A DNA stretch of 49,672 nucleotides from Byssovorax sp. (GTDB lineage: Bacteria > Myxococcota_A > Polyangia > Polyangiales > Polyangiaceae). Below the pieces are notes generated by a model, which ran no database searches, was not told where the DNA came from, and was given only the letters and a program-made list of their open reading frames with translations. The stretch lies in the NCBI GenBank assembly GCA_025362495.1, contig JANYGI010000230.1, positions 1-49,672 on the forward strand, in the 5' to 3' direction. Position 1 is the stretch's first letter, and every line of letters starts with the position of its first letter. This document shows positions 1-49,672 of this stretch, in pieces. The translations under genes and the position numbers were made by a program.

Positions 1-794
1 TCCTCACGGCCTGTTCCTCCCCGGATGCCACCGTCGATCCCGTCACCGGCGACGAGGCCGATCTCACGGCCACGCTCGGCACCTTCAGCCTCGGGCTCAA
101 CGTGCTCGCGTCCACGGGCGGCACGGCGCGGATCCACGGGGTGGTGAATCAGCCGATCGAGAGCGCGATGGCGTTCATCCCCGACGACGAGGTCGGCTCG
201 ACCAAGGTCGCTCCGAAGTCGTTCACGTCGAGCTTTCACCCGGGCGAGCTGGTGGTCTTTCTCGACGGGCGGCCGGCGTTCTTCAACGTCGCCACGCCGA
301 CTGCCTCGTTCGTCGGGCGCGGCGATCTCGGCGTGAAGATGCACATCGCCTCTCCGGTCGGCGTCAAGGTCACCTCGGCGGCCGCGTCGGTGCTCGTCAA
401 CGGCGTGCCGTACATTCGCGTCAAAGGCACCTTCACCGAAGCGCTCATCGCCGCCAAGACGAGCGTGAACGGGATGGATGTCGACGGCGTCGTCAGCGGC
501 AAGACCTGGCGCTTCGACTACCCGCTCTCGTTCATGAGCGGCGCGATTGCCAATCAGAACCAGATCTGGATCCTGCTCACCACGCCGCAAGACGAGTTCT
601 CGGGCGAGCTCGACGCGTCGATCCAGATCAAGAAGAACGCGCTCACGCAGGGCGATCCCTACGAGGTCTGGCCCGCGCCGGCGTGCGCGCCCGCCGTGCT
701 CGACTGCATCAAGAAGCCCGCGAACGCCATCGACACGGCCGCTTGCGGCGACGCGTTCAACGTGGCGCCGTGCTGGAAGCAGCTCCACCCCTGA
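1..794 (+). CDS. lipoprotein, 5'-truncated by window edge
   Basis: The reading frame is open from nt 3 and its first visible residues are L-T-A-C-S-S, a lipobox with the lipid-modified Cys at nt 12-14, so only the start codon and the hydrophobic part of the signal peptide lie outside the window. A GTG at nt 102 could be mistaken for the start but lies about 30 residues inside the mature protein. Some 263 residues are visible. The C-terminal 40 residues carry four cysteines (ACAPAVLDC and AACGDAFNVAPC) that probably form disulfides, as expected for an exported protein. I recognise no domain. The TGA stop is also part of the TGAGGG ribosome-binding site of the next gene, so the two are probably co-transcribed and translationally coupled. 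Confidence 0.75.
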   Translation, partial: LTACSSPDATVDPVTGDEADLTATLGTFSLGLNVLASTGGTARIHGVVNQPIESAMAFIPDDEVGSTKVAPKSFTSSFHPGELVVFLDGRPAFFNVATPTASFVGRGDLGVKMHIASPVGVKVTSAAASVLVNGVPYIRVKGTFTEALIAAKTSVNGMDVDGVVSGKTWRFDYPLSFMSGAIANQNQIWILLTTPQDEFSGELDASIQIKKNALTQGDPYEVWPAPACAPAVLDCIKKPANAIDTAACGDAFNVAPCWKQLHP

Positions 795-803
795 GGGTTC
801 ACC

Positions 804-1172
804 ATGGATGAAACGAGAGACGCTCTGCTCGCCCTGGCCCGCGCCTGGCTCGACGCCTTCAACGCGCGGGATCTCGAGCGCTTGCTCGCGCTCTATTCCG
901 ATGACGCGGTGCACACGAGCCCCAAGCTCCGGGTGCAACGGCCGGAGACGAACGGGGAAATCCGCGGCAAGGCCGCCCTCCGCGCCTGGTGGGCGGACGC
1001 GATGACACGGCTTCCCGGCCTCCATTATGCCGGCAAGCACCTCTCGGCGGGCGACGATCGGGTGGTGATGGAGTACGAGCGCCAGAACCCCGGCGAGGCC
1101 GCGACCATGGTGGCCGAGACGCTGGTGGTCGCCGCGGGACGCATCGTGTCGTCCCACGTTTACCACGGCTGA
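804..1172 (+). CDS. NTF2-like / SnoaL-like protein
   Basis: A 122-residue protein with the N-terminal helix pattern of the SnoaL/NTF2 superfamily: ALARAWLDAFNARDLERLLALYSDDAV (split here as WLDAFNARDLERLLALY then SDDAV), a central GKAALRAWWADAMTRLPGL segment, then alternating strands ending in VAAGRIVSSHVYHG. Members are small cone-shaped alpha+beta folds that work as isomerases, cyclases, hydrolases or ligand-binding proteins; nothing here identifies a substrate. The length is normal and there is no signal peptide, so it is probably cytoplasmic. The start ATG has GAGGG nine bases upstream, overlapping the stop of the preceding lipoprotein gene. Its stop is only 3 nt from the convergent lipoprotein gene. 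Confidence 0.85.
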   Translation: MDETRDALLALARAWLDAFNARDLERLLALYSDDAVHTSPKLRVQRPETNGEIRGKAALRAWWADAMTRLPGLHYAGKHLSAGDDRVVMEYERQNPGEAATMVAETLVVAAGRIVSSHVYHG

Positions 1173-1175
1173 TCG

Positions 1176-2192
1176 TCACATGTGAAGCGGCGCCGCGGTG
1201 GTCGAGCCGGCGCCGTAGAAGATCAGGCCGGGCGGGGCGTTGGGGATCGGGATGTCGATCGTCGCCGCGGTCGTGACGTCGATCTGGAAGAGCGCGCCGC
1301 TGGCGTCGAAGCCATAGGCGACGCCGGCCCAGTAGGCCAGGCCGTAGACCGACTGGTGGTTGAGATTGCCAATCTTCGTCACCAGCGCTCCCGTGGTCGG
1401 GTTGATCTCGACCAGGCAATCGCTGCAGCCGTTGCCGTTCACCGTCAGATACGAAGCGCCGCCGATCAGCGACACGAGATCTCCGCTCGAGGCGTAGCCG
1501 GAGTTGCCGAGATCGCCGATCACCGTGACGTTGCCGGTGGTGGTGTCCATCCGCACGTACTGGGTGCCGTTGTAGCCGACGAGGGCCTCGTTCACCGGAT
1601 CCACGGTGCCCGCCGGCACGAACGAGAGCGAGTTGGGGTAGCCACCGCTGGCGACCAGGGTGCACGCGGCCGTGGACTTGTTGATCTTGTAGAGCCCGTC
1701 GAACGACGTGCCGAACATGACGCCGTTCTTATCGAGCGCGATGTCGATCACCGTGCCGCAGCCGCCGAAGGGGCCCACGGTCGTCATCGCCTTGGTGATG
1801 GGATTGAGCCGGTAGAGCGTGTCCGGGCTGTGGGCGTAGACTTCGGCGTTCACCGGCGGACCACCCGCGTCGCCCGCGCCGGCGTCGAGATCCATCGCGC
1901 CGCCTCCCCCGCCCTGGCCGCTGCTCGCGCTCGCCGTCGCGGCGCCGCCGCTCCCGCCGGCGCCGCTGGTCGCGCTGGAGGTCGACGCCGCTGCGGTGCT
2001 CGTCGACGTCGATCCGCCGACGCCGACCGTGGCGCCCGCGCCGCTCGTCGCCGAGCTGGTCGCCTGGCTGGTGCCGGTCGATCCGCCGGCTCCGCTGCTG
2101 CTCCCGGCGACCGAGGGTGTCGTCCCGGCCGAGCATCCGAGCGCCGTCGCGAGCGTCACGAGCACCATGCCGAGGCTGGAATGACTGCGCAT
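1176..2192 (-). CDS. lipoprotein with Ser/Thr/Gly stalk and propeller-like repeats
   Basis: A 338-residue protein. Residues 1-20 form a lipoprotein signal ending at T-A-L-G-C. Residues about 21-105 are almost wholly Ser, Thr, Gly and Ala, a flexible stalk typical of myxobacterial surface lipoproteins. From about residue 115 there are repeated strand-turn units such as LYRLNPITKAMTTVGPFGG, GLYKINKSTAACTLVASGG, YVRMDTTTGNVTVIGDLG and LVEINPTTGALVTKIGNL, which resemble blades of a beta-propeller. A C-S-D-C pair may form a disulfide. It probably sits on an outer envelope face as a binding protein; no enzyme motif is seen. The ATG has no Shine-Dalgarno sequence and lies just downstream of a possible -10 box, so the message may be leaderless. 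Confidence 0.8.
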   Translation of the reverse strand: MRSHSSLGMVLVTLATALGCSAGTTPSVAGSSSGAGGSTGTSQATSSATSGAGATVGVGGSTSTSTAAASTSSATSGAGGSGGAATASASSGQGGGGGAMDLDAGAGDAGGPPVNAEVYAHSPDTLYRLNPITKAMTTVGPFGGCGTVIDIALDKNGVMFGTSFDGLYKINKSTAACTLVASGGYPNSLSFVPAGTVDPVNEALVGYNGTQYVRMDTTTGNVTVIGDLGNSGYASSGDLVSLIGGASYLTVNGNGCSDCLVEINPTTGALVTKIGNLNHQSVYGLAYWAGVAYGFDASGALFQIDVTTAATIDIPIPNAPPGLIFYGAGSTTAAPLHM

Positions 2193-2198
2193 GCGTAG

Positions 2199-2228
2199 TT
2201 CGTATCACGCGCGCTCGACGCCGCGCAA
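2199..2228 (-). promoter_or_regulatory. possible sigma70-like promoter of the stalked lipoprotein
   Basis: On the minus strand TTGCGC and TACGAA are separated by 18 nt. The -10-like box ends 6 nt before the ATG of the lipoprotein gene, so transcription would begin at or next to the start codon. The -35 match is poor, so this is only a candidate. Confidence 0.25.
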
Positions 2229-2519
2229 TCGGGACGCGATCAGCGCGACGCTGGGCGCTCCGTCAGCGAAGCGGCAGCAAATCTCGAGGTCATCGGCGCC
2301 GGATCACGCGACCCCCACGCGAGCGCCGCGATGCAGAGGACGATCGAGCCGAGCCACGAGCCGGGACGCATCGTCCGAGCGCGCTCTGCCGCGGCGATCC
2401 GCGGGAGGTGTCCTTCGCTGCCCCGGCGCTCACCCGATCTCGAAGCGGGCTCTGGAGGACAGTCGCGCCTCCCGGGAACAAGCCTCTTCCCGTCGGCGCT
2501 CGAGGACCGGACTACCGGA

Positions 2520-2532
2520 CGGACAGTGTCCG
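2520..2532. promoter_or_regulatory. 13-bp palindrome, candidate operator
   Basis: CGGACAGTGTCCG is a perfect palindrome around one central base. It lies about 40 bp upstream of the extended -10 element, with further CCGGAC copies at 2507 and 2515, where an activator or repressor could bind. The binding protein is unknown. Confidence 0.3.
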
Positions 2533-2569
2533 GCCCCGCGCGGCGTTTCCTCGAATTTGAAAGGTTATT

Positions 2570-2578
2570 TGCTACGAT
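2570..2578 (+). promoter_or_regulatory. extended -10 promoter element
   Basis: TGCTACGAT fits an extended -10 (TGn-TATAAT-like) box in the only AT-rich block of this region. No good -35 is seen at 17-18 nt. A start site near 2585 would give a leader of about 55 nt for the gene at 2641. Confidence 0.4.
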
Positions 2579-2640
2579 CCATGGGTTCGACGACGCGCCC
2601 CGCGGGCAGGCTCCGCGCGCGCAAACCAGGAGAGCGAACG

Positions 2641-2925
2641 ATGTTGTTTCAACCCGGTGGTCCGTTCGGAGATCCGGTCTCGTCGGCCGAGGAAGAGGTG
2701 ACGATCGGCGGCGTCGTGCTCCGGATCTCGTTCCTCGACGAGCCGCGTGAGAAGCTCGAAAAGCAGGGGATCGACGTCGTCGCGCTCACCGAGGACGCGG
2801 GCCTCGGGCTGCGCCGGCGCTGGAAGGCGGTCGACGAAGCCGGCCACACGGCGTGGGGCCGGTCGCGGACCGAGGCGCTGCAAAAGGCCCTCGCGCGCGC
2901 GCTCGGAGGCCGCAAAGCGCCCTGA
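2641..2925 (+). CDS. small hypothetical protein
   Basis: A 94-residue protein that I do not recognise. It starts MLFQPGGPFGDPVSSAEEE, followed by strand-like VTIGGVVLRISFL, then DVVALTEDAGLGLRRRWKAVDEAGHTAWG and a C-terminal helix rich in Arg, Ala and Lys. The start at 2641 is chosen because AGGAG lies ten bases upstream; an in-frame ATG at 2581 has no such site. No signal peptide or membrane segment is visible, so it is probably cytoplasmic. It converges on the DoxX-like gene with 12 nt between the stops. Confidence 0.65.
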   Translation: MLFQPGGPFGDPVSSAEEEVTIGGVVLRISFLDEPREKLEKQGIDVVALTEDAGLGLRRRWKAVDEAGHTAWGRSRTEALQKALARALGGRKAP

Positions 2926-2937
2926 GAAAAGCGGCGT

Positions 2938-3339
2938 TCAGGCGCCCTTGTTCGGCGCGTCGGGCCGTGTGAACCAGTACGCGAGCGCGATGAAGAGCGC
3001 CTGGAACGGGAGCCGGAGCCAGAGCAACCACAGCTTGTCGACAGGGATCGGCGCGTCCCCGAGCGAGATGTGGTGAATCGCCATGTTGAGGTTGGCCGGG
3101 AACACCGCGATGTAGAGCGCGACGAGCCCCCACGCCGCGAGGTGACGCGTACGCGGGATGAGCAGGCCGAGGCCGCCGAGGATCTCCGCCGCTCCGCTGA
3201 TCAGGACCAGCGCGAGCGGCGCCGGGAGGTACGCCGGGACGATGCGGACGAAGCCCTCCGGGTGGACGAAGTGGAGGACTCCGACAGCGACCATGGCGAC
3301 AGCGACGAGGAGGCGCAGAGCGGTCTTGAGGCGGGGCAT
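2938..3339 (-). CDS. DoxX-like membrane protein
   Basis: A 133-residue protein with four predicted membrane helices (about residues 7-25, 41-60, 68-90 and 105-125), the layout of the DoxX/DUF417-like family. The motif GVLHFVHPEGFVRIVPAYLP, then GAAEILGGLGLLIPRTRHLAAWGL, is typical: family members keep the Gly-rich second helix and an Arg-rich turn. Function is poorly defined; relatives are linked to oxidative stress, thiosulfate or quinone metabolism. It lies 52 nt downstream of the alpha-2-macroglobulin gene on the same strand and could be the last gene of that transcript. No clear ribosome-binding site is seen. Confidence 0.8.
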   Translation of the reverse strand: MPRLKTALRLLVAVAMVAVGVLHFVHPEGFVRIVPAYLPAPLALVLISGAAEILGGLGLLIPRTRHLAAWGLVALYIAVFPANLNMAIHHISLGDAPIPVDKLWLLWLRLPFQALFIALAYWFTRPDAPNKGA

Positions 3340-3391
3340 CGCGGGTTGACGAGCCGTGTACCACGCGCCGCCATCGGCGCGCAGCGACCGC

Positions 3392-6300
3392 TCAGCGAAC
3401 GACGAGAGGCCGCGCCGGCGCGACGGCCCGGGGCACGTCCTCGCGCGCCACGCTGGCTCGCGCCTCGGGCACGGTGAACGCCCCGCCGAGGCCGAAGCGC
3501 ACCGGGATCTCGATCACCGTCGGCAGCTCGCTCTGGTTGACGCTGCGGCGCACGGCGAGGACGCCCTGGATCTGCTGCACGCCGTTGACGGGCTCCGCGA
3601 GCGCGACCGCGGGCGGCAGCGGGATGCGAATGTCGAGGAGCGCAGAGCGGCCGAGCGAGTGGCGCACGTCGACGCGGACGACGCCGGTGAAGCCCGCGCC
3701 CGCGTTCTCGGGCCACTGGATGTCGAGGCGAATCGGGCTCTCGACGCCCTCCGGCGGGCGCGACCAGAAGCGGAGCGCGGGCCGCTCGAAGCGGGCGATC
3801 AGGCGGGGTCCGTGGATGGCGATCTTCACGGAGGTGGCCGCGGGATCGAGCGGGACGACCAGGTGCGCCGAGGGCCCGAGCTCGATCGGGATCGTGATGC
3901 CCGAGGCCGTCACGGTGCCAGTGGTCACGCCCTTCTCTTCGACGCCCGAGGCGAGCAGCGCGCGCACGACCGAGCGCGTGGCGAGCGACGAGCCGTAGCC
4001 GCCGTCGACGTCGCGCTGCACCGCGATCCACGCGGCGAGGCGCTCGGCCGTGGTGACGCTGGGCTTGCCGAGGTGAACGGTGCGCAGCAGCGCGGCGAAG
4101 ATCGTGGCGCGCGCGGCGCGATCGCGCGCGGTGTACGGCTTGACGGAAATGCCGCCCGAGGGCCGGAGCGCGAGGTCGGCGCGCAGGCGATCGACGAGCA
4201 TCGCCGTGACGATGGCGCGGTGCGGGCGCTCGGCGAGCGCGAGGACGGCGCGCGCCGTGTCGACGGGATCGCTCGAGCTCATCAGCGATTCGAGGGTGGT
4301 CGTGACGAAGGCGTCCCAGCAGCTCAGCGCCGCGCCGTTGATCGGGCCCGGCTCGGCCTCGAGCGTGTCGAGGCGATCGTCGAGCGTGAGCGACTCTTCC
4401 GGGCAGGTGGGGCTGCGATCGACGACGGAGCGCACCGCGACCGGCGACCAGCCTTCGAGGCGCAGCGTCGAGCTCGCGCGAGGCCTGTTGCCCGCGTTGT
4501 AGACCTCGATCCGACCGAGGGCGCGGCGGATGATCTCGGCGGCGCGCTTGCCGATCGTCGACCCGTCGCCCTCGCGCGCGATGGCCCAGCGCTGGATCCG
4601 CGCGGCGACCTCGACGGCGTCGACGAGCGACTCAGGCGTGCGCAGTCGATCGGGATCGAGCGACTCGAGCGCCGCGCGCAGGGCCTCGTCGAAGCCGCGC
4701 TCGAGGACCACGCGCGGGCGCCCGTGGACGCGCATGATCTGGGGATCGAGGATCGTGGCGAGCTCGGCGGTGTCCTCGACGAGCTGCGAGCGCGTGAGGT
4801 CGGTGGCCTCGCCGGCCTCGATCACATCCCACGTGTGGCGGAGGACGTCGTCGGGCAGGCCAGGCGCGTGCACCGTGACGGCGAGGCTCGCGGCGCCCGC
4901 CTTCGGCGCGCGCAGGCTGACCGTGACGACCCTGGCGCCGCCCGCGGCGACGTCGACCGTGCGTCCGCCGTCGCCCGGGGTGACCAGCGCCGCGACGCCG
5001 CCGGCCGCGGCCTCCAGCGTGGCGTGGATGGCCTGCGCGGTGCGGTTGCGCAGCGTCACGGCCGCGCGCACGACGTCGCCCTCGACCCACGTCGCGCCGG
5101 CGTCCACGCGGGCCGAGAGCGGCAGCGCGACGGGCACGTCGACGCGCGTCGTCGCCGGGCGACCGCCGTCGGGCACGCCGATGAGCGCGATGCGCCAGGT
5201 GGTCTCGAGGTCGCCGAGCGGGACGTGGATCCGCACGTGGCCCGCGTCGTCGGTTCGCTTCGGCACCGACCAGAACGCGGCGCCGGTGGAGATCCCGGTC
5301 GACAGGCGGCCCGATCCCGATCCGAAGCCGCTGCCGCTGCCCGTGCCGCTGCCGTGACCAACAGTGCCGATCCCGCCGAGCCCGATGCCTCCGCTGTCGC
5401 CGAGGTGCGAGCCCGTGAGCTCTTCGAAGAGCGATTGCCACGCCGACACCGTCGCGTCGCCGACCTCGAGATCGAACTTGGCGTCGACGATCCGATCCTC
5501 GCTCACGGCGTCGGCGTAGGGCGTCCCCGAGCGCAGGACACGCTCGAAGGGATCGCGCACGTCGTCGCCGCTGCCGACGCGCCCGTCGGGCCCCGGCGCG
5601 TGCAGCTCGAAGCCGTGCACCACCGAGAGGAACGGGATCGGCGGCCCCGACGTGGGCGTGAACTGGATCGTGCCGCCCCACGGATCGAGGAGGATGTCCT
5701 CGGTGAGGCGGCCGTCGCGCACGAGGCGGCGCAGCAGCGCGTTGGGGTTCTTGAACATCGGCTCGTCGGGGTCGAGGCTGCGCTCCTTGCGGAACGAGCG
5801 GACCTCGGCGAGCACGCGGAAGAGCTTCAGCCGCGCGATCCGCCGGGCGACGTTGTCGAACGTGACCTGCGGATCGACCGCGAGGAGATCGCCGAGCGCG
5901 AGCGGCTCGCCTCCCGGCGTCGTCGGCGGGACGCTCATCGCGGCCGTGACGAGGGTCATCAGCTCGGGGTTGAACACCCATCCGCCCGCGCTCTTGCGGC
6001 GCACGTCGCGGAGCGCGTCGGCCGATGACGTGGCCTCGAACACCGCGCCTTCGAGCGATCGCAGCACCTCGCCAAAAGCCTTCGTCATCGCCGCGCGCGC
6101 GTTCGCGGCCGGATCGTTGTCTGGCAAAAGCGGCTTCACGCCGAGGCCCCCGAGCTCGCCGCGGCGGAGGGCGTCGAGCGTGGGATCGCCCTCGACGAGG
6201 CGGTCGCAGCGATCGTCACCGACGTTGATGCTGCGACACAGCGAGCGACGAAGATCGAGCGCCTCGAGGCCGCCGGTCGAGCCGCCGCCGTGCAGATCGA

Positions 6301-8161
6301 CGAGCACCGCGGCGACGGTGCCCGGCAGCCCGCGGCCGTGTCCGTCCGTGAGATCCGCGTCGACCTCGACGGCGCCGCCGGGCGCGATTCGGCCCGCGCC
6401 GATCGCCGCGCCGAGCCTGGGAATCACCCGCGGCGTCACCAGCAGCGCGGCGCCGAGCACGCGCGCCGCACGCGAGGTCCCGGGCGCCGCGGCGCTGAGC
6501 GTCCACGTGCCCGCGGCCGCCGACGGCACCTCGATGTCGCCGCCCTTGTCGCCGTCGTCGAGCCACAGGCTCGTGGCCTGCTCGCCGTTGGGCGAGCGCA
6601 AGACGACGCTCCACGGCAGCCGGCCGCCCTCGCGCTTCTCGCTTGCGGCGAGCTTCTTTCCTGCCTCGGTCTCGAGCACGCGCACGTGCACGCGATCGCC
6701 CACGCGGGCGATGGGGCGCTCGAGCGCGATCATCGCGGTCGCGTCGCGATCGATCGCGACGCAGAGCTCGAAGGGCTCGGTGCGCGGGTGGAGCGCCGGC
6801 ACATCGGCGAGCGCGCGGATGCGCACCGACGCGGCGACGCCGCCCGCGCACGGCCCCACGTTGCGCATCGCGCCGACGTCGACCGGCGGGTGCCACAGCA
6901 CCTCGGCCTCGCCGTCTGCGTCGGTGGTGACGCTGGCCTTCAGGCCGTCGGCCTCGATCGAAAATGGCGCCGCCACGGGGCGGGAATGCCCGTCGAGGAC
7001 GCGGAGCAACATCCGCTGCTCGATGCCCGGCACCACCGCGCCGTTCTGTGACAGGAGCTCCGCAGAGGCCGTCGCCACGCCCACCGAGACCGTCGCGTCG
7101 CTCTCGAGAGCGCGCCCCTCGACGCTGGTCTTCGCCACGAGGCGCAGCGTGGTGCCGACGCCCTTCACCACCGTCGTCGGCGCCGTCGTCTCCGCTCGGA
7201 TCTCGCCCGACGCGTCGGTCCGCACGAACGTCGAGGCCCGCTCCCAGAGCTTGTCGTCCTTCGGCGGCTCGGTCCCGCGCGGCCCCGTCCAGTAGCGGAT
7301 CGGGAGGCCGACGACCGGCTGGTTCGTCGCGTCGCGCACCCGCACGAGGAAGGGCGCGCTCTCGCCCGCGAGGATCGACGCGCTGGTGAAGCTCGCCGAG
7401 ATGCGCGGTGTCCCCGGGGTCTCTTCACGAGGCGTCAGCACCTGGGTCGCGACCGCCGTCTGTCCCGCGAGGCCCACGGTACGCGCCTCGAGCTTCCAGC
7501 TCCACGCGGGCTCGTCGTTGCGCGGGATCGGGACGCGCGCGAGCGCGGTGCCGGCGTCGTCGGTGATGACCTCGATCGTGTGCCGCGCGTAGCCGCCTTC
7601 GAGGAGGCGGATCTCCATCGGCTGTCGACCGAGCGGCTCGCCGGTCGAGGCGCGCGTCGCGACCACCCACGCGGAGATCGAGCTGCCAGGAACGACTCGG
7701 GTGTCGACGACGTGGAGCTCGACGTCGGCCGCGCGCCCGCGGTGAATTTTCACGGTGCGCGTGCGCTCGTGCGCGCCGGAGCGCACGCCGATCAGCAGCC
7801 GCAGATCGCGCACGTCACCTTCGGGGATCGGCACGTCGAGGTGCGCGCGCCCCGCGCTGTCCGTCGTGGCGCGGATCGCCGCCGGCGCGACGCTGAGCCC
7901 GGGCCCGAGGCTCTCGGGATCCCACGCGGCCTCCACCGCGGCCGACGCGAGCGGCTGCAACGCGACCACCGAAGGGAACCCGAACGCCTCGATTTGAAGG
8001 GGAATCGTGCCGCCCGGCGCCCCTTGATCCGGGACATGGACAAAGACATCGAGGCCACGTCGCGCGGGATCCGCGCCGCCGACCTGAGCGTCCGACGACG
8101 CCGCGAGCAGACAACCGGCGAGCCCGAGGGCGGCGAGGAGAGAAGGCGAAGCTCTGCGCAT
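3392..8161 (-). CDS. alpha-2-macroglobulin family protein
   Basis: A 1589-residue exported protein. Residues 1-17 end in L-A-G-C, a lipobox, as in many bacterial alpha-2-macroglobulins; cleavage after A-S-S-D-A is an alternative. Residues about 20-800 are repeated beta-sandwich (MG-like) segments. Around 820-870 lies a segment with DPWGG and GPDGRVGSGDD, resembling the calcium-binding end of type II pseudopilins. A Gly/Ser-rich linker spans about 920-960, then the diagnostic A2M segment GAAFWSVPKRTDDAGHVRI with TTWRIALIGV. A helical region (about 1175-1400) corresponds to the thioester domain, but no CxEQ motif is present, so it would act without covalent trapping. Such proteins inhibit proteases in the envelope. 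The ATG at 8161 is preferred because the signal peptide begins there; the frame upstream is only the shadow of the next gene. Confidence 0.85.
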   Translation of the reverse strand: MRRASPSLLAALGLAGCLLAASSDAQVGGADPARRGLDVFVHVPDQGAPGGTIPLQIEAFGFPSVVALQPLASAAVEAAWDPESLGPGLSVAPAAIRATTDSAGRAHLDVPIPEGDVRDLRLLIGVRSGAHERTRTVKIHRGRAADVELHVVDTRVVPGSSISAWVVATRASTGEPLGRQPMEIRLLEGGYARHTIEVITDDAGTALARVPIPRNDEPAWSWKLEARTVGLAGQTAVATQVLTPREETPGTPRISASFTSASILAGESAPFLVRVRDATNQPVVGLPIRYWTGPRGTEPPKDDKLWERASTFVRTDASGEIRAETTAPTTVVKGVGTTLRLVAKTSVEGRALESDATVSVGVATASAELLSQNGAVVPGIEQRMLLRVLDGHSRPVAAPFSIEADGLKASVTTDADGEAEVLWHPPVDVGAMRNVGPCAGGVAASVRIRALADVPALHPRTEPFELCVAIDRDATAMIALERPIARVGDRVHVRVLETEAGKKLAASEKREGGRLPWSVVLRSPNGEQATSLWLDDGDKGGDIEVPSAAAGTWTLSAAAPGTSRAARVLGAALLVTPRVIPRLGAAIGAGRIAPGGAVEVDADLTDGHGRGLPGTVAAVLVDLHGGGSTGGLEALDLRRSLCRSINVGDDRCDRLVEGDPTLDALRRGELGGLGVKPLLPDNDPAANARAAMTKAFGEVLRSLEGAVFEATSSADALRDVRRKSAGGWVFNPELMTLVTAAMSVPPTTPGGEPLALGDLLAVDPQVTFDNVARRIARLKLFRVLAEVRSFRKERSLDPDEPMFKNPNALLRRLVRDGRLTEDILLDPWGGTIQFTPTSGPPIPFLSVVHGFELHAPGPDGRVGSGDDVRDPFERVLRSGTPYADAVSEDRIVDAKFDLEVGDATVSAWQSLFEELTGSHLGDSGGIGLGGIGTVGHGSGTGSGSGFGSGSGRLSTGISTGAAFWSVPKRTDDAGHVRIHVPLGDLETTWRIALIGVPDGGRPATTRVDVPVALPLSARVDAGATWVEGDVVRAAVTLRNRTAQAIHATLEAAAGGVAALVTPGDGGRTVDVAAGGARVVTVSLRAPKAGAASLAVTVHAPGLPDDVLRHTWDVIEAGEATDLTRSQLVEDTAELATILDPQIMRVHGRPRVVLERGFDEALRAALESLDPDRLRTPESLVDAVEVAARIQRWAIAREGDGSTIGKRAAEIIRRALGRIEVYNAGNRPRASSTLRLEGWSPVAVRSVVDRSPTCPEESLTLDDRLDTLEAEPGPINGAALSCWDAFVTTTLESLMSSSDPVDTARAVLALAERPHRAIVTAMLVDRLRADLALRPSGGISVKPYTARDRAARATIFAALLRTVHLGKPSVTTAERLAAWIAVQRDVDGGYGSSLATRSVVRALLASGVEEKGVTTGTVTASGITIPIELGPSAHLVVPLDPAATSVKIAIHGPRLIARFERPALRFWSRPPEGVESPIRLDIQWPENAGAGFTGVVRVDVRHSLGRSALLDIRIPLPPAVALAEPVNGVQQIQGVLAVRRSVNQSELPTVIEIPVRFGLGGAFTVPEARASVAREDVPRAVAPARPLVVR

Positions 8162-8196
8162 TGGCCGAGCGACAGATGCGCCGCGTGGAGGTTCCT

Positions 8197-9978
8197 TCAG
8201 AAGCTGAACTTGCCGCGCGTGAAGACGGTGGAGCCGCCGGCCGCCGGATCGCCGAACTTCGTGTAGTCCTTGCCGAGCTCGATCAGGGCGCCGGCGCCGA
8301 GCTCGAGCCCGTTGCCGAAGTTGTAGTCGAGCTCGGGGAAGATCACGGCCGAGAAGCCCTGGCTCGTGAAGAGACCGTAGTGCTTCTGGGTGCGCTTCTG
8401 CGCGGTGTCGCTCCACTCGTCGATGGTGATCCCGCTCATCGACCACAGCGTGAAGAGCCGCAGGAGCATGGCGTCGTCGAGGAACTTGAAGTCGGCGCCG
8501 ATGACGGCGTAGTCGCCGAGCTTCGGCGCGAGGACCTCGCGCGCGCACTTCGTCCCGTCGCCGATGAGCGTGAGCTGCGGACTGAGCACGCAGCGCGCGC
8601 GGGTCTGGGCGTCGGTGGTCGTCACGCCGCTCTGCCGCACCGAGTAGCCCTCGTGGAGGAAATCGCCGGCGCCGAACTCGTCGGCGAGGCCGTGGACCCA
8701 CTGCACGTTGAGGTACACGTGATCGCCGAACGCGTAGTCGAGGCCCACCGTCCACTTCAGGAACGCCGTCGCGTCGACGACGGCCGGCTGCGGCCCGCCG
8801 GGCTTACCGTTGTTGTCGTAGTCGTACTCGCCCGCGGGCAGCGGGATGGCGACGTTGAGCGCGTCCTGCGTGAGCTGCAGCGTGGTGCGCTGCGGGACGA
8901 TGAGCGCGGCCTCGACGCGGTAGCCGATGCCGTGGATCTTGTCCGAGATCCACTTGAACGGGTTGACCTCGCCCGTCGCGTTGAGCCCATAGACGTGCAT
9001 CTTCGGGTACGCGAGCGACACGTCGGTCTGGAGCACGCCCTTCACGCAGCGGGTCTTGTCGTTCGGATCGCACTGCACGCCGGCCGTCTGCCGGGTGTGG
9101 TTGAGGAACGGCTGCGGGAAATCGGTGCGCCCGTTGTAGTAGCTGAGCGAGACGTCCTGATCGGCGATCGTGCCGGCGATGCGGAAGGCGCCCTGCATGT
9201 TCTCGGGCGTCGGCGGCGGGATGATCGGCGTCGCGGTCGACACGATCGTCGGGAAGCCGATCTGCGCGCTGCCGCTCGTGGCGTTCTCGGCCTCGATCCG
9301 GTGGCGAAACGCCGCGTCGGTGAAGGGCAACCGATCGACGGCGCCGACGCCGAGCGCCGCCGAGTACGGCAAGAGCGCAGGCTTGAAGATCGGCACGAGG
9401 ACGCCGGAGAGCGAGAGGCTCTTCGTCACCCAGTAGTCGAGCTTCACCATGAAGTTCGCCTGCTGGCGCCCGAACAGCAGCGGATCGCGGAGATCGTCGG
9501 CGTTGAGGTTGTTGGTGGGGTTGAACTGATCGGCGACGCCCCAGCTCACGATCTGGTGGCCGATGCGGAGGTCGAGCCCCTTGATGATCAAGTCTTTGCC
9601 CTCGATGTAGAGGGCCTGCGGCTCGAAGCTGAAGGGCTGGATCTTCTGGTAGGTCGAGAGATCACCCAGGCCGTCGAGCTTCCCGGTGACGCCGTTGAGC
9701 ATCAGGTCGACCGAGGCCACGCCGCGGAAGCGCCCGAACGTCGACTTGAGCTGGAGGTTGAAGACGTTCTGGTTGCGCTCGACGCCGGGGGCGAGATCGA
9801 GCTTGTTGTAGAACTCGCCGATGGATTTATCCTCGACGCGGAAACGCAGGTCGGTCTGGATCCGACCCGTCCACTCGAGCTTGAGCTCATCATCGGCCCG
9901 CGCCTCCGCAGGCAGGAAGGAGGAGGCGGCGAGCAGGGAGAACGCGATGAGCGACGCGCGAGCAGACGTGCGGATCAT
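8197..9978 (-). CDS. DUF1302-like outer-membrane beta-barrel protein
   Basis: A 593-residue protein with a Sec signal peptide ending PAEARA before DDELKLEW. The mature part is rich in alternating aromatic and polar strands, as in an outer-membrane barrel. Segments such as LRIGHQIVSWGVADQFNPTN and LDYWVTKSLSLSGVLVPIF fit the DUF1302 family, which is often encoded beside LolA-like and MMPL/RND genes. It probably forms the outer-membrane end of an export or import route for lipids, hopanoids, sterols or hydrophobic compounds. It starts 9 nt after the LolA-like stop and is followed after 35 nt by the alpha-2-macroglobulin, so these are one operon. Family assignment is from motif pattern; a different barrel family is possible. 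Confidence 0.7.
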   Translation of the reverse strand: MIRTSARASLIAFSLLAASSFLPAEARADDELKLEWTGRIQTDLRFRVEDKSIGEFYNKLDLAPGVERNQNVFNLQLKSTFGRFRGVASVDLMLNGVTGKLDGLGDLSTYQKIQPFSFEPQALYIEGKDLIIKGLDLRIGHQIVSWGVADQFNPTNNLNADDLRDPLLFGRQQANFMVKLDYWVTKSLSLSGVLVPIFKPALLPYSAALGVGAVDRLPFTDAAFRHRIEAENATSGSAQIGFPTIVSTATPIIPPPTPENMQGAFRIAGTIADQDVSLSYYNGRTDFPQPFLNHTRQTAGVQCDPNDKTRCVKGVLQTDVSLAYPKMHVYGLNATGEVNPFKWISDKIHGIGYRVEAALIVPQRTTLQLTQDALNVAIPLPAGEYDYDNNGKPGGPQPAVVDATAFLKWTVGLDYAFGDHVYLNVQWVHGLADEFGAGDFLHEGYSVRQSGVTTTDAQTRARCVLSPQLTLIGDGTKCAREVLAPKLGDYAVIGADFKFLDDAMLLRLFTLWSMSGITIDEWSDTAQKRTQKHYGLFTSQGFSAVIFPELDYNFGNGLELGAGALIELGKDYTKFGDPAAGGSTVFTRGKFSF

Positions 9979-9987
9979 CCCGCGCTT

Positions 9988-10743
9988 TTACTCCCCCAGA
10001 GCGCGCTTTGAAAAGAGGTCGTCGGACATCTCTTCATTCACTTTCCACTTCGTGCGGATCATCTTGGTCGAAGCGCCGCCCTTGGTGTTGTCGACCATCT
10101 TGAGCTCGGAGGGGACACACACGTTGCCTTCGCAGGTGTAGCCGGTCCGCGTCTCCGTCTTCACGTTGGTGCCGGCCGCGTTGAAGTACTTGATCTCGCT
10201 CGGCAGCATCTTCTCTTTGCCGACGGTGATCTCCATCTTCGCGTACGGAGTCGTCTGGCCGGCCTTCGGCGTCACGACGAGGTGGTACTCCGTCGGCGTC
10301 TCCGACCCGATCTTCGCCTCGTACGTGGCGTTGTAGGCCTGCGACGCGAGGTCGTCCTGGCTGAAGGTCATGCCCATGAAGCCCTGGTCCGAGACCGAGC
10401 TGGCGATGCGGCGGACCTTCCCGAACGCCGGGAGGAACACGTACATCTGGGTGGGCGACATGATCAGGATCTTGGTGCCCTTCATGTCGGCGGGCGCGGT
10501 GAACTCGGTGAAGCGCTTGTCGCCCTTCAGCCGCACCTGGAGGCCGAGCTTGCGCTCGCCTTTGCCCGGCTCCTGGTTGATGACGTCGTACTCGAAGTAC
10601 TGCGTCTTGGCGCGGTTGAGGGCGCCATCCATCGCGGTCAGGACCTTGTCGCCGGGGGCGTCGGCGCGAGCACTGGTCCCGTGGGTCATCAAGGCCAGGG
10701 CGGACGCTGCCAGGAGGAGCCCACTTCGGAACGATCTCGTCAT
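9988..10743 (-). CDS. LolA-like outer membrane lipoprotein-sorting protein
   Basis: A 251-residue periplasmic protein with a signal peptide (MTRSFRSGLLLAASALALM, cut near TSARA). The mature part is a LolA/LppX-type half-barrel: FTEFTAPADMKGTKILIMSP, MYVFLPAFGKVRRIASS, FMGMTFSQDDL and a C-terminal MIRTKWKVNEEMSDDLFSKR are typical of the group annotated as outer membrane lipoprotein-sorting proteins that accompany MMPL exporters. They are thought to carry a lipid between membranes. I use the ATG at 10743, which has GAGG about nine bases upstream, rather than a GTG 21 bases earlier. It sits between the MMPL exporter (118 nt gap) and the DUF1302-like barrel (9 nt gap). Confidence 0.85.
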   Translation of the reverse strand: MTRSFRSGLLLAASALALMTHGTSARADAPGDKVLTAMDGALNRAKTQYFEYDVINQEPGKGERKLGLQVRLKGDKRFTEFTAPADMKGTKILIMSPTQMYVFLPAFGKVRRIASSVSDQGFMGMTFSQDDLASQAYNATYEAKIGSETPTEYHLVVTPKAGQTTPYAKMEITVGKEKMLPSEIKYFNAAGTNVKTETRTGYTCEGNVCVPSELKMVDNTKGGASTKMIRTKWKVNEEMSDDLFSKRALGE

Positions 10744-10861
10744 CTTGAACCTCGCTTGCGGCACGCGGCGAGCGCGCGCGGACGATGAGCCTTTACCACG
10801 AGGAGCAGAGTATTTGATCCACGCTGCTGCTCGTTTCGACGCCCGACGTTGCTGACAGTTG

Positions 10862-13747
10862 TCAGTCGGCGGTGATGTCGGGCGTCGCTTCGGGCGCGTC
10901 GGACGAGGTGAGTACCGGCTCTATTCTACCGAGTGGTGTCGGCGTGACATAACTCCTCCGCCGCGCGAGGACGGGGAGCGCCACGAACGTCGCGAGAGCC
11001 GCCGTGAGCATCGCGGCCGCGGTGAGGCCACCGACGCTTTGCAGGGGCTTGGCCTCTCCGCGCGTCAGCACGAGGAAGCCGGCGCACACCATCAGCGCGT
11101 TCGTCGCGATCGCGGGGCCGCTCGTCGCCGCGGCGGCCGCGGCCGCGCGCACGGGATCGTCGCCGCCGTCGGGCGCGCGCCACGCCGCGAGGAGGTGTGC
11201 CGCGTAGTTCACGCCCGCGCCGGTGATCAGGCTGGCGAGCATCGAGGTCCCGATCTCGAGAGGGATCCCGAGCGCGCCCATCGCCCCGTACACGAGCAAG
11301 AGCGTGAGCAGCACCGGGCTGGCCGCGAGCAGGCCACTCGGGATCGAGCGATAGATCACCGACATCAGCGCGACGACGAGGACCAGCGCGAAGACGATGC
11401 TCTTCTCCTGATTGACGGCGACGCTCTGCGAGAGGCCGCGGTTCATGACCGGGAGGCCCGTGACCTGGACGCCGATGCGCGGGCCGTCCGGCGCTGCGCC
11501 CGCCGCGACCGGGAGGAGCGCCGTCGGCGCGTCGAGATCCATCAGCGTGCTGCCGACGGCCGAGACGAAGCGCGCGCCTTTCGCGCCCGCGGGCAGCGTG
11601 AGGTGGGCCGCCGCGACGAGGCGCTTGGCCCCCGAGGTGGCCGCCTCGTGCGCGAGGATCCCCTGGAGAGGGCGCGCCACCGACGACACCAGATCGATCA
11701 CCAGCGCGTCCGACGCGGGGCGATCGAGGGCCTTCCCGAGGGCCACGGCGATCGCGTCCTTCGTGGGGCGCGCGCCGATCGCGGCGAGGCTCGACGCGAC
11801 CTTCCGCGCGGCGTCGGCCGGCGTCTTCGGCAGATCGCCGATGAACTCTTCCGAGCGCAGATAGGCGAGGATCGCCGCCTCGGCGCCGGTGGTCTCGACC
11901 GCGCCCGAGGCCTCGAGGTGCCTCTTCACGGCGTCGATCTCGGCCGCGCCCACCGGCACGCCGTCGCGCCGCGCGAGCGCTGCGATGCGCGTCGCCACCA
12001 TCGCGCGGAGGCGCGTCGTGGCCTCGGCGTTGCGCGGTCCGGTCGCGTCGACGATCTCGTAGCGATCGATCGGGCGCGCCTTCACGAGCTGCTCGACCTG
12101 CGCGAGCAGCGCCTCGAGCTCCTCGATCTTCTCCGCGTCGACCTTGATGTGGATCAGGGCGTGGCGCCGATCGTCGGACATCAGCTGCGAGACGGCGCGC
12201 TTGCCTTCGAGGAAGCCGAAGAGCAGCTTGGCCTGCGCCGCGGTGTCGGGCACGCGGGCCGAGCCTTCCATCGCCTCGTCGATCGTCGCCACGATCTCCG
12301 ACACGTTGTTCGTCGACGTCACGTGCGGCAAAAGCGCGACGCTGTCGGCGAGGCCGCGCACCTCGCGCAGCACGCCGGGCTCGGTGAGATCGCCCTCGAC
12401 CTCGAGCTGGAAGAACTGCGCGCCGCCGAAGTGATCGCGGAGGAAGGCCTCGGCCTGATCGGGCGGGCTGCCCTTGCTGTAGAACGCGGCGTTGTCCATC
12501 CGCGCCTGGACCTTCGTCACGCCGTATGCGCCCGCGAGCGCGAGCGCCGCGAGGGCCACGCCGACCGGCACCCGATGCTGCGCGACGGTGGTCGTGAGCC
12601 TGACGAGGATCGCGCGGAGCACGCCGTCCGTGGGCGCCCGACCCTTGAGCCCCACGAGGCGGATCACGGCCGGGATGAACGTGAGCGAGAGCGTGAGCCC
12701 CACGAGCAGCCCGAAGGCCGTGAAGAGCCCGAAGGTGCGCATCGGCGCGATGTTCATCACCAGCAGCGAGAGCAGCGCCGCGACCGAGGTGACGCCGCCC
12801 GCGAGCACCGTGGGACCGACCGAGACCAGCGTGCGCACCAGGCCCTCATCGCTGCCGTGCGCGTGCGCCAGCGCGTAGTACCGCAGCAGGATCGGCACGG
12901 CGAACGCGCTGCCGAGCGCGAAGAGCACCACCGGCATCGATCCCATCACCACGTTCGCCGTGACGCCGAGCGCGCCCATCAGGCCGAAGGTGAAGACGAT
13001 CGAGAGGCCCGTGGACGCGAGCGCCAGGGCCGTCCCGATCACGTCGCGGAACGCGAGGAAGGTGATCAGCAGGATGATCCCCGAGGCCCACGGCGCGAGC
13101 GTCCGGATGTCGTGCTGCGAGACGTCGTAGATGTAGCCGGAGATGAACGGCGTCCCGCCCCAGTACTTCGCCTCGCTCGGGAAGCCTTCCGTCACCACGC
13201 TGCGGACGCGCGCGGCGACGACCTTGGCGTCGGCTCCGAAGGCCGGGAAGCCGTAGATCAGCACCGCTTGCCCGTCCTCGGCGATCAGGTTGCCCACCAC
13301 CTGCGGGCGCGACATCACCTTCTCGCGCAGGGCGGCGCGCGCGGCCTCGTCGACCGGCGGATCGGCCGGGATCAAGTAGCCGGTCGAGATGCCGCCCTTG
13401 TCGGGATCGGCGACGAAGTCGTCGATGTTGGCGAGGCTCATCCCGTAGGCCACGCCCTCGGTCTGGTTGAGCTTCTTCGTCACGAGCTGGAGGCGATGGA
13501 GGAACTCGGGCGCGAACGGGTCCTTGGTCTGGATGCCGACGAGCGCGGTCTCGAGGCCGCCGAAGCGCCGGTTCACGTCGTAGAAGACGCGCACGTCGGC
13601 GTTGTCGCGCGGCAGGAACGCCAGCAGATCGTCGTCCTGCTTCACGCTGCGCGCGAAGAAGACGCTCGCGGCCGCGAGGACGAGCACCACGGCGACGACG
13701 CCCCAGGCGATTGACTTCTGGACGAGGAGTCGAGCGAATTTTTCCAT
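10862..13747 (-). CDS. MMPL/RND-family exporter
   Basis: A 961-residue inner-membrane protein with the doubled RND layout: helix 1 at about 14-34, a periplasmic loop to about 225, five helices at 227-370, helix 7 near 395-415, a long second loop (about 415-745, with coiled-coil and extra helical segments), and five helices at 745-930. RND/MMPL members use proton-motive force to export lipids or hydrophobic molecules. The fourth helix of each half normally holds an Asp for proton relay (G-x-D-Y). Here the matching segments read LFALGSAFAVPILLRYY and GAGVNYAAHLLAAW, with Ala and Asn in place of Asp. It heads the operon with the LolA-like, DUF1302-like and alpha-2-macroglobulin genes. No strong ribosome-binding site is visible. 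Confidence 0.87.
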   Translation of the reverse strand: MEKFARLLVQKSIAWGVVAVVLVLAAASVFFARSVKQDDDLLAFLPRDNADVRVFYDVNRRFGGLETALVGIQTKDPFAPEFLHRLQLVTKKLNQTEGVAYGMSLANIDDFVADPDKGGISTGYLIPADPPVDEAARAALREKVMSRPQVVGNLIAEDGQAVLIYGFPAFGADAKVVAARVRSVVTEGFPSEAKYWGGTPFISGYIYDVSQHDIRTLAPWASGIILLITFLAFRDVIGTALALASTGLSIVFTFGLMGALGVTANVVMGSMPVVLFALGSAFAVPILLRYYALAHAHGSDEGLVRTLVSVGPTVLAGGVTSVAALLSLLVMNIAPMRTFGLFTAFGLLVGLTLSLTFIPAVIRLVGLKGRAPTDGVLRAILVRLTTTVAQHRVPVGVALAALALAGAYGVTKVQARMDNAAFYSKGSPPDQAEAFLRDHFGGAQFFQLEVEGDLTEPGVLREVRGLADSVALLPHVTSTNNVSEIVATIDEAMEGSARVPDTAAQAKLLFGFLEGKRAVSQLMSDDRRHALIHIKVDAEKIEELEALLAQVEQLVKARPIDRYEIVDATGPRNAEATTRLRAMVATRIAALARRDGVPVGAAEIDAVKRHLEASGAVETTGAEAAILAYLRSEEFIGDLPKTPADAARKVASSLAAIGARPTKDAIAVALGKALDRPASDALVIDLVSSVARPLQGILAHEAATSGAKRLVAAAHLTLPAGAKGARFVSAVGSTLMDLDAPTALLPVAAGAAPDGPRIGVQVTGLPVMNRGLSQSVAVNQEKSIVFALVLVVALMSVIYRSIPSGLLAASPVLLTLLLVYGAMGALGIPLEIGTSMLASLITGAGVNYAAHLLAAWRAPDGGDDPVRAAAAAAATSGPAIATNALMVCAGFLVLTRGEAKPLQSVGGLTAAAMLTAALATFVALPVLARRRSYVTPTPLGRIEPVLTSSDAPEATPDITAD

Positions 13748-13810
13748 GGCGGGGCGGGCTCGGCGAAGGGGCGGTCGGATCGATCCGGCGAGGTGTGGCG
13801 CGGGAGCGGC

Positions 13811-13842
13811 GTATGAAAGCCCTTGGCCGTCCGAGCTGTCAA
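13811..13842 (-). promoter_or_regulatory. candidate promoter for the MMPL operon
   Basis: On the minus strand a perfect TTGACA (13837-13842) is followed after about 19-20 nt by TTCATA/TCATAC (13812-13818). A consensus -35 box is rare in DNA of this composition and lies about 90 nt upstream of the exporter start. The spacing is longer than ideal. Confidence 0.4.
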
Positions 13843-13881
13843 CGCATGGCGATCGTGGCGCGGTCAGCCTAGGCTCCGCGG

Positions 13882-14379
13882 ATGCGATGCTCCCTTCGCG
13901 CTCGAACCTCGCTCCTCCTCGCGCTCGCCGCGCTCGGCGTGACCAGCGTCGGCTGCTCCAGCGCGTCGCTCGCGCCCGCCGATTTCGCGGCCCGCGCGGC
14001 CGCCGACGCCGCAGCGCAGCTCAAGGGAAGCTGGACGCTCCAGAGCTTCCGGCCCGAGGTGTCGCTCGAGCCCGTGCTCCAGGCGATGCTCGATTTCCAG
14101 TTCGGCAGGCTCACCGCCGTCTTCGATGGCCAGCGCATGGTCGCCGACTCGGTCGGCATCCACGTCGATCGCGCCTACCAGATCAGCGAGGCCAAGGGCG
14201 ATCAGTTCAAGATGACGAGCTTCGACGACAAGGGCGTTCCTTACGAAGCCATCTGCAGCTTCAACGACGGCAAGCTGATGGTGCACTCGACCACGGATCC
14301 GTGGCGCGGCTTCGCGACGCTCACCCGCAGCGTCCCCGCGCTGCCCGCGCTGCCCGCGCTGCCCGCGCCCGCTCGCTAG
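13882..14379 (+). CDS. small lipoprotein, unknown function
   Basis: A 165-residue protein. Residues 1-25 form a lipoprotein signal ending T-S-V-G-C-S-S. The mature part begins with an Ala-rich helix and continues LKGSWTLQSFRPEVSLEPVL, then a small beta-rich domain with RLTAVFDGQRMVADSVG and AICSFNDGKLMVHSTTDPW, a lipocalin-like pattern. The C terminus is three LPA repeats encoded by a 9-bp tandem repeat. It is divergent from the MMPL operon, with 134 nt between start codons. I do not recognise the family; an envelope location is likely. Confidence 0.7.
   Translation: MRCSLRARTSLLLALAALGVTSVGCSSASLAPADFAARAAADAAAQLKGSWTLQSFRPEVSLEPVLQAMLDFQFGRLTAVFDGQRMVADSVGIHVDRAYQISEAKGDQFKMTSFDDKGVPYEAICSFNDGKLMVHSTTDPWRGFATLTRSVPALPALPALPAPAR
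14341..14367 (+). repeat. three perfect copies of a 9-bp tandem repeat
   Basis: CTGCCCGCG occurs three times in a row in frame and encodes L-P-A three times near the lipoprotein's C terminus. Copy number could vary by slippage without breaking the frame. Confidence 0.85.
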
Positions 14380-14391
14380 CCTGACTGTCAA

Positions 14392-14422
14392 TCTGGCAGC
14401 ATCGGACTCCCCCGCTGCCGGA
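14392..14422 (+). terminator. possible terminator hairpin after the small lipoprotein
   Basis: TCTGGCAGC and GCTGCCGGA can pair over nine positions (one G-U) across a 13-nt loop, 13 nt after the stop codon. Only a weak TT follows, so factor-independent termination is uncertain. Confidence 0.3.
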
Positions 14423-14511
14423 TTGCCTGCGAGCCCGGGTCGGCCGGCGCAGATCCCCCGCAATTCGCGGCATCGCTCGGTGGCATCGCTCTTGATAGGC
14501 GATGGGCCATC

Positions 14512-15261
14512 ATGGTTTTCCCGTACCGATCTCCTCCTTCCGCCGAGCCGGAGCCTGTCCCTGTCCGCTCGAAGACGCTCGACCGCTGGGTCCGCGCCGT
14601 CTCCGCAGCGGCCGTGCTCTTCCTCGCCATGGCCACCGCCCTGATGTTCACGCTGGCGCGCGACATCGCCGAGAACAGCGCGCGGACTCGCGATCTAGCG
14701 GCGATGCGCCTGGCGCAGTCCGCCTCGCACGAGGCCACCATCCAGCGCCATGGGCCGCCCCCGCCGCCTCGTTGCGCGGCGCCGCCCCGCGACGAGCCCG
14801 CGCCGGCGCTCGTCTTTCTGTCGCCGCTCGGGCTCTCCTCGCTCGGGGCCACGACGCACGATCCCCGGGTGCTCCTCGGCCGCGCCGCGCGGCTCCGCGC
14901 CGAGGGCGCCGATCTCACGCTCACCCGGACGCAGCTGCCGACGTCGCTCGATCGCGCGATCGAAGAGGCCTTTGCGCCCCACGCCCGGATCGCCACCCGC
15001 TTCGCCGTGGGCGGCATCGAGATCAAGAGTCTACCCCCGGGCTCGACGGCGGCGCTCCTCGGCCTCCAGGCCGGCGACGTGATCACCGCGGTCAACGGTC
15101 ATGCGTTGATCAAGCCCGAGTCGGCCCTCGCCGTCTACGCCAGCGCGCAGGCGACCCGGATCGTGGTGCTCGAGGTGATCCGCGACGAGCACCGGATCGT
15201 GCTCGAGGTGCGCTTCCAGCCCCCCGCGCCGAGGCCTCAGACTGGCAATCACGGCCCCTGA
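14512..15261 (+). CDS. membrane-anchored PDZ protein, GspC-like
   Basis: A 249-residue protein with a short Pro-rich cytoplasmic N terminus, one membrane helix at about residues 27-48, a periplasmic Ala/Pro-rich linker and a C-terminal PDZ domain (about 165-245). The PDZ part reads SLPPGSTAALLGLQAGDVI, then AVNGHALIKPESALAVYASA and a final strand pair around LEVIRDEHRIVLEV. This order (anchor, middle domain, PDZ) and the PDZ wording match GspC, the type II secretion component joining the inner-membrane platform to the secretin. No other secretion gene is near, so it may be a stray GspC paralogue or a separate PDZ protein. No strong ribosome-binding site is seen. Its last 13 bases overlap the convergent lipoprotein gene. 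Confidence 0.7.
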   Translation: MVFPYRSPPSAEPEPVPVRSKTLDRWVRAVSAAAVLFLAMATALMFTLARDIAENSARTRDLAAMRLAQSASHEATIQRHGPPPPPRCAAPPRDEPAPALVFLSPLGLSSLGATTHDPRVLLGRAARLRAEGADLTLTRTQLPTSLDRAIEEAFAPHARIATRFAVGGIEIKSLPPGSTAALLGLQAGDVITAVNGHALIKPESALAVYASAQATRIVVLEVIRDEHRIVLEVRFQPPAPRPQTGNHGP

Positions 15262-15890
15262 TAGTCGGTGACGGCGCCGTTGCATTCACCGCTCATCTTG
15301 AACGTGCCGGTCGCCTTGTTGCCCGCGCCCAGGTTCGGCGTGGGCGCCATGACGACGTCATGCAGGCCGAAGGTGACGCTCCGGTAGCCCGAGATCACGC
15401 CAGGCTTGACCGAGTCCGCCGTCATCTTACCGCCGGGGGCGGCTCTCCAGTCCATCTCCCCCGTCATGGCTCCTGTGTTGTTGATCGTCAGCAGCCGTAT
15501 CGCGCCCTTGTCGTCGAGGGAGTACGTCATTCCCTGGGCCAGCGCGGGGCCGCTGACCCCGATGTTGAGCAGCCGGATCTCGCTCGCCGTCGAGGCGCTC
15601 CCGGCGAAGCCGTACGCGAAGGGGCGCCCTTCCGGGTGCTTTTCGGCGCCCTGGGCGTGGGCTGCGGTGAACTGCATGATGGAGATGCTGGAGCCGGTGG
15701 CGTCGGAGATCGTGAGCTAGCAATCCATCGTGACTGGCACCGATCCGCCGGCGCCCGCGGTCGAGGAAGCGCTGGTGCTGCTCGTGGTCGAGCCGCCGCC
15801 GCCCGAGGTGGAGGTCGTGGGATCGGAGCCGCTGCATGCAACACAGAACAGGAGAACGACTGTCGACGCGCGAACGAAGAAGATGGACAT
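15249..15890 (-). pseudogene. lipoprotein gene interrupted by an in-frame TAG
   Basis: Reading from an ATG at 15890 with GAGGAG nine bases upstream gives MSIFFVRASTVVLLFCVACS, a lipoprotein signal, then a Ser/Thr/Gly stalk (about residues 21-50) and VPVTMDC. Codon 58 (15719-15717) is TAG. The same frame continues at once with LTISDATGSSISI, then MQFTAAHAQGAEKHPEGRPF, GYRSVTFGLHDVV and FKMSGECNGAVTDYQGP, ending at 15249: 213 codons in all. A frame starting at the internal ATG at 15677 would have no signal peptide. Signal, stalk and domain in one frame show that this was one lipoprotein gene. It is a nonsense mutation, a sequencing error or, less likely, a readthrough site. Cys just before the stop and Cys in SGECNG could pair in the intact protein. 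The function of the domain is unknown. Confidence 0.75.
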
Positions 15891-16047
15891 GATGATGAGC
15901 TCCTCGATGACGGGTGGCGAGGCCGACGGACGAGCAAACCAGAGGCGAGCGCTCGGGCGCGAAATCGAGGGTTTGCGCGTGATTCGAGGGCCGCTGGTCA
16001 GGAAGCTCTGACCGGCTGTCCGAGCGCCGTCAGAGAAACCTGATCGG

Positions 16048-16968
16048 TCAGTGGCCGGTCAGGAGGGCGAGCGCCATGGCCTCGAGCGGCTCTCTCGACG
16101 CGAGCCACGCGGGTGGGATCTCGGCGCCTGCCCCGAGCGCGACGATCCCGCCGACGATGGCGCAGGTGGTGTCGCGATCGCCGAGCCCCGACACCGTCGT
16201 CCAGAGGGCCTCTTCGTAGTCGCCGAGGTGGCGCGCCGCGCACCAGAGCGAGAAAGGCACGGTGTCCTGGGAAATGACCCGGGTCCCGTTGCCGAGCGCG
16301 GAGACCGCCGTGCGAACGTCGTACGAGAGAGGCAGTCTGGCCGCCTGCTCGATCACCGCGCGGGTCTCGCCGTCGGGCGTGTGATCGAGCACCGCGGCGA
16401 ACATCTCGGCGGGCTGCGTTCCACCGGACGCGACCCAGGCGGCCGCGACGGCGACGGCGATCGCTCCCGCCTGCCCATCGGGATGAGCGTGGGTGACGCT
16501 CGCCGACTGGCACGCAGCGTCGGCCGCCTGGTAGAAGTCGTCGAAGAAATAGCCGCCGATCGGCGCGGCCCGCATCGCCCCGCCGTTGCCCATCGAGCCA
16601 GTCCCGCCAAAGACCTCTCCGGCGACCTCCGCCCAGGGCTCTCCGGACGCGATCCGCGTCAGGATGCCATGGGCCGTCCCGCCGTAGCCGCGCGCCGGAT
16701 CGAGTCGATAGCGCGCTCCGAACAGCGCCGCGAGGAGATCGCACTCGATGGCTCCCTGCCCGGCGAGGACATCGACGATGGATAGGGCCATCACGGTGTC
16801 GTCGGTGATCGGCCAGAGCCCGGCGGGGAGAGCGCGCTGCTCGATCAACTGCTCCACGACGTGCGGTGAGGTGAAGAAGCGATCGCCGAAGGCGTCGCCG
16901 ACGGAGAGACCCTCCAGGGAGCGGAGCGCGCGGCGGAGTCGGCCCTTCGGATCAGGTGTCGTGATCAT
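16048..16968 (-). CDS. ADP-ribosylglycohydrolase family protein
   Basis: A 306-residue cytoplasmic protein of the DraG/ARH family, which removes ADP-ribose from modified proteins or small molecules using a binuclear Mg or Mn centre. The order of motifs is canonical: EGLSVGDAFGDRFF near residue 20, TDDT at 55-58 (metal ligands), GTGSMGNGGAMRAAPIGGYF at 123-141, THAHPDGQAG near 160, and GDRDTT at 263-268 (the second metal-ligand Asp pair). The length is normal and no key residue is missing. No ADP-ribosyltransferase is encoded nearby, so the substrate is unknown. It lies on the minus strand, 42 nt after the NFACT gene's stop in gene order, and could be transcribed with that group. Confidence 0.92.
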   Translation of the reverse strand: MITTPDPKGRLRRALRSLEGLSVGDAFGDRFFTSPHVVEQLIEQRALPAGLWPITDDTVMALSIVDVLAGQGAIECDLLAALFGARYRLDPARGYGGTAHGILTRIASGEPWAEVAGEVFGGTGSMGNGGAMRAAPIGGYFFDDFYQAADAACQSASVTHAHPDGQAGAIAVAVAAAWVASGGTQPAEMFAAVLDHTPDGETRAVIEQAARLPLSYDVRTAVSALGNGTRVISQDTVPFSLWCAARHLGDYEEALWTTVSGLGDRDTTCAIVGGIVALGAGAEIPPAWLASREPLEAMALALLTGH

Positions 16969-17010
16969 CGCAGTTCCTTTCTCGTCGACCGGCGCGTCCG
17001 CGCCGTTGCC

Positions 17011-18414
17011 TCAGCCCAGCTCCTCGCCCGCCAGCAGCCGCGCCGTCATCGCCGGATCCACCCGCAGCACCAGCACCTTCTCCCGCTCCACGATCACCAT
17101 CCCCGCCGCCGCCCCCTTCGGCTTCCGCAGATACCGCCGCGGCGTGTACTGGATCTCGATCACCCCTTCTTCCCTCCCCTCCGAGAAATGCGCCGCCACG
17201 TGCGCCGCCTCGACGAGCAGGTCGCCCGGGCAAACCGTGTTCTTCTCCAGCTGCACGACCACGTGCGCTCCGGTCCGCCCCTTGGCGTGGAGCCACAGAT
17301 CATGAGGCCGAGCCACATGGAGAGTGAGCGCGTCGTTGCCTGTGGCGCCCTTGCCCGCGAGGATCTTCGCGCCCGACTCGCCGCGAAACACGCGATACGG
17401 CCGGCTCGGCGCGGCCTTGCCGCCTTCACGCTTCTGGAGGCTCCCCGACGACGTCCCCGCGCCCAGGGTGAACTCTCGCGGAGCCGCCTTCCTCGCCGCG
17501 ATCGCCAGGGCGTCAATCGCCTCGTAGGTCTCCGCGAGCTTCGCTTGCTCGCCGAGCTCGCCCAGGGTCTCCCACGCTGACTCGGCCTCTTCCAGGCGCT
17601 TCTTGGTGATCGCGCCGCCGAGCTTCAGCCGCTTGGCGCGCTTGAACATGGCGTCGAGCTGCTCGCGCGCGGTCCTGGCGGGATCGAGCGCCAGCTCGAT
17701 CGACTTCGGCTCTCCCGTCGACCAGTCGGTGACCGTCAGCGAGCGCGCGCCCCGGGGCGACCGCGCCGCCGCGGCGACGAACGAGGCCGCCTGCTCGGCC
17801 AGCCGATCGGCGTCGACGAGGCGATCGCGATCGGCGCGGATCGCCTTGATCCGCCGCTCGATCTTCGCCATCGCGCGCGTGAGCGAGCGCGCGAGCGCGA
17901 TCCGCCGCGCGTCGAGGGCGCCCTCGCCGAAGCCGCTCACCAGCTCCTCGCCGCGCGCGCACCACAGCTCCAGATCCGCGGCGCGCGCCGACGCCTCGCC
18001 GCGATCGTCGCCGGCCCTGGCCTCGCGCATCACCACGCGCGCGCCCGGCGCGGGGCTGCCTTCGATCACCAGCGACGCCTCTTCTTCGCGACGGAAGAGC
18101 ACCCGCTGCTCGGTGACGCCGATGATCCTGGCACCCTCGATCCGCGTCCTCACGCGGACCTTCTCGCCGAGCGGGAGCGCCGTCCCCTCTTTCGAGAACA
18201 TCCCCGCGCCCTTGAAGGGTTTCGCGCGCGTGACACCGACGAGCGGCCCGGCCCGCCCCGCCACGATCACCAGGAAGAACGTCGCCCCCTGCATCCGCAG
18301 GCGCAGCACCGCGAGGTCGGTCGCGATGTCGACCTTCTGCACCGTCGCCCCGGCGAGCAGCGCCGACGAGGCAGCTACGAGCGCGACGTCGTCCACGCGC
18401 TCACACGCCTCCAC
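17011..18414 (-). CDS. NFACT RNA-binding protein, RqcH-like
   Basis: A 467-residue protein. The C-terminal part (about 345-440) is the NFACT-R domain: YRVFRGESGAKILAGKGATG, then DLWLHAKGRTGAHVVV, then YTPRRYLRKPKGAAAGMV. The middle (about 190-330) is a long charged coiled coil. The N-terminal 150 residues look like a shortened NFACT-N domain. RqcH/Rqc2 proteins bind obstructed large ribosomal subunits and add C-terminal alanine tails to stalled chains. Where full-length members carry a Asp-Arg pair, I see only TEQRVLF, so the tailing role is not certain. The GTG start overlaps the HAD gene by 14 nt; a second GTG at 18396 has GGAGG upstream and is an alternative start. It follows gloA and the HAD 5'-nucleotidase, with coupled translation. 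Confidence 0.82.
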   Translation of the reverse strand: MEACERVDDVALVAASSALLAGATVQKVDIATDLAVLRLRMQGATFFLVIVAGRAGPLVGVTRAKPFKGAGMFSKEGTALPLGEKVRVRTRIEGARIIGVTEQRVLFRREEEASLVIEGSPAPGARVVMREARAGDDRGEASARAADLELWCARGEELVSGFGEGALDARRIALARSLTRAMAKIERRIKAIRADRDRLVDADRLAEQAASFVAAAARSPRGARSLTVTDWSTGEPKSIELALDPARTAREQLDAMFKRAKRLKLGGAITKKRLEEAESAWETLGELGEQAKLAETYEAIDALAIAARKAAPREFTLGAGTSSGSLQKREGGKAAPSRPYRVFRGESGAKILAGKGATGNDALTLHVARPHDLWLHAKGRTGAHVVVQLEKNTVCPGDLLVEAAHVAAHFSEGREEGVIEIQYTPRRYLRKPKGAAAGMVIVEREKVLVLRVDPAMTARLLAGEELG

Positions 18415-19942
18415 CCTCGGGGACTCCAGGGCCTGGAGGCGCCGAGAGCACGTCGTGCGGCAGCGTCCCGCGCGGCGGCCGCAGGTACGCGAACGGCGTG
18501 TGGAGCAGGAAGTTCGACACGCGCGACGTGTAGATGTCGGCCGATCGCTCGACCTGCCGCGCCAGGTGGCTCTTGTCGTTTCCGGCGCGCATCAAGAGGC
18601 CCCAGCGCTGATTTTCGATCTCGCCCGCGGCCCGCGCCAGCGGCGAGATCGCCGCGTCGAGCACCGCGATCTCGGCGCGCAGCTCGTTCATCCGCTCGGT
18701 GATCGCGGCCTCCGGCGCGTCGAGCTGCGGGCCGTAGCCGCCCTTGATCCGCTGCACGGCCAGGCGCAGCGCCCAGCTCTGCTGCTCGAGGTGCTCCTTC
18801 TGCACCATCAGCGCGGCGAGCTGCTCCTGGGCCCCGAGCGAGCCTTCTTCGGCGGCGATCTCGGCCTCGATCTCGCGCACGATCAGGCCCGTTCGCCAGC
18901 GGAGGATGCTCTTCGACACGTGGACGTCGCCGTAGATGTGATCGCCCACGTAGAGGATCTCGTCGCCCGAGAGGCCGAGGTGGCGCTCGACCAGGGCCGC
19001 GTTTCCGCCGAGGAACGCGCCGCCCGACACCAGCGAGAGGGCCGGTCGCAGGAGGCCGTCGTCGCTCACCACCTCGAACAGCGGGGCGCGGCTGCCGAAG
19101 AACTCCGGCTTGCGCGCCGAGACGATGATCACGTCGAAGAGATCGCGCCACTTCATCCCGTCCGGGAGGAAGCCGTCGACCGCGTAGCTCATCACGTCGT
19201 TGGAGTAGACCCACTCCGAGTTGGTGATCAGCAAGAGCTTCTTGCCCGCGCGCTTCTGGTCGAGGAGCGCCAGCGGCATCTCGGGATCGGCGTCGATGAA
19301 GCGCTCGGGATCCGCGGTGATCTCCGCCTTCAACGTGCCTTCCATGTGGGCGGCGTCGAGCGCCGTCTTCACCCAGCGGTAGAGATCCGCGTAGCCCATC
19401 ACCGCGGGGAACGGCTTCACGCCCGGCTCGGCCTCGGCCAGCGCCTTCGCCACGGGGAGCTTGTGCTGATCGAGCAGATCGACGAGCTCGGCGTACATGC
19501 ACGCTTCGCTGAGCGAAAAGAAGGTGTTCATGAAGACGTACCGCGGCTCGGCCAGATCGACGATCGTGCGCGAGTACGCGGTGCGCTGCGCCTCGTAGTC
19601 GAGCGGCGCCGTCCCGTGGAAGGCGCGCTTGACGTAGCCGAAGCGGTTACACTTGATCAGGTTGCCGAGCTCGAGATCGAGGATCAAACCCCGGATGGCG
19701 AAGGTCGGATCGAAGATCAGGTGCTCGACCGGGAACCCCGCGGCCGCGAGCCGCCGCTGCAAGTGCTCGAACGCGCGCCGCTCCCAGGCCTCGGTCCGGT
19801 AATGGATCAGCGTGTAATCCATGTCGTAGCCGACGGCGCGGATCGAGCGCAGGTTGAGCGTCCGGTTGCAGAAGATGCCGCGGGCGCGCGGGATCGGGGG
19901 CGAGGCCGAGGCCGGGGCGAGGGCGCTGTCGACGGGGCTCAT
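18401..19942 (-). CDS. HAD-IG family 5'-nucleotidase
   Basis: A 513-residue cytosolic protein of the purine 5'-nucleotidase (HAD-IG) family that dephosphorylates nucleoside monophosphates. HAD motif I is GYDMDYTLI with Asp40 as nucleophile and Asp42 as acid/base. Motif II is LLLITNSEW, motif III lies near ARKPEFF, and motif IV is ILYVGDHIYGDVHVSK. The C-terminal third is a helical, partly coiled-coil region, as usual in the family. I chose the ATG at 19942; a TTG nine bases upstream overlaps the gloA stop. It lies directly behind gloA and overlaps the NFACT gene, so the three are one operon. Confidence 0.9.
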   Translation of the reverse strand: MSPVDSALAPASASPPIPRARGIFCNRTLNLRSIRAVGYDMDYTLIHYRTEAWERRAFEHLQRRLAAAGFPVEHLIFDPTFAIRGLILDLELGNLIKCNRFGYVKRAFHGTAPLDYEAQRTAYSRTIVDLAEPRYVFMNTFFSLSEACMYAELVDLLDQHKLPVAKALAEAEPGVKPFPAVMGYADLYRWVKTALDAAHMEGTLKAEITADPERFIDADPEMPLALLDQKRAGKKLLLITNSEWVYSNDVMSYAVDGFLPDGMKWRDLFDVIIVSARKPEFFGSRAPLFEVVSDDGLLRPALSLVSGGAFLGGNAALVERHLGLSGDEILYVGDHIYGDVHVSKSILRWRTGLIVREIEAEIAAEEGSLGAQEQLAALMVQKEHLEQQSWALRLAVQRIKGGYGPQLDAPEAAITERMNELRAEIAVLDAAISPLARAAGEIENQRWGLLMRAGNDKSHLARQVERSADIYTSRVSNFLLHTPFAYLRPPRGTLPHDVLSAPPGPGVPEGGGV

Positions 19943-19947
19943 CGGCT

Positions 19948-20346
<399 letters not shown>

Positions 20347-20531
20347 TGAAAGACTCCTCCGGCCCCGGGCGCGGGAGGCCGCTTCCAGAGAGTGCTTCCT
20401 TGCACCGGCGCGCGGCGGGCGCAAAGCGGCATCGACGAGCGAGCCGACCGACGCCGCGCGCGTCAGCGACCCGACGCAGCGGCGAGACGATCTTCCGCAG
20501 CGATGAATTCGGCGCCGCCGCCGCGTCGCGT

Positions 20532-21803
20532 TCACGGCCTGGACCAGGGCGCTTTCGTCCGGCCGTCGCGATCCCAGAGCACCTTTCCCGCTCTCACGGT
20601 CACCTCGCACTCGAGGCGCGTCGTCCCGTCGATCCGTCGATCCGCGGTATCGATGAAGCCGAATCGACCGGGCATGGGCTGGAGGATCGCGATGTCGGCG
20701 TCAGCGCCCTCGGCCAGGCGCCCGAGCTCGGGGTGCCCGACGAGCGCTGCCGGCGCCGTCGTCACCCGCTGGATCAGATCGGGCAGGCTCATCCCGAGGC
20801 GCCCGAGCTTGGACATCACCGCGGGTAAATCCTGCATCGCGCCGTTGAAGCTGCTCGCATGGATGTCGGTGCTGATCGTGTCCGGCGCGAAGCCTTGCGC
20901 CAGCGCGCCCGTGGCCTGATCGAACGAGAAGCTCCCGTTGCCGTGGCCGAGATCGAAGAGGATCCCGCGCTCCCGCGCCGCGGTGACAAACGGCCGGAGC
21001 TTGCCCTCGGCGTCGAGGATCGGCGTGCGGCCCGGGGCGTCGGCGTAGACGTGCGTGAAGATGTCGCCGGGGCGGAGCACGTCGATGAGCAAGTGCTCCA
21101 GCGACAGCGGCGGATCGTGCTCGCCGAAATCGATCATCACCCGCGTGCCCGAGAGGCGCGCGGCCTCGACGCCGCGGAGCACGGGATCCCACGCGCCTCC
21201 GTCGTAGTGAGCCACCTTGACGCCGACGATCTCGCCCGGGTGCGCGAGGATCAGATCCGCGGTCGCGCGAGGGTCCATGTCGCCGAGATCCTGTTCAAAG
21301 GCCCCTCCGCGCATGCCGACGCCGACGATGTTCACGAAGGCCAGGACTCGAGTCTTCGAACGGGCGATCGTCTGCCGCTCGAAGACGGGAAAGCTGGTGT
21401 GGCCCGAGCTGCCGGCGTCGACGACCGTGGTGGTGCAGCTCCGCGGCGCGTAGGCGTCGGGCCACGCCGCGTCGGGGCCATTGGCGAGGTGCGAGCCCTC
21501 GGTCCCGAAGAAATCGTGGGTGTGGGCGTCGACGAAGCCCGGCGTGACGAGGAGGTCCCGCGCGTCGACCACGCGCGCGGCGCGCGAGGCGTCGATGGAC
21601 GGCGCCACCCGCGCGATCTTTCCGCCGGCCACCGCGACGTCGAAGATCCCGTCGCGGCCGCTCGCCGGATCGATCACCCGGCCGCCCTGGATCACCAGAT
21701 CGTACGCGGCGGCGTCGACGGCGCTCGGCCGCGAGCAGCCGGACGCCGCGAGGGCCCCGAGCGCCGTCAGCAGCGCAACGAGGCCAGGAGTGGGCTTGAT
21801 CAT
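20532..21803 (-). CDS. amidohydrolase-family lipoprotein
   Basis: A 423-residue metallo-hydrolase of the amidohydrolase superfamily (deacetylase/dihydroorotase-like branch). It has a lipoprotein signal ending A-A-S-G-C23, so it acts in the envelope, which is unusual for the family. Metal-centre residues are visible: H94 and H96 in VDAHTHDFFG, Lys196 in GVKVAHYDG (likely carboxylated), H251 in IFTHVY, H287 in DLGHGNGSFSF and Asp313 in STDIHASS. The N- and C-terminal strands (DLVIQGGRVIDPASGRDG and ECEVTVRAGKVLWDRDG) form the usual beta sandwich. Its ATG overlaps the flavoprotein stop as ATGA, so the two are translationally coupled. The substrate, probably a cyclic amide or N-acyl compound, is unknown. 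Confidence 0.87.
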   Translation of the reverse strand: MIKPTPGLVALLTALGALAASGCSRPSAVDAAAYDLVIQGGRVIDPASGRDGIFDVAVAGGKIARVAPSIDASRAARVVDARDLLVTPGFVDAHTHDFFGTEGSHLANGPDAAWPDAYAPRSCTTTVVDAGSSGHTSFPVFERQTIARSKTRVLAFVNIVGVGMRGGAFEQDLGDMDPRATADLILAHPGEIVGVKVAHYDGGAWDPVLRGVEAARLSGTRVMIDFGEHDPPLSLEHLLIDVLRPGDIFTHVYADAPGRTPILDAEGKLRPFVTAARERGILFDLGHGNGSFSFDQATGALAQGFAPDTISTDIHASSFNGAMQDLPAVMSKLGRLGMSLPDLIQRVTTAPAALVGHPELGRLAEGADADIAILQPMPGRFGFIDTADRRIDGTTRLECEVTVRAGKVLWDRDGRTKAPWSRP

Positions 21804-23311
21804 CGAGCAGGCTTTACCAGCGGTTCTCTCCCGGGCAACGCAGGATGGCGCTCTTCGCGCGGCGCCGGCGGGACGCTCTGCGCGTGCCGGAACACGTCGT
21901 CGGGATCGAATCGGGTCTTCACCGAAACGAGGCGGGAGAAGCTCGAACCGAAGTACGCAGTCTGCCAGTCGCGGATCGCGAGATCAGGATAGTTCACGTA
22001 AGCTTCCCCGGAGACGAACGGCGCCATGGCCGCGCGCGTCTCCACGGCCCACTGCACGCAGGCTCGCTCGTCGGAGCCGCTCTTCCAGTACATCTGGTAT
22101 TGCAGGCTGTAGAGCGTCCCGCCGCGGTGCGAGAACGCCGTCGCGTCCTCCGGGATCCGGTTCACCGCGCCTCCGTAGGCGTCGAGGCCGATCACCGCCC
22201 GCGGGATCGGCGCGGCCGCGAGCCGGGCGCGGAGCGTCTCGATCCCGGCCGCGTCGAGGGGCCGTCGCGCGAAGTCCGAGGTGTTCTTGAAGCGCGCTCT
22301 CCCGGCTGCGTGCCAGTGCGCCCGCCACCGCACCTCGCCCGGGACCACGCCCGCGAAGCGCCGCGTCGCCTCGATGTACGTCGTGTCGACGATCTCGACG
22401 ACGCGCGCCCTCGCCGCCCGCGCGAGAGGCGCCAGCAGCGGTGTCAGCTCGGCCGCGGAGCCCGTGAAGAGCCCGATCGACTCGACGGGCGCGGCGGGCG
22501 ACGAGCGCAGATGGAGCAAGCTCGTCAGGCGATCGTCGGTGAAGGGCGCCCAGCGCTGCCACGCCTCGAGCACCGAGGCGAGGTCCTCCAGATTCCACAC
22601 CAGGCGATAGGTGGATACCGCGCCGATCGGGTGCAGCCGGAACGTCAACGACGTCACGATACCGAAGCTCCCCCCGCCCCCACCGCGGCAGGCCCAGAGC
22701 AGATCGGGATTCCGGGTCTCGGTGGCCATGATCCGATCGCCGCGCGCGTCGATCATTTCGACCGCGAGGAGGCTGTCGCAGGTGAGGCCGAAGCGACGCG
22801 AGAGCAGCCCGTAGCCGCCGCCGAGCGTGAGGCCGGCGATCCCCACCGTCGGACACGAGCCGCCGGGTACCGTCAGGCCGTGGCGCCACAGCGCCTCGTA
22901 GAGCGGCAGAAGAGCCACGCCGGCGCCCACGACGGCGAGCCGGTTTCCGGGATCGATCGTCACGCTGTCGAGATCGACGACGTCGATGACGATCCCCTCG
23001 CCGATCGAGAGCGGCTCGTACGCGTGGCGGCCGCTGCGCACGTGGATCGGGGCGTGGTTGTCGCGCGCCCAGCGGACCGCGTTGCCGACGTCGTCCGCCG
23101 TCTGGCAGAAGGCGATCAGCCGCGGGCGCACGTCGAAGCGGAGGTTGAACATCGCGCGCGCCGCGTCGTACCCGCGGTCGCCCGGCCGGACGATCCGCCC
23201 CGTCAGCCGCGCCGGGGTCGACCACGTTGGTCGCGATCGCGAGGCCGTGATCCCCCGCGTCGATCGCTCCGCGCGGGCCCCCTTCGACGCCGTTCGCTCC
23301 CCGTCGCGCAT
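21800..23311 (-). CDS. FAD-linked oxidoreductase, berberine-bridge type
   Basis: A 503-residue flavoprotein of the PCMH/BBE family, which oxidises sugars, alcohols or alkaloid-like substrates. Both residues for bicovalent FAD attachment are present: His96 in RSGRHAYEPLS and Cys153 in PGGSCPTVGIAGLTLGGGYG. The C-terminal BBE segment contains YVNYPDLAIRDWQTAYFGSS and DPDDVFRHAQSVPP, typical of the family. The start at 23311 has GGGAGG five bases upstream; an in-frame start 48 bases earlier lacks such a site. There is no signal peptide although bacterial relatives are often exported; the N-terminal 45 residues are Arg/Ser-rich and unlike the family. It is coupled to the amidohydrolase and is divergent from the ATP-grasp operon. 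Confidence 0.9.
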   Translation of the reverse strand: MRDGERTASKGARAERSTRGITASRSRPTWSTPARLTGRIVRPGDRGYDAARAMFNLRFDVRPRLIAFCQTADDVGNAVRWARDNHAPIHVRSGRHAYEPLSIGEGIVIDVVDLDSVTIDPGNRLAVVGAGVALLPLYEALWRHGLTVPGGSCPTVGIAGLTLGGGYGLLSRRFGLTCDSLLAVEMIDARGDRIMATETRNPDLLWACRGGGGGSFGIVTSLTFRLHPIGAVSTYRLVWNLEDLASVLEAWQRWAPFTDDRLTSLLHLRSSPAAPVESIGLFTGSAAELTPLLAPLARAARARVVEIVDTTYIEATRRFAGVVPGEVRWRAHWHAAGRARFKNTSDFARRPLDAAGIETLRARLAAAPIPRAVIGLDAYGGAVNRIPEDATAFSHRGGTLYSLQYQMYWKSGSDERACVQWAVETRAAMAPFVSGEAYVNYPDLAIRDWQTAYFGSSFSRLVSVKTRFDPDDVFRHAQSVPPAPREERHPALPGREPLVKPAR

Positions 23312-23398
23312 GGCCGCCTCCCTGGCGATTTCATGCGCAGGGGCGCGGCCGAGCGCCACCGGGGAGCCGCCCGACCCGCGCGCGATTGCGCACGGCAG

Positions 23399-23428
23399 TG
23401 GACCTCGACCGCCCGGTTTGGCTAGGAT
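23399..23428 (+). promoter_or_regulatory. candidate sigma70-like promoter of the ATP-grasp operon
   Basis: TGGACC (23399-23404) and TAGGAT (23423-23428) are 18 nt apart. Transcription would begin near 23435, giving a short leader before the GTG at 23461; this supports that start over the TTG at 23386, which would lie upstream of the transcript. Confidence 0.42.
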
Positions 23429-23460
23429 TGACGCTACATGTCATCGAGAGGCCTACGCTA

Positions 23461-24969
23461 GTGGAGGGATCGTCGACGCAGGCGCAGTTCCAGGCGCCGG
23501 AACCCGGCCCCTCACGGGGCCTCTTCACCGACTACCCGAGCGAACCCGGCGCCTACGACGAGCTCCTCGACGAGCACGGGGCTCCCCGCGCCGCCTTTCG
23601 CCGCGCCATCGCCCTCCTCGGGGCGCGCTCGAGCGACGAGCTCGCCCGGGCGCAGGCGCTCGCCGAGCTCTCGCTGCTCAACCAGGGCGTGACGTTCTCG
23701 GTCTACTCGGACAACCGCGGCGCCGAGAAGATTTTCCCCTTCTGCCTCGTGCCGCGGATGGTCGCGTGGAACGACTGGTCGCGCCTGAAGAGCGGCCTCG
23801 AGCAGCGGGTCCGCGCCATCGGCCTCTTCCTCGACGACGTCTACGGGCCGCAGAAAATCCTCGCGCAGGTCCCGCTGCTGCGTGACCTCGTGCTCGGCGC
23901 GAAGCTCTACCTGCCGAAGCTCCGCGGCGTGCGCCCGCCCGGCGGCGTGCGGCTCCACATCGCCGGCATCGATCTCATCCGCGATCACGAGGGCACGTTC
24001 CGCGTGCTCGAGGACAACCTCCGCACGCCGTCCGGCGTGTCGTACGTGATCGAGAATCGCTTGATCACCAAGCGAATCTTCCCCGAGGCCTTCGAGGAGG
24101 CCCGCGTCCACCGCGTCGATCACTACCCGACCCGCCTCGCCGAGACGCTCCGCTCCGTCTCGCCCGAGGATCCCGATCGCGCGACCTGCGTCGTGCTCAC
24201 GCCCGGGCCCTACAACTCAGCCTATTTCGAGCACAGCTTCCTCGCGCGTACCATGGGGATCGAGCTGGTGCAGGCCGCGGATCTCTTCGTCGACGACGAC
24301 CAGGTCTTCGTGCGAACGACGCGCGGGCCGCGGCGCGTGCACGTGATCTACCGGCGCGTCGACGACGCGTTCCTCGATCCCGAGGTGTTCCGACCCGACA
24401 GCCTCCTCGGCGTGCCCGGCCTGATGCGCGCCTACGCCGCGGGCAACGTCGCGGTCGCCAACGCGCCCGGCAACGGCGTCGCCGACGACAAGGCGGTGTA
24501 CGCGTTCGTGCCGGAGATCATCCGCTATTACCTCGGCGAAGAGCCGATGGTGGAGCAAGTCCCCACGTTCCTCTGCGGCCGCGACGACGATCGCGCGTAC
24601 GTGGTCGACAACCTCCATCAGCTCGTGGTCAAGGCCGTCGACGAGGCCGGCGGCTACGGGATGCTGATGGGCCCCTCGGCAAAGCAGGCCGAGATCGACG
24701 ACTTCCGCCGAAGGATCCTGGCCGATCCGCGCCGCTACATCGCCCAGCACCGCGTCGAGCTCTCCACCTGCCCGACCTGGGACGCCGACAAGCGGGTGAT
24801 CGCGCCGCGCCGGGTCGATCTGCGCCCGTACATCCTTTCGAGCCCGGAAGGGCCGTGGGTGCTCCCGGGCGGGCTCAGCCGCGTCGCGCTGCGCGAGGGC
24901 TCGTACGTCGTCAACTCGAGCCAGGGCGGCGGCTCGAAAGACACCTGGGTCCAGAAGGAGCCGGCATGA
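23461..24969 (+). CDS. circularly permuted type 2 ATP-grasp protein
   Basis: About 502 residues of the circularly permuted ATP-grasp family (DUF404/DUF407). Typical segments are NQGVTFSVYSDNRGAEKIFP, GLFLDDVYGPQKILAQ, AGIDLIRDHEGTFRVLEDNL, RTPSGVSYVIENR, GNGVADDKAVYAFVPEIIRY and KAVDEAGGYGMLMGP. ATP-grasp enzymes join a carboxylate to an amine through an acyl phosphate; this family is predicted to make peptide-like products, as it is almost always encoded with alpha-E and transglutaminase genes, as here. The GTG at 23461 is the most likely start (AGAGG about 12 nt upstream and a promoter just before it). Its stop overlaps the alpha-E start as ATGA. Confidence 0.9.
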   Translation: MEGSSTQAQFQAPEPGPSRGLFTDYPSEPGAYDELLDEHGAPRAAFRRAIALLGARSSDELARAQALAELSLLNQGVTFSVYSDNRGAEKIFPFCLVPRMVAWNDWSRLKSGLEQRVRAIGLFLDDVYGPQKILAQVPLLRDLVLGAKLYLPKLRGVRPPGGVRLHIAGIDLIRDHEGTFRVLEDNLRTPSGVSYVIENRLITKRIFPEAFEEARVHRVDHYPTRLAETLRSVSPEDPDRATCVVLTPGPYNSAYFEHSFLARTMGIELVQAADLFVDDDQVFVRTTRGPRRVHVIYRRVDDAFLDPEVFRPDSLLGVPGLMRAYAAGNVAVANAPGNGVADDKAVYAFVPEIIRYYLGEEPMVEQVPTFLCGRDDDRAYVVDNLHQLVVKAVDEAGGYGMLMGPSAKQAEIDDFRRRILADPRRYIAQHRVELSTCPTWDADKRVIAPRRVDLRPYILSSPEGPWVLPGGLSRVALREGSYVVNSSQGGGSKDTWVQKEPA

Positions 24970-25931
24970 TCTCGCGCGTCGCCGATCACTGCTTCTGGTT
25001 CGGTCGTTACCTGGAGCGGGCCGAGAGCTGCGCGCGGGTCCTCCAGGTCACGAGCAGCCTCGCGCTCGACACCGAGCTCACCCAGGAGCAGTGCTGGCTC
25101 CCGGTGATCATCGTCGCCGGCGAAGAGGCCCGCTTCCTCGAACGGCACGGCGAAAAGGCCTCTGCCGACGGCGAGGCCGTGCAGCGCTACCTCACCTGGG
25201 ACGAGGGCATGGCCTCGCTCCGCCACGCGGTCTGCGCCGCGCGCGAGAACGCCCGATCGATCCGCGAGGTGGTGAGCCTCGAGGCCTGGGAGGCCGTCAA
25301 CGAGCTCTACCTGTGGATCACCGGCAAGGCCGGTCGCGAGGCCTACGAGGCGCACCGTTATGGCTTCTACCTGCACGTGCGCCGCGCGGTGCAGCTCTCG
25401 CTCGGCTTGCTCCGCAGCACGATGCTCCACGACACGCCCCTCGATTTCATCTGGCTCGGCGTGATGCTCGAGCGCACCGGGCAGACGGCGCGCGTGCTCG
25501 ACGTCCACCACCACGTGCTGGCCCCCGTGGCCTCGCGTCATCAGGTCGTCGACACGGCGCTGTGGCTGGCGCTGCTGCGCGCGTGCTCGGGCTTCGAGCC
25601 CTTCATGAAGCGCAACCCCGGCCGCGTGACCGGCGCGGCCGTCGCGTCGTTCCTGCTGCTCGAGCCCTCGTTTCCACGGTCGATCCGCTTCTGCGTCCAC
25701 GCGGCGCACGACTGCCTGAGCGCGATCCGCCCGCCCGGCGCGTCGTCGCTGCCCGGCGGCGAGAGCGTGGCCCGCCTCGGCGAGCTCGACGAGTGGGTGC
25801 GCCAGCGCGGCGTCGCGGACGCGCAGGCCGGTTCGATTCATGCTGTCTTGACCCACATCGTGGACGAGACGGCCTTCATTGGTAATCTCGTCTCGCGCGA
25901 GCTCTTCGGTGTCAGCGCTGTGCCGGCCTGA
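24966..25931 (+). CDS. alpha-E domain protein
   Basis: A 321-residue, wholly helical protein of the alpha-E family (DUF403). It starts MISRVADHCFWFGRYLERAE, the family signature, and continues with RENARSIREVVSLEAWEAVN, FYLHVRRAVQLSLGLL and WLGVMLERTGQTARVLDVHHH. The conserved R-x-x-E-R-A-E and R-E-N-A-R patterns could hold a metal or act with the ATP-grasp partner. The biochemical role is not established; the constant link with permuted ATP-grasp and transglutaminase genes suggests a subunit or modifying enzyme of the same product. The ATG overlaps the upstream stop, so translation is coupled. It ends 18 nt before the next gene. Confidence 0.9.
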   Translation: MISRVADHCFWFGRYLERAESCARVLQVTSSLALDTELTQEQCWLPVIIVAGEEARFLERHGEKASADGEAVQRYLTWDEGMASLRHAVCAARENARSIREVVSLEAWEAVNELYLWITGKAGREAYEAHRYGFYLHVRRAVQLSLGLLRSTMLHDTPLDFIWLGVMLERTGQTARVLDVHHHVLAPVASRHQVVDTALWLALLRACSGFEPFMKRNPGRVTGAAVASFLLLEPSFPRSIRFCVHAAHDCLSAIRPPGASSLPGGESVARLGELDEWVRQRGVADAQAGSIHAVLTHIVDETAFIGNLVSRELFGVSAVPA

Positions 25932-25949
25932 TCTCGCCTTCATTCCATC

Positions 25950-27674
25950 ATGCCCAATCTGCTCGCGATGTCCTTCGAGGGCGATCTCGTCCCCTCGTTC
26001 AACCTGCGTTGCCTCCAGGAGCCCGGGAAAGCGCCGGACGGCTGGGGCCTCGGTTACTATCCTGCCGGCGAGCCGGCAGCCTCGGTGATCAAGGAGGGCG
26101 CCCCGACCGAGGGGAGCCGCCGCGCCACGATCATCCCGGGCTGGGATCACCTCGCCGGATCGGTGTTCTTGCTCCACCTGCGCACCGCGAGCTGGGGTGC
26201 GGCGACGGCGGCCAACACCCAGCCTTTCCTGCGCAGCCACGGTGGCCGTGATCTCCTGTTCGCGCACGGCGGCAGCCTCGAGCGTCGCCTGGCGCCCCTC
26301 GCGAACGCGGCCTTCGAGCCCGTGGGATCGACCGACAGCGAGATCATCTTCTGTCGCCTGCTCAGCCTGCTCGCGGCCTCCGGGACACGGACTCTCGACG
26401 AGCTCGATCCCGTGGTGTTCAGCCGCTGGCTCGCCGATCTCAACGCGCAAGGCAGCCTGACCCTCGCCATCACCGACGGGCACTCTCTCTTCCTCTACGC
26501 CGACGTCAACGGCCACGGCGAGCTCCACCTCGCCCACCTCGCCCCGCCCTATGCGCAGGTGCAGCTCACCGATCCCGATCTCGAGGTCGATCTCACGAGC
26601 CACGGCGTCAAGCGACCGAAAGGCATCCTCGCCTGCTCCACGCCGCTCGAGGTGAGCGCCGATGTCGCCGTCACGTGGAGCCGGGTCGACCCGGGTCATC
26701 TCCTCGTGATCCGGGAGGGGGCCATTCACGCCGACCACACCCCGAGCGGGACACTCGCCGACACCTCCCCTGCGCGCCCGAGGCAGCCTGTCCGCGCCGC
26801 CGTGAAGTGCCTCGACGTCCGCCATCGCACCGTCTACCGTTATGGAAACCCGGTCGAGAAGAGCTTTCACCTGCTCCGCGTCGTGCCTTTTCACGATCGG
26901 ATGCAGAGCGTCCTCGAGCACAATCTCTTCGTCTCCGTCGGCGGGCAAGAGGTCGAGTACGAAGACGTCTTCGGCAACCAGGCCCGCAAGATCCACATTT
27001 CCCAGCCCTTCACCGAGCTGGTGATCGACGCCCGCTCGAAGGTCGAGCTGCGCGACGTCGATCCGCTGAGCTTCCGGCGGCTGCGCACCCGCACCACGAT
27101 CCCGCTGGTGTGGATGCCCTGGCAGCGCCACATGCTCCAGCCGTACCTGCTCCCGCCCGAGCTCCCCGAGAACCAGCTCGTGGATCTGACCGAGTACGCG
27201 ATGAGCTTCGCCCGCCGCAACGACGACGATCTCATTGACACGCTGCTCGACGTCAACGCCACGATCCACAAGGAGTACGCGTACCGCCAGGGGTCGACCA
27301 CCAACGCCACCACGGCCTACGAGGTGTTCTCGATGCGCCAGGGCGTCTGTCAGGACTTCGCCAACCTCTTCATCTGCATGGCGCGCCTGCTCGGCGTGCC
27401 GGCGCGGTACGTGTGCGGCTACCTCTACACGGGGCCGAAGCACGAGAATCAAGCCCAGGCCGAGGCGTCGCACGCCTGGGCGCAGGTGTATCTCCCCGAG
27501 GTGGGCTGGCGCGGCTTCGATCCGACCAACGGAGTCCTGACCCAGACTGACCACGTGAGAGTGGCAGTCGGGCGGAGCTACGTCGACGCCACTCCGACCG
27601 GAGGCGCCATCTTCCGGGGCGGCGGCGGCGAGATGCTCGAGGTCGCGGTCACCTGCGAGCTCGCCCCGGACTGA
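25950..27674 (+). CDS. class II amidotransferase-like domain fused to transglutaminase
   Basis: A 574-residue fusion. Residues 1-265 follow the class II (Ntn) glutamine amidotransferase pattern of YafJ-like proteins: MPNLLAMSFEG, DGWGLGYY (30-37), HLRTASWG (76-83), NTQPF (89-93), FAHGGSL (104-110) and VGSTDSE (125-131). The catalytic Cys2 is Pro2, and the oxyanion Asn of HNG is Gly107, so ordinary glutamine hydrolysis is not expected. Residues about 287-574 are a bacterial transglutaminase-like module with its N-terminal beta domain (LDVRHRTVYRYGNPVEKSFH) and a complete Cys467 (GVCQDFANL), His508 (ASHAWAQVY), Asp524 (GFDPTN) triad. It is third in the ATP-grasp/alpha-E operon, where these peptidase-like domains are thought to trim or transfer the amide-linked product. 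No ribosome-binding site is evident. Confidence 0.88.
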   Translation: MPNLLAMSFEGDLVPSFNLRCLQEPGKAPDGWGLGYYPAGEPAASVIKEGAPTEGSRRATIIPGWDHLAGSVFLLHLRTASWGAATAANTQPFLRSHGGRDLLFAHGGSLERRLAPLANAAFEPVGSTDSEIIFCRLLSLLAASGTRTLDELDPVVFSRWLADLNAQGSLTLAITDGHSLFLYADVNGHGELHLAHLAPPYAQVQLTDPDLEVDLTSHGVKRPKGILACSTPLEVSADVAVTWSRVDPGHLLVIREGAIHADHTPSGTLADTSPARPRQPVRAAVKCLDVRHRTVYRYGNPVEKSFHLLRVVPFHDRMQSVLEHNLFVSVGGQEVEYEDVFGNQARKIHISQPFTELVIDARSKVELRDVDPLSFRRLRTRTTIPLVWMPWQRHMLQPYLLPPELPENQLVDLTEYAMSFARRNDDDLIDTLLDVNATIHKEYAYRQGSTTNATTAYEVFSMRQGVCQDFANLFICMARLLGVPARYVCGYLYTGPKHENQAQAEASHAWAQVYLPEVGWRGFDPTNGVLTQTDHVRVAVGRSYVDATPTGGAIFRGGGGEMLEVAVTCELAPD

Positions 27675-27680
27675 AGCAGC

Positions 27681-28370
27681 TCAGTCGACGAGGGTGAGCC
27701 GGTGCGCGTCTTCGTCGCGGCGGCGAGCCGAGTCGAGGAGCAGATGGAGCAGCGGCACGTCGATGGTCCGCTCGGCGAGCGAGGGGGCCTCGGCGATCTC
27801 GATCGTCGGCTCTTGCCACCCGAGGATCTCGTGGACGGCGTCCACGCCGTGCACGCCCTTGCACTCGGCGTGGATGACCTCGCCCGACTCGCAGTGGAGC
27901 TCGCCGAGGCGGCCGCCGGAGACGACGCGGAGCGAGCAGGTCTTGCGCTCGAGGTTGAGGATCTGGAGCAGGCCCGCGAGGGTGATCCCCTCGATGTGCC
28001 CCCTGGCGCGCTGGGCGAGCTTCTCGCGGACGAGGTGCGGCAGCGCCGCGAGATCGCGCGGCTTCTCGAGGTAGGTCGCGCCGAGCTCCTTCAGGTGCTT
28101 GCGCGTATCCGACGTCCCGTAGGCCGTGAGCACGATCACCGGCATCCGCGCGTGCGCGCCCATGAGGTGCGCGAGCAGCGCGAAGCCGTCGAGCACCGGC
28201 ATGCTGAGATCGGTCACGACGAGATCGACGGGCGACGTGTAGAGGACGTTGATGGCCTCGCGGCCGTTCGCCGCCTGCACGATCCGGTAGCCCTCTTCCA
28301 TGTCTTCGAGGAGCTCCGCCAGCGCACTGCGGATGGCCTCGTCGTCTTCCACCAGGAGAATTACCTTCAT
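27681..28370 (-). CDS. response regulator with DUF4388 output domain
   Basis: A 229-residue protein. Residues 1-120 are a receiver domain: ILLVEDDEAIRSALAELLED, phospho-acceptor Asp in LVVTDLSMPVLDGFALL, Thr in VIVLTAYGTSD and a Lys-Pro pair in YLEKPRDL. Residues about 128-225 are a DUF4388 (PATAN-like) domain (IEGITLAGLLQILNLERKTC, then GRLGELHCESGEVIHAECKG), common in myxobacterial and other signalling proteins and thought to mediate protein contacts rather than DNA binding. The ATG has AAGGAG eight bases upstream. It lies 43 nt downstream of the degenerate hybrid kinase on the same strand, forming a two-gene unit, and converges on the transglutaminase gene with a 6-nt gap. Confidence 0.92.
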   Translation of the reverse strand: MKVILLVEDDEAIRSALAELLEDMEEGYRIVQAANGREAINVLYTSPVDLVVTDLSMPVLDGFALLAHLMGAHARMPVIVLTAYGTSDTRKHLKELGATYLEKPRDLAALPHLVREKLAQRARGHIEGITLAGLLQILNLERKTCSLRVVSGGRLGELHCESGEVIHAECKGVHGVDAVHEILGWQEPTIEIAEAPSLAERTIDVPLLHLLLDSARRRDEDAHRLTLVD

Positions 28371-28413
28371 GCTCGCGGCTCCTTCGCCGACGCGCGGCGG
28401 GGTTCGGTCTTGC

Positions 28414-31059
28414 TCACGGGACGCTCGGGCGGCTCTCGAGCGAGCGGGCCACCGTGGCGACGAGGTTGTGGTAGTCGAGCGGCTTGCTCAGGAACACCTT
28501 GGCGCCGAGGCTGCGCAGGCCCTCCTGGCTCGCCGACATGACCACGACGGGGATCTCGGCGAAGGCGCTGTCGCGGCTGATCTCGTCGAGGAAATGCCAG
28601 CCATCCATCACCGGCATCATCAGATCGAGGAGCACGACCTCGGGCGACTCGCCGTCGCGCAGGCCGTCGAGCGCCTCCTGGCCGTTCGACGCGGTCTGCA
28701 CCGTGTAGCCCTCCTCCTCGAGCACGTCGCGCATGGTCTCGCGCAGATCGTAGTCGTCATCGACGACGAGCACGGTGCGCTTGCGCCGCGTGTCGGAGGC
28801 CCGCAGCAGCGTCGAGGGCGGCGGATCCCGGACGATGAGCCCGTTGGAGAGCCCGAAGGTGATCACCGCGAGCGCCTCTGCCTCGCCGAGGCCGCGCGCC
28901 CGCAGCATCGCGACGACGTGGCCGCCGCGCTTCGGGCCGTCGCGCCGCAGCGCCGCCACGGTGGCCTGCGCTATCGCCGCGAGCTCTTGATCGCGGAAGC
29001 TCTCCGCGGGCGGCGAGTCGGTCGCGCGACGGGGCGGCGGCAACGTGGCCTGTCGCGGCGCCGTCGATAGAGAGCGCTTCGCCTGGGGCGGCGCCATCGT
29101 CGCGCGCACGCTCCCCTCGACGGGGGCCGGCAGCGGCGGCAAGTTGACGGCGCGCATCGACGGCGTCGTGACCGCGGTGCGGATGAGCAAGCGCTCGGTC
29201 GAGTCGGCGGGATCGATCGGGGCGCGCCCCGCGTTCGGCGGCGGCTGGACGCTCAGGGTCGGCGCTCCGGAGTCCCGCGCCAGCACGCCCTCGCGCAGCG
29301 CCAGGCTCCGGATCTGATCGAGATCGATAGGACGCATCAGCGTCGGGCAACGCGAGCGGATCAGGTAGCTGGCGATCTCGGGCGTGAGCACCCCGTCGGC
29401 GATGAAGACGAAGCGCCGACCGAGGCGCGGGTTGCGCGCGGCGATCTCGCTGTGGAGCGCGTGACCCGGCCGATCCGGCAAGCGCACATTGCAGAGGATC
29501 AGCGCCGGCTCCGATCCATAGGCCAGCAGCTGCGTCGCCTGCGCCGCGCTCCGCGCGACCCGCACCTCGAACTCGGGCAGCGACTGCACCATGATCTCGA
29601 GGAAGAGATCGTCGCCGTCGATCCAGTGAAGGACGGGGCGCACGCCGTCGGCGAGCTGCCGCTGCAGGTGCGAGGGCGCGTTGCCGATCGCCGCGTAACG
29701 GCCCGAGAGCGCGGTCCCCGTGCCTGCCGCGGGGAGCACGACGCTGCAGCTGACGTCGCCCCCGGGGCCGGGCGCTCCCATCTCGATGTGGCCCTCGTGG
29801 GCGACGACGATCTCCTGCGCGACCGCGAAGTCGACGGGGTGCTCATTCATCTGCTTCACCTCGTCGAAGAGGCTGGCGCGCGCGCCCGATCCGTCGTCGC
29901 CGGCGTCGCTCACCGTCACCACCTCGTCGGCGGCGCGGCGCTCGACGCCGAGCACGTAGCCGCGCGGGATGAGGTCTTCGGAGCGCGGATCGCCCGCGTC
30001 GTCAGGGGCCCCGATCGCGTTGAGCAGGAGCTGCACGACAAGCTGGATCAGCTCGCCGCGGCGGCCGACGACGAGGTGGCCCGCGTCGGCGCGGAGCTCG
30101 ACGTCGATGCGCCGCTGCCGGAACATCGGCTGGATCAGCGCGATGGCGTCAGCGGCGATCTCGCGCAGCTCGAGGCGCTCGGGCGTGCCGCGCTCCGTCA
30201 CCGCGAGGAAGCGCGCCGCGCCGGCCTGCGCGCGCTGGAGCGCCGAAGAGATCTCCGCGCCGCGCGCGCTCATCGCCGTGAGCGAGCGCGATCCCGGTCG
30301 CTCGAGGAGCGCCTCGACCGAGTGCTGCTGCTCCGCGAGGCCGCGCGCGAGATCGGCGAGGCGCGCGCTAGCCTCCTCGGCGAACCCGCTCGCGAGGAGC
30401 CCCAGCGCCGTCAGCCGCGCCGCGCGCACGCCGACGTTCTGCCCCTCGGCCCGCCGCTGCACGTCGCTCTGGCAGGCCATCTGCAGGGCGACGAGGTTGC
30501 ACGCGATCTCCAGCGTCGCCAGCGCGGCGGGCTGCGGCTCCTCGTCCGCGGCCCACGCCAGCACGATCGCCCCGTGCACGTGACGACCGACCGCCAGCGG
30601 GCAAGCGACCACGTGCGCCCACCCGGCCGCCGTCAACGCGGCGCGATCGATCGGCCCGACCGCGCCCTCGCGGCCGTCGTCGATCACCATCTTGCGCTGC
30701 TGCGCCGCGCGCTGAGCGACGAACCACGGTGCGCCCGCGAGCCGGAGCCGCTCGAGCGAGGCGCGGTGCTGCCGGGGCACGCCGTGCTCCGCGACCAGCT
30801 CGAGCGAGCCCGCGCTCGCGGTGTACGCCGCGCCGCGCGAGCACCCGACCCCGGCGAGGAGCAGGTCGAGCGTGTCCGACAGCATGCCGCCCTGCTTCGT
30901 GCCTGCGAGGGAGCGGGAGAGGATCACCAGCAAATCAAGCGGCGAGATGACCCGGGCGGCCCCGTGGGTCGGCGGCAGAGGAGTGTGCACCCGTGCAGGG
31001 TGCGCTGGTCCGCGAACAATGTCGCGCACGGAGCAAGAGGGCGCCGCCGTGAAATTCAT
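28414..31059 (-). CDS. degenerate hybrid histidine kinase (GAF, HK-like, pseudo-REC, REC)
   Basis: An 881-residue soluble protein. A GAF-like domain spans about 50-200. Residues 215-290 resemble a dimerisation domain, but where kinases have A-H-E the sequence is GFAEEAS, so Glu228 replaces the phosphorylated His. The ATPase-like part (290-465) keeps an Asn in QLLLNAI and a DAGDDGSG loop but lacks the glycine-rich G2 box. A first receiver (about 480-595) has Asn524 instead of Asp (LILCNVRLP). A Pro/Ala-rich linker and a helical segment follow, then an intact C-terminal receiver with Asp812 (LLDLMMPVMDGWHF). It probably works as a scaffold or phosphate sink rather than a kinase. The ATG at 31059 has no Shine-Dalgarno sequence, so the true start may be further in. 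It lies upstream of the DUF4388 regulator. Confidence 0.85.
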   Translation of the reverse strand: MNFTAAPSCSVRDIVRGPAHPARVHTPLPPTHGAARVISPLDLLVILSRSLAGTKQGGMLSDTLDLLLAGVGCSRGAAYTASAGSLELVAEHGVPRQHRASLERLRLAGAPWFVAQRAAQQRKMVIDDGREGAVGPIDRAALTAAGWAHVVACPLAVGRHVHGAIVLAWAADEEPQPAALATLEIACNLVALQMACQSDVQRRAEGQNVGVRAARLTALGLLASGFAEEASARLADLARGLAEQQHSVEALLERPGSRSLTAMSARGAEISSALQRAQAGAARFLAVTERGTPERLELREIAADAIALIQPMFRQRRIDVELRADAGHLVVGRRGELIQLVVQLLLNAIGAPDDAGDPRSEDLIPRGYVLGVERRAADEVVTVSDAGDDGSGARASLFDEVKQMNEHPVDFAVAQEIVVAHEGHIEMGAPGPGGDVSCSVVLPAAGTGTALSGRYAAIGNAPSHLQRQLADGVRPVLHWIDGDDLFLEIMVQSLPEFEVRVARSAAQATQLLAYGSEPALILCNVRLPDRPGHALHSEIAARNPRLGRRFVFIADGVLTPEIASYLIRSRCPTLMRPIDLDQIRSLALREGVLARDSGAPTLSVQPPPNAGRAPIDPADSTERLLIRTAVTTPSMRAVNLPPLPAPVEGSVRATMAPPQAKRSLSTAPRQATLPPPRRATDSPPAESFRDQELAAIAQATVAALRRDGPKRGGHVVAMLRARGLGEAEALAVITFGLSNGLIVRDPPPSTLLRASDTRRKRTVLVVDDDYDLRETMRDVLEEEGYTVQTASNGQEALDGLRDGESPEVVLLDLMMPVMDGWHFLDEISRDSAFAEIPVVVMSASQEGLRSLGAKVFLSKPLDYHNLVATVARSLESRPSVP

Positions 31060-31074
31060 GCTGCGAACCCGAAC

Positions 31075-31088
31075 GTTGGTTCACCAAC
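31075..31088. promoter_or_regulatory. inverted repeat in divergent kinase promoter region
   Basis: GTTGGT-TC-ACCAAC is a perfect 6-bp inverted repeat with a 2-nt spacer, 16 nt upstream of the pseudo-kinase start codon and in the 189-nt region shared with the divergent kinase gene. Confidence 0.33.
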
Positions 31089-31099
31089 AATGCCCTGAG

Positions 31100-31121
31100 C
31101 ACCTTTCGTCCTCCGAAGGTG
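31100..31121. promoter_or_regulatory. second inverted repeat in the same region
   Basis: CACCTT and AAGGTG form 6-bp arms around a 10-nt loop. With the repeat at 31075 this makes two dyads within 50 bp between divergent signalling genes, suiting one shared regulator. Confidence 0.3.
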
Positions 31122-31221
31122 ATTGCAATGCAGCGCGCGGAGGGACGACACTTCACCGCGAAAGCGCGCGCGGCTCTCGTCGTATCGTCCCTCGCGCGCC
31201 CGTTCATCCGCAGAGAGAAAG

Positions 31222-31239
31222 GCGATCGCCAGCGATCGC
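31222..31239 (+). promoter_or_regulatory. paired GCGATCGC palindromes beside a ribosome-binding site
   Basis: Two GCGATCGC octamers are separated by only CA and end 1 nt before the GGAG of the kinase gene at 31249. They are self-complementary, so they could serve as a protein site or, in RNA, fold next to the start codon. Confidence 0.3.
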
Positions 31240-31248
31240 GGGAGTGGA

Positions 31249-33504
31249 ATGGTAGAGCGGGCTCTTGCATCTATCCGACCGGTCAGCGTTCTCCTCGTCG
31301 ACGACCACGAAGAGAACCTGCTCGCGCTCGAGGTGACGCTCGATTTACCAGGCGTGAGCCTCGTCAAGGCGAGCTCCGGGGCCGAGGCGCTCCGCTGCGT
31401 GCTGCGCGGCAACTTCGCGGTGATCCTCCTCGACGTGTCCATGCCCGAGATGGACGGCTTCGAGGTGGCCCGCCTGATCAAGCAGCGCGTGCGGAGCCGG
31501 CACATCCCGATCGTGTTCCTCACGGCGGCGATCAAGGACGTCGAGAGCATCTACCGCGGCTACGAGGTCGGGGCCGTCGACTACATCCTGAAGCCGATCG
31601 ACGCCGACGTGGTGCGGGCCAAGGTCGCGGTCTTCGTCGAGCTCTACCGGCGCGGCGAGGAGATCGTGCGCCAGGCCGAGCAGCTCCGCGAGGCCGACGA
31701 GCGCCGCCGCGAGACCGAGATCGCCGAGCTGCGCGGCGCGACCGAGCGCCGCTACCACCGCCTCGCCGACGCCGTCCCGCAGCTCGTGTGGACCGCGGAT
31801 CCGAGCGGCGCGTTCACCTACTTCAACCAGCGCTGGATGGACTACACGGGCTACACGCTCGGGCAGTCGCTCGGCTCGGCGTGGGCCTCGTTCATCCACC
31901 CGAACGACGCGCAGCGCTTCCTCGATCAGTGGAACGGCGCGCTCCAGGCCGGGACGCCGATCCGCAGCGAGTGCCGCCTCCGCCGCGCGCAAGGCAGCTA
32001 CCGCTGGCACCTCTGCGAGATCCTCCCCGAGCACGATCAGGAGCAGAGCCTCTGCGGGTGGCTCGGCACGTTCACCGATCTCGACGAGAACAAGCGCCTC
32101 GAAGAAGAGCGGCAGCGCGTCCTCATCCGTGAGCAGGCCGCGCGCTCCGAGGCCGAGATCGCCCTGCAGCGCCTCGAATTTCTCGCCGAGGCCAGCGCCC
32201 TGCTGACGCGATCGCTGGACGTGACCGGGATCCTGAACGGGCTGACCGCGCTGGTCACGCCGCGCCTGTGCGCGTGGTGCGTCGTCGATCTGGTGCGCGA
32301 AGGCGGCGCGATCGATCAGGCCGCGTTCGGCCACGAAGATCCCGCGCTGCTCTCCGCCGGCGCCGAGCTGGCGCGGCGGCACCCCGCGTCGGAGGGCGCC
32401 ACGTTCGGCGTCGCCGGCGTGATCCGCACCCTCCAGCCGCAGACGTCGGCGTGCGATCCGGTGACGCTGGCGGCCGCGCTCGGCGTCGAGAACGTCGAGA
32501 CGATCCGTCGCCTCGGCGCCGCGGCGTTCCTCACGGTGCCGCTCTGCGCGCGCGGGCAGGTGCTCGGCGCGCTCACGCTCGTCACCTCGACGCCGTCGCG
32601 CGGGTTCGATCCGTCGGACGTCGCGCTGGTGGTGGACCTGAGCCAGCGCGCCGCGCTCGCCGTCGAGAACGCGCGCCTCTACGCGTCCGCGCAGCAGGCG
32701 ATCCGCATCCGCGAAGAGTTCCTCTCCATCGCCTCGCACGAGCTCCGCACGCCGCTCTCGGCCCTCGAGCTCCAGGTGCAGAGCTTCCAGATCCAGCTGC
32801 GAAAGGAGCCGATCGACCTCCCCCGCGTCGTCTCGAAGGCCGACGTGATCCGCCGGCAGGTCGACCGCCTCGCGCGCCTGATCAGCGAGATGCTCGACGT
32901 GTCGCGGATCGACGCGGGGCGCCTCGAGCTCGTGATCGAGGACGTCGATCTCGGCGAGCTCGTGCGCGAGGTCGTCGGCCGCTTCGGCGGCGAGCTCGAG
33001 CGCGCCGCGACCGAGCTCTCGGTCGCCCTCGAGCCCGCCGTCGTCGGCCCGTGGGATCGCCTCCGCCTCGATCAGGTCGTGACCAACCTGCTCCACAACG
33101 CGATCAAGTACGGCAAGGGCGCGCCGATCCACATCGCGCTCGGCCTCGACGCCGAGACGGGCGCGGCGCGCCTCACCGTGACTGATCACGGCATCGGGAT
33201 CTCGGAGGCGGACCAGCCGCGGATCTTCGGCCGCTTCGAGCGCGCGGTCTCGTCGCGAGCCTACGGCGGGATGGGTGTCGGCCTCTTCATCGTCGCGCAG
33301 ATCCTCGCCGCGCACCGCGCCGAGATCACGGTCGAGAGCGCGCCGGGCGCGGGCGCGACGTTCACCGTGAAGCTGCCCATGGATCGCTTCACCGTGCCGC
33401 CCGAGGCGGCGTCCAGCGTGCCTGTCGAGCCGAAACCGTCGCGCGACGAGCCGCCCGCCGGGCAAGTTCCCAACGCTCCTTTCGTACCGCCGACGCCCGA
33501 CTGA
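31249..33504 (+). CDS. REC-PAS-GAF sensor histidine kinase
   Basis: A 751-residue soluble kinase. Domains in order: receiver at about 10-130 (VSVLLVDDHEENLLALEVTL; Asp62 in ILLDVSMPEMDGF; Lys-Pro in YILKPID); a short coiled coil; PAS at about 165-285 (RLADAVPQLVWTADPSGAFT, GYTLGQSLGSAW); GAF at about 305-465 ending in ALAVENARLYASAQQAI; a dimerisation domain with phospho-acceptor His497 in [15 protein letters not shown]; and a catalytic ATPase domain (NLLHNAIKYGKG, DHGIGISEADQ, GGMGVGLFIVAQI). No membrane helix is seen, so input is cytoplasmic. The ATG at 31249 has GGGAG about five bases upstream. It is divergent from the pseudo-kinase and 52 nt upstream of the poly-HAMP kinase, likely co-transcribed. 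Confidence 0.93.
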   Translation: MVERALASIRPVSVLLVDDHEENLLALEVTLDLPGVSLVKASSGAEALRCVLRGNFAVILLDVSMPEMDGFEVARLIKQRVRSRHIPIVFLTAAIKDVESIYRGYEVGAVDYILKPIDADVVRAKVAVFVELYRRGEEIVRQAEQLREADERRRETEIAELRGATERRYHRLADAVPQLVWTADPSGAFTYFNQRWMDYTGYTLGQSLGSAWASFIHPNDAQRFLDQWNGALQAGTPIRSECRLRRAQGSYRWHLCEILPEHDQEQSLCGWLGTFTDLDENKRLEEERQRVLIREQAARSEAEIALQRLEFLAEASALLTRSLDVTGILNGLTALVTPRLCAWCVVDLVREGGAIDQAAFGHEDPALLSAGAELARRHPASEGATFGVAGVIRTLQPQTSACDPVTLAAALGVENVETIRRLGAAAFLTVPLCARGQVLGALTLVTSTPSRGFDPSDVALVVDLSQRAALAVENARLYASAQQAIRIREEFLSIASHELRTPLSALELQVQSFQIQLRKEPIDLPRVVSKADVIRRQVDRLARLISEMLDVSRIDAGRLELVIEDVDLGELVREVVGRFGGELERAATELSVALEPAVVGPWDRLRLDQVVTNLLHNAIKYGKGAPIHIALGLDAETGAARLTVTDHGIGISEADQPRIFGRFERAVSSRAYGGMGVGLFIVAQILAAHRAEITVESAPGAGATFTVKLPMDRFTVPPEAASSVPVEPKPSRDEPPAGQVPNAPFVPPTPD

Positions 33505-33556
33505 CCGTTATTCTCGGCCTCCCTAGCCCTGGCGCGACGGAGGCGGAGCAACGGTG

Positions 33557-36500
33557 ATGGAGCAGCGGACGAAGAGCAACGGGACGAGCACGCCCGCCAA
33601 GGCAAAGAACGGCAAGCTGGAGCGCCGGCCCGCGGCCGCGCCCCGAGACGCGGTGAGATCCACGACCACGAGCCCGCCGCGGGGGCGCCTGCCGCTCATC
33701 GAATCGGCGCGCGAAGAGGGTGAAGCGCTCGATCGTCGCCAGCTCCTGACGGCGCTCTCGGCCCTTCGAAGGGGCGAGTTCTCGGTGCGGCTGCCGATCG
33801 ACTACCCCGGCGTCGACGGCAAGATCGCCGACGCGTTCAACGACGTCGTCGAGCTCAACGATCGGCTGGCCAAGGAGCTCGAGCGCCTCAGTCGGGTGGT
33901 CGGCAAAGAGGGCAAGATCGCCCAGCGCGCCTCGATCGGCGAGGTCCGCGGCACCTGGGCCGACACGGTGACCTCCGTCAACGCCCTCGTCGGCGATCTC
34001 GTCCACCCCACGAGCGAGACCGCGCGCGTGATCGGGGCCGTGGCCAAGGGCGATCTCTCGCAGACCATGGCCCTCGAGGTCGGCGGGAGGCCGCTCGAAG
34101 GCGAGTTCCTCCGCACGGCCAAGACCGTGAATACCATGGTCGATCAGCTTGGCTCCTTCGCCTCCGAAGTGACGCGCGTGGCCCGCGAGGTAGGCACGGA
34201 AGGCAAGCTCGGCGGTCAGGCCGAAGTGAAGGGCGTCGCCGGCACCTGGAAAGACTTGACGGACTCCGTCAACTCGATGGCCGGTAACCTCACGAGCCAG
34301 GTCCGTAACATCGCCGCTGTCACCACGGCCGTCGCCAACGGCGATCTCTCCAAGAAGATCACCGTCGATGTCAAGGGCGAGATCCTCGAGCTCAAGAACA
34401 CCATCAACACGATGGTCGATCAGCTCAGCTCGTTCGCCGCCGAGGTGACCCGCGTCGCCCGCGAGGTAGGCACGGAAGGCAAGCTCGGCGGCCAGGCCGA
34501 GGTGAAGGGCGTCGCCGGCACCTGGAAAGACTTGACGGACTCCGTCAACTCGATGGCTGGTAACCTCACCAGCCAGGTCCGCAACATCGCCACCGTCACC
34601 ACGGCCGTCGCCAAGGGCGATCTCTCCAAGAAGATCACCGTCGATGTCCGCGGGGAGATCCTCGAGCTGAAAGACACCATCAACACGATGGTCGATCAGC
34701 TCAACTCCTTCGCTTCGGAGGTCACCCGCGTCGCGCGCGAGGTCGGCACCGAGGGCAAGCTCGGCGGCCAGGCCGAGGTCCGCGGCGTCGCCGGCACCTG
34801 GAAAGACTTGACGGACAACGTCAATTTCATGGCCGGTAACCTCACCAACCAGGTTCGAGGCATCGCCAAGGTCGTCACGGCCGTCGCCAACGGCGATTTG
34901 AAGCGCAAGCTCGCGGTCGACGCCAAGGGCGAGATCGCCGCCCTCGCCGACACCATCAACGGGATGATCGAGACGCTCGCCACCTTCGCCGATCAGGTGA
35001 CCACGGTGGCGCGCGAGGTAGGCACCGAGGGCAAGCTCGGCGGGCAGGCCAGCGTGCCTGGCGCCGCCGGCACCTGGAAGGATTTGACGGACAACGTCAA
35101 TCAGCTCGCCGCCAACCTGACGACGCAGGTCCGCGCCATCGCCGAGGTCGCGACGGCCGTGACGAAGGGCGATCTGACCCGCTCGATCAAGGTCGAGGCC
35201 CTGGGCGAGGTCGCCTCGCTCAAGGACAACATCAACGAGATGATCCGGAACCTCAAGGACACCACGCTGAAGAACAGCGAGCAGGATTGGCTCAAGACCA
35301 ACCTCGCCAAGTTCTCGCGGATGCTCCAGGGGCAAAAGGATCTGCTCACCGTCGGGCGGCTCATCCTCTCGGAGCTCGCGCCCGTCGTCGGCACCAAGCA
35401 GGGCGTGTTCTACATCATGGAGCCCACCCGCGAAGAGCCGGTGCTCAAGCTCCTGGCGAGCTATGCCTACAAGGAGCGGAAGAACATCGACAACACCTTC
35501 AAGCTCGGTGAAGGCCTGGTGGGGCAGTGCGCCCTCGAGCGAGAGAAGATCCTCCTCGTCAACGTGCCCAAGGACTACATCTCGATCACCAGCGGCCTCG
35601 GCGAGGCGCCGCCGCTCAACATCATCGTCATGCCGGTGCTCTTCGAGGGGCACGTCAAGGCCGTCCTCGAGCTGGCGAGCTTCGATCGCTTCAGCCCGAC
35701 CCACCAGGCCTTCCTCGATCAGCTCACCGAGTCGATTGGCATCGTGCTCAACACCATCGAAGCCAACATGCGCACCGAGAACCTGCTCAAGCAGTCTCAG
35801 TCGCTCGCCGGAGAGCTCCAGAGCCAGCAGGAAGAGCTGCAGCAGACCAACGCCGAGCTGGGCGAGAAGGCGCGGCTCCTGGCCGAGCAGAACGCCGAGG
35901 TCGAGCGCAAGAACCGCGAGGTCGAGCAGGCGCGCCAGGCCCTCGAAGAGAAGGCCCGGCAGCTCGCCCTCACCTCGAAGTACAAGTCCGAGTTCCTCGC
36001 GAACATGTCGCACGAGCTGCGCACGCCGCTGAACAGCCTGCTCATCCTCTCCGACCAGCTCTCGAAGAACACCGACAACAACCTGACCGGGCGGCAGGTC
36101 GAGTTCGCCAAGACCATCCATTCGTCGGGCAACGATCTCCTCTCGCTGATCAATGACATCCTCGATCTGTCGAAGATCGAGTCGGGCACGGTGATCCTCG
36201 ACGTCGGCGATCTCTCGTTCCAGGACCTCTCCGAGTACGTGGAGCGCACGTTCCGCCACGTCGCGGACGCCAAGAAATTGCGCTTCGATCTCGAGCTCGG
36301 GCCGACGCTCCCGCGCTCGCTCCACACCGACGCCAAGCGCCTGCAGCAGGTGCTGAAGAACCTGCTCTCCAACGCCTTCAAGTTCACCGATCGCGGCGGC
36401 GTTTCCCTGCACGTCGCGCCGGCGACGCACGGGTGGAGCCTCGACAACGAGCACCTCAACCGCGCGACCTCGGTCCTGGCCTTCACGGTGCGCGACACCG

Positions 36501-38038
36501 GGATTGGCATCCAGCCGGACAAGCAGCTCATCATCTTCGAGGCCTTCCAGCAGGCCGACGGGAGCACCAGCCGCAAATACGGTGGGACGGGCCTCGGCCT
36601 GGCGATCAGCCGCGAGATCTCGCGGATGCTCGGCGGCGAGATCAAGCTCGTCAGCGTGCCGATGGGCGGGAGCACGTTCACGCTCTACCTGCCCGACAGC
36701 TACGCGGTGCCGCGATCGATCCGGCGACGCGAGTCCCAGCTCGGCGAGGGCAGCCAGCCGCCTGCCTTCGGGCCGGCGAGCGCGCGCCCGCGGACGATCG
36801 AGCCCACCCCGCCGATCGAGGAGCTGGTCAATCCGCCCTCGGCCGACACCGATCCTCTGGCGCCCGATGATCACGTCCTGCTCATCGTCGACGGCGACCT
36901 CGACCGCGCGCGATCCATCGGCGTCGCGGCGCGCGATCACGGCTTCAAGGGCATGATGGTCGCGCGCGGCGGCGCGGCCGCAGCGATGGCCCGCGAGCTC
37001 GGCGCGGTCGCCATCGCGCTCGATGTCGATCTGCCGGACATCGACGGCTGGCAGGTGCTCGATCGCCTCAAGCACGACCTGACCACGCGGCACATCCCCG
37101 TCGAGGTGCTGGCGCCGACGAAGGATCGCGCGCGCGCTCTCGGCATGGGCGCGTTCGGCCTGATCCCCGTGCCGCTCCATTCGCGTCAGGCGCTCGACGA
37201 GTCGGCCTCGCGGCTGCAACGGTTCGTCGCCGCGCCGGTGCGCCGCCTCGTGCTCGTGGACGCCGACACCGCGGAGCTCGCGGCCGTGCGCGCGATCCTC
37301 GAGGGCGACGACGTGACGATCGAGGGCGTGAGCACCTCGGCGGAGGGCACCGCCGCGCTGACGCACCAGACGCCCGATCTGCTGGTGATCGGCTCGGATC
37401 TGCCCGAGCTCTCGGCCCTCGATCTCCTCGCCCACATCGACGGCGACGAGACGCTCAACGGGGTGCCGGTGCTGCTGCGCGGCGACGTCGCCGCGAGCGA
37501 CGAGGCGCGGCTCGCGCGGTCCGGCCACGGTCGCACCATCAAGCGCGTCGACTCGCGAGAGGCGCTCGTCGACGCGGTGACGATCTTCCTCCACCTCGAG
37601 CTCGCGAAGCGCACGCCCGCGGCGCGCCGGATCCTCGAGAGCCTGCAGCAGAGCGGGACGGTGCTGGCCGGCAAGAAGGTGCTCGTCGTCGACGACGACA
37701 TTCGCAACATCTTCGCCATCACCACCATCCTCGACGAGCACGACATGAAGACCGTCTCCGCCGAGACGGGCAGCGCGGCGATCGACGTGCTCGATCGCAC
37801 GCCCGACATCGACATCGTGCTGATGGACATCATGATGCCGGACATGGACGGCTACGACACGATGCGGGCGATCCGCCGGCGCGACGCCTTCCGCGCGCTG
37901 CCGATCATCGCGGTGACCGCCAAGGCCATGAAGGGCGATCGCGCCAAGTGCTTCGACGCCGGAGCCACCGACTACGTCGCCAAGCCCGTCAATCCGGACC
38001 AGCTCCTCGCGCTCCTCCGCGTGTGGCTGCGCTCTTGA
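33557..38038 (+). CDS. poly-HAMP hybrid histidine kinase with three receivers
   Basis: A 1493-residue soluble protein built like fungal group III (Nik1/Os-1-type) osmosensing kinases. Residues about 60-575 are tandem 92-residue units, each with a G-T-W-K-D-L-T-D segment and an A-x-G-D-L segment, forming a poly-HAMP chain. A GAF domain follows (about 596-740), then a coiled coil (750-805), the His819 box ([17 protein letters not shown]), an ATPase domain ([27 protein letters not shown]) and three receivers. Receiver 1 has Asp1156 but no Lys in the usual place; receiver 2 has Gly1279 in place of the phospho-acceptor Asp; receiver 3 is intact with Asp1424 ([13 protein letters not shown]). The ATG at 33557 has GGAG eight bases upstream; a GTG sits one codon before it. 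Such kinases sense osmotic or envelope stress through the HAMP chain; the signal here is unknown. Confidence 0.93.
34181..35284 (+). repeat. four in-frame 276-bp repeats encoding HAMP units
   Basis: Units begin at 34181, 34457, 34733 and 35009, exactly 276 bp (92 codons) apart. The first two differ at about six of 92 residues and share long identical DNA runs; the third and fourth are more diverged. An older, more diverged unit precedes them from about 33905. This fits successive in-frame duplication within the kinase gene. Confidence 0.85.
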
Positions 38039-38050
38039 TCCGGGGCTGAA

Positions 38051-38087
38051 CGCGCCGCGACGGGGGCCTCGCCTCCCCCGCGGCGCG
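38051..38087. terminator. strong hairpin between convergent genes
   Basis: CGCGCCGCG (38051-38059) plus GGGGG (38062-38066) pairs with CCCCC plus GCGGCGCG (38075-38087), with a 2-nt bulge and an 8-nt loop. It fills the gap between the stops of the poly-HAMP kinase and the response regulator and could stop transcription from both sides. No T-tract follows. Confidence 0.5.
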
Positions 38088-38093
38088 AGCGCT

Positions 38094-38471
38094 TCAGCTC
38101 GCCGCGCGCGCGCCGCAGAAGCGCTCGACGACGGCGAGCAGCGGCGCGACCTTGGTGGGCTTCTTCAGGTACTCGACCGCTTCGATCGACGGGTGCGATC
38201 CCATCGCCGAGAGGATCACCACGGGGACCGTCGCGGCCTTGGGATCGTTGCGCTGCGCCTCGCGGAACTGCCACCCGTCCATGACTGGCATCATGAGGTC
38301 GAGCAGGATCAGCGAGGGGAGCTGCTCTGTGTCGTGCAGCCACGACAGCGCCTCTTGCCCGTTGGGAACGGCGACGACGCGGTAGCCGGCGTCTTCCAGC
38401 GTGTCCAGCATCGCCTCGCGGAGATCGTCGTCGTCTTCAGCGAGCAGAATGTCGACGCGCGGATCAGTCAT
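38094..38471 (-). CDS. single-domain response regulator
   Basis: A 125-residue stand-alone receiver: VDILLAEDDDDLREAMLDTL, phospho-acceptor Asp in LILLDLMMPVMDGWQF, Ser in PVVILSAMGSHPS and Lys in VEYLKKPTKV. There is no output domain, so it would pass phosphate on or bind a partner. Its wording is close to the last receiver of the degenerate hybrid kinase (both read LLDLMMPVMDGW), suggesting a common origin. The ATG at 38471 begins the receiver fold; the longer open frame upstream is not receiver-like. It converges on the poly-HAMP kinase and is its most likely partner in this window. Confidence 0.9.
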   Translation of the reverse strand: MTDPRVDILLAEDDDDLREAMLDTLEDAGYRVVAVPNGQEALSWLHDTEQLPSLILLDLMMPVMDGWQFREAQRNDPKAATVPVVILSAMGSHPSIEAVEYLKKPTKVAPLLAVVERFCGARAAS

Positions 38472-38644
38472 TTCAGGCTCGATGCGCAGGTTGTGGCCAC
38501 GGGGCGTCGGGGCCTTCAGCGGGTGCACCGCGCGACTACTTTGCTCGAACGACAAGGCCGATGGAAGCTCGTCGAGGCGCGGAGCACATTCTCTGCGCGA
38601 CGAGCCCTCCCCGCCAAGGGCGCTCTCGACGAGGATCACGCACC

Positions 38645-39310
38645 GTGAGCAAGCGCGACAAGTCAGGCCAGCCATCCGGAACGAAAGAGGCGCGCGATCG
38701 AGGCCTCGGCGAGCTCGCCGCGGCGGCGCTCGCGCTGGAGAACGAGATCGATCGCTTCGAGGATCTGGCGGCCACCGCTCAGCGCCTGCCGCTCGACAGC
38801 CGGAAGAACCTCGAGCGCGCAGCCAAGGTGACGACCGAGGCGGCGGGGTCCCAGGACCGCGTCAATGCCACGCTCGGGGCGCTGGTCGCGGCGATCAACG
38901 CCGCGCGCGAGCGGCACGAGGCCAACGCCGTCGCGCTCCAGGCGCGCGGCGAGGAGATCCGCCTCCGCGCCGAGACCATGAGCGCGCTGTACGAGCGGTG
39001 GTCCGCGCTCGGCGACGAAGGCAAGCTCGTGAGCGAGCAGGTCCAGGCGATCGCCGCGAGCCAGCGCGGGGCCGCGAGCCCGGCGCAGATCCGCGCGACG
39101 GTCAACGATCTCGAAGGCGTCGAGGAGCGCATGGGGAGCTTGATCGAGCTCGCCCGCGCGCTCCATCAGGCGGCGATCGCGGCCACCGTCGCCGATCTCG
39201 CCGACCAGACCGAGGCGCTCCGGCAGCAGGTCGCGGCGTCGCGCAACAAGCTCGGTCTGCTGCGCAAGACGCTCTCCGCGCAGCTCACGGACGCGTCGAA
39301 GCTCAACTGA
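38645..39310 (+). CDS. coiled-coil protein, unknown function
   Basis: About 221 residues, nearly all helical and rich in Ala, Glu, Arg and Gln, with heptad-like patterns (ALALENEIDRFEDLAATAQR, then INAARERHEANAVALQARGE, then TEALRQQVAASRNKLGLLRK). No signal peptide or membrane helix is seen. The GTG at 38645 is preferred, with GAGG about eleven bases upstream; the frame stays open to 38561 but the added residues are not helical. It is divergent from the response regulator, with 173 nt between them. Possibly a structural or signalling partner; the family is not recognised. Confidence 0.6.
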   Translation: MSKRDKSGQPSGTKEARDRGLGELAAAALALENEIDRFEDLAATAQRLPLDSRKNLERAAKVTTEAAGSQDRVNATLGALVAAINAARERHEANAVALQARGEEIRLRAETMSALYERWSALGDEGKLVSEQVQAIAASQRGAASPAQIRATVNDLEGVEERMGSLIELARALHQAAIAATVADLADQTEALRQQVAASRNKLGLLRKTLSAQLTDASKLN

Positions 39311-39344
39311 CGGCGGGGCCGGCAGGGCCGACGCGCCGTCGACC

Positions 39345-39785
39345 TCACGGCGTACAGGCCGCGACGCAGGCGTTGGCCGCGGCCTGGCAGGCGACGGGAT
39401 CCTTGAGCTGCGGCAGCCCGCCGTCCTTCGGGATCTGGGGGATCGCGCAGCCCGCGAGCATGGCCTGGCACTTCTCCGAGCAGGCCTTGAACGTGCCGTT
39501 CGCGGCGGCGCCGGCGTCGGCGATCTTCGGTGCGCCGGCGTCGCTCGGAGCGCCGGCGTCGAGCTTCGCGGCCGTGGTGGTCGCGACCGGGGTCGGCGTC
39601 GGAGCGACCACTGTGGGGGCCGCGGTCGTCGCCGCGGGCAGCGGATCGGCGGTCGCGACGGAGGCCAGCGGGAGGGCCATCGCGTCGGGGGGATCGCCGT
39701 CTTTCTCGACGGTCTTGCAGCCCGAAACGAGGAGGGCCGCGAGGAAGGGCACCAGCGACAGGCCCGGGCGAGCGCACGATTGCAT
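39345..39785 (-). CDS. small Cys-rich lipoprotein
   Basis: A 146-residue protein. Residues 1-24 are a lipoprotein signal (LSLVPFLAALLVSGC). A Thr/Pro/Ala-rich linker (about 35-95) leads to a C-terminal domain of about 45 residues with six cysteines in a spaced pattern: FKACSEKCQAMLAGC, then DPVACQAAANACVAAC. These could form three disulfides or a metal site. The start is the ATG at 39785; the longer open frame upstream lacks a signal. It is convergent with the coiled-coil gene (34-nt gap) and divergent from ppc. The function is unknown; similar Cys-rich domains are common on myxobacterial lipoproteins. Confidence 0.75.
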   Translation of the reverse strand: MQSCARPGLSLVPFLAALLVSGCKTVEKDGDPPDAMALPLASVATADPLPAATTAAPTVVAPTPTPVATTTAAKLDAGAPSDAGAPKIADAGAAANGTFKACSEKCQAMLAGCAIPQIPKDGGLPQLKDPVACQAAANACVAACTP

Positions 39786-39923
39786 GGCCCAGACTTCGCC
39801 CAGCACCCGGACAAACGCAAGCATCCGGCTCGATTCCGCGCGGCAGGCGAGCGCGCCGACCGTCCGCGATCGCGCGAGGCGGGTTCCCATGCTCGCGGGT
39901 TGGACCTATCTCTGACGCACCGC

Positions 39924-42731
39924 ATGAACGATACACGGCAGCCCGACAGCTCGGGTCGACTCTCCGCGACCATTCACTTCTTCGGCGACCTGCTCGGCCG
40001 GGTGATCCGCGCCCAGGAAGGCGAGCGCGCCTTCGAGCTCGAGGAGCACGTCCGCGCGCTCGCCAAGGACGTGCGCTCCGGCGGGACGCGGCAGGCCGAG
40101 CTGCGCGCCGTGATCGCCCGCACCACCGTCGCCGAGGCCCGGAACCTCGTCCGCGCGTTCGCCGCGTACTTCGCCCTGGTGAACCTCGCCGAGCAGCTCC
40201 AGCGCGGCTGGGTGCTGCGCGATCGCGCCCGCGCTCGCCCCGGCGTCCCGCGCGCGGAGTCCATCGCCGCCGCGGTGGCCGAGCTCGCCGCGGCGGGCGT
40301 GCCCGCCGGGGCGCTGCAAGCCTGGCTCGACACCGCGGAGATCGTCCCGGTGTTCACGGCGCACCCGACCGAGGCGCGCCGGCGCGTCACGCTGGAGCGA
40401 CTGCGCCGCATCGACGACGCGGTCGAGCGCCTCCACGCGGCCGACATCCTGCCCGAGGAAGAGGCCGAAGAGATCCGCCGGATCGAGGAGGAGATTGTCA
40501 ATCTGTGGCAGAGCGACGAGGTGCGTTCGGGCCGCCCGACCGTGCTCGATGAGGTGCAAAATGGCCTCTACTACTTCGAACAAGGCCTCTTCGATCTCGC
40601 CCCGCGGCTCTACCGTGATCTCGAGTCCGCGCTCGCCGCGAGCTACCCCGAGCAGGCCTGGCGCGTCCCGCCGCTCCTGCGCTTCGGCTCGTGGATCGGC
40701 GGCGATCGCGACGGCAACCCGTTCGTCACGCCCGAGGTCACAGTCGAGGCGGCGCGGCGCCTGCGGATCGCCGCGCTGACCCGCCACCTCGCCTCGGTGG
40801 AGGATCTCGGCCGGCGCCTCAGCCAGTCGACGCGCGAGGTCGACGTGAGCGCCGAGCTGCAGCGGGGGCTCGACGCCGACGACGCCCGCTGTCCCGAGCT
40901 CGGGCGCGAGCTCCTTCGGCGGCTCCCGTACGAGCCCTACCGCCGCAAGTGCGGCCACATCGCGCAGAAGCTCCGGCGCTCGCTCGAGCACGCGCAGACG
41001 CACGCGCCCGTGTTCTTTCGCGACGCCCCGGCGCCGCGCGATCCCGCGCGCTACCACGGCGCGGACGAGCTCCTCGCCGATCTCGCCACCGTGGATGGCA
41101 GCCTCCGCGCCCACGGCGGCGTCGCCGTCGCCGCGGGGGCGCTCCGCGACGTGATCCGCGAGGTCGAGGTCTTCGGCCTGCACCTCGCGACGCTCGACGT
41201 CCGCCAGCACTCGGAGCGCCACGCCGCGGCGCTCGGCGAGATCCTCGCGCGCGCCGGCGTGTCCACGGAGTACCGCGCCCTCGGCGAGGACGCGCGCGCC
41301 GCGATCCTCGCGCGCACCCTCGACGATCCGCGCCCGCTCATCCCGCTCCGCGCGTCGTACTCGCCCGAGGTCCGCGAGGTCGTGGCCACGTTCCACGCCA
41401 TCGCCGCCGTCACCGACGAGCTCTCGCCGGAGGCCATTCACACGGTGATCGTTAGCATGACCCGCGGCGCGAGCGATCTGCTCGCGGTGCTCGTCCTCGC
41501 GCGGGAGGCGGGCCTCTACCGCCCCGACGAGGGCGCGAGCCGCCTCGACATCGTGCCCCTCTTCGAGACGCTCGCCGACCTCGCCGCGGCGCCCCGCGTC
41601 CTCGAAGCCTGCCTGCGGATCCCGGCGTACAGCGCCCACCTGCGCCTGCGCGGCGGCGTGCAGGAGGTGATGCTCGGCTACTCCGACAGCAACAAGGACG
41701 CGGGCTTCGTCGCCGCGAACTGGGCGCTCTACCGCGCCCAGCGCGAGCTGCGCGAGGTCGCCGTTCGCGCCGGGATCGAGCTCCGCTTCTTCCACGGGCG
41801 CGGCGGCGCCATCGGCCGCGGCGGCGGCCCCGCCAACAAGGCGATCCTCGCGCAGCCGCCGGGCACCGTCGGCAGCCGGATCCGCCTCACCGAGCAGGGC
41901 GAGGTGATCGCCGATCGCTACGGCCTCCCGGGCCTCGCGCAGCGCCACCTCGAGCAGCTCGTCAACGCCGTGCTCCGCGCCGCGTTCGTCCCCGGCGAGC
42001 TACGTCGCGACCTCGGACCCGAGCCGGCCTGGGAAGCCGCGATCGAGGCGCTCGCCGAGGACGCGCGCATCGCTTACCGCGCGCTGGTGTACGACGATCC
42101 CACGTTCCTCCAGTACTTCCGCGCCGCGACGCCCGTCGCCGAGATTGGCCGCCTCAACCTCGGGAGCCGGCCCGCGAGCCGCAAGAAGAGCGATCGCATC
42201 GAGGATCTCCGCGCCATCCCCTGGGTCTTCGCCTGGATGCAGAGCCGACACACCCTGCCGGGCTGGTACGGCCTCGGCCACGCGCTCGAAGCGTTCGTCA
42301 CCGCGGGCGGCCCCGACGCGCTCGCGCTCCTCCAGACCATGTACGCGGCGTGGCCGTTCTTCCGCACCATGCTCGACTCGGCGCAGATGATCCTCGGCAA
42401 GGCCGATCTCCACATCGCCGCCCGCTACGCCGAGCTCGTGCCCGATCGCGCGGTGGCGCGCGCCGTCTTCGGCCGCATCGAGGCCGAGCACGCCCGCTCG
42501 ATCACCATGATCGCCCGGGTCGCGGGGGCCGCCGAGATCCTCGACTACGCCCCGGTCCTCAAGCGATCGATCGCGCTCCGCAACCCCTACGTGGATCCGA
42601 TGAGCTACCTCCAGGTCGAGTTGCTCGAGCGGCTCCGCGCCGCGCCCGACGGCCCGGATCACGCCGCGCTCGAGGACGCGATCATGCTGAGCATCAGCGG
42701 CATCGCGGCGGGCCTGAAGAACACGGGCTGA
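39924..42731 (+). CDS. ppc: phosphoenolpyruvate carboxylase
   Basis: A 935-residue enzyme making oxaloacetate from phosphoenolpyruvate and bicarbonate to refill the TCA cycle. Active-site motifs are complete: FTAHPTEARRRV with catalytic His147, GSWIGGDRDGNPFVT, LGYSDSNKDAGF, the glycine loop FFHGRGGAIGRGGGP, and near the end RNPYVDPMSYLQVELL. It ends IAAGLKNTG, the invariant C-terminal NTG seen in the family. The length is normal. No serine phosphorylation motif of plant type is seen. The ATG at 39924 is used; the frame is open upstream but without similarity. It has no functional neighbours and is probably a single-gene transcript. Confidence 0.96.
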   Translation: MNDTRQPDSSGRLSATIHFFGDLLGRVIRAQEGERAFELEEHVRALAKDVRSGGTRQAELRAVIARTTVAEARNLVRAFAAYFALVNLAEQLQRGWVLRDRARARPGVPRAESIAAAVAELAAAGVPAGALQAWLDTAEIVPVFTAHPTEARRRVTLERLRRIDDAVERLHAADILPEEEAEEIRRIEEEIVNLWQSDEVRSGRPTVLDEVQNGLYYFEQGLFDLAPRLYRDLESALAASYPEQAWRVPPLLRFGSWIGGDRDGNPFVTPEVTVEAARRLRIAALTRHLASVEDLGRRLSQSTREVDVSAELQRGLDADDARCPELGRELLRRLPYEPYRRKCGHIAQKLRRSLEHAQTHAPVFFRDAPAPRDPARYHGADELLADLATVDGSLRAHGGVAVAAGALRDVIREVEVFGLHLATLDVRQHSERHAAALGEILARAGVSTEYRALGEDARAAILARTLDDPRPLIPLRASYSPEVREVVATFHAIAAVTDELSPEAIHTVIVSMTRGASDLLAVLVLAREAGLYRPDEGASRLDIVPLFETLADLAAAPRVLEACLRIPAYSAHLRLRGGVQEVMLGYSDSNKDAGFVAANWALYRAQRELREVAVRAGIELRFFHGRGGAIGRGGGPANKAILAQPPGTVGSRIRLTEQGEVIADRYGLPGLAQRHLEQLVNAVLRAAFVPGELRRDLGPEPAWEAAIEALAEDARIAYRALVYDDPTFLQYFRAATPVAEIGRLNLGSRPASRKKSDRIEDLRAIPWVFAWMQSRHTLPGWYGLGHALEAFVTAGGPDALALLQTMYAAWPFFRTMLDSAQMILGKADLHIAARYAELVPDRAVARAVFGRIEAEHARSITMIARVAGAAEILDYAPVLKRSIALRNPYVDPMSYLQVELLERLRAAPDGPDHAALEDAIMLSISGIAAGLKNTG

Positions 42732-42792
42732 TCGAAGAACGAAGCAGATCACCAGCGTCGGGAGGAGCCGGAGCCTGCGGTAAGGATCGACC

Positions 42793-42849
42793 ATGGCGCT
42801 ACGCCCGAGGTTGCGCGGGCGCCTCCGTTCGCCGACGCTTCCCCGATGA
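42793..42849 (+). CDS. possible 18-residue leader peptide
   Basis: An ATG with AAGGA six bases upstream opens a frame of 18 codons, MALRPRLRGRLRSPTLPR, with six arginines and several codons uncommon here (CTA, AGG, TTG, CGA). Its TGA overlaps the ATG of the hydrolase-cupin gene as ATGA. The hydrolase has no Shine-Dalgarno site of its own, so ribosomes leaving this frame may start it. Short length makes chance possible. Confidence 0.35.
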   Translation: MALRPRLRGRLRSPTLPR

Positions 42850-45344
42850 TCCTCGTCGCGAAGACCTACTGGGCGGGCGCGCCCTTCGACTTCCGCCGCC
42901 CGCCCCGCGCCAGCGTCGAGCCCGTCGCCATCAAGGCCGCCGATCACCGCGACGTCCGCGGCCTCTACTGGACGCCCGAGGGCGCGCCTCGCCCGCGGGT
43001 CGCCGTCGTCGCCATGCACCCGCGCGTCGACTTCACGCGCCACTACACCTTCCCTCGCCTGGTCGACGCCGGCATCGGCTGCCTCGGCGCCACCACGCGC
43101 AGCGGCGGCAACGACACCGATCTCGAGCACGAGGCCATCGTCCTCGATCTCGCCGCGTGCATCCGCTTCCTCCGCGCCGAGCGCGGCGTCGAGACTGTCA
43201 TTCTCCTCGGCAACTGCGGCGGAGGCTCGCTCGCCGCCTTCTACCAGGCCGAAGCCCGACTACCACCCTCCGAACGCCTCGCCCGCACCCCGGCCGGCGG
43301 ACCCACCCACTTCGCCTCGGCCGAGATGAGCCCCGCCGACGCGATGATCTACGTCGCCGCCCACCGCGGTCAGGGGAAGGTCCTCGGCGAATCGATCGAT
43401 CCTTCGGTCATCGACGAGAGCGATCCTCACGCGACCAATCCGGATCTCGACATGTACGATGTCCGCAACGGGTTTCGCCCGGCGCCCGAGTGGAGCGAGT
43501 ACCCGGACGAGTTCGTGGCCCGCTATCGCCAGGCCCAGCGCGCCCGGGTGCTCCGCCTCGACGCGCGGGCGAGAGAGCTCCTCGCCGACAACCGCGCTGC
43601 CGCGGACGCGGCAAAGGAGCCTGGCTTCGCGGCGCTGCCCTTCCCGGCCCGACAGGCGATCGAGCGGCGCGCCGCCTGCGAGCCGGTCATGGTCGTCTAT
43701 CGCACGATGGCGAGCCTCCATTACACGGATCGTCGACTCGACCCTTCGGACCGCGAGTATGGCTCTCTCCTCAGCGATCGCCCCGATCTCATGAACCAGG
43801 CGCTCCTCGGGTTCGGCCGGATCTGCACGCCGCGCGCGTGGCTCTCCACCTGGTCCGGCGCCTCGTCGAACGCGGATCTCCTGCGCAACCTCGGCCGGAT
43901 ACCGACTCCCACCCTCGTGGTCCACGCGGGCCGCGATCGCGAGATTTACCCCCGCGCCGACGCGGCACCGATCTTCGCCGCGGTCGCCGCCGTCGACCGC
44001 ACGTTCGTCGAGCTGCCCGACGCGCGGCACTACTTCGAGCCCGACTCCGGCGTCGCGGCCACGCCGGACATCGATCGCTTGATGGATGGAGTGCTCTCCT
44101 GGATCGGCGAGCGCTTCGAGATCGCGGCGCCGACAGGGCCTGTCGCGCTTGCCACTCCGGCGCCGGCGCGACACCCGTACTCGGCCTCGTGGCGATTCCC
44201 TCCCTCGGGGCGACAGCCGCTGCCCGGCGGGCTCCGGCGGATCAACCTGCACGATCTCGCGGCGCGGCCCGAGCGCTTCGAGCATCACCTCGTCGTGGTC
44301 GCCGCGGTCGGCGCGGCGCAGCTCGAGATCGTCACGGCGTCGGAGCCTCTGGCCTTCGGTCACCGCAACATCTCCGACGAGTACGCGATGTCGCTGCCCA
44401 CCGGCGACGCGATGCTCGACGCCTTCCCGCTCCGGACCTTCCTCGCCGATCCGGGCAGCCTCGCCGACGTGGGGCGCGTCAATCATCGCGCGGGCGATCT
44501 CGTGCTGCACCCGTATGGCCTGCTCCACTGGCCCGGTCGGCTCCGGCCGCCGTACGAGCCGATGCGCTTCCCGGCCGGCATGCGGCGCTGTGGCCTCTCG
44601 CTCGTCTACTGCGCGTCGCAGCCCTCGCCGCCGACCGAGCGGCCCCTCTTCGTCAGCGCGGGGCGCGAGGCCGACGCCAAGGCCTACGGCGACGACGTCG
44701 TGCCCTTTCTCCTCGCCGAGACCGGGCGCGATCCCGGGGCCACCCTCGCCGCCGTCGGCGACACGACGCTCGATCTCCTGGTCGCGCCGCGTCACCTCGC
44801 GCTCCCGCGCGGCGGGTACGTGGTGGTGCTCGAAGCCACGCCGGATAGCCTTCATTTTGCGGGCGATCTCATCCACGTGCCCCCGGGCGAGGCCGTGCCG
44901 ACCGAGGGCCTCTTGCGGGCTCTCCGGCTCTCGTCACCGATCGCCGCGCCGGCCGAGCCGCCCCCGAGCTGGACCGCGCTGCCGCCGGCTCCCTTCCCCG
45001 TCTTCGAGGCCGCCCCGCCGGGCGAGCTGCCCGTGCAGATTGGCAGTCTCGTGGTGGAGGCCGCCTCGCCCACCGCCGTGAAGGTGCGAATCGATCGCGC
45101 TGTCGCCGGCGAAATCCCCCGGTTCTGGCTGGCGAGGATGCTCTTCCGCGTCGCGCTCCACGGCTATGCGATTGGCTACGTCGAGACCTACGGCGGCTTC
45201 TACTACGATGATCGCGAGGGCCGTCACCGGATGGGCGTGCGCGGCCACGGTCATGTCGATATGACCGCCGAGGCCCTGCGCGCCGCGCTGCCGCGGCTCT
45301 ACCGCGCTGTGGCGCCGGCCGGGTACACCGAGCACCCGACCTGA
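42846..45344 (+). CDS. alpha/beta hydrolase fused to a cupin-like domain
   Basis: An 832-residue protein. Residues 1-435 are an alpha/beta hydrolase: strand VAVVAMHPRVDF, nucleophile elbow LLGNCGGGSLAAFYQ with Cys124 where relatives usually have Ser, acid in LVVHAGRDREIYP and His in LPDARHYFEPD. Residues about 460-730 are beta-rich and resemble the jelly-roll of homogentisate dioxygenase-type cupins: LAFGHRNISDEYAMSL, NHRAGDLVLHPYGLLHWPGR and CGLSLVYCASQ. About 100 further residues at the C terminus end in a charged helix. Such a fusion could couple ring or side-chain oxidation to hydrolysis of the product. No signal peptide. The start overlaps the stop of a short leader frame; 114 nt separate it from ppc. 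Confidence 0.75.
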   Translation: MILVAKTYWAGAPFDFRRPPRASVEPVAIKAADHRDVRGLYWTPEGAPRPRVAVVAMHPRVDFTRHYTFPRLVDAGIGCLGATTRSGGNDTDLEHEAIVLDLAACIRFLRAERGVETVILLGNCGGGSLAAFYQAEARLPPSERLARTPAGGPTHFASAEMSPADAMIYVAAHRGQGKVLGESIDPSVIDESDPHATNPDLDMYDVRNGFRPAPEWSEYPDEFVARYRQAQRARVLRLDARARELLADNRAAADAAKEPGFAALPFPARQAIERRAACEPVMVVYRTMASLHYTDRRLDPSDREYGSLLSDRPDLMNQALLGFGRICTPRAWLSTWSGASSNADLLRNLGRIPTPTLVVHAGRDREIYPRADAAPIFAAVAAVDRTFVELPDARHYFEPDSGVAATPDIDRLMDGVLSWIGERFEIAAPTGPVALATPAPARHPYSASWRFPPSGRQPLPGGLRRINLHDLAARPERFEHHLVVVAAVGAAQLEIVTASEPLAFGHRNISDEYAMSLPTGDAMLDAFPLRTFLADPGSLADVGRVNHRAGDLVLHPYGLLHWPGRLRPPYEPMRFPAGMRRCGLSLVYCASQPSPPTERPLFVSAGREADAKAYGDDVVPFLLAETGRDPGATLAAVGDTTLDLLVAPRHLALPRGGYVVVLEATPDSLHFAGDLIHVPPGEAVPTEGLLRALRLSSPIAAPAEPPPSWTALPPAPFPVFEAAPPGELPVQIGSLVVEAASPTAVKVRIDRAVAGEIPRFWLARMLFRVALHGYAIGYVETYGGFYYDDREGRHRMGVRGHGHVDMTAEALRAALPRLYRAVAPAGYTEHPT

Positions 45345-45351
45345 TCGACGC

Positions 45352-45552
45352 TCAAGCGGCCTTCGGCAGCGCGATCCGGCGGCGGATCAACCCGAGTACG
45401 GCCTTCTCTAGATCGAGGTACCGGAAACCTTTGCCGTGGCGGACTCGCCGGAACCCAGGCGCGGTATCGTCGACGTACCGGAGGTGGGCTTCACGCGCCG
45501 TGACCGCTGGATCGACCGCCGCGGGTTTCGGGAGCTTGCGCAATGACATCAT
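45352..45552 (-). pseudogene. remnant of DNA topoisomerase IB, N-terminal fragment
   Basis: The 66 codons from the ATG at 45552 encode KLPKPAAVDPAVTAREAHLR, then YVDDTAPGFRRVRHGKGFRY and LDLEK, which match the N-terminal region of bacterial type IB topoisomerases (LRYVsDxxPGirRrrxGxGFxY). The usual continuation (RIRALAIPPAW) is reduced to LIRRRIALPKAA and then a stop. The catalytic domain, about 250 residues, is missing and the next gene begins 8 nt away. The gene therefore looks truncated by deletion. An alternative is a small stand-alone protein; the loss of the conserved end makes decay more likely. Confidence 0.6.
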
Positions 45553-45816
45553 CGTCTCTCGAGAGAGGCGAGCGAGCTGCACGCCAGTCCTGGACCAGCA
45601 GCACCGTGCAGACAGCGTACCAATCCTCGCACCTGCGCACGACAGGGCACGAACCCCTGAGTACCTGCGCAATCGCGCCCCACGTGACCGCGCCGCCACG
45701 CTCACGCGACTTCCATTCGGACCCGACTATCCCACCAGGTCACGGAGGCACGCATCCTGCAGCGCCGCGGCGGACCATCGACTACCCAGGTCGCGATCCC
45801 GAGCGAGGAGGAAGCC

Positions 45817-46032
45817 ATGCCCCAGGGTGATAAATCGAAGTACACGGACAAGCAGAAGCGCCAGGCAGCTCACATCGAGCAGAGCTACGAAGAGCGCGGC
45901 GTCGGCGAAAAAGAAGCGGAGAGCCGGGCGTGGTCCACCGTCAACGCCGTGAGCGGCGGCGGGAAAAAGAGCGGCTCTGGCCGCGCGAAGAAGGCCACGG
46001 CGAAGGTCGCCAGGCCGCCCACCAGGCGCTGA
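45817..46032 (+). CDS. small Lys/Gly-rich protein, KGDKSKYTDKQKR family
   Basis: A 71-residue basic protein: MPQGDKSKYTDKQKRQAAHI, then EQSYEERGVGEKEAESRAWS and a Gly/Ser/Lys-rich tail (SGGGKKSGSGRAKKATAK). This is a widespread small family, sometimes annotated as a plasmid-stabilisation protein without good evidence. The helical N-terminal half followed by a basic tail suggests nucleic-acid binding. AGGAGGAA just upstream is among the best ribosome-binding sites in the window. In other genomes the family is often near stress and DNA-repair genes; here a topoisomerase IB remnant lies 265 nt away. Confidence 0.82.
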   Translation: MPQGDKSKYTDKQKRQAAHIEQSYEERGVGEKEAESRAWSTVNAVSGGGKKSGSGRAKKATAKVARPPTRR

Positions 46033-46115
46033 ACCTCCCACCCCAGCACACCAATCGCTGGTCGAAGCGCGAATAGCGCTATCGGTGGAGCCCGCTTGCT
46101 GGCAGGATGCCTTAC

Positions 46116-47318
46116 ATGGCAGCAAACGAGCCACCAAGGCACTCGATCGCGCCGAACATCGCGGACGAGGACACGTTTCGTCCCACGACCGACCATCCGC
46201 CCCCACTCGGCCGACAGAGCCTCTCGGGGCGTCCGAGTCGGCTTTCCATTTACGAGCAAATATTCAAGCCTCGCTGGAAGCCGTGGTCGCCCCGCCGCGT
46301 CGTGGCGTCCACGATGGCCTTCGGGCTGCTGATGGGGGCGCTGGTCGTCCTGTTTCCGAAGCTGGTCTCCATCACCAAAGTTCACATCTTCCGCACGGCG
46401 GCGACGATGGCAGTCGTCCCGGCGGAACAGGCGCCCACGGTGGCGCCCGCGCTGACAGCGGGGGTCGAACGTGCCGACGCCGCGCTCGTCCGCAAGGGCC
46501 GGAGCCCCCTGGCGGGCGGGCTGCTCATGATCCCTCCGGCGTTCGCCTCGACCGACGGGCGCTACGATCTGGTGATCCATTTTCATGGCAACACCGATCT
46601 CGTCGAGGAGAGCTACGATCGCATTCCGCTGAACGCGGTGGTGGTGATCATGAACCTCGGCAATGGCTCTGGCCCCTACGAGGATCGGTTTGCCAACCCG
46701 CTCGCGCTCCCCGAGGTCCTCGGGCGCGTGCAGACGACGATGGAGAAGCGAGGCCTGCGGACCCCGGCGCGGAGCCGCCTGGCGCTCTCGGCCTGGAGCG
46801 CCGGTTACGGCGCGGTGCTCCGCATCCTCGAGCAGCCCGCGCTCGCCGACCAGGTCGACGCGGTGGTCCTCCTCGACGGCATTCACTGTGGCTACAAGCC
46901 GCAAAGCACCGAGCTTCAGCTCGAGCGAATCGCCCCGTTCGAGCGCTTTGCCCGCGCCGCGATCGACCATGGCAAGCTGTTCTCGATCACCCACTCGGAG
47001 ATCACCCCGATTGGCAATTACGCCGGCACGCGCGTGACGACGGACGCGCTCCTCCAGCTCGTCGGCGTCGAGCGGACGCTGGGCGGAGAGACGCCGCCGC
47101 AGGTGGCGCTCACGTCGATCGACGGGGTGATCGCGAAGAAGTCGATTCGCCCCCTCGTGCCCCGGAGCGAGGCCCATTCGGGTGGGCTCCACGTCCGCGG
47201 CTACGTGGGAGACCAGCCCGAGCACCACACGATGCACCTCATCGAGATGTCGGTGACGGCGCTCCCCGACCTCGTCCACCACTGGGCCGCTCCGGCCGGG
47301 GCGATCGAGGCGAAGTAG
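46116..47318 (+). CDS. membrane-anchored alpha/beta hydrolase-like protein
   Basis: About 400 residues. A polar N-terminal stretch of about 60 residues is followed by one membrane helix (VVASTMAFGLLMGALVVLF) and then a hydrolase-like domain: YDLVIHFHGNTDLVEESYD (oxyanion strand), RLALSAWSAGYGAVLRIL (serine elbow), VVLLDGIHCGYK and LFSITHSEITP, with a late histidine pair PEHHTMHL. It would act outside the inner membrane. I use the ATG at 46116, which has AGGA eight bases upstream; an ATG nine bases earlier has the purine stretch too close. The substrate is unknown. Confidence 0.78.
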   Translation: MAANEPPRHSIAPNIADEDTFRPTTDHPPPLGRQSLSGRPSRLSIYEQIFKPRWKPWSPRRVVASTMAFGLLMGALVVLFPKLVSITKVHIFRTAATMAVVPAEQAPTVAPALTAGVERADAALVRKGRSPLAGGLLMIPPAFASTDGRYDLVIHFHGNTDLVEESYDRIPLNAVVVIMNLGNGSGPYEDRFANPLALPEVLGRVQTTMEKRGLRTPARSRLALSAWSAGYGAVLRILEQPALADQVDAVVLLDGIHCGYKPQSTELQLERIAPFERFARAAIDHGKLFSITHSEITPIGNYAGTRVTTDALLQLVGVERTLGGETPPQVALTSIDGVIAKKSIRPLVPRSEAHSGGLHVRGYVGDQPEHHTMHLIEMSVTALPDLVHHWAAPAGAIEAK

Positions 47319-47362
47319 GGGCGCCTTCCGCGCGCTCATGCACCCGAGATCGCGCAAAATCC

Positions 47363-47381
47363 TGACCCGTGATCCGGGTCA
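47363..47381. promoter_or_regulatory. perfect inverted repeat upstream of the aminopeptidase
   Basis: TGACCCG-TGATC-CGGGTCA has 7-bp perfect arms and a 5-nt spacer, 22 nt before the aminopeptidase ATG. With no T-tract and its position before the gene, it looks more like an operator than a terminator. Confidence 0.42.
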
Positions 47382-47403
47382 ATTCATGCGATAGTCCGCC
47401 GCC

Positions 47404-48954
47404 ATGGCGACTCCCCTCCTCCGCTGCGCGGCCCCGACGGCTCTCACCGACACCGATCCCACGACGCGCTTCGACGCGCTGATCGTGGTCGCCCCCGCGC
47501 CGATCGCGCGCAGCGCGGCGAAGCTCCCGCTCGGCGAGGCCATCCTCGCGGCGATCACCGCGGCTGCCGTGACGGACGCGTCGCTCGCGCGCGGGCCGCG
47601 GCCGGCCGTGGTGCTCGCGGTTCCCGGGGCGCCGGGTGGACGGGTGATCCTCGCCCCGACGGCGGCGCTGACCGACGACGTCGACGACGCCCGCGCCATC
47701 GCCGAGGCCGCGTCGGCGGCGATGACCCGCGCCGTCGACGCGGGGGCCGTGGCGCCGCTCCTCGCCGTCGTCGCCCCCGAGGGGGCCCGCTTCGCCCGCG
47801 CGCTCGAGGTCGCGACCCTCGGGGCCCTGGGGAGCCAGTGGTTTCCCCTCGAAGGGCGCGAGGCCGGCAAGGCGCCGGCGGGGGCGAAATGCCTCGGTGT
47901 TCTCGGTCTCGACGAGGCCCGCGCGCGCGAGCTGGCGGCGATCGAGCTCGGCCGCGTGCTCTGCCGCGACATCACGGGGACCGAGCCCGAGCGCATGGCG
48001 CCGCTCCGCGCGGCGGCCCTCTGCGAAGAGGCCTTTGCCGGCACCGGCGTCACCGTCACGGTCGAGCGCGACGTCGCGGCGTATCCCCTCCTCGCGGCCG
48101 TGGCCCGCGCCTCGATGCAGGTCGAGCGCCACAAGCCCTGCGTGGTGACGCTCGATTACCGCCCTCGGGGCGAGATCACCCGCACGATCATCGTCTGTGG
48201 CAAGGGCGTGACGTACGACACCGGCGGCGCCGATCTCAAGACCGATGGACACATGGCGGGGATGTCGCGCGACAAGGGCGGCGCCGGCGCGGCGGCGGGC
48301 TTCCTCCGCACCGCGGCGGCCCTGCAAATCCCGGGCGTCCGCGTGATTGCGCTCCTCGGCATGGTGCGCAACAGCATCGGCGAGGACGCGTTCGTCAGCG
48401 ACGAGATCATCCGCTCCCGCGCCGGGCAACGGGTGCGGATCGGCAACACCGACGCCGAAGGGCGGCTCGTGCTGGCCGATCTGCTGGCCCGCGGGAAGGA
48501 GATCGCCGAGGGCGCGCCCGGGCCTCTCCTGATGTCGCTCGCGACGCTGACGGGCCATGTTTACCGCGCCTACGGGCCCTACACCGGCGCTGTCTCCAAC
48601 GCACCTGCGCGGGCCGGCGGGCACGTCGACGCCCTCGACGCCCTCGGCGAGCTCTGGGCCGAGCCCTGGGAGAAGAGCCGCCCGCGCCGCGAGGATTACA
48701 CGATGGTCGCCCCGCGATCGAGCGCCGAAGACGTGGTGTCGGCCAACCGCCTCGCCTCGGTCAACACCGCGCGAGGCCACCAGTACCCGTTCGCGTTCCT
48801 CGACATCGCGGCGGGCCTGCGCGGCGGGGCGCTCCCGTTCATCCACGTCGACATCGCGGGCACCGTGGCCGAGGGCGCAGACTGGCAGTTTGGCAAGCCG
48901 ACCGGCGTGCCGATCGCCACGCTGGCGGCCTACCTGGCGCGGGCGGCGCGCTGA
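47404..48954 (+). CDS. M17 leucyl aminopeptidase family protein
   Basis: A 516-residue metallopeptidase of family M17 (PepA type), which removes N-terminal residues from peptides and uses two metal ions. The C-terminal catalytic half holds GKGVTYDTGGADLKTDGHMA with Lys267, MSRDKGGAGAAAGF, and NTDAEGRLVLADLL at 348-361 with metal ligands Asp350 and Glu352 and the catalytic Arg354. The N-terminal 170 residues form the usual variable domain. The length is normal. A small difference is RDKGGA where most have DMGGA. The enzyme is probably cytoplasmic. Only one nucleotide separates its stop from the zinc-ribbon gene. Confidence 0.93.
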   Translation: MATPLLRCAAPTALTDTDPTTRFDALIVVAPAPIARSAAKLPLGEAILAAITAAAVTDASLARGPRPAVVLAVPGAPGGRVILAPTAALTDDVDDARAIAEAASAAMTRAVDAGAVAPLLAVVAPEGARFARALEVATLGALGSQWFPLEGREAGKAPAGAKCLGVLGLDEARARELAAIELGRVLCRDITGTEPERMAPLRAAALCEEAFAGTGVTVTVERDVAAYPLLAAVARASMQVERHKPCVVTLDYRPRGEITRTIIVCGKGVTYDTGGADLKTDGHMAGMSRDKGGAGAAAGFLRTAAALQIPGVRVIALLGMVRNSIGEDAFVSDEIIRSRAGQRVRIGNTDAEGRLVLADLLARGKEIAEGAPGPLLMSLATLTGHVYRAYGPYTGAVSNAPARAGGHVDALDALGELWAEPWEKSRPRREDYTMVAPRSSAEDVVSANRLASVNTARGHQYPFAFLDIAAGLRGGALPFIHVDIAGTVAEGADWQFGKPTGVPIATLAAYLARAAR

Positions 48955-48955
48955 G

Positions 48956-49609
48956 ATGGACCTCCCCTGCCCGCGCTGCCCGAACGCGTCGCTGACGCCG
49001 CGGGACGTGATCCCCGCGGGCGGCGGAGCCCCGGCCGAGGTGCATTGCTGCGCTGCCTGCAAGGGCGTCTGGCTCGACGAAGCGACGTTGATGGCGATCT
49101 GCCCGACGGTGTCGCATCTGGCCGCGCACCGCGACGAGGTGGTGTTGACGGGCGCCGCCGGCGCGGGGATCGCGGTGTGTCCGCGCTGCCGGCTCACTCC
49201 CTATCAGGTCGAGTTGCTGGGCGTCGCCATCGACTTCTGCGTGCATTGCCACGGCGTGTGGCTCGACGGCGACGAGTACGCAGAGTCGATGCTGGACGGC
49301 GGCGAGGCGCGCCCCGCGCAGCGGCGATCGGCGTATCGAGAGGCCGGCAATCGCGTCGCGCGCGGCGAGGTAAAATGCGTCGACTGCGGCTCTGTCGTCC
49401 CGATCGATCGCACGTTCATGCGCGAGAACGGGCACACCTGCGCGGCCTGCAACTCCAGGCGCGAGCTCGCCGCGGCGGACGCGCGGGCGGAGGAGAGCGG
49501 GAATACGACGTGGCTGGCCGGCGAGATCCGGATCCGGGACCAGCAGCAAACGCCGCTCGAATCGCTGGTGGAGTCGCTGTCGGATTTCCTGGGGTGGAAC
49601 CGGCGCTGA
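48956..49609 (+). CDS. TFIIB-type zinc-ribbon protein
   Basis: A 217-residue protein with three C-x2-C zinc knuckles. The first two are zf-TFIIB repeats: CPRCPNASLTPRD paired with CCAACKGVWLDEATL, and CPRCRLTPYQVELL paired with CVHCHGVWLDGDEY. The third is CVDCGSVVPIDRTF paired with TCAACNSRRE. The GVWLD signature appears twice and is the family hallmark. Function is not established; metal storage, chaperone or nucleic-acid roles have been suggested for relatives. The C-terminal helix is amphipathic (LESLVESLSDFLGWNRR). The ATG at 48956 follows the aminopeptidase stop by one base, so the genes are coupled. After its stop, 63 nt remain with nothing visible. Confidence 0.87.
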   Translation: MDLPCPRCPNASLTPRDVIPAGGGAPAEVHCCAACKGVWLDEATLMAICPTVSHLAAHRDEVVLTGAAGAGIAVCPRCRLTPYQVELLGVAIDFCVHCHGVWLDGDEYAESMLDGGEARPAQRRSAYREAGNRVARGEVKCVDCGSVVPIDRTFMRENGHTCAACNSRRELAAADARAEESGNTTWLAGEIRIRDQQQTPLESLVESLSDFLGWNRR

Positions 49610-49672
49610 GGGTCTGGAGAGCGCCGACAGCTTCCAGGCCTGCGCCGACATCGACGTGGACGCTGCCCAACG

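Follow-up and report, generated by a model that had tools for sequence, protein, structure and literature searches.

A class II amidotransferase-like domain without its cysteine nucleophile, fused to a transglutaminase encoded beside ATP-grasp and Alpha-E genes

The closest described system is the stand-alone YafJ-type amidotransferase (1te5), which shares the fold of the domain studied here, its DGWG, NTxPF, HxG and GSTDSE motifs, and its residues Arg78 and Asp129. EgtC, the γ-glutamyl Ntn hydrolase of ergothioneine synthesis, is an active enzyme of the same fold (4zfl, Z 19.5), and its C2A variant has been solved with the natural substrate. β-Lactam and carbapenam synthetases possess an N-terminal class II-like domain that lacks a working Cys and is joined to an asparagine synthetase-type synthetase; they are structurally distant from our protein (fold-match Z 11.7 and 9.6). 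In other bacteria, as outlined in excerpts of PMC6376114 and PMC5666114, genes for an ATP-grasp ligase, an Alpha-E protein and a transglutaminase occur together in an operon with Anbu, itself an Ntn-fold particle. A role in peptide synthesis or tagging has been proposed for the trio, and the same excerpts give no established physiological substrate for this module.

The protein described here departs from each of these systems. Unlike YafJ-type enzymes, it has neither Cys2 nor Asn107, has Gln in place of His91 and a fixed Trp82, and is fused to a transglutaminase. It scores 28.3 bits against the EgtC model, whose cut-off is 218.65, and thus falls outside that family. Its partner domains are Bact_transglu_N and Transglut_core, with no synthetase, which sets it apart from β-lactam synthetase. 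In contrast to the Anbu operon, the Ntn fold here belongs to an amidotransferase-like domain on the same chain as the transglutaminase, and the window genome (240 contigs, assembly 96.6% complete) yielded no match to the Proteasome family (PF00227), so the locus does not qualify as an Anbu operon. The fold family and the module are already known, and inactive class II domains have been considered before. Among the papers that literature searches listed, no title or abstract opening describes an amidotransferase–transglutaminase fusion or its lost Cys, although Iyer et al. 2009, cited for the module, may mention it. What the locus adds is a nucleophile-less class II domain that is fixed clade-wide, keeps its substrate-side residues and shares a chain with the transglutaminase from a module found widely.

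Gene, operon and fold

The window, meaning the whole stretch of 49,672 nucleotides analyzed, contains the following features:

23386–24969, plus strand: circularly permuted ATP-grasp ligase (start as listed mechanically)
24966–25931, plus strand: Alpha-E protein, its stop 18 bases before the start of the fusion gene
25950–27674, plus strand: GATase_4–transglutaminase fusion gene, 574 aa, stop included (coding part to 27671)
25950–25955, plus strand: start ATG and Pro2 codon CCC
25950–26744, plus strand: class II amidotransferase-like domain, lacking Cys2 and Asn107 and retaining Arg78, His106, Gly108 and Asp129
26811–27047, plus strand: Bact_transglu_N domain, residues 288–366 (Pfam match)
27213–27524, plus strand: Transglut_core domain, residues 422–525 (Pfam match), with Cys467, His508 and Asp524 intact

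GATase_4 spans residues 1–265 of the fusion protein (Pfam, E 1.3e-61), and its score of 208.3 bits against a curated cut-off of 23 places the domain firmly in the family. The substrate-side Arg and Asp that mark GATase_4 are present as Arg78 and Asp129, and the residues required for class II amidotransferase catalysis are absent, residue 2 being Pro and residue 107 Gly. Both replacements, of Cys and of the Asn in the HNG motif, are as the first-pass annotation had claimed, and the YafJ-type homology it proposed is real: in a sequence comparison with solved structures up to E 1, 1te5 alone was matched (E 5.8e-16). The transglutaminase half is complete, with both Pfam matches and a Cys467–His508–Asp524 set that we take to be the catalytic triad; these columns are intact in 59/59 fused and 32/32 unfused transglutaminase sequences.

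The encoded N-terminus is Met-Pro-Asn, because the ATG at 25950 is the first ATG, GTG or TTG past the preceding in-frame stop. An upstream start that would yield Met-Cys, the objection considered capable of overturning the Pro2 assignment, fails for want of any in-frame ATG, GTG or TTG between that stop and 25950. Met7 was likewise rejected as the true start, since this position is not conserved (24 Met, 5 Leu and 1 Val among 30 Pro2 rows). A 939-aa open frame on the minus strand (24735–27554) lies antisense to most of the operon and is probably no more than a by-product of G+C-rich codon usage. Downstream, a response regulator with a DUF4388 domain (27681–28370, minus strand) is convergent with the fusion gene.

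The predicted model of the domain has a mean pLDDT of 82.2, with residues 51–61 and 81–88 falling below 50 and adjoining or lying in the presumed pocket. Its best structural match is 1te5 (Z 27.8, 2.6 Å, 241 residues), followed by PurF-type enzymes, EgtC and GlmS. The structural alignments begin at model residue 2; on the side of the solved chain they begin at residue 1 for PurF and GlmS, at residue 2 for EgtC and at residue 3 for 1te5. The full-length model reached a pTM of 0.58, too weak for the arrangement of the two domains.

The gene neighborhood recurs. Among 39 fused-type loci, the examined stretch contained both an ATP-grasp ligase and an Alpha-E protein at 26, Alpha-E without ATP-grasp at 2 that are cut by a contig end, and neither at 11, the stretches having unequal flanks. 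Alpha-E was detected in 13 of 112 genomes of the phylum, 8 with a fused-type match and 5 without, which indicates that the module also runs without the amidotransferase-like domain. A second module in the window genome (G000:C145, L108) comprises a 1,137-aa open reading frame with a transglutaminase match, a single 919-aa open reading frame for both ATP-grasp and Alpha-E, and a transglutaminase that lacks the amidotransferase domain. One idea is that the amidotransferase-like Ntn-fold domain has replaced Anbu. The absence of PF00227 from the window genome fits; across the 59 genomes searched, PF00227 matches occurred in 17, and 5 of these (G037, G047, G048, G052 and G053) also hold the fused protein, their matches being either HslV or Anbu.

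Residue 2 across the phylum

We searched 377 genomes from the phylum of the window with a profile (E 1e-30) and inspected all 91 places that matched, in 74 genomes: 48 were fused-type and 43 stand-alone YafJ-type. All 43 stand-alone frames stop soon past the domain and have no transglutaminase match. Cys2 was present in 41/41 stand-alone places with a complete N-terminus (the remaining 2 are cut before residue 2) and in none of the 48 fused-type places, of which 21 have Pro, 24 have Ser or Thr and 3 have Ala or His at this position. The partition has no exception, but it amounts to few evolutionary events and not to 89 independent ones. The fused-type count includes three incomplete places: G114:C63, assigned by similarity because its contig ends before any transglutaminase part, G213:C155, truncated where its contig ends, and G244:C10, which has an in-frame stop. 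The window genome has its own stand-alone YafJ-type gene (L001, contig C30), beginning Met-Cys-Glu-Leu-Leu-Gly.

Other collections were also searched. One scan of genome_contigs gave 11 relatives, including one protein identical to that of G243, a genome of the window's phylum. Matches occurred in 328 plasmid records, the best 25 of the 328 mainly over the transglutaminase part, and none of the 328 spanned at least 80% of the fusion protein. Three places were found in viral_contigs, none with a fused transglutaminase; two begin Met-Cys and the third (L119) is cut before the N-terminus.

We then built a maximum-likelihood tree of 70 amidotransferase domains, comprising 30 Pro2, 13 Cys2 and 27 Ser/Thr/other rows, the last all fused or cut by contig ends; L119 was left out. 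The residue alignment omitted the partial L037 and L084, of which L037 likewise has Pro2, with Ser at 107. The 30 Pro2 rows form a single clade to which no row with a different residue 2 belongs (one change, support 100/100), and the 13 Cys2 rows form a single group (one change, support 100/99). Invariance of Pro2 within its rows follows from how the rows were chosen; the non-circular fact is the unity of the clade. Of the two residues whose conservation among homologues was to be checked, Pro2 is confined to this one uniform clade, and Gly107 is not conserved even there: residue 107 is Ser in 20/30 Pro2 rows, Ala in 8/30 and Gly, as in the window, in only 2/30.

Within this clade, pairwise identity ranges from 43 to 97% (median 54%), a start codon stands directly before Pro2 in 30/30 rows (ATG 22, GTG 6, TTG 2), and Pro2 is encoded by CCG in 19, CCC in 10 and CCA in 1. 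The first-pass annotation had offered two readings, an imine-forming N-terminal nucleophile or simply a binding domain. Methionine aminopeptidase normally removes a Met ahead of Pro, which would expose the Pro, and a uniform yet divergent clade, three Pro codons and a start codon adjacent in every row are consistent with a catalytic amine that forms imines or serves as a general base, as in tautomerases, and brings new chemistry to the pocket. Yet the trait is limited to one clade, the rest of the fused family has Ser/Thr or Ala/His at the same place, several members with no start just before it, the oxyanion Asn is lost, and the module suggests no carbonyl substrate. A catalytic Pro2 is thus very improbable in our judgment, and it is hardly probable that the amine, at the former Cys site, acts on a head group held by Arg78 and Asp129 and feeds the fused transglutaminase, which would constitute secondary-amine chemistry in an Ntn fold. 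The binding-domain alternative fits these observations better.

The remaining fused proteins raise a different question, namely whether a hydrolase of Ntn or other type persists with another nucleophile, Ser/Thr2 outside the Pro2 clade and some other residue within it. Seven relatives (L016, L017, L023, L071, L075, L077 and L079) combine Ser2 or Thr2 and a possible start just before it with intact Asn107, Arg78 and Asp129, although L075 is cut by a contig end and L023 has an additional, earlier start; judged by these residues, they might be active class II enzymes with a Ser/Thr nucleophile, which would be unusual for the class. Ser and Thr serve as nucleophiles in other Ntn families, and the part of PMC9140057 that says so gives class II amidotransferases with Cys only. 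Asn107 varies, being present in 14/24 Ser/Thr rows, and Pro2 has no side-chain nucleophile. We regard continued hydrolysis by a different nucleophile as very improbable. Several non-Pro2 fused proteins have no start codon directly before the Ser/Thr place, so that the residue would be internal. In L018, L069, L021, L023 and L066, of which L023 and L066 are one gene, the frame is open upstream with a common R/L-E-H-Q/K directly before the Thr2 place, and Thr2 may there be internal unless the chain is cleaved.

With YafJ as the outgroup, every fused row lies on one side of the domain tree. In the transglutaminase-domain tree, rooted on a distant unfused sequence, the ancestor of the 59 fused sequences holds just one extra row, L022 (support 0.94), which retains a stub of the amidotransferase domain. 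The simplest account is a single fusion, with Cys lost at or before it; a YafJ-type class II domain would then have been without its nucleophile by the time it was joined to a transglutaminase in an ancestor of these bacteria. The midpoint-rooted domain tree draws Pro2 beside Cys2 and not beside Ser/Thr, a placement compatible with an alternative history in which Cys may have been lost twice.

Pocket residues and the role of the domain

The 13 YafJ-type sequences have 37 invariant columns, and at 18 of these all 30 Pro2 rows carry the identical residue, Arg78, His106, Gly108 and Asp129 included. Arg78 and Asp129, kept in 13/13 Cys2 rows as well, are presumably the holders of the α-carboxylate and the α-amino group, respectively, roles that we carry over from PurF and GlmS work. 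The other side of the pocket has changed: relative to YafJ, the Pro2 clade has Pro for Cys2, Gln fixed for His91, Ser, Ala or Gly for Asn107, and a fixed Trp82; positions 82, 91 and 107 are taken to line the pocket by analogy with PurF and GlmS. The earlier claim that the pocket was kept therefore needs dividing. Its two substrate-side residues are retained, in the window protein and in 30/30 Pro2 rows, and the presumed wall at residues 82, 91 and 107 is altered. Elsewhere in the fused family the two residues are less secure, Arg78 being absent from 9/27 and Asp129 from 4/27 non-Pro2 rows (Asn107 is present in 14/27), so that some fused proteins have the domain but not the Arg/Asp cradle. Residue patterns thus suggest a pocket under tight conservation in the Pro2 clade and looser conservation in the rest of the fused family.

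Judged from its sequence, the domain is most likely non-catalytic and would be unable to liberate ammonia from glutamine as class II enzymes do. A class II pocket without its Cys can nevertheless hold a ligand, as indicated by the PDB titles of EgtC C2A with its natural substrate (4zfl) and GlmS C1A with glutamate (3ooj). We favor, with moderate confidence, a pseudo-amidotransferase that would bind an amino-acid or γ-glutamyl head group. In the Pro2 clade, the Arg and Asp that would hold the head group are fixed while the wall at the former reaction center has been rebuilt (Pro2, Trp82, Gln91 and a small residue 107), a combination that may accommodate a ligand larger than, or different from, glutamine. 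The bound head group might be presented to the intact transglutaminase on the same chain or used to gate it, and the likely partners of that transglutaminase are the products of the two genes immediately upstream, the ATP-grasp ligase and the Alpha-E protein. Should the dead domain have kept a ligand, binding assays could retrieve it, and its identity would name the substrate class of the module.

The main alternative is a purely structural domain that binds no small ligand and serves as an oligomerization or docking scaffold for the transglutaminase or for ATP-grasp/Alpha-E. The divergent fused branch L088–L091 points this way, since it has lost His106 and Asp129 in 4/4 members and Arg78 in 3/4 and still retains the fused domain, as do the 9 of 27 non-Pro2 rows missing Arg78. 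A scaffold, however, needs none of Arg78, His106, Gly108 and Asp129, and all four persist in every one of the 30 Pro2 rows at a median identity of 54%. We consider a scaffold unlikely, though a serious contender.

Selection on the domain and its local losses

The amidotransferase-like domain is maintained under purifying selection like that on the adjoining transglutaminase. Estimates of dN/dS were 0.02–0.32 for the domain and 0.02–0.31 for the transglutaminase part in 8 usable pairs of 12, 6 of them Pro2, with some dS values near 1 and so close to saturation. In the 30 divergent Pro2 rows, 34 of 265 columns are invariant, Pro2 being so by choice of rows. Simple decay of a dispensable domain would account for the loss of two catalytic residues, for the near absence of the domain in one genome and for an in-frame stop in L084. 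Within the Pro2 clade it is contradicted by selection equal to that on the transglutaminase, and we hold it to be extremely improbable. The view that the Cys loss is not mere decay is thereby borne out, by this selection and by the contrast between 0/48 fused-type and 41/41 intact stand-alone places.

Two local losses accompany this picture. In the G026 lineage (genome 91% complete, 8% contaminated), nearly the whole domain has apparently been dropped: L112 (G026:C402, 2514–3779, minus strand) encodes a transglutaminase preceded by no more than the tail end of the amidotransferase domain, and the 1.5 kb upstream contains no match to the remainder. In L084 (G244:C10), the in-frame stop of the fused gene falls inside the amidotransferase domain, and the same genome has a second, divergent fused copy (L090).
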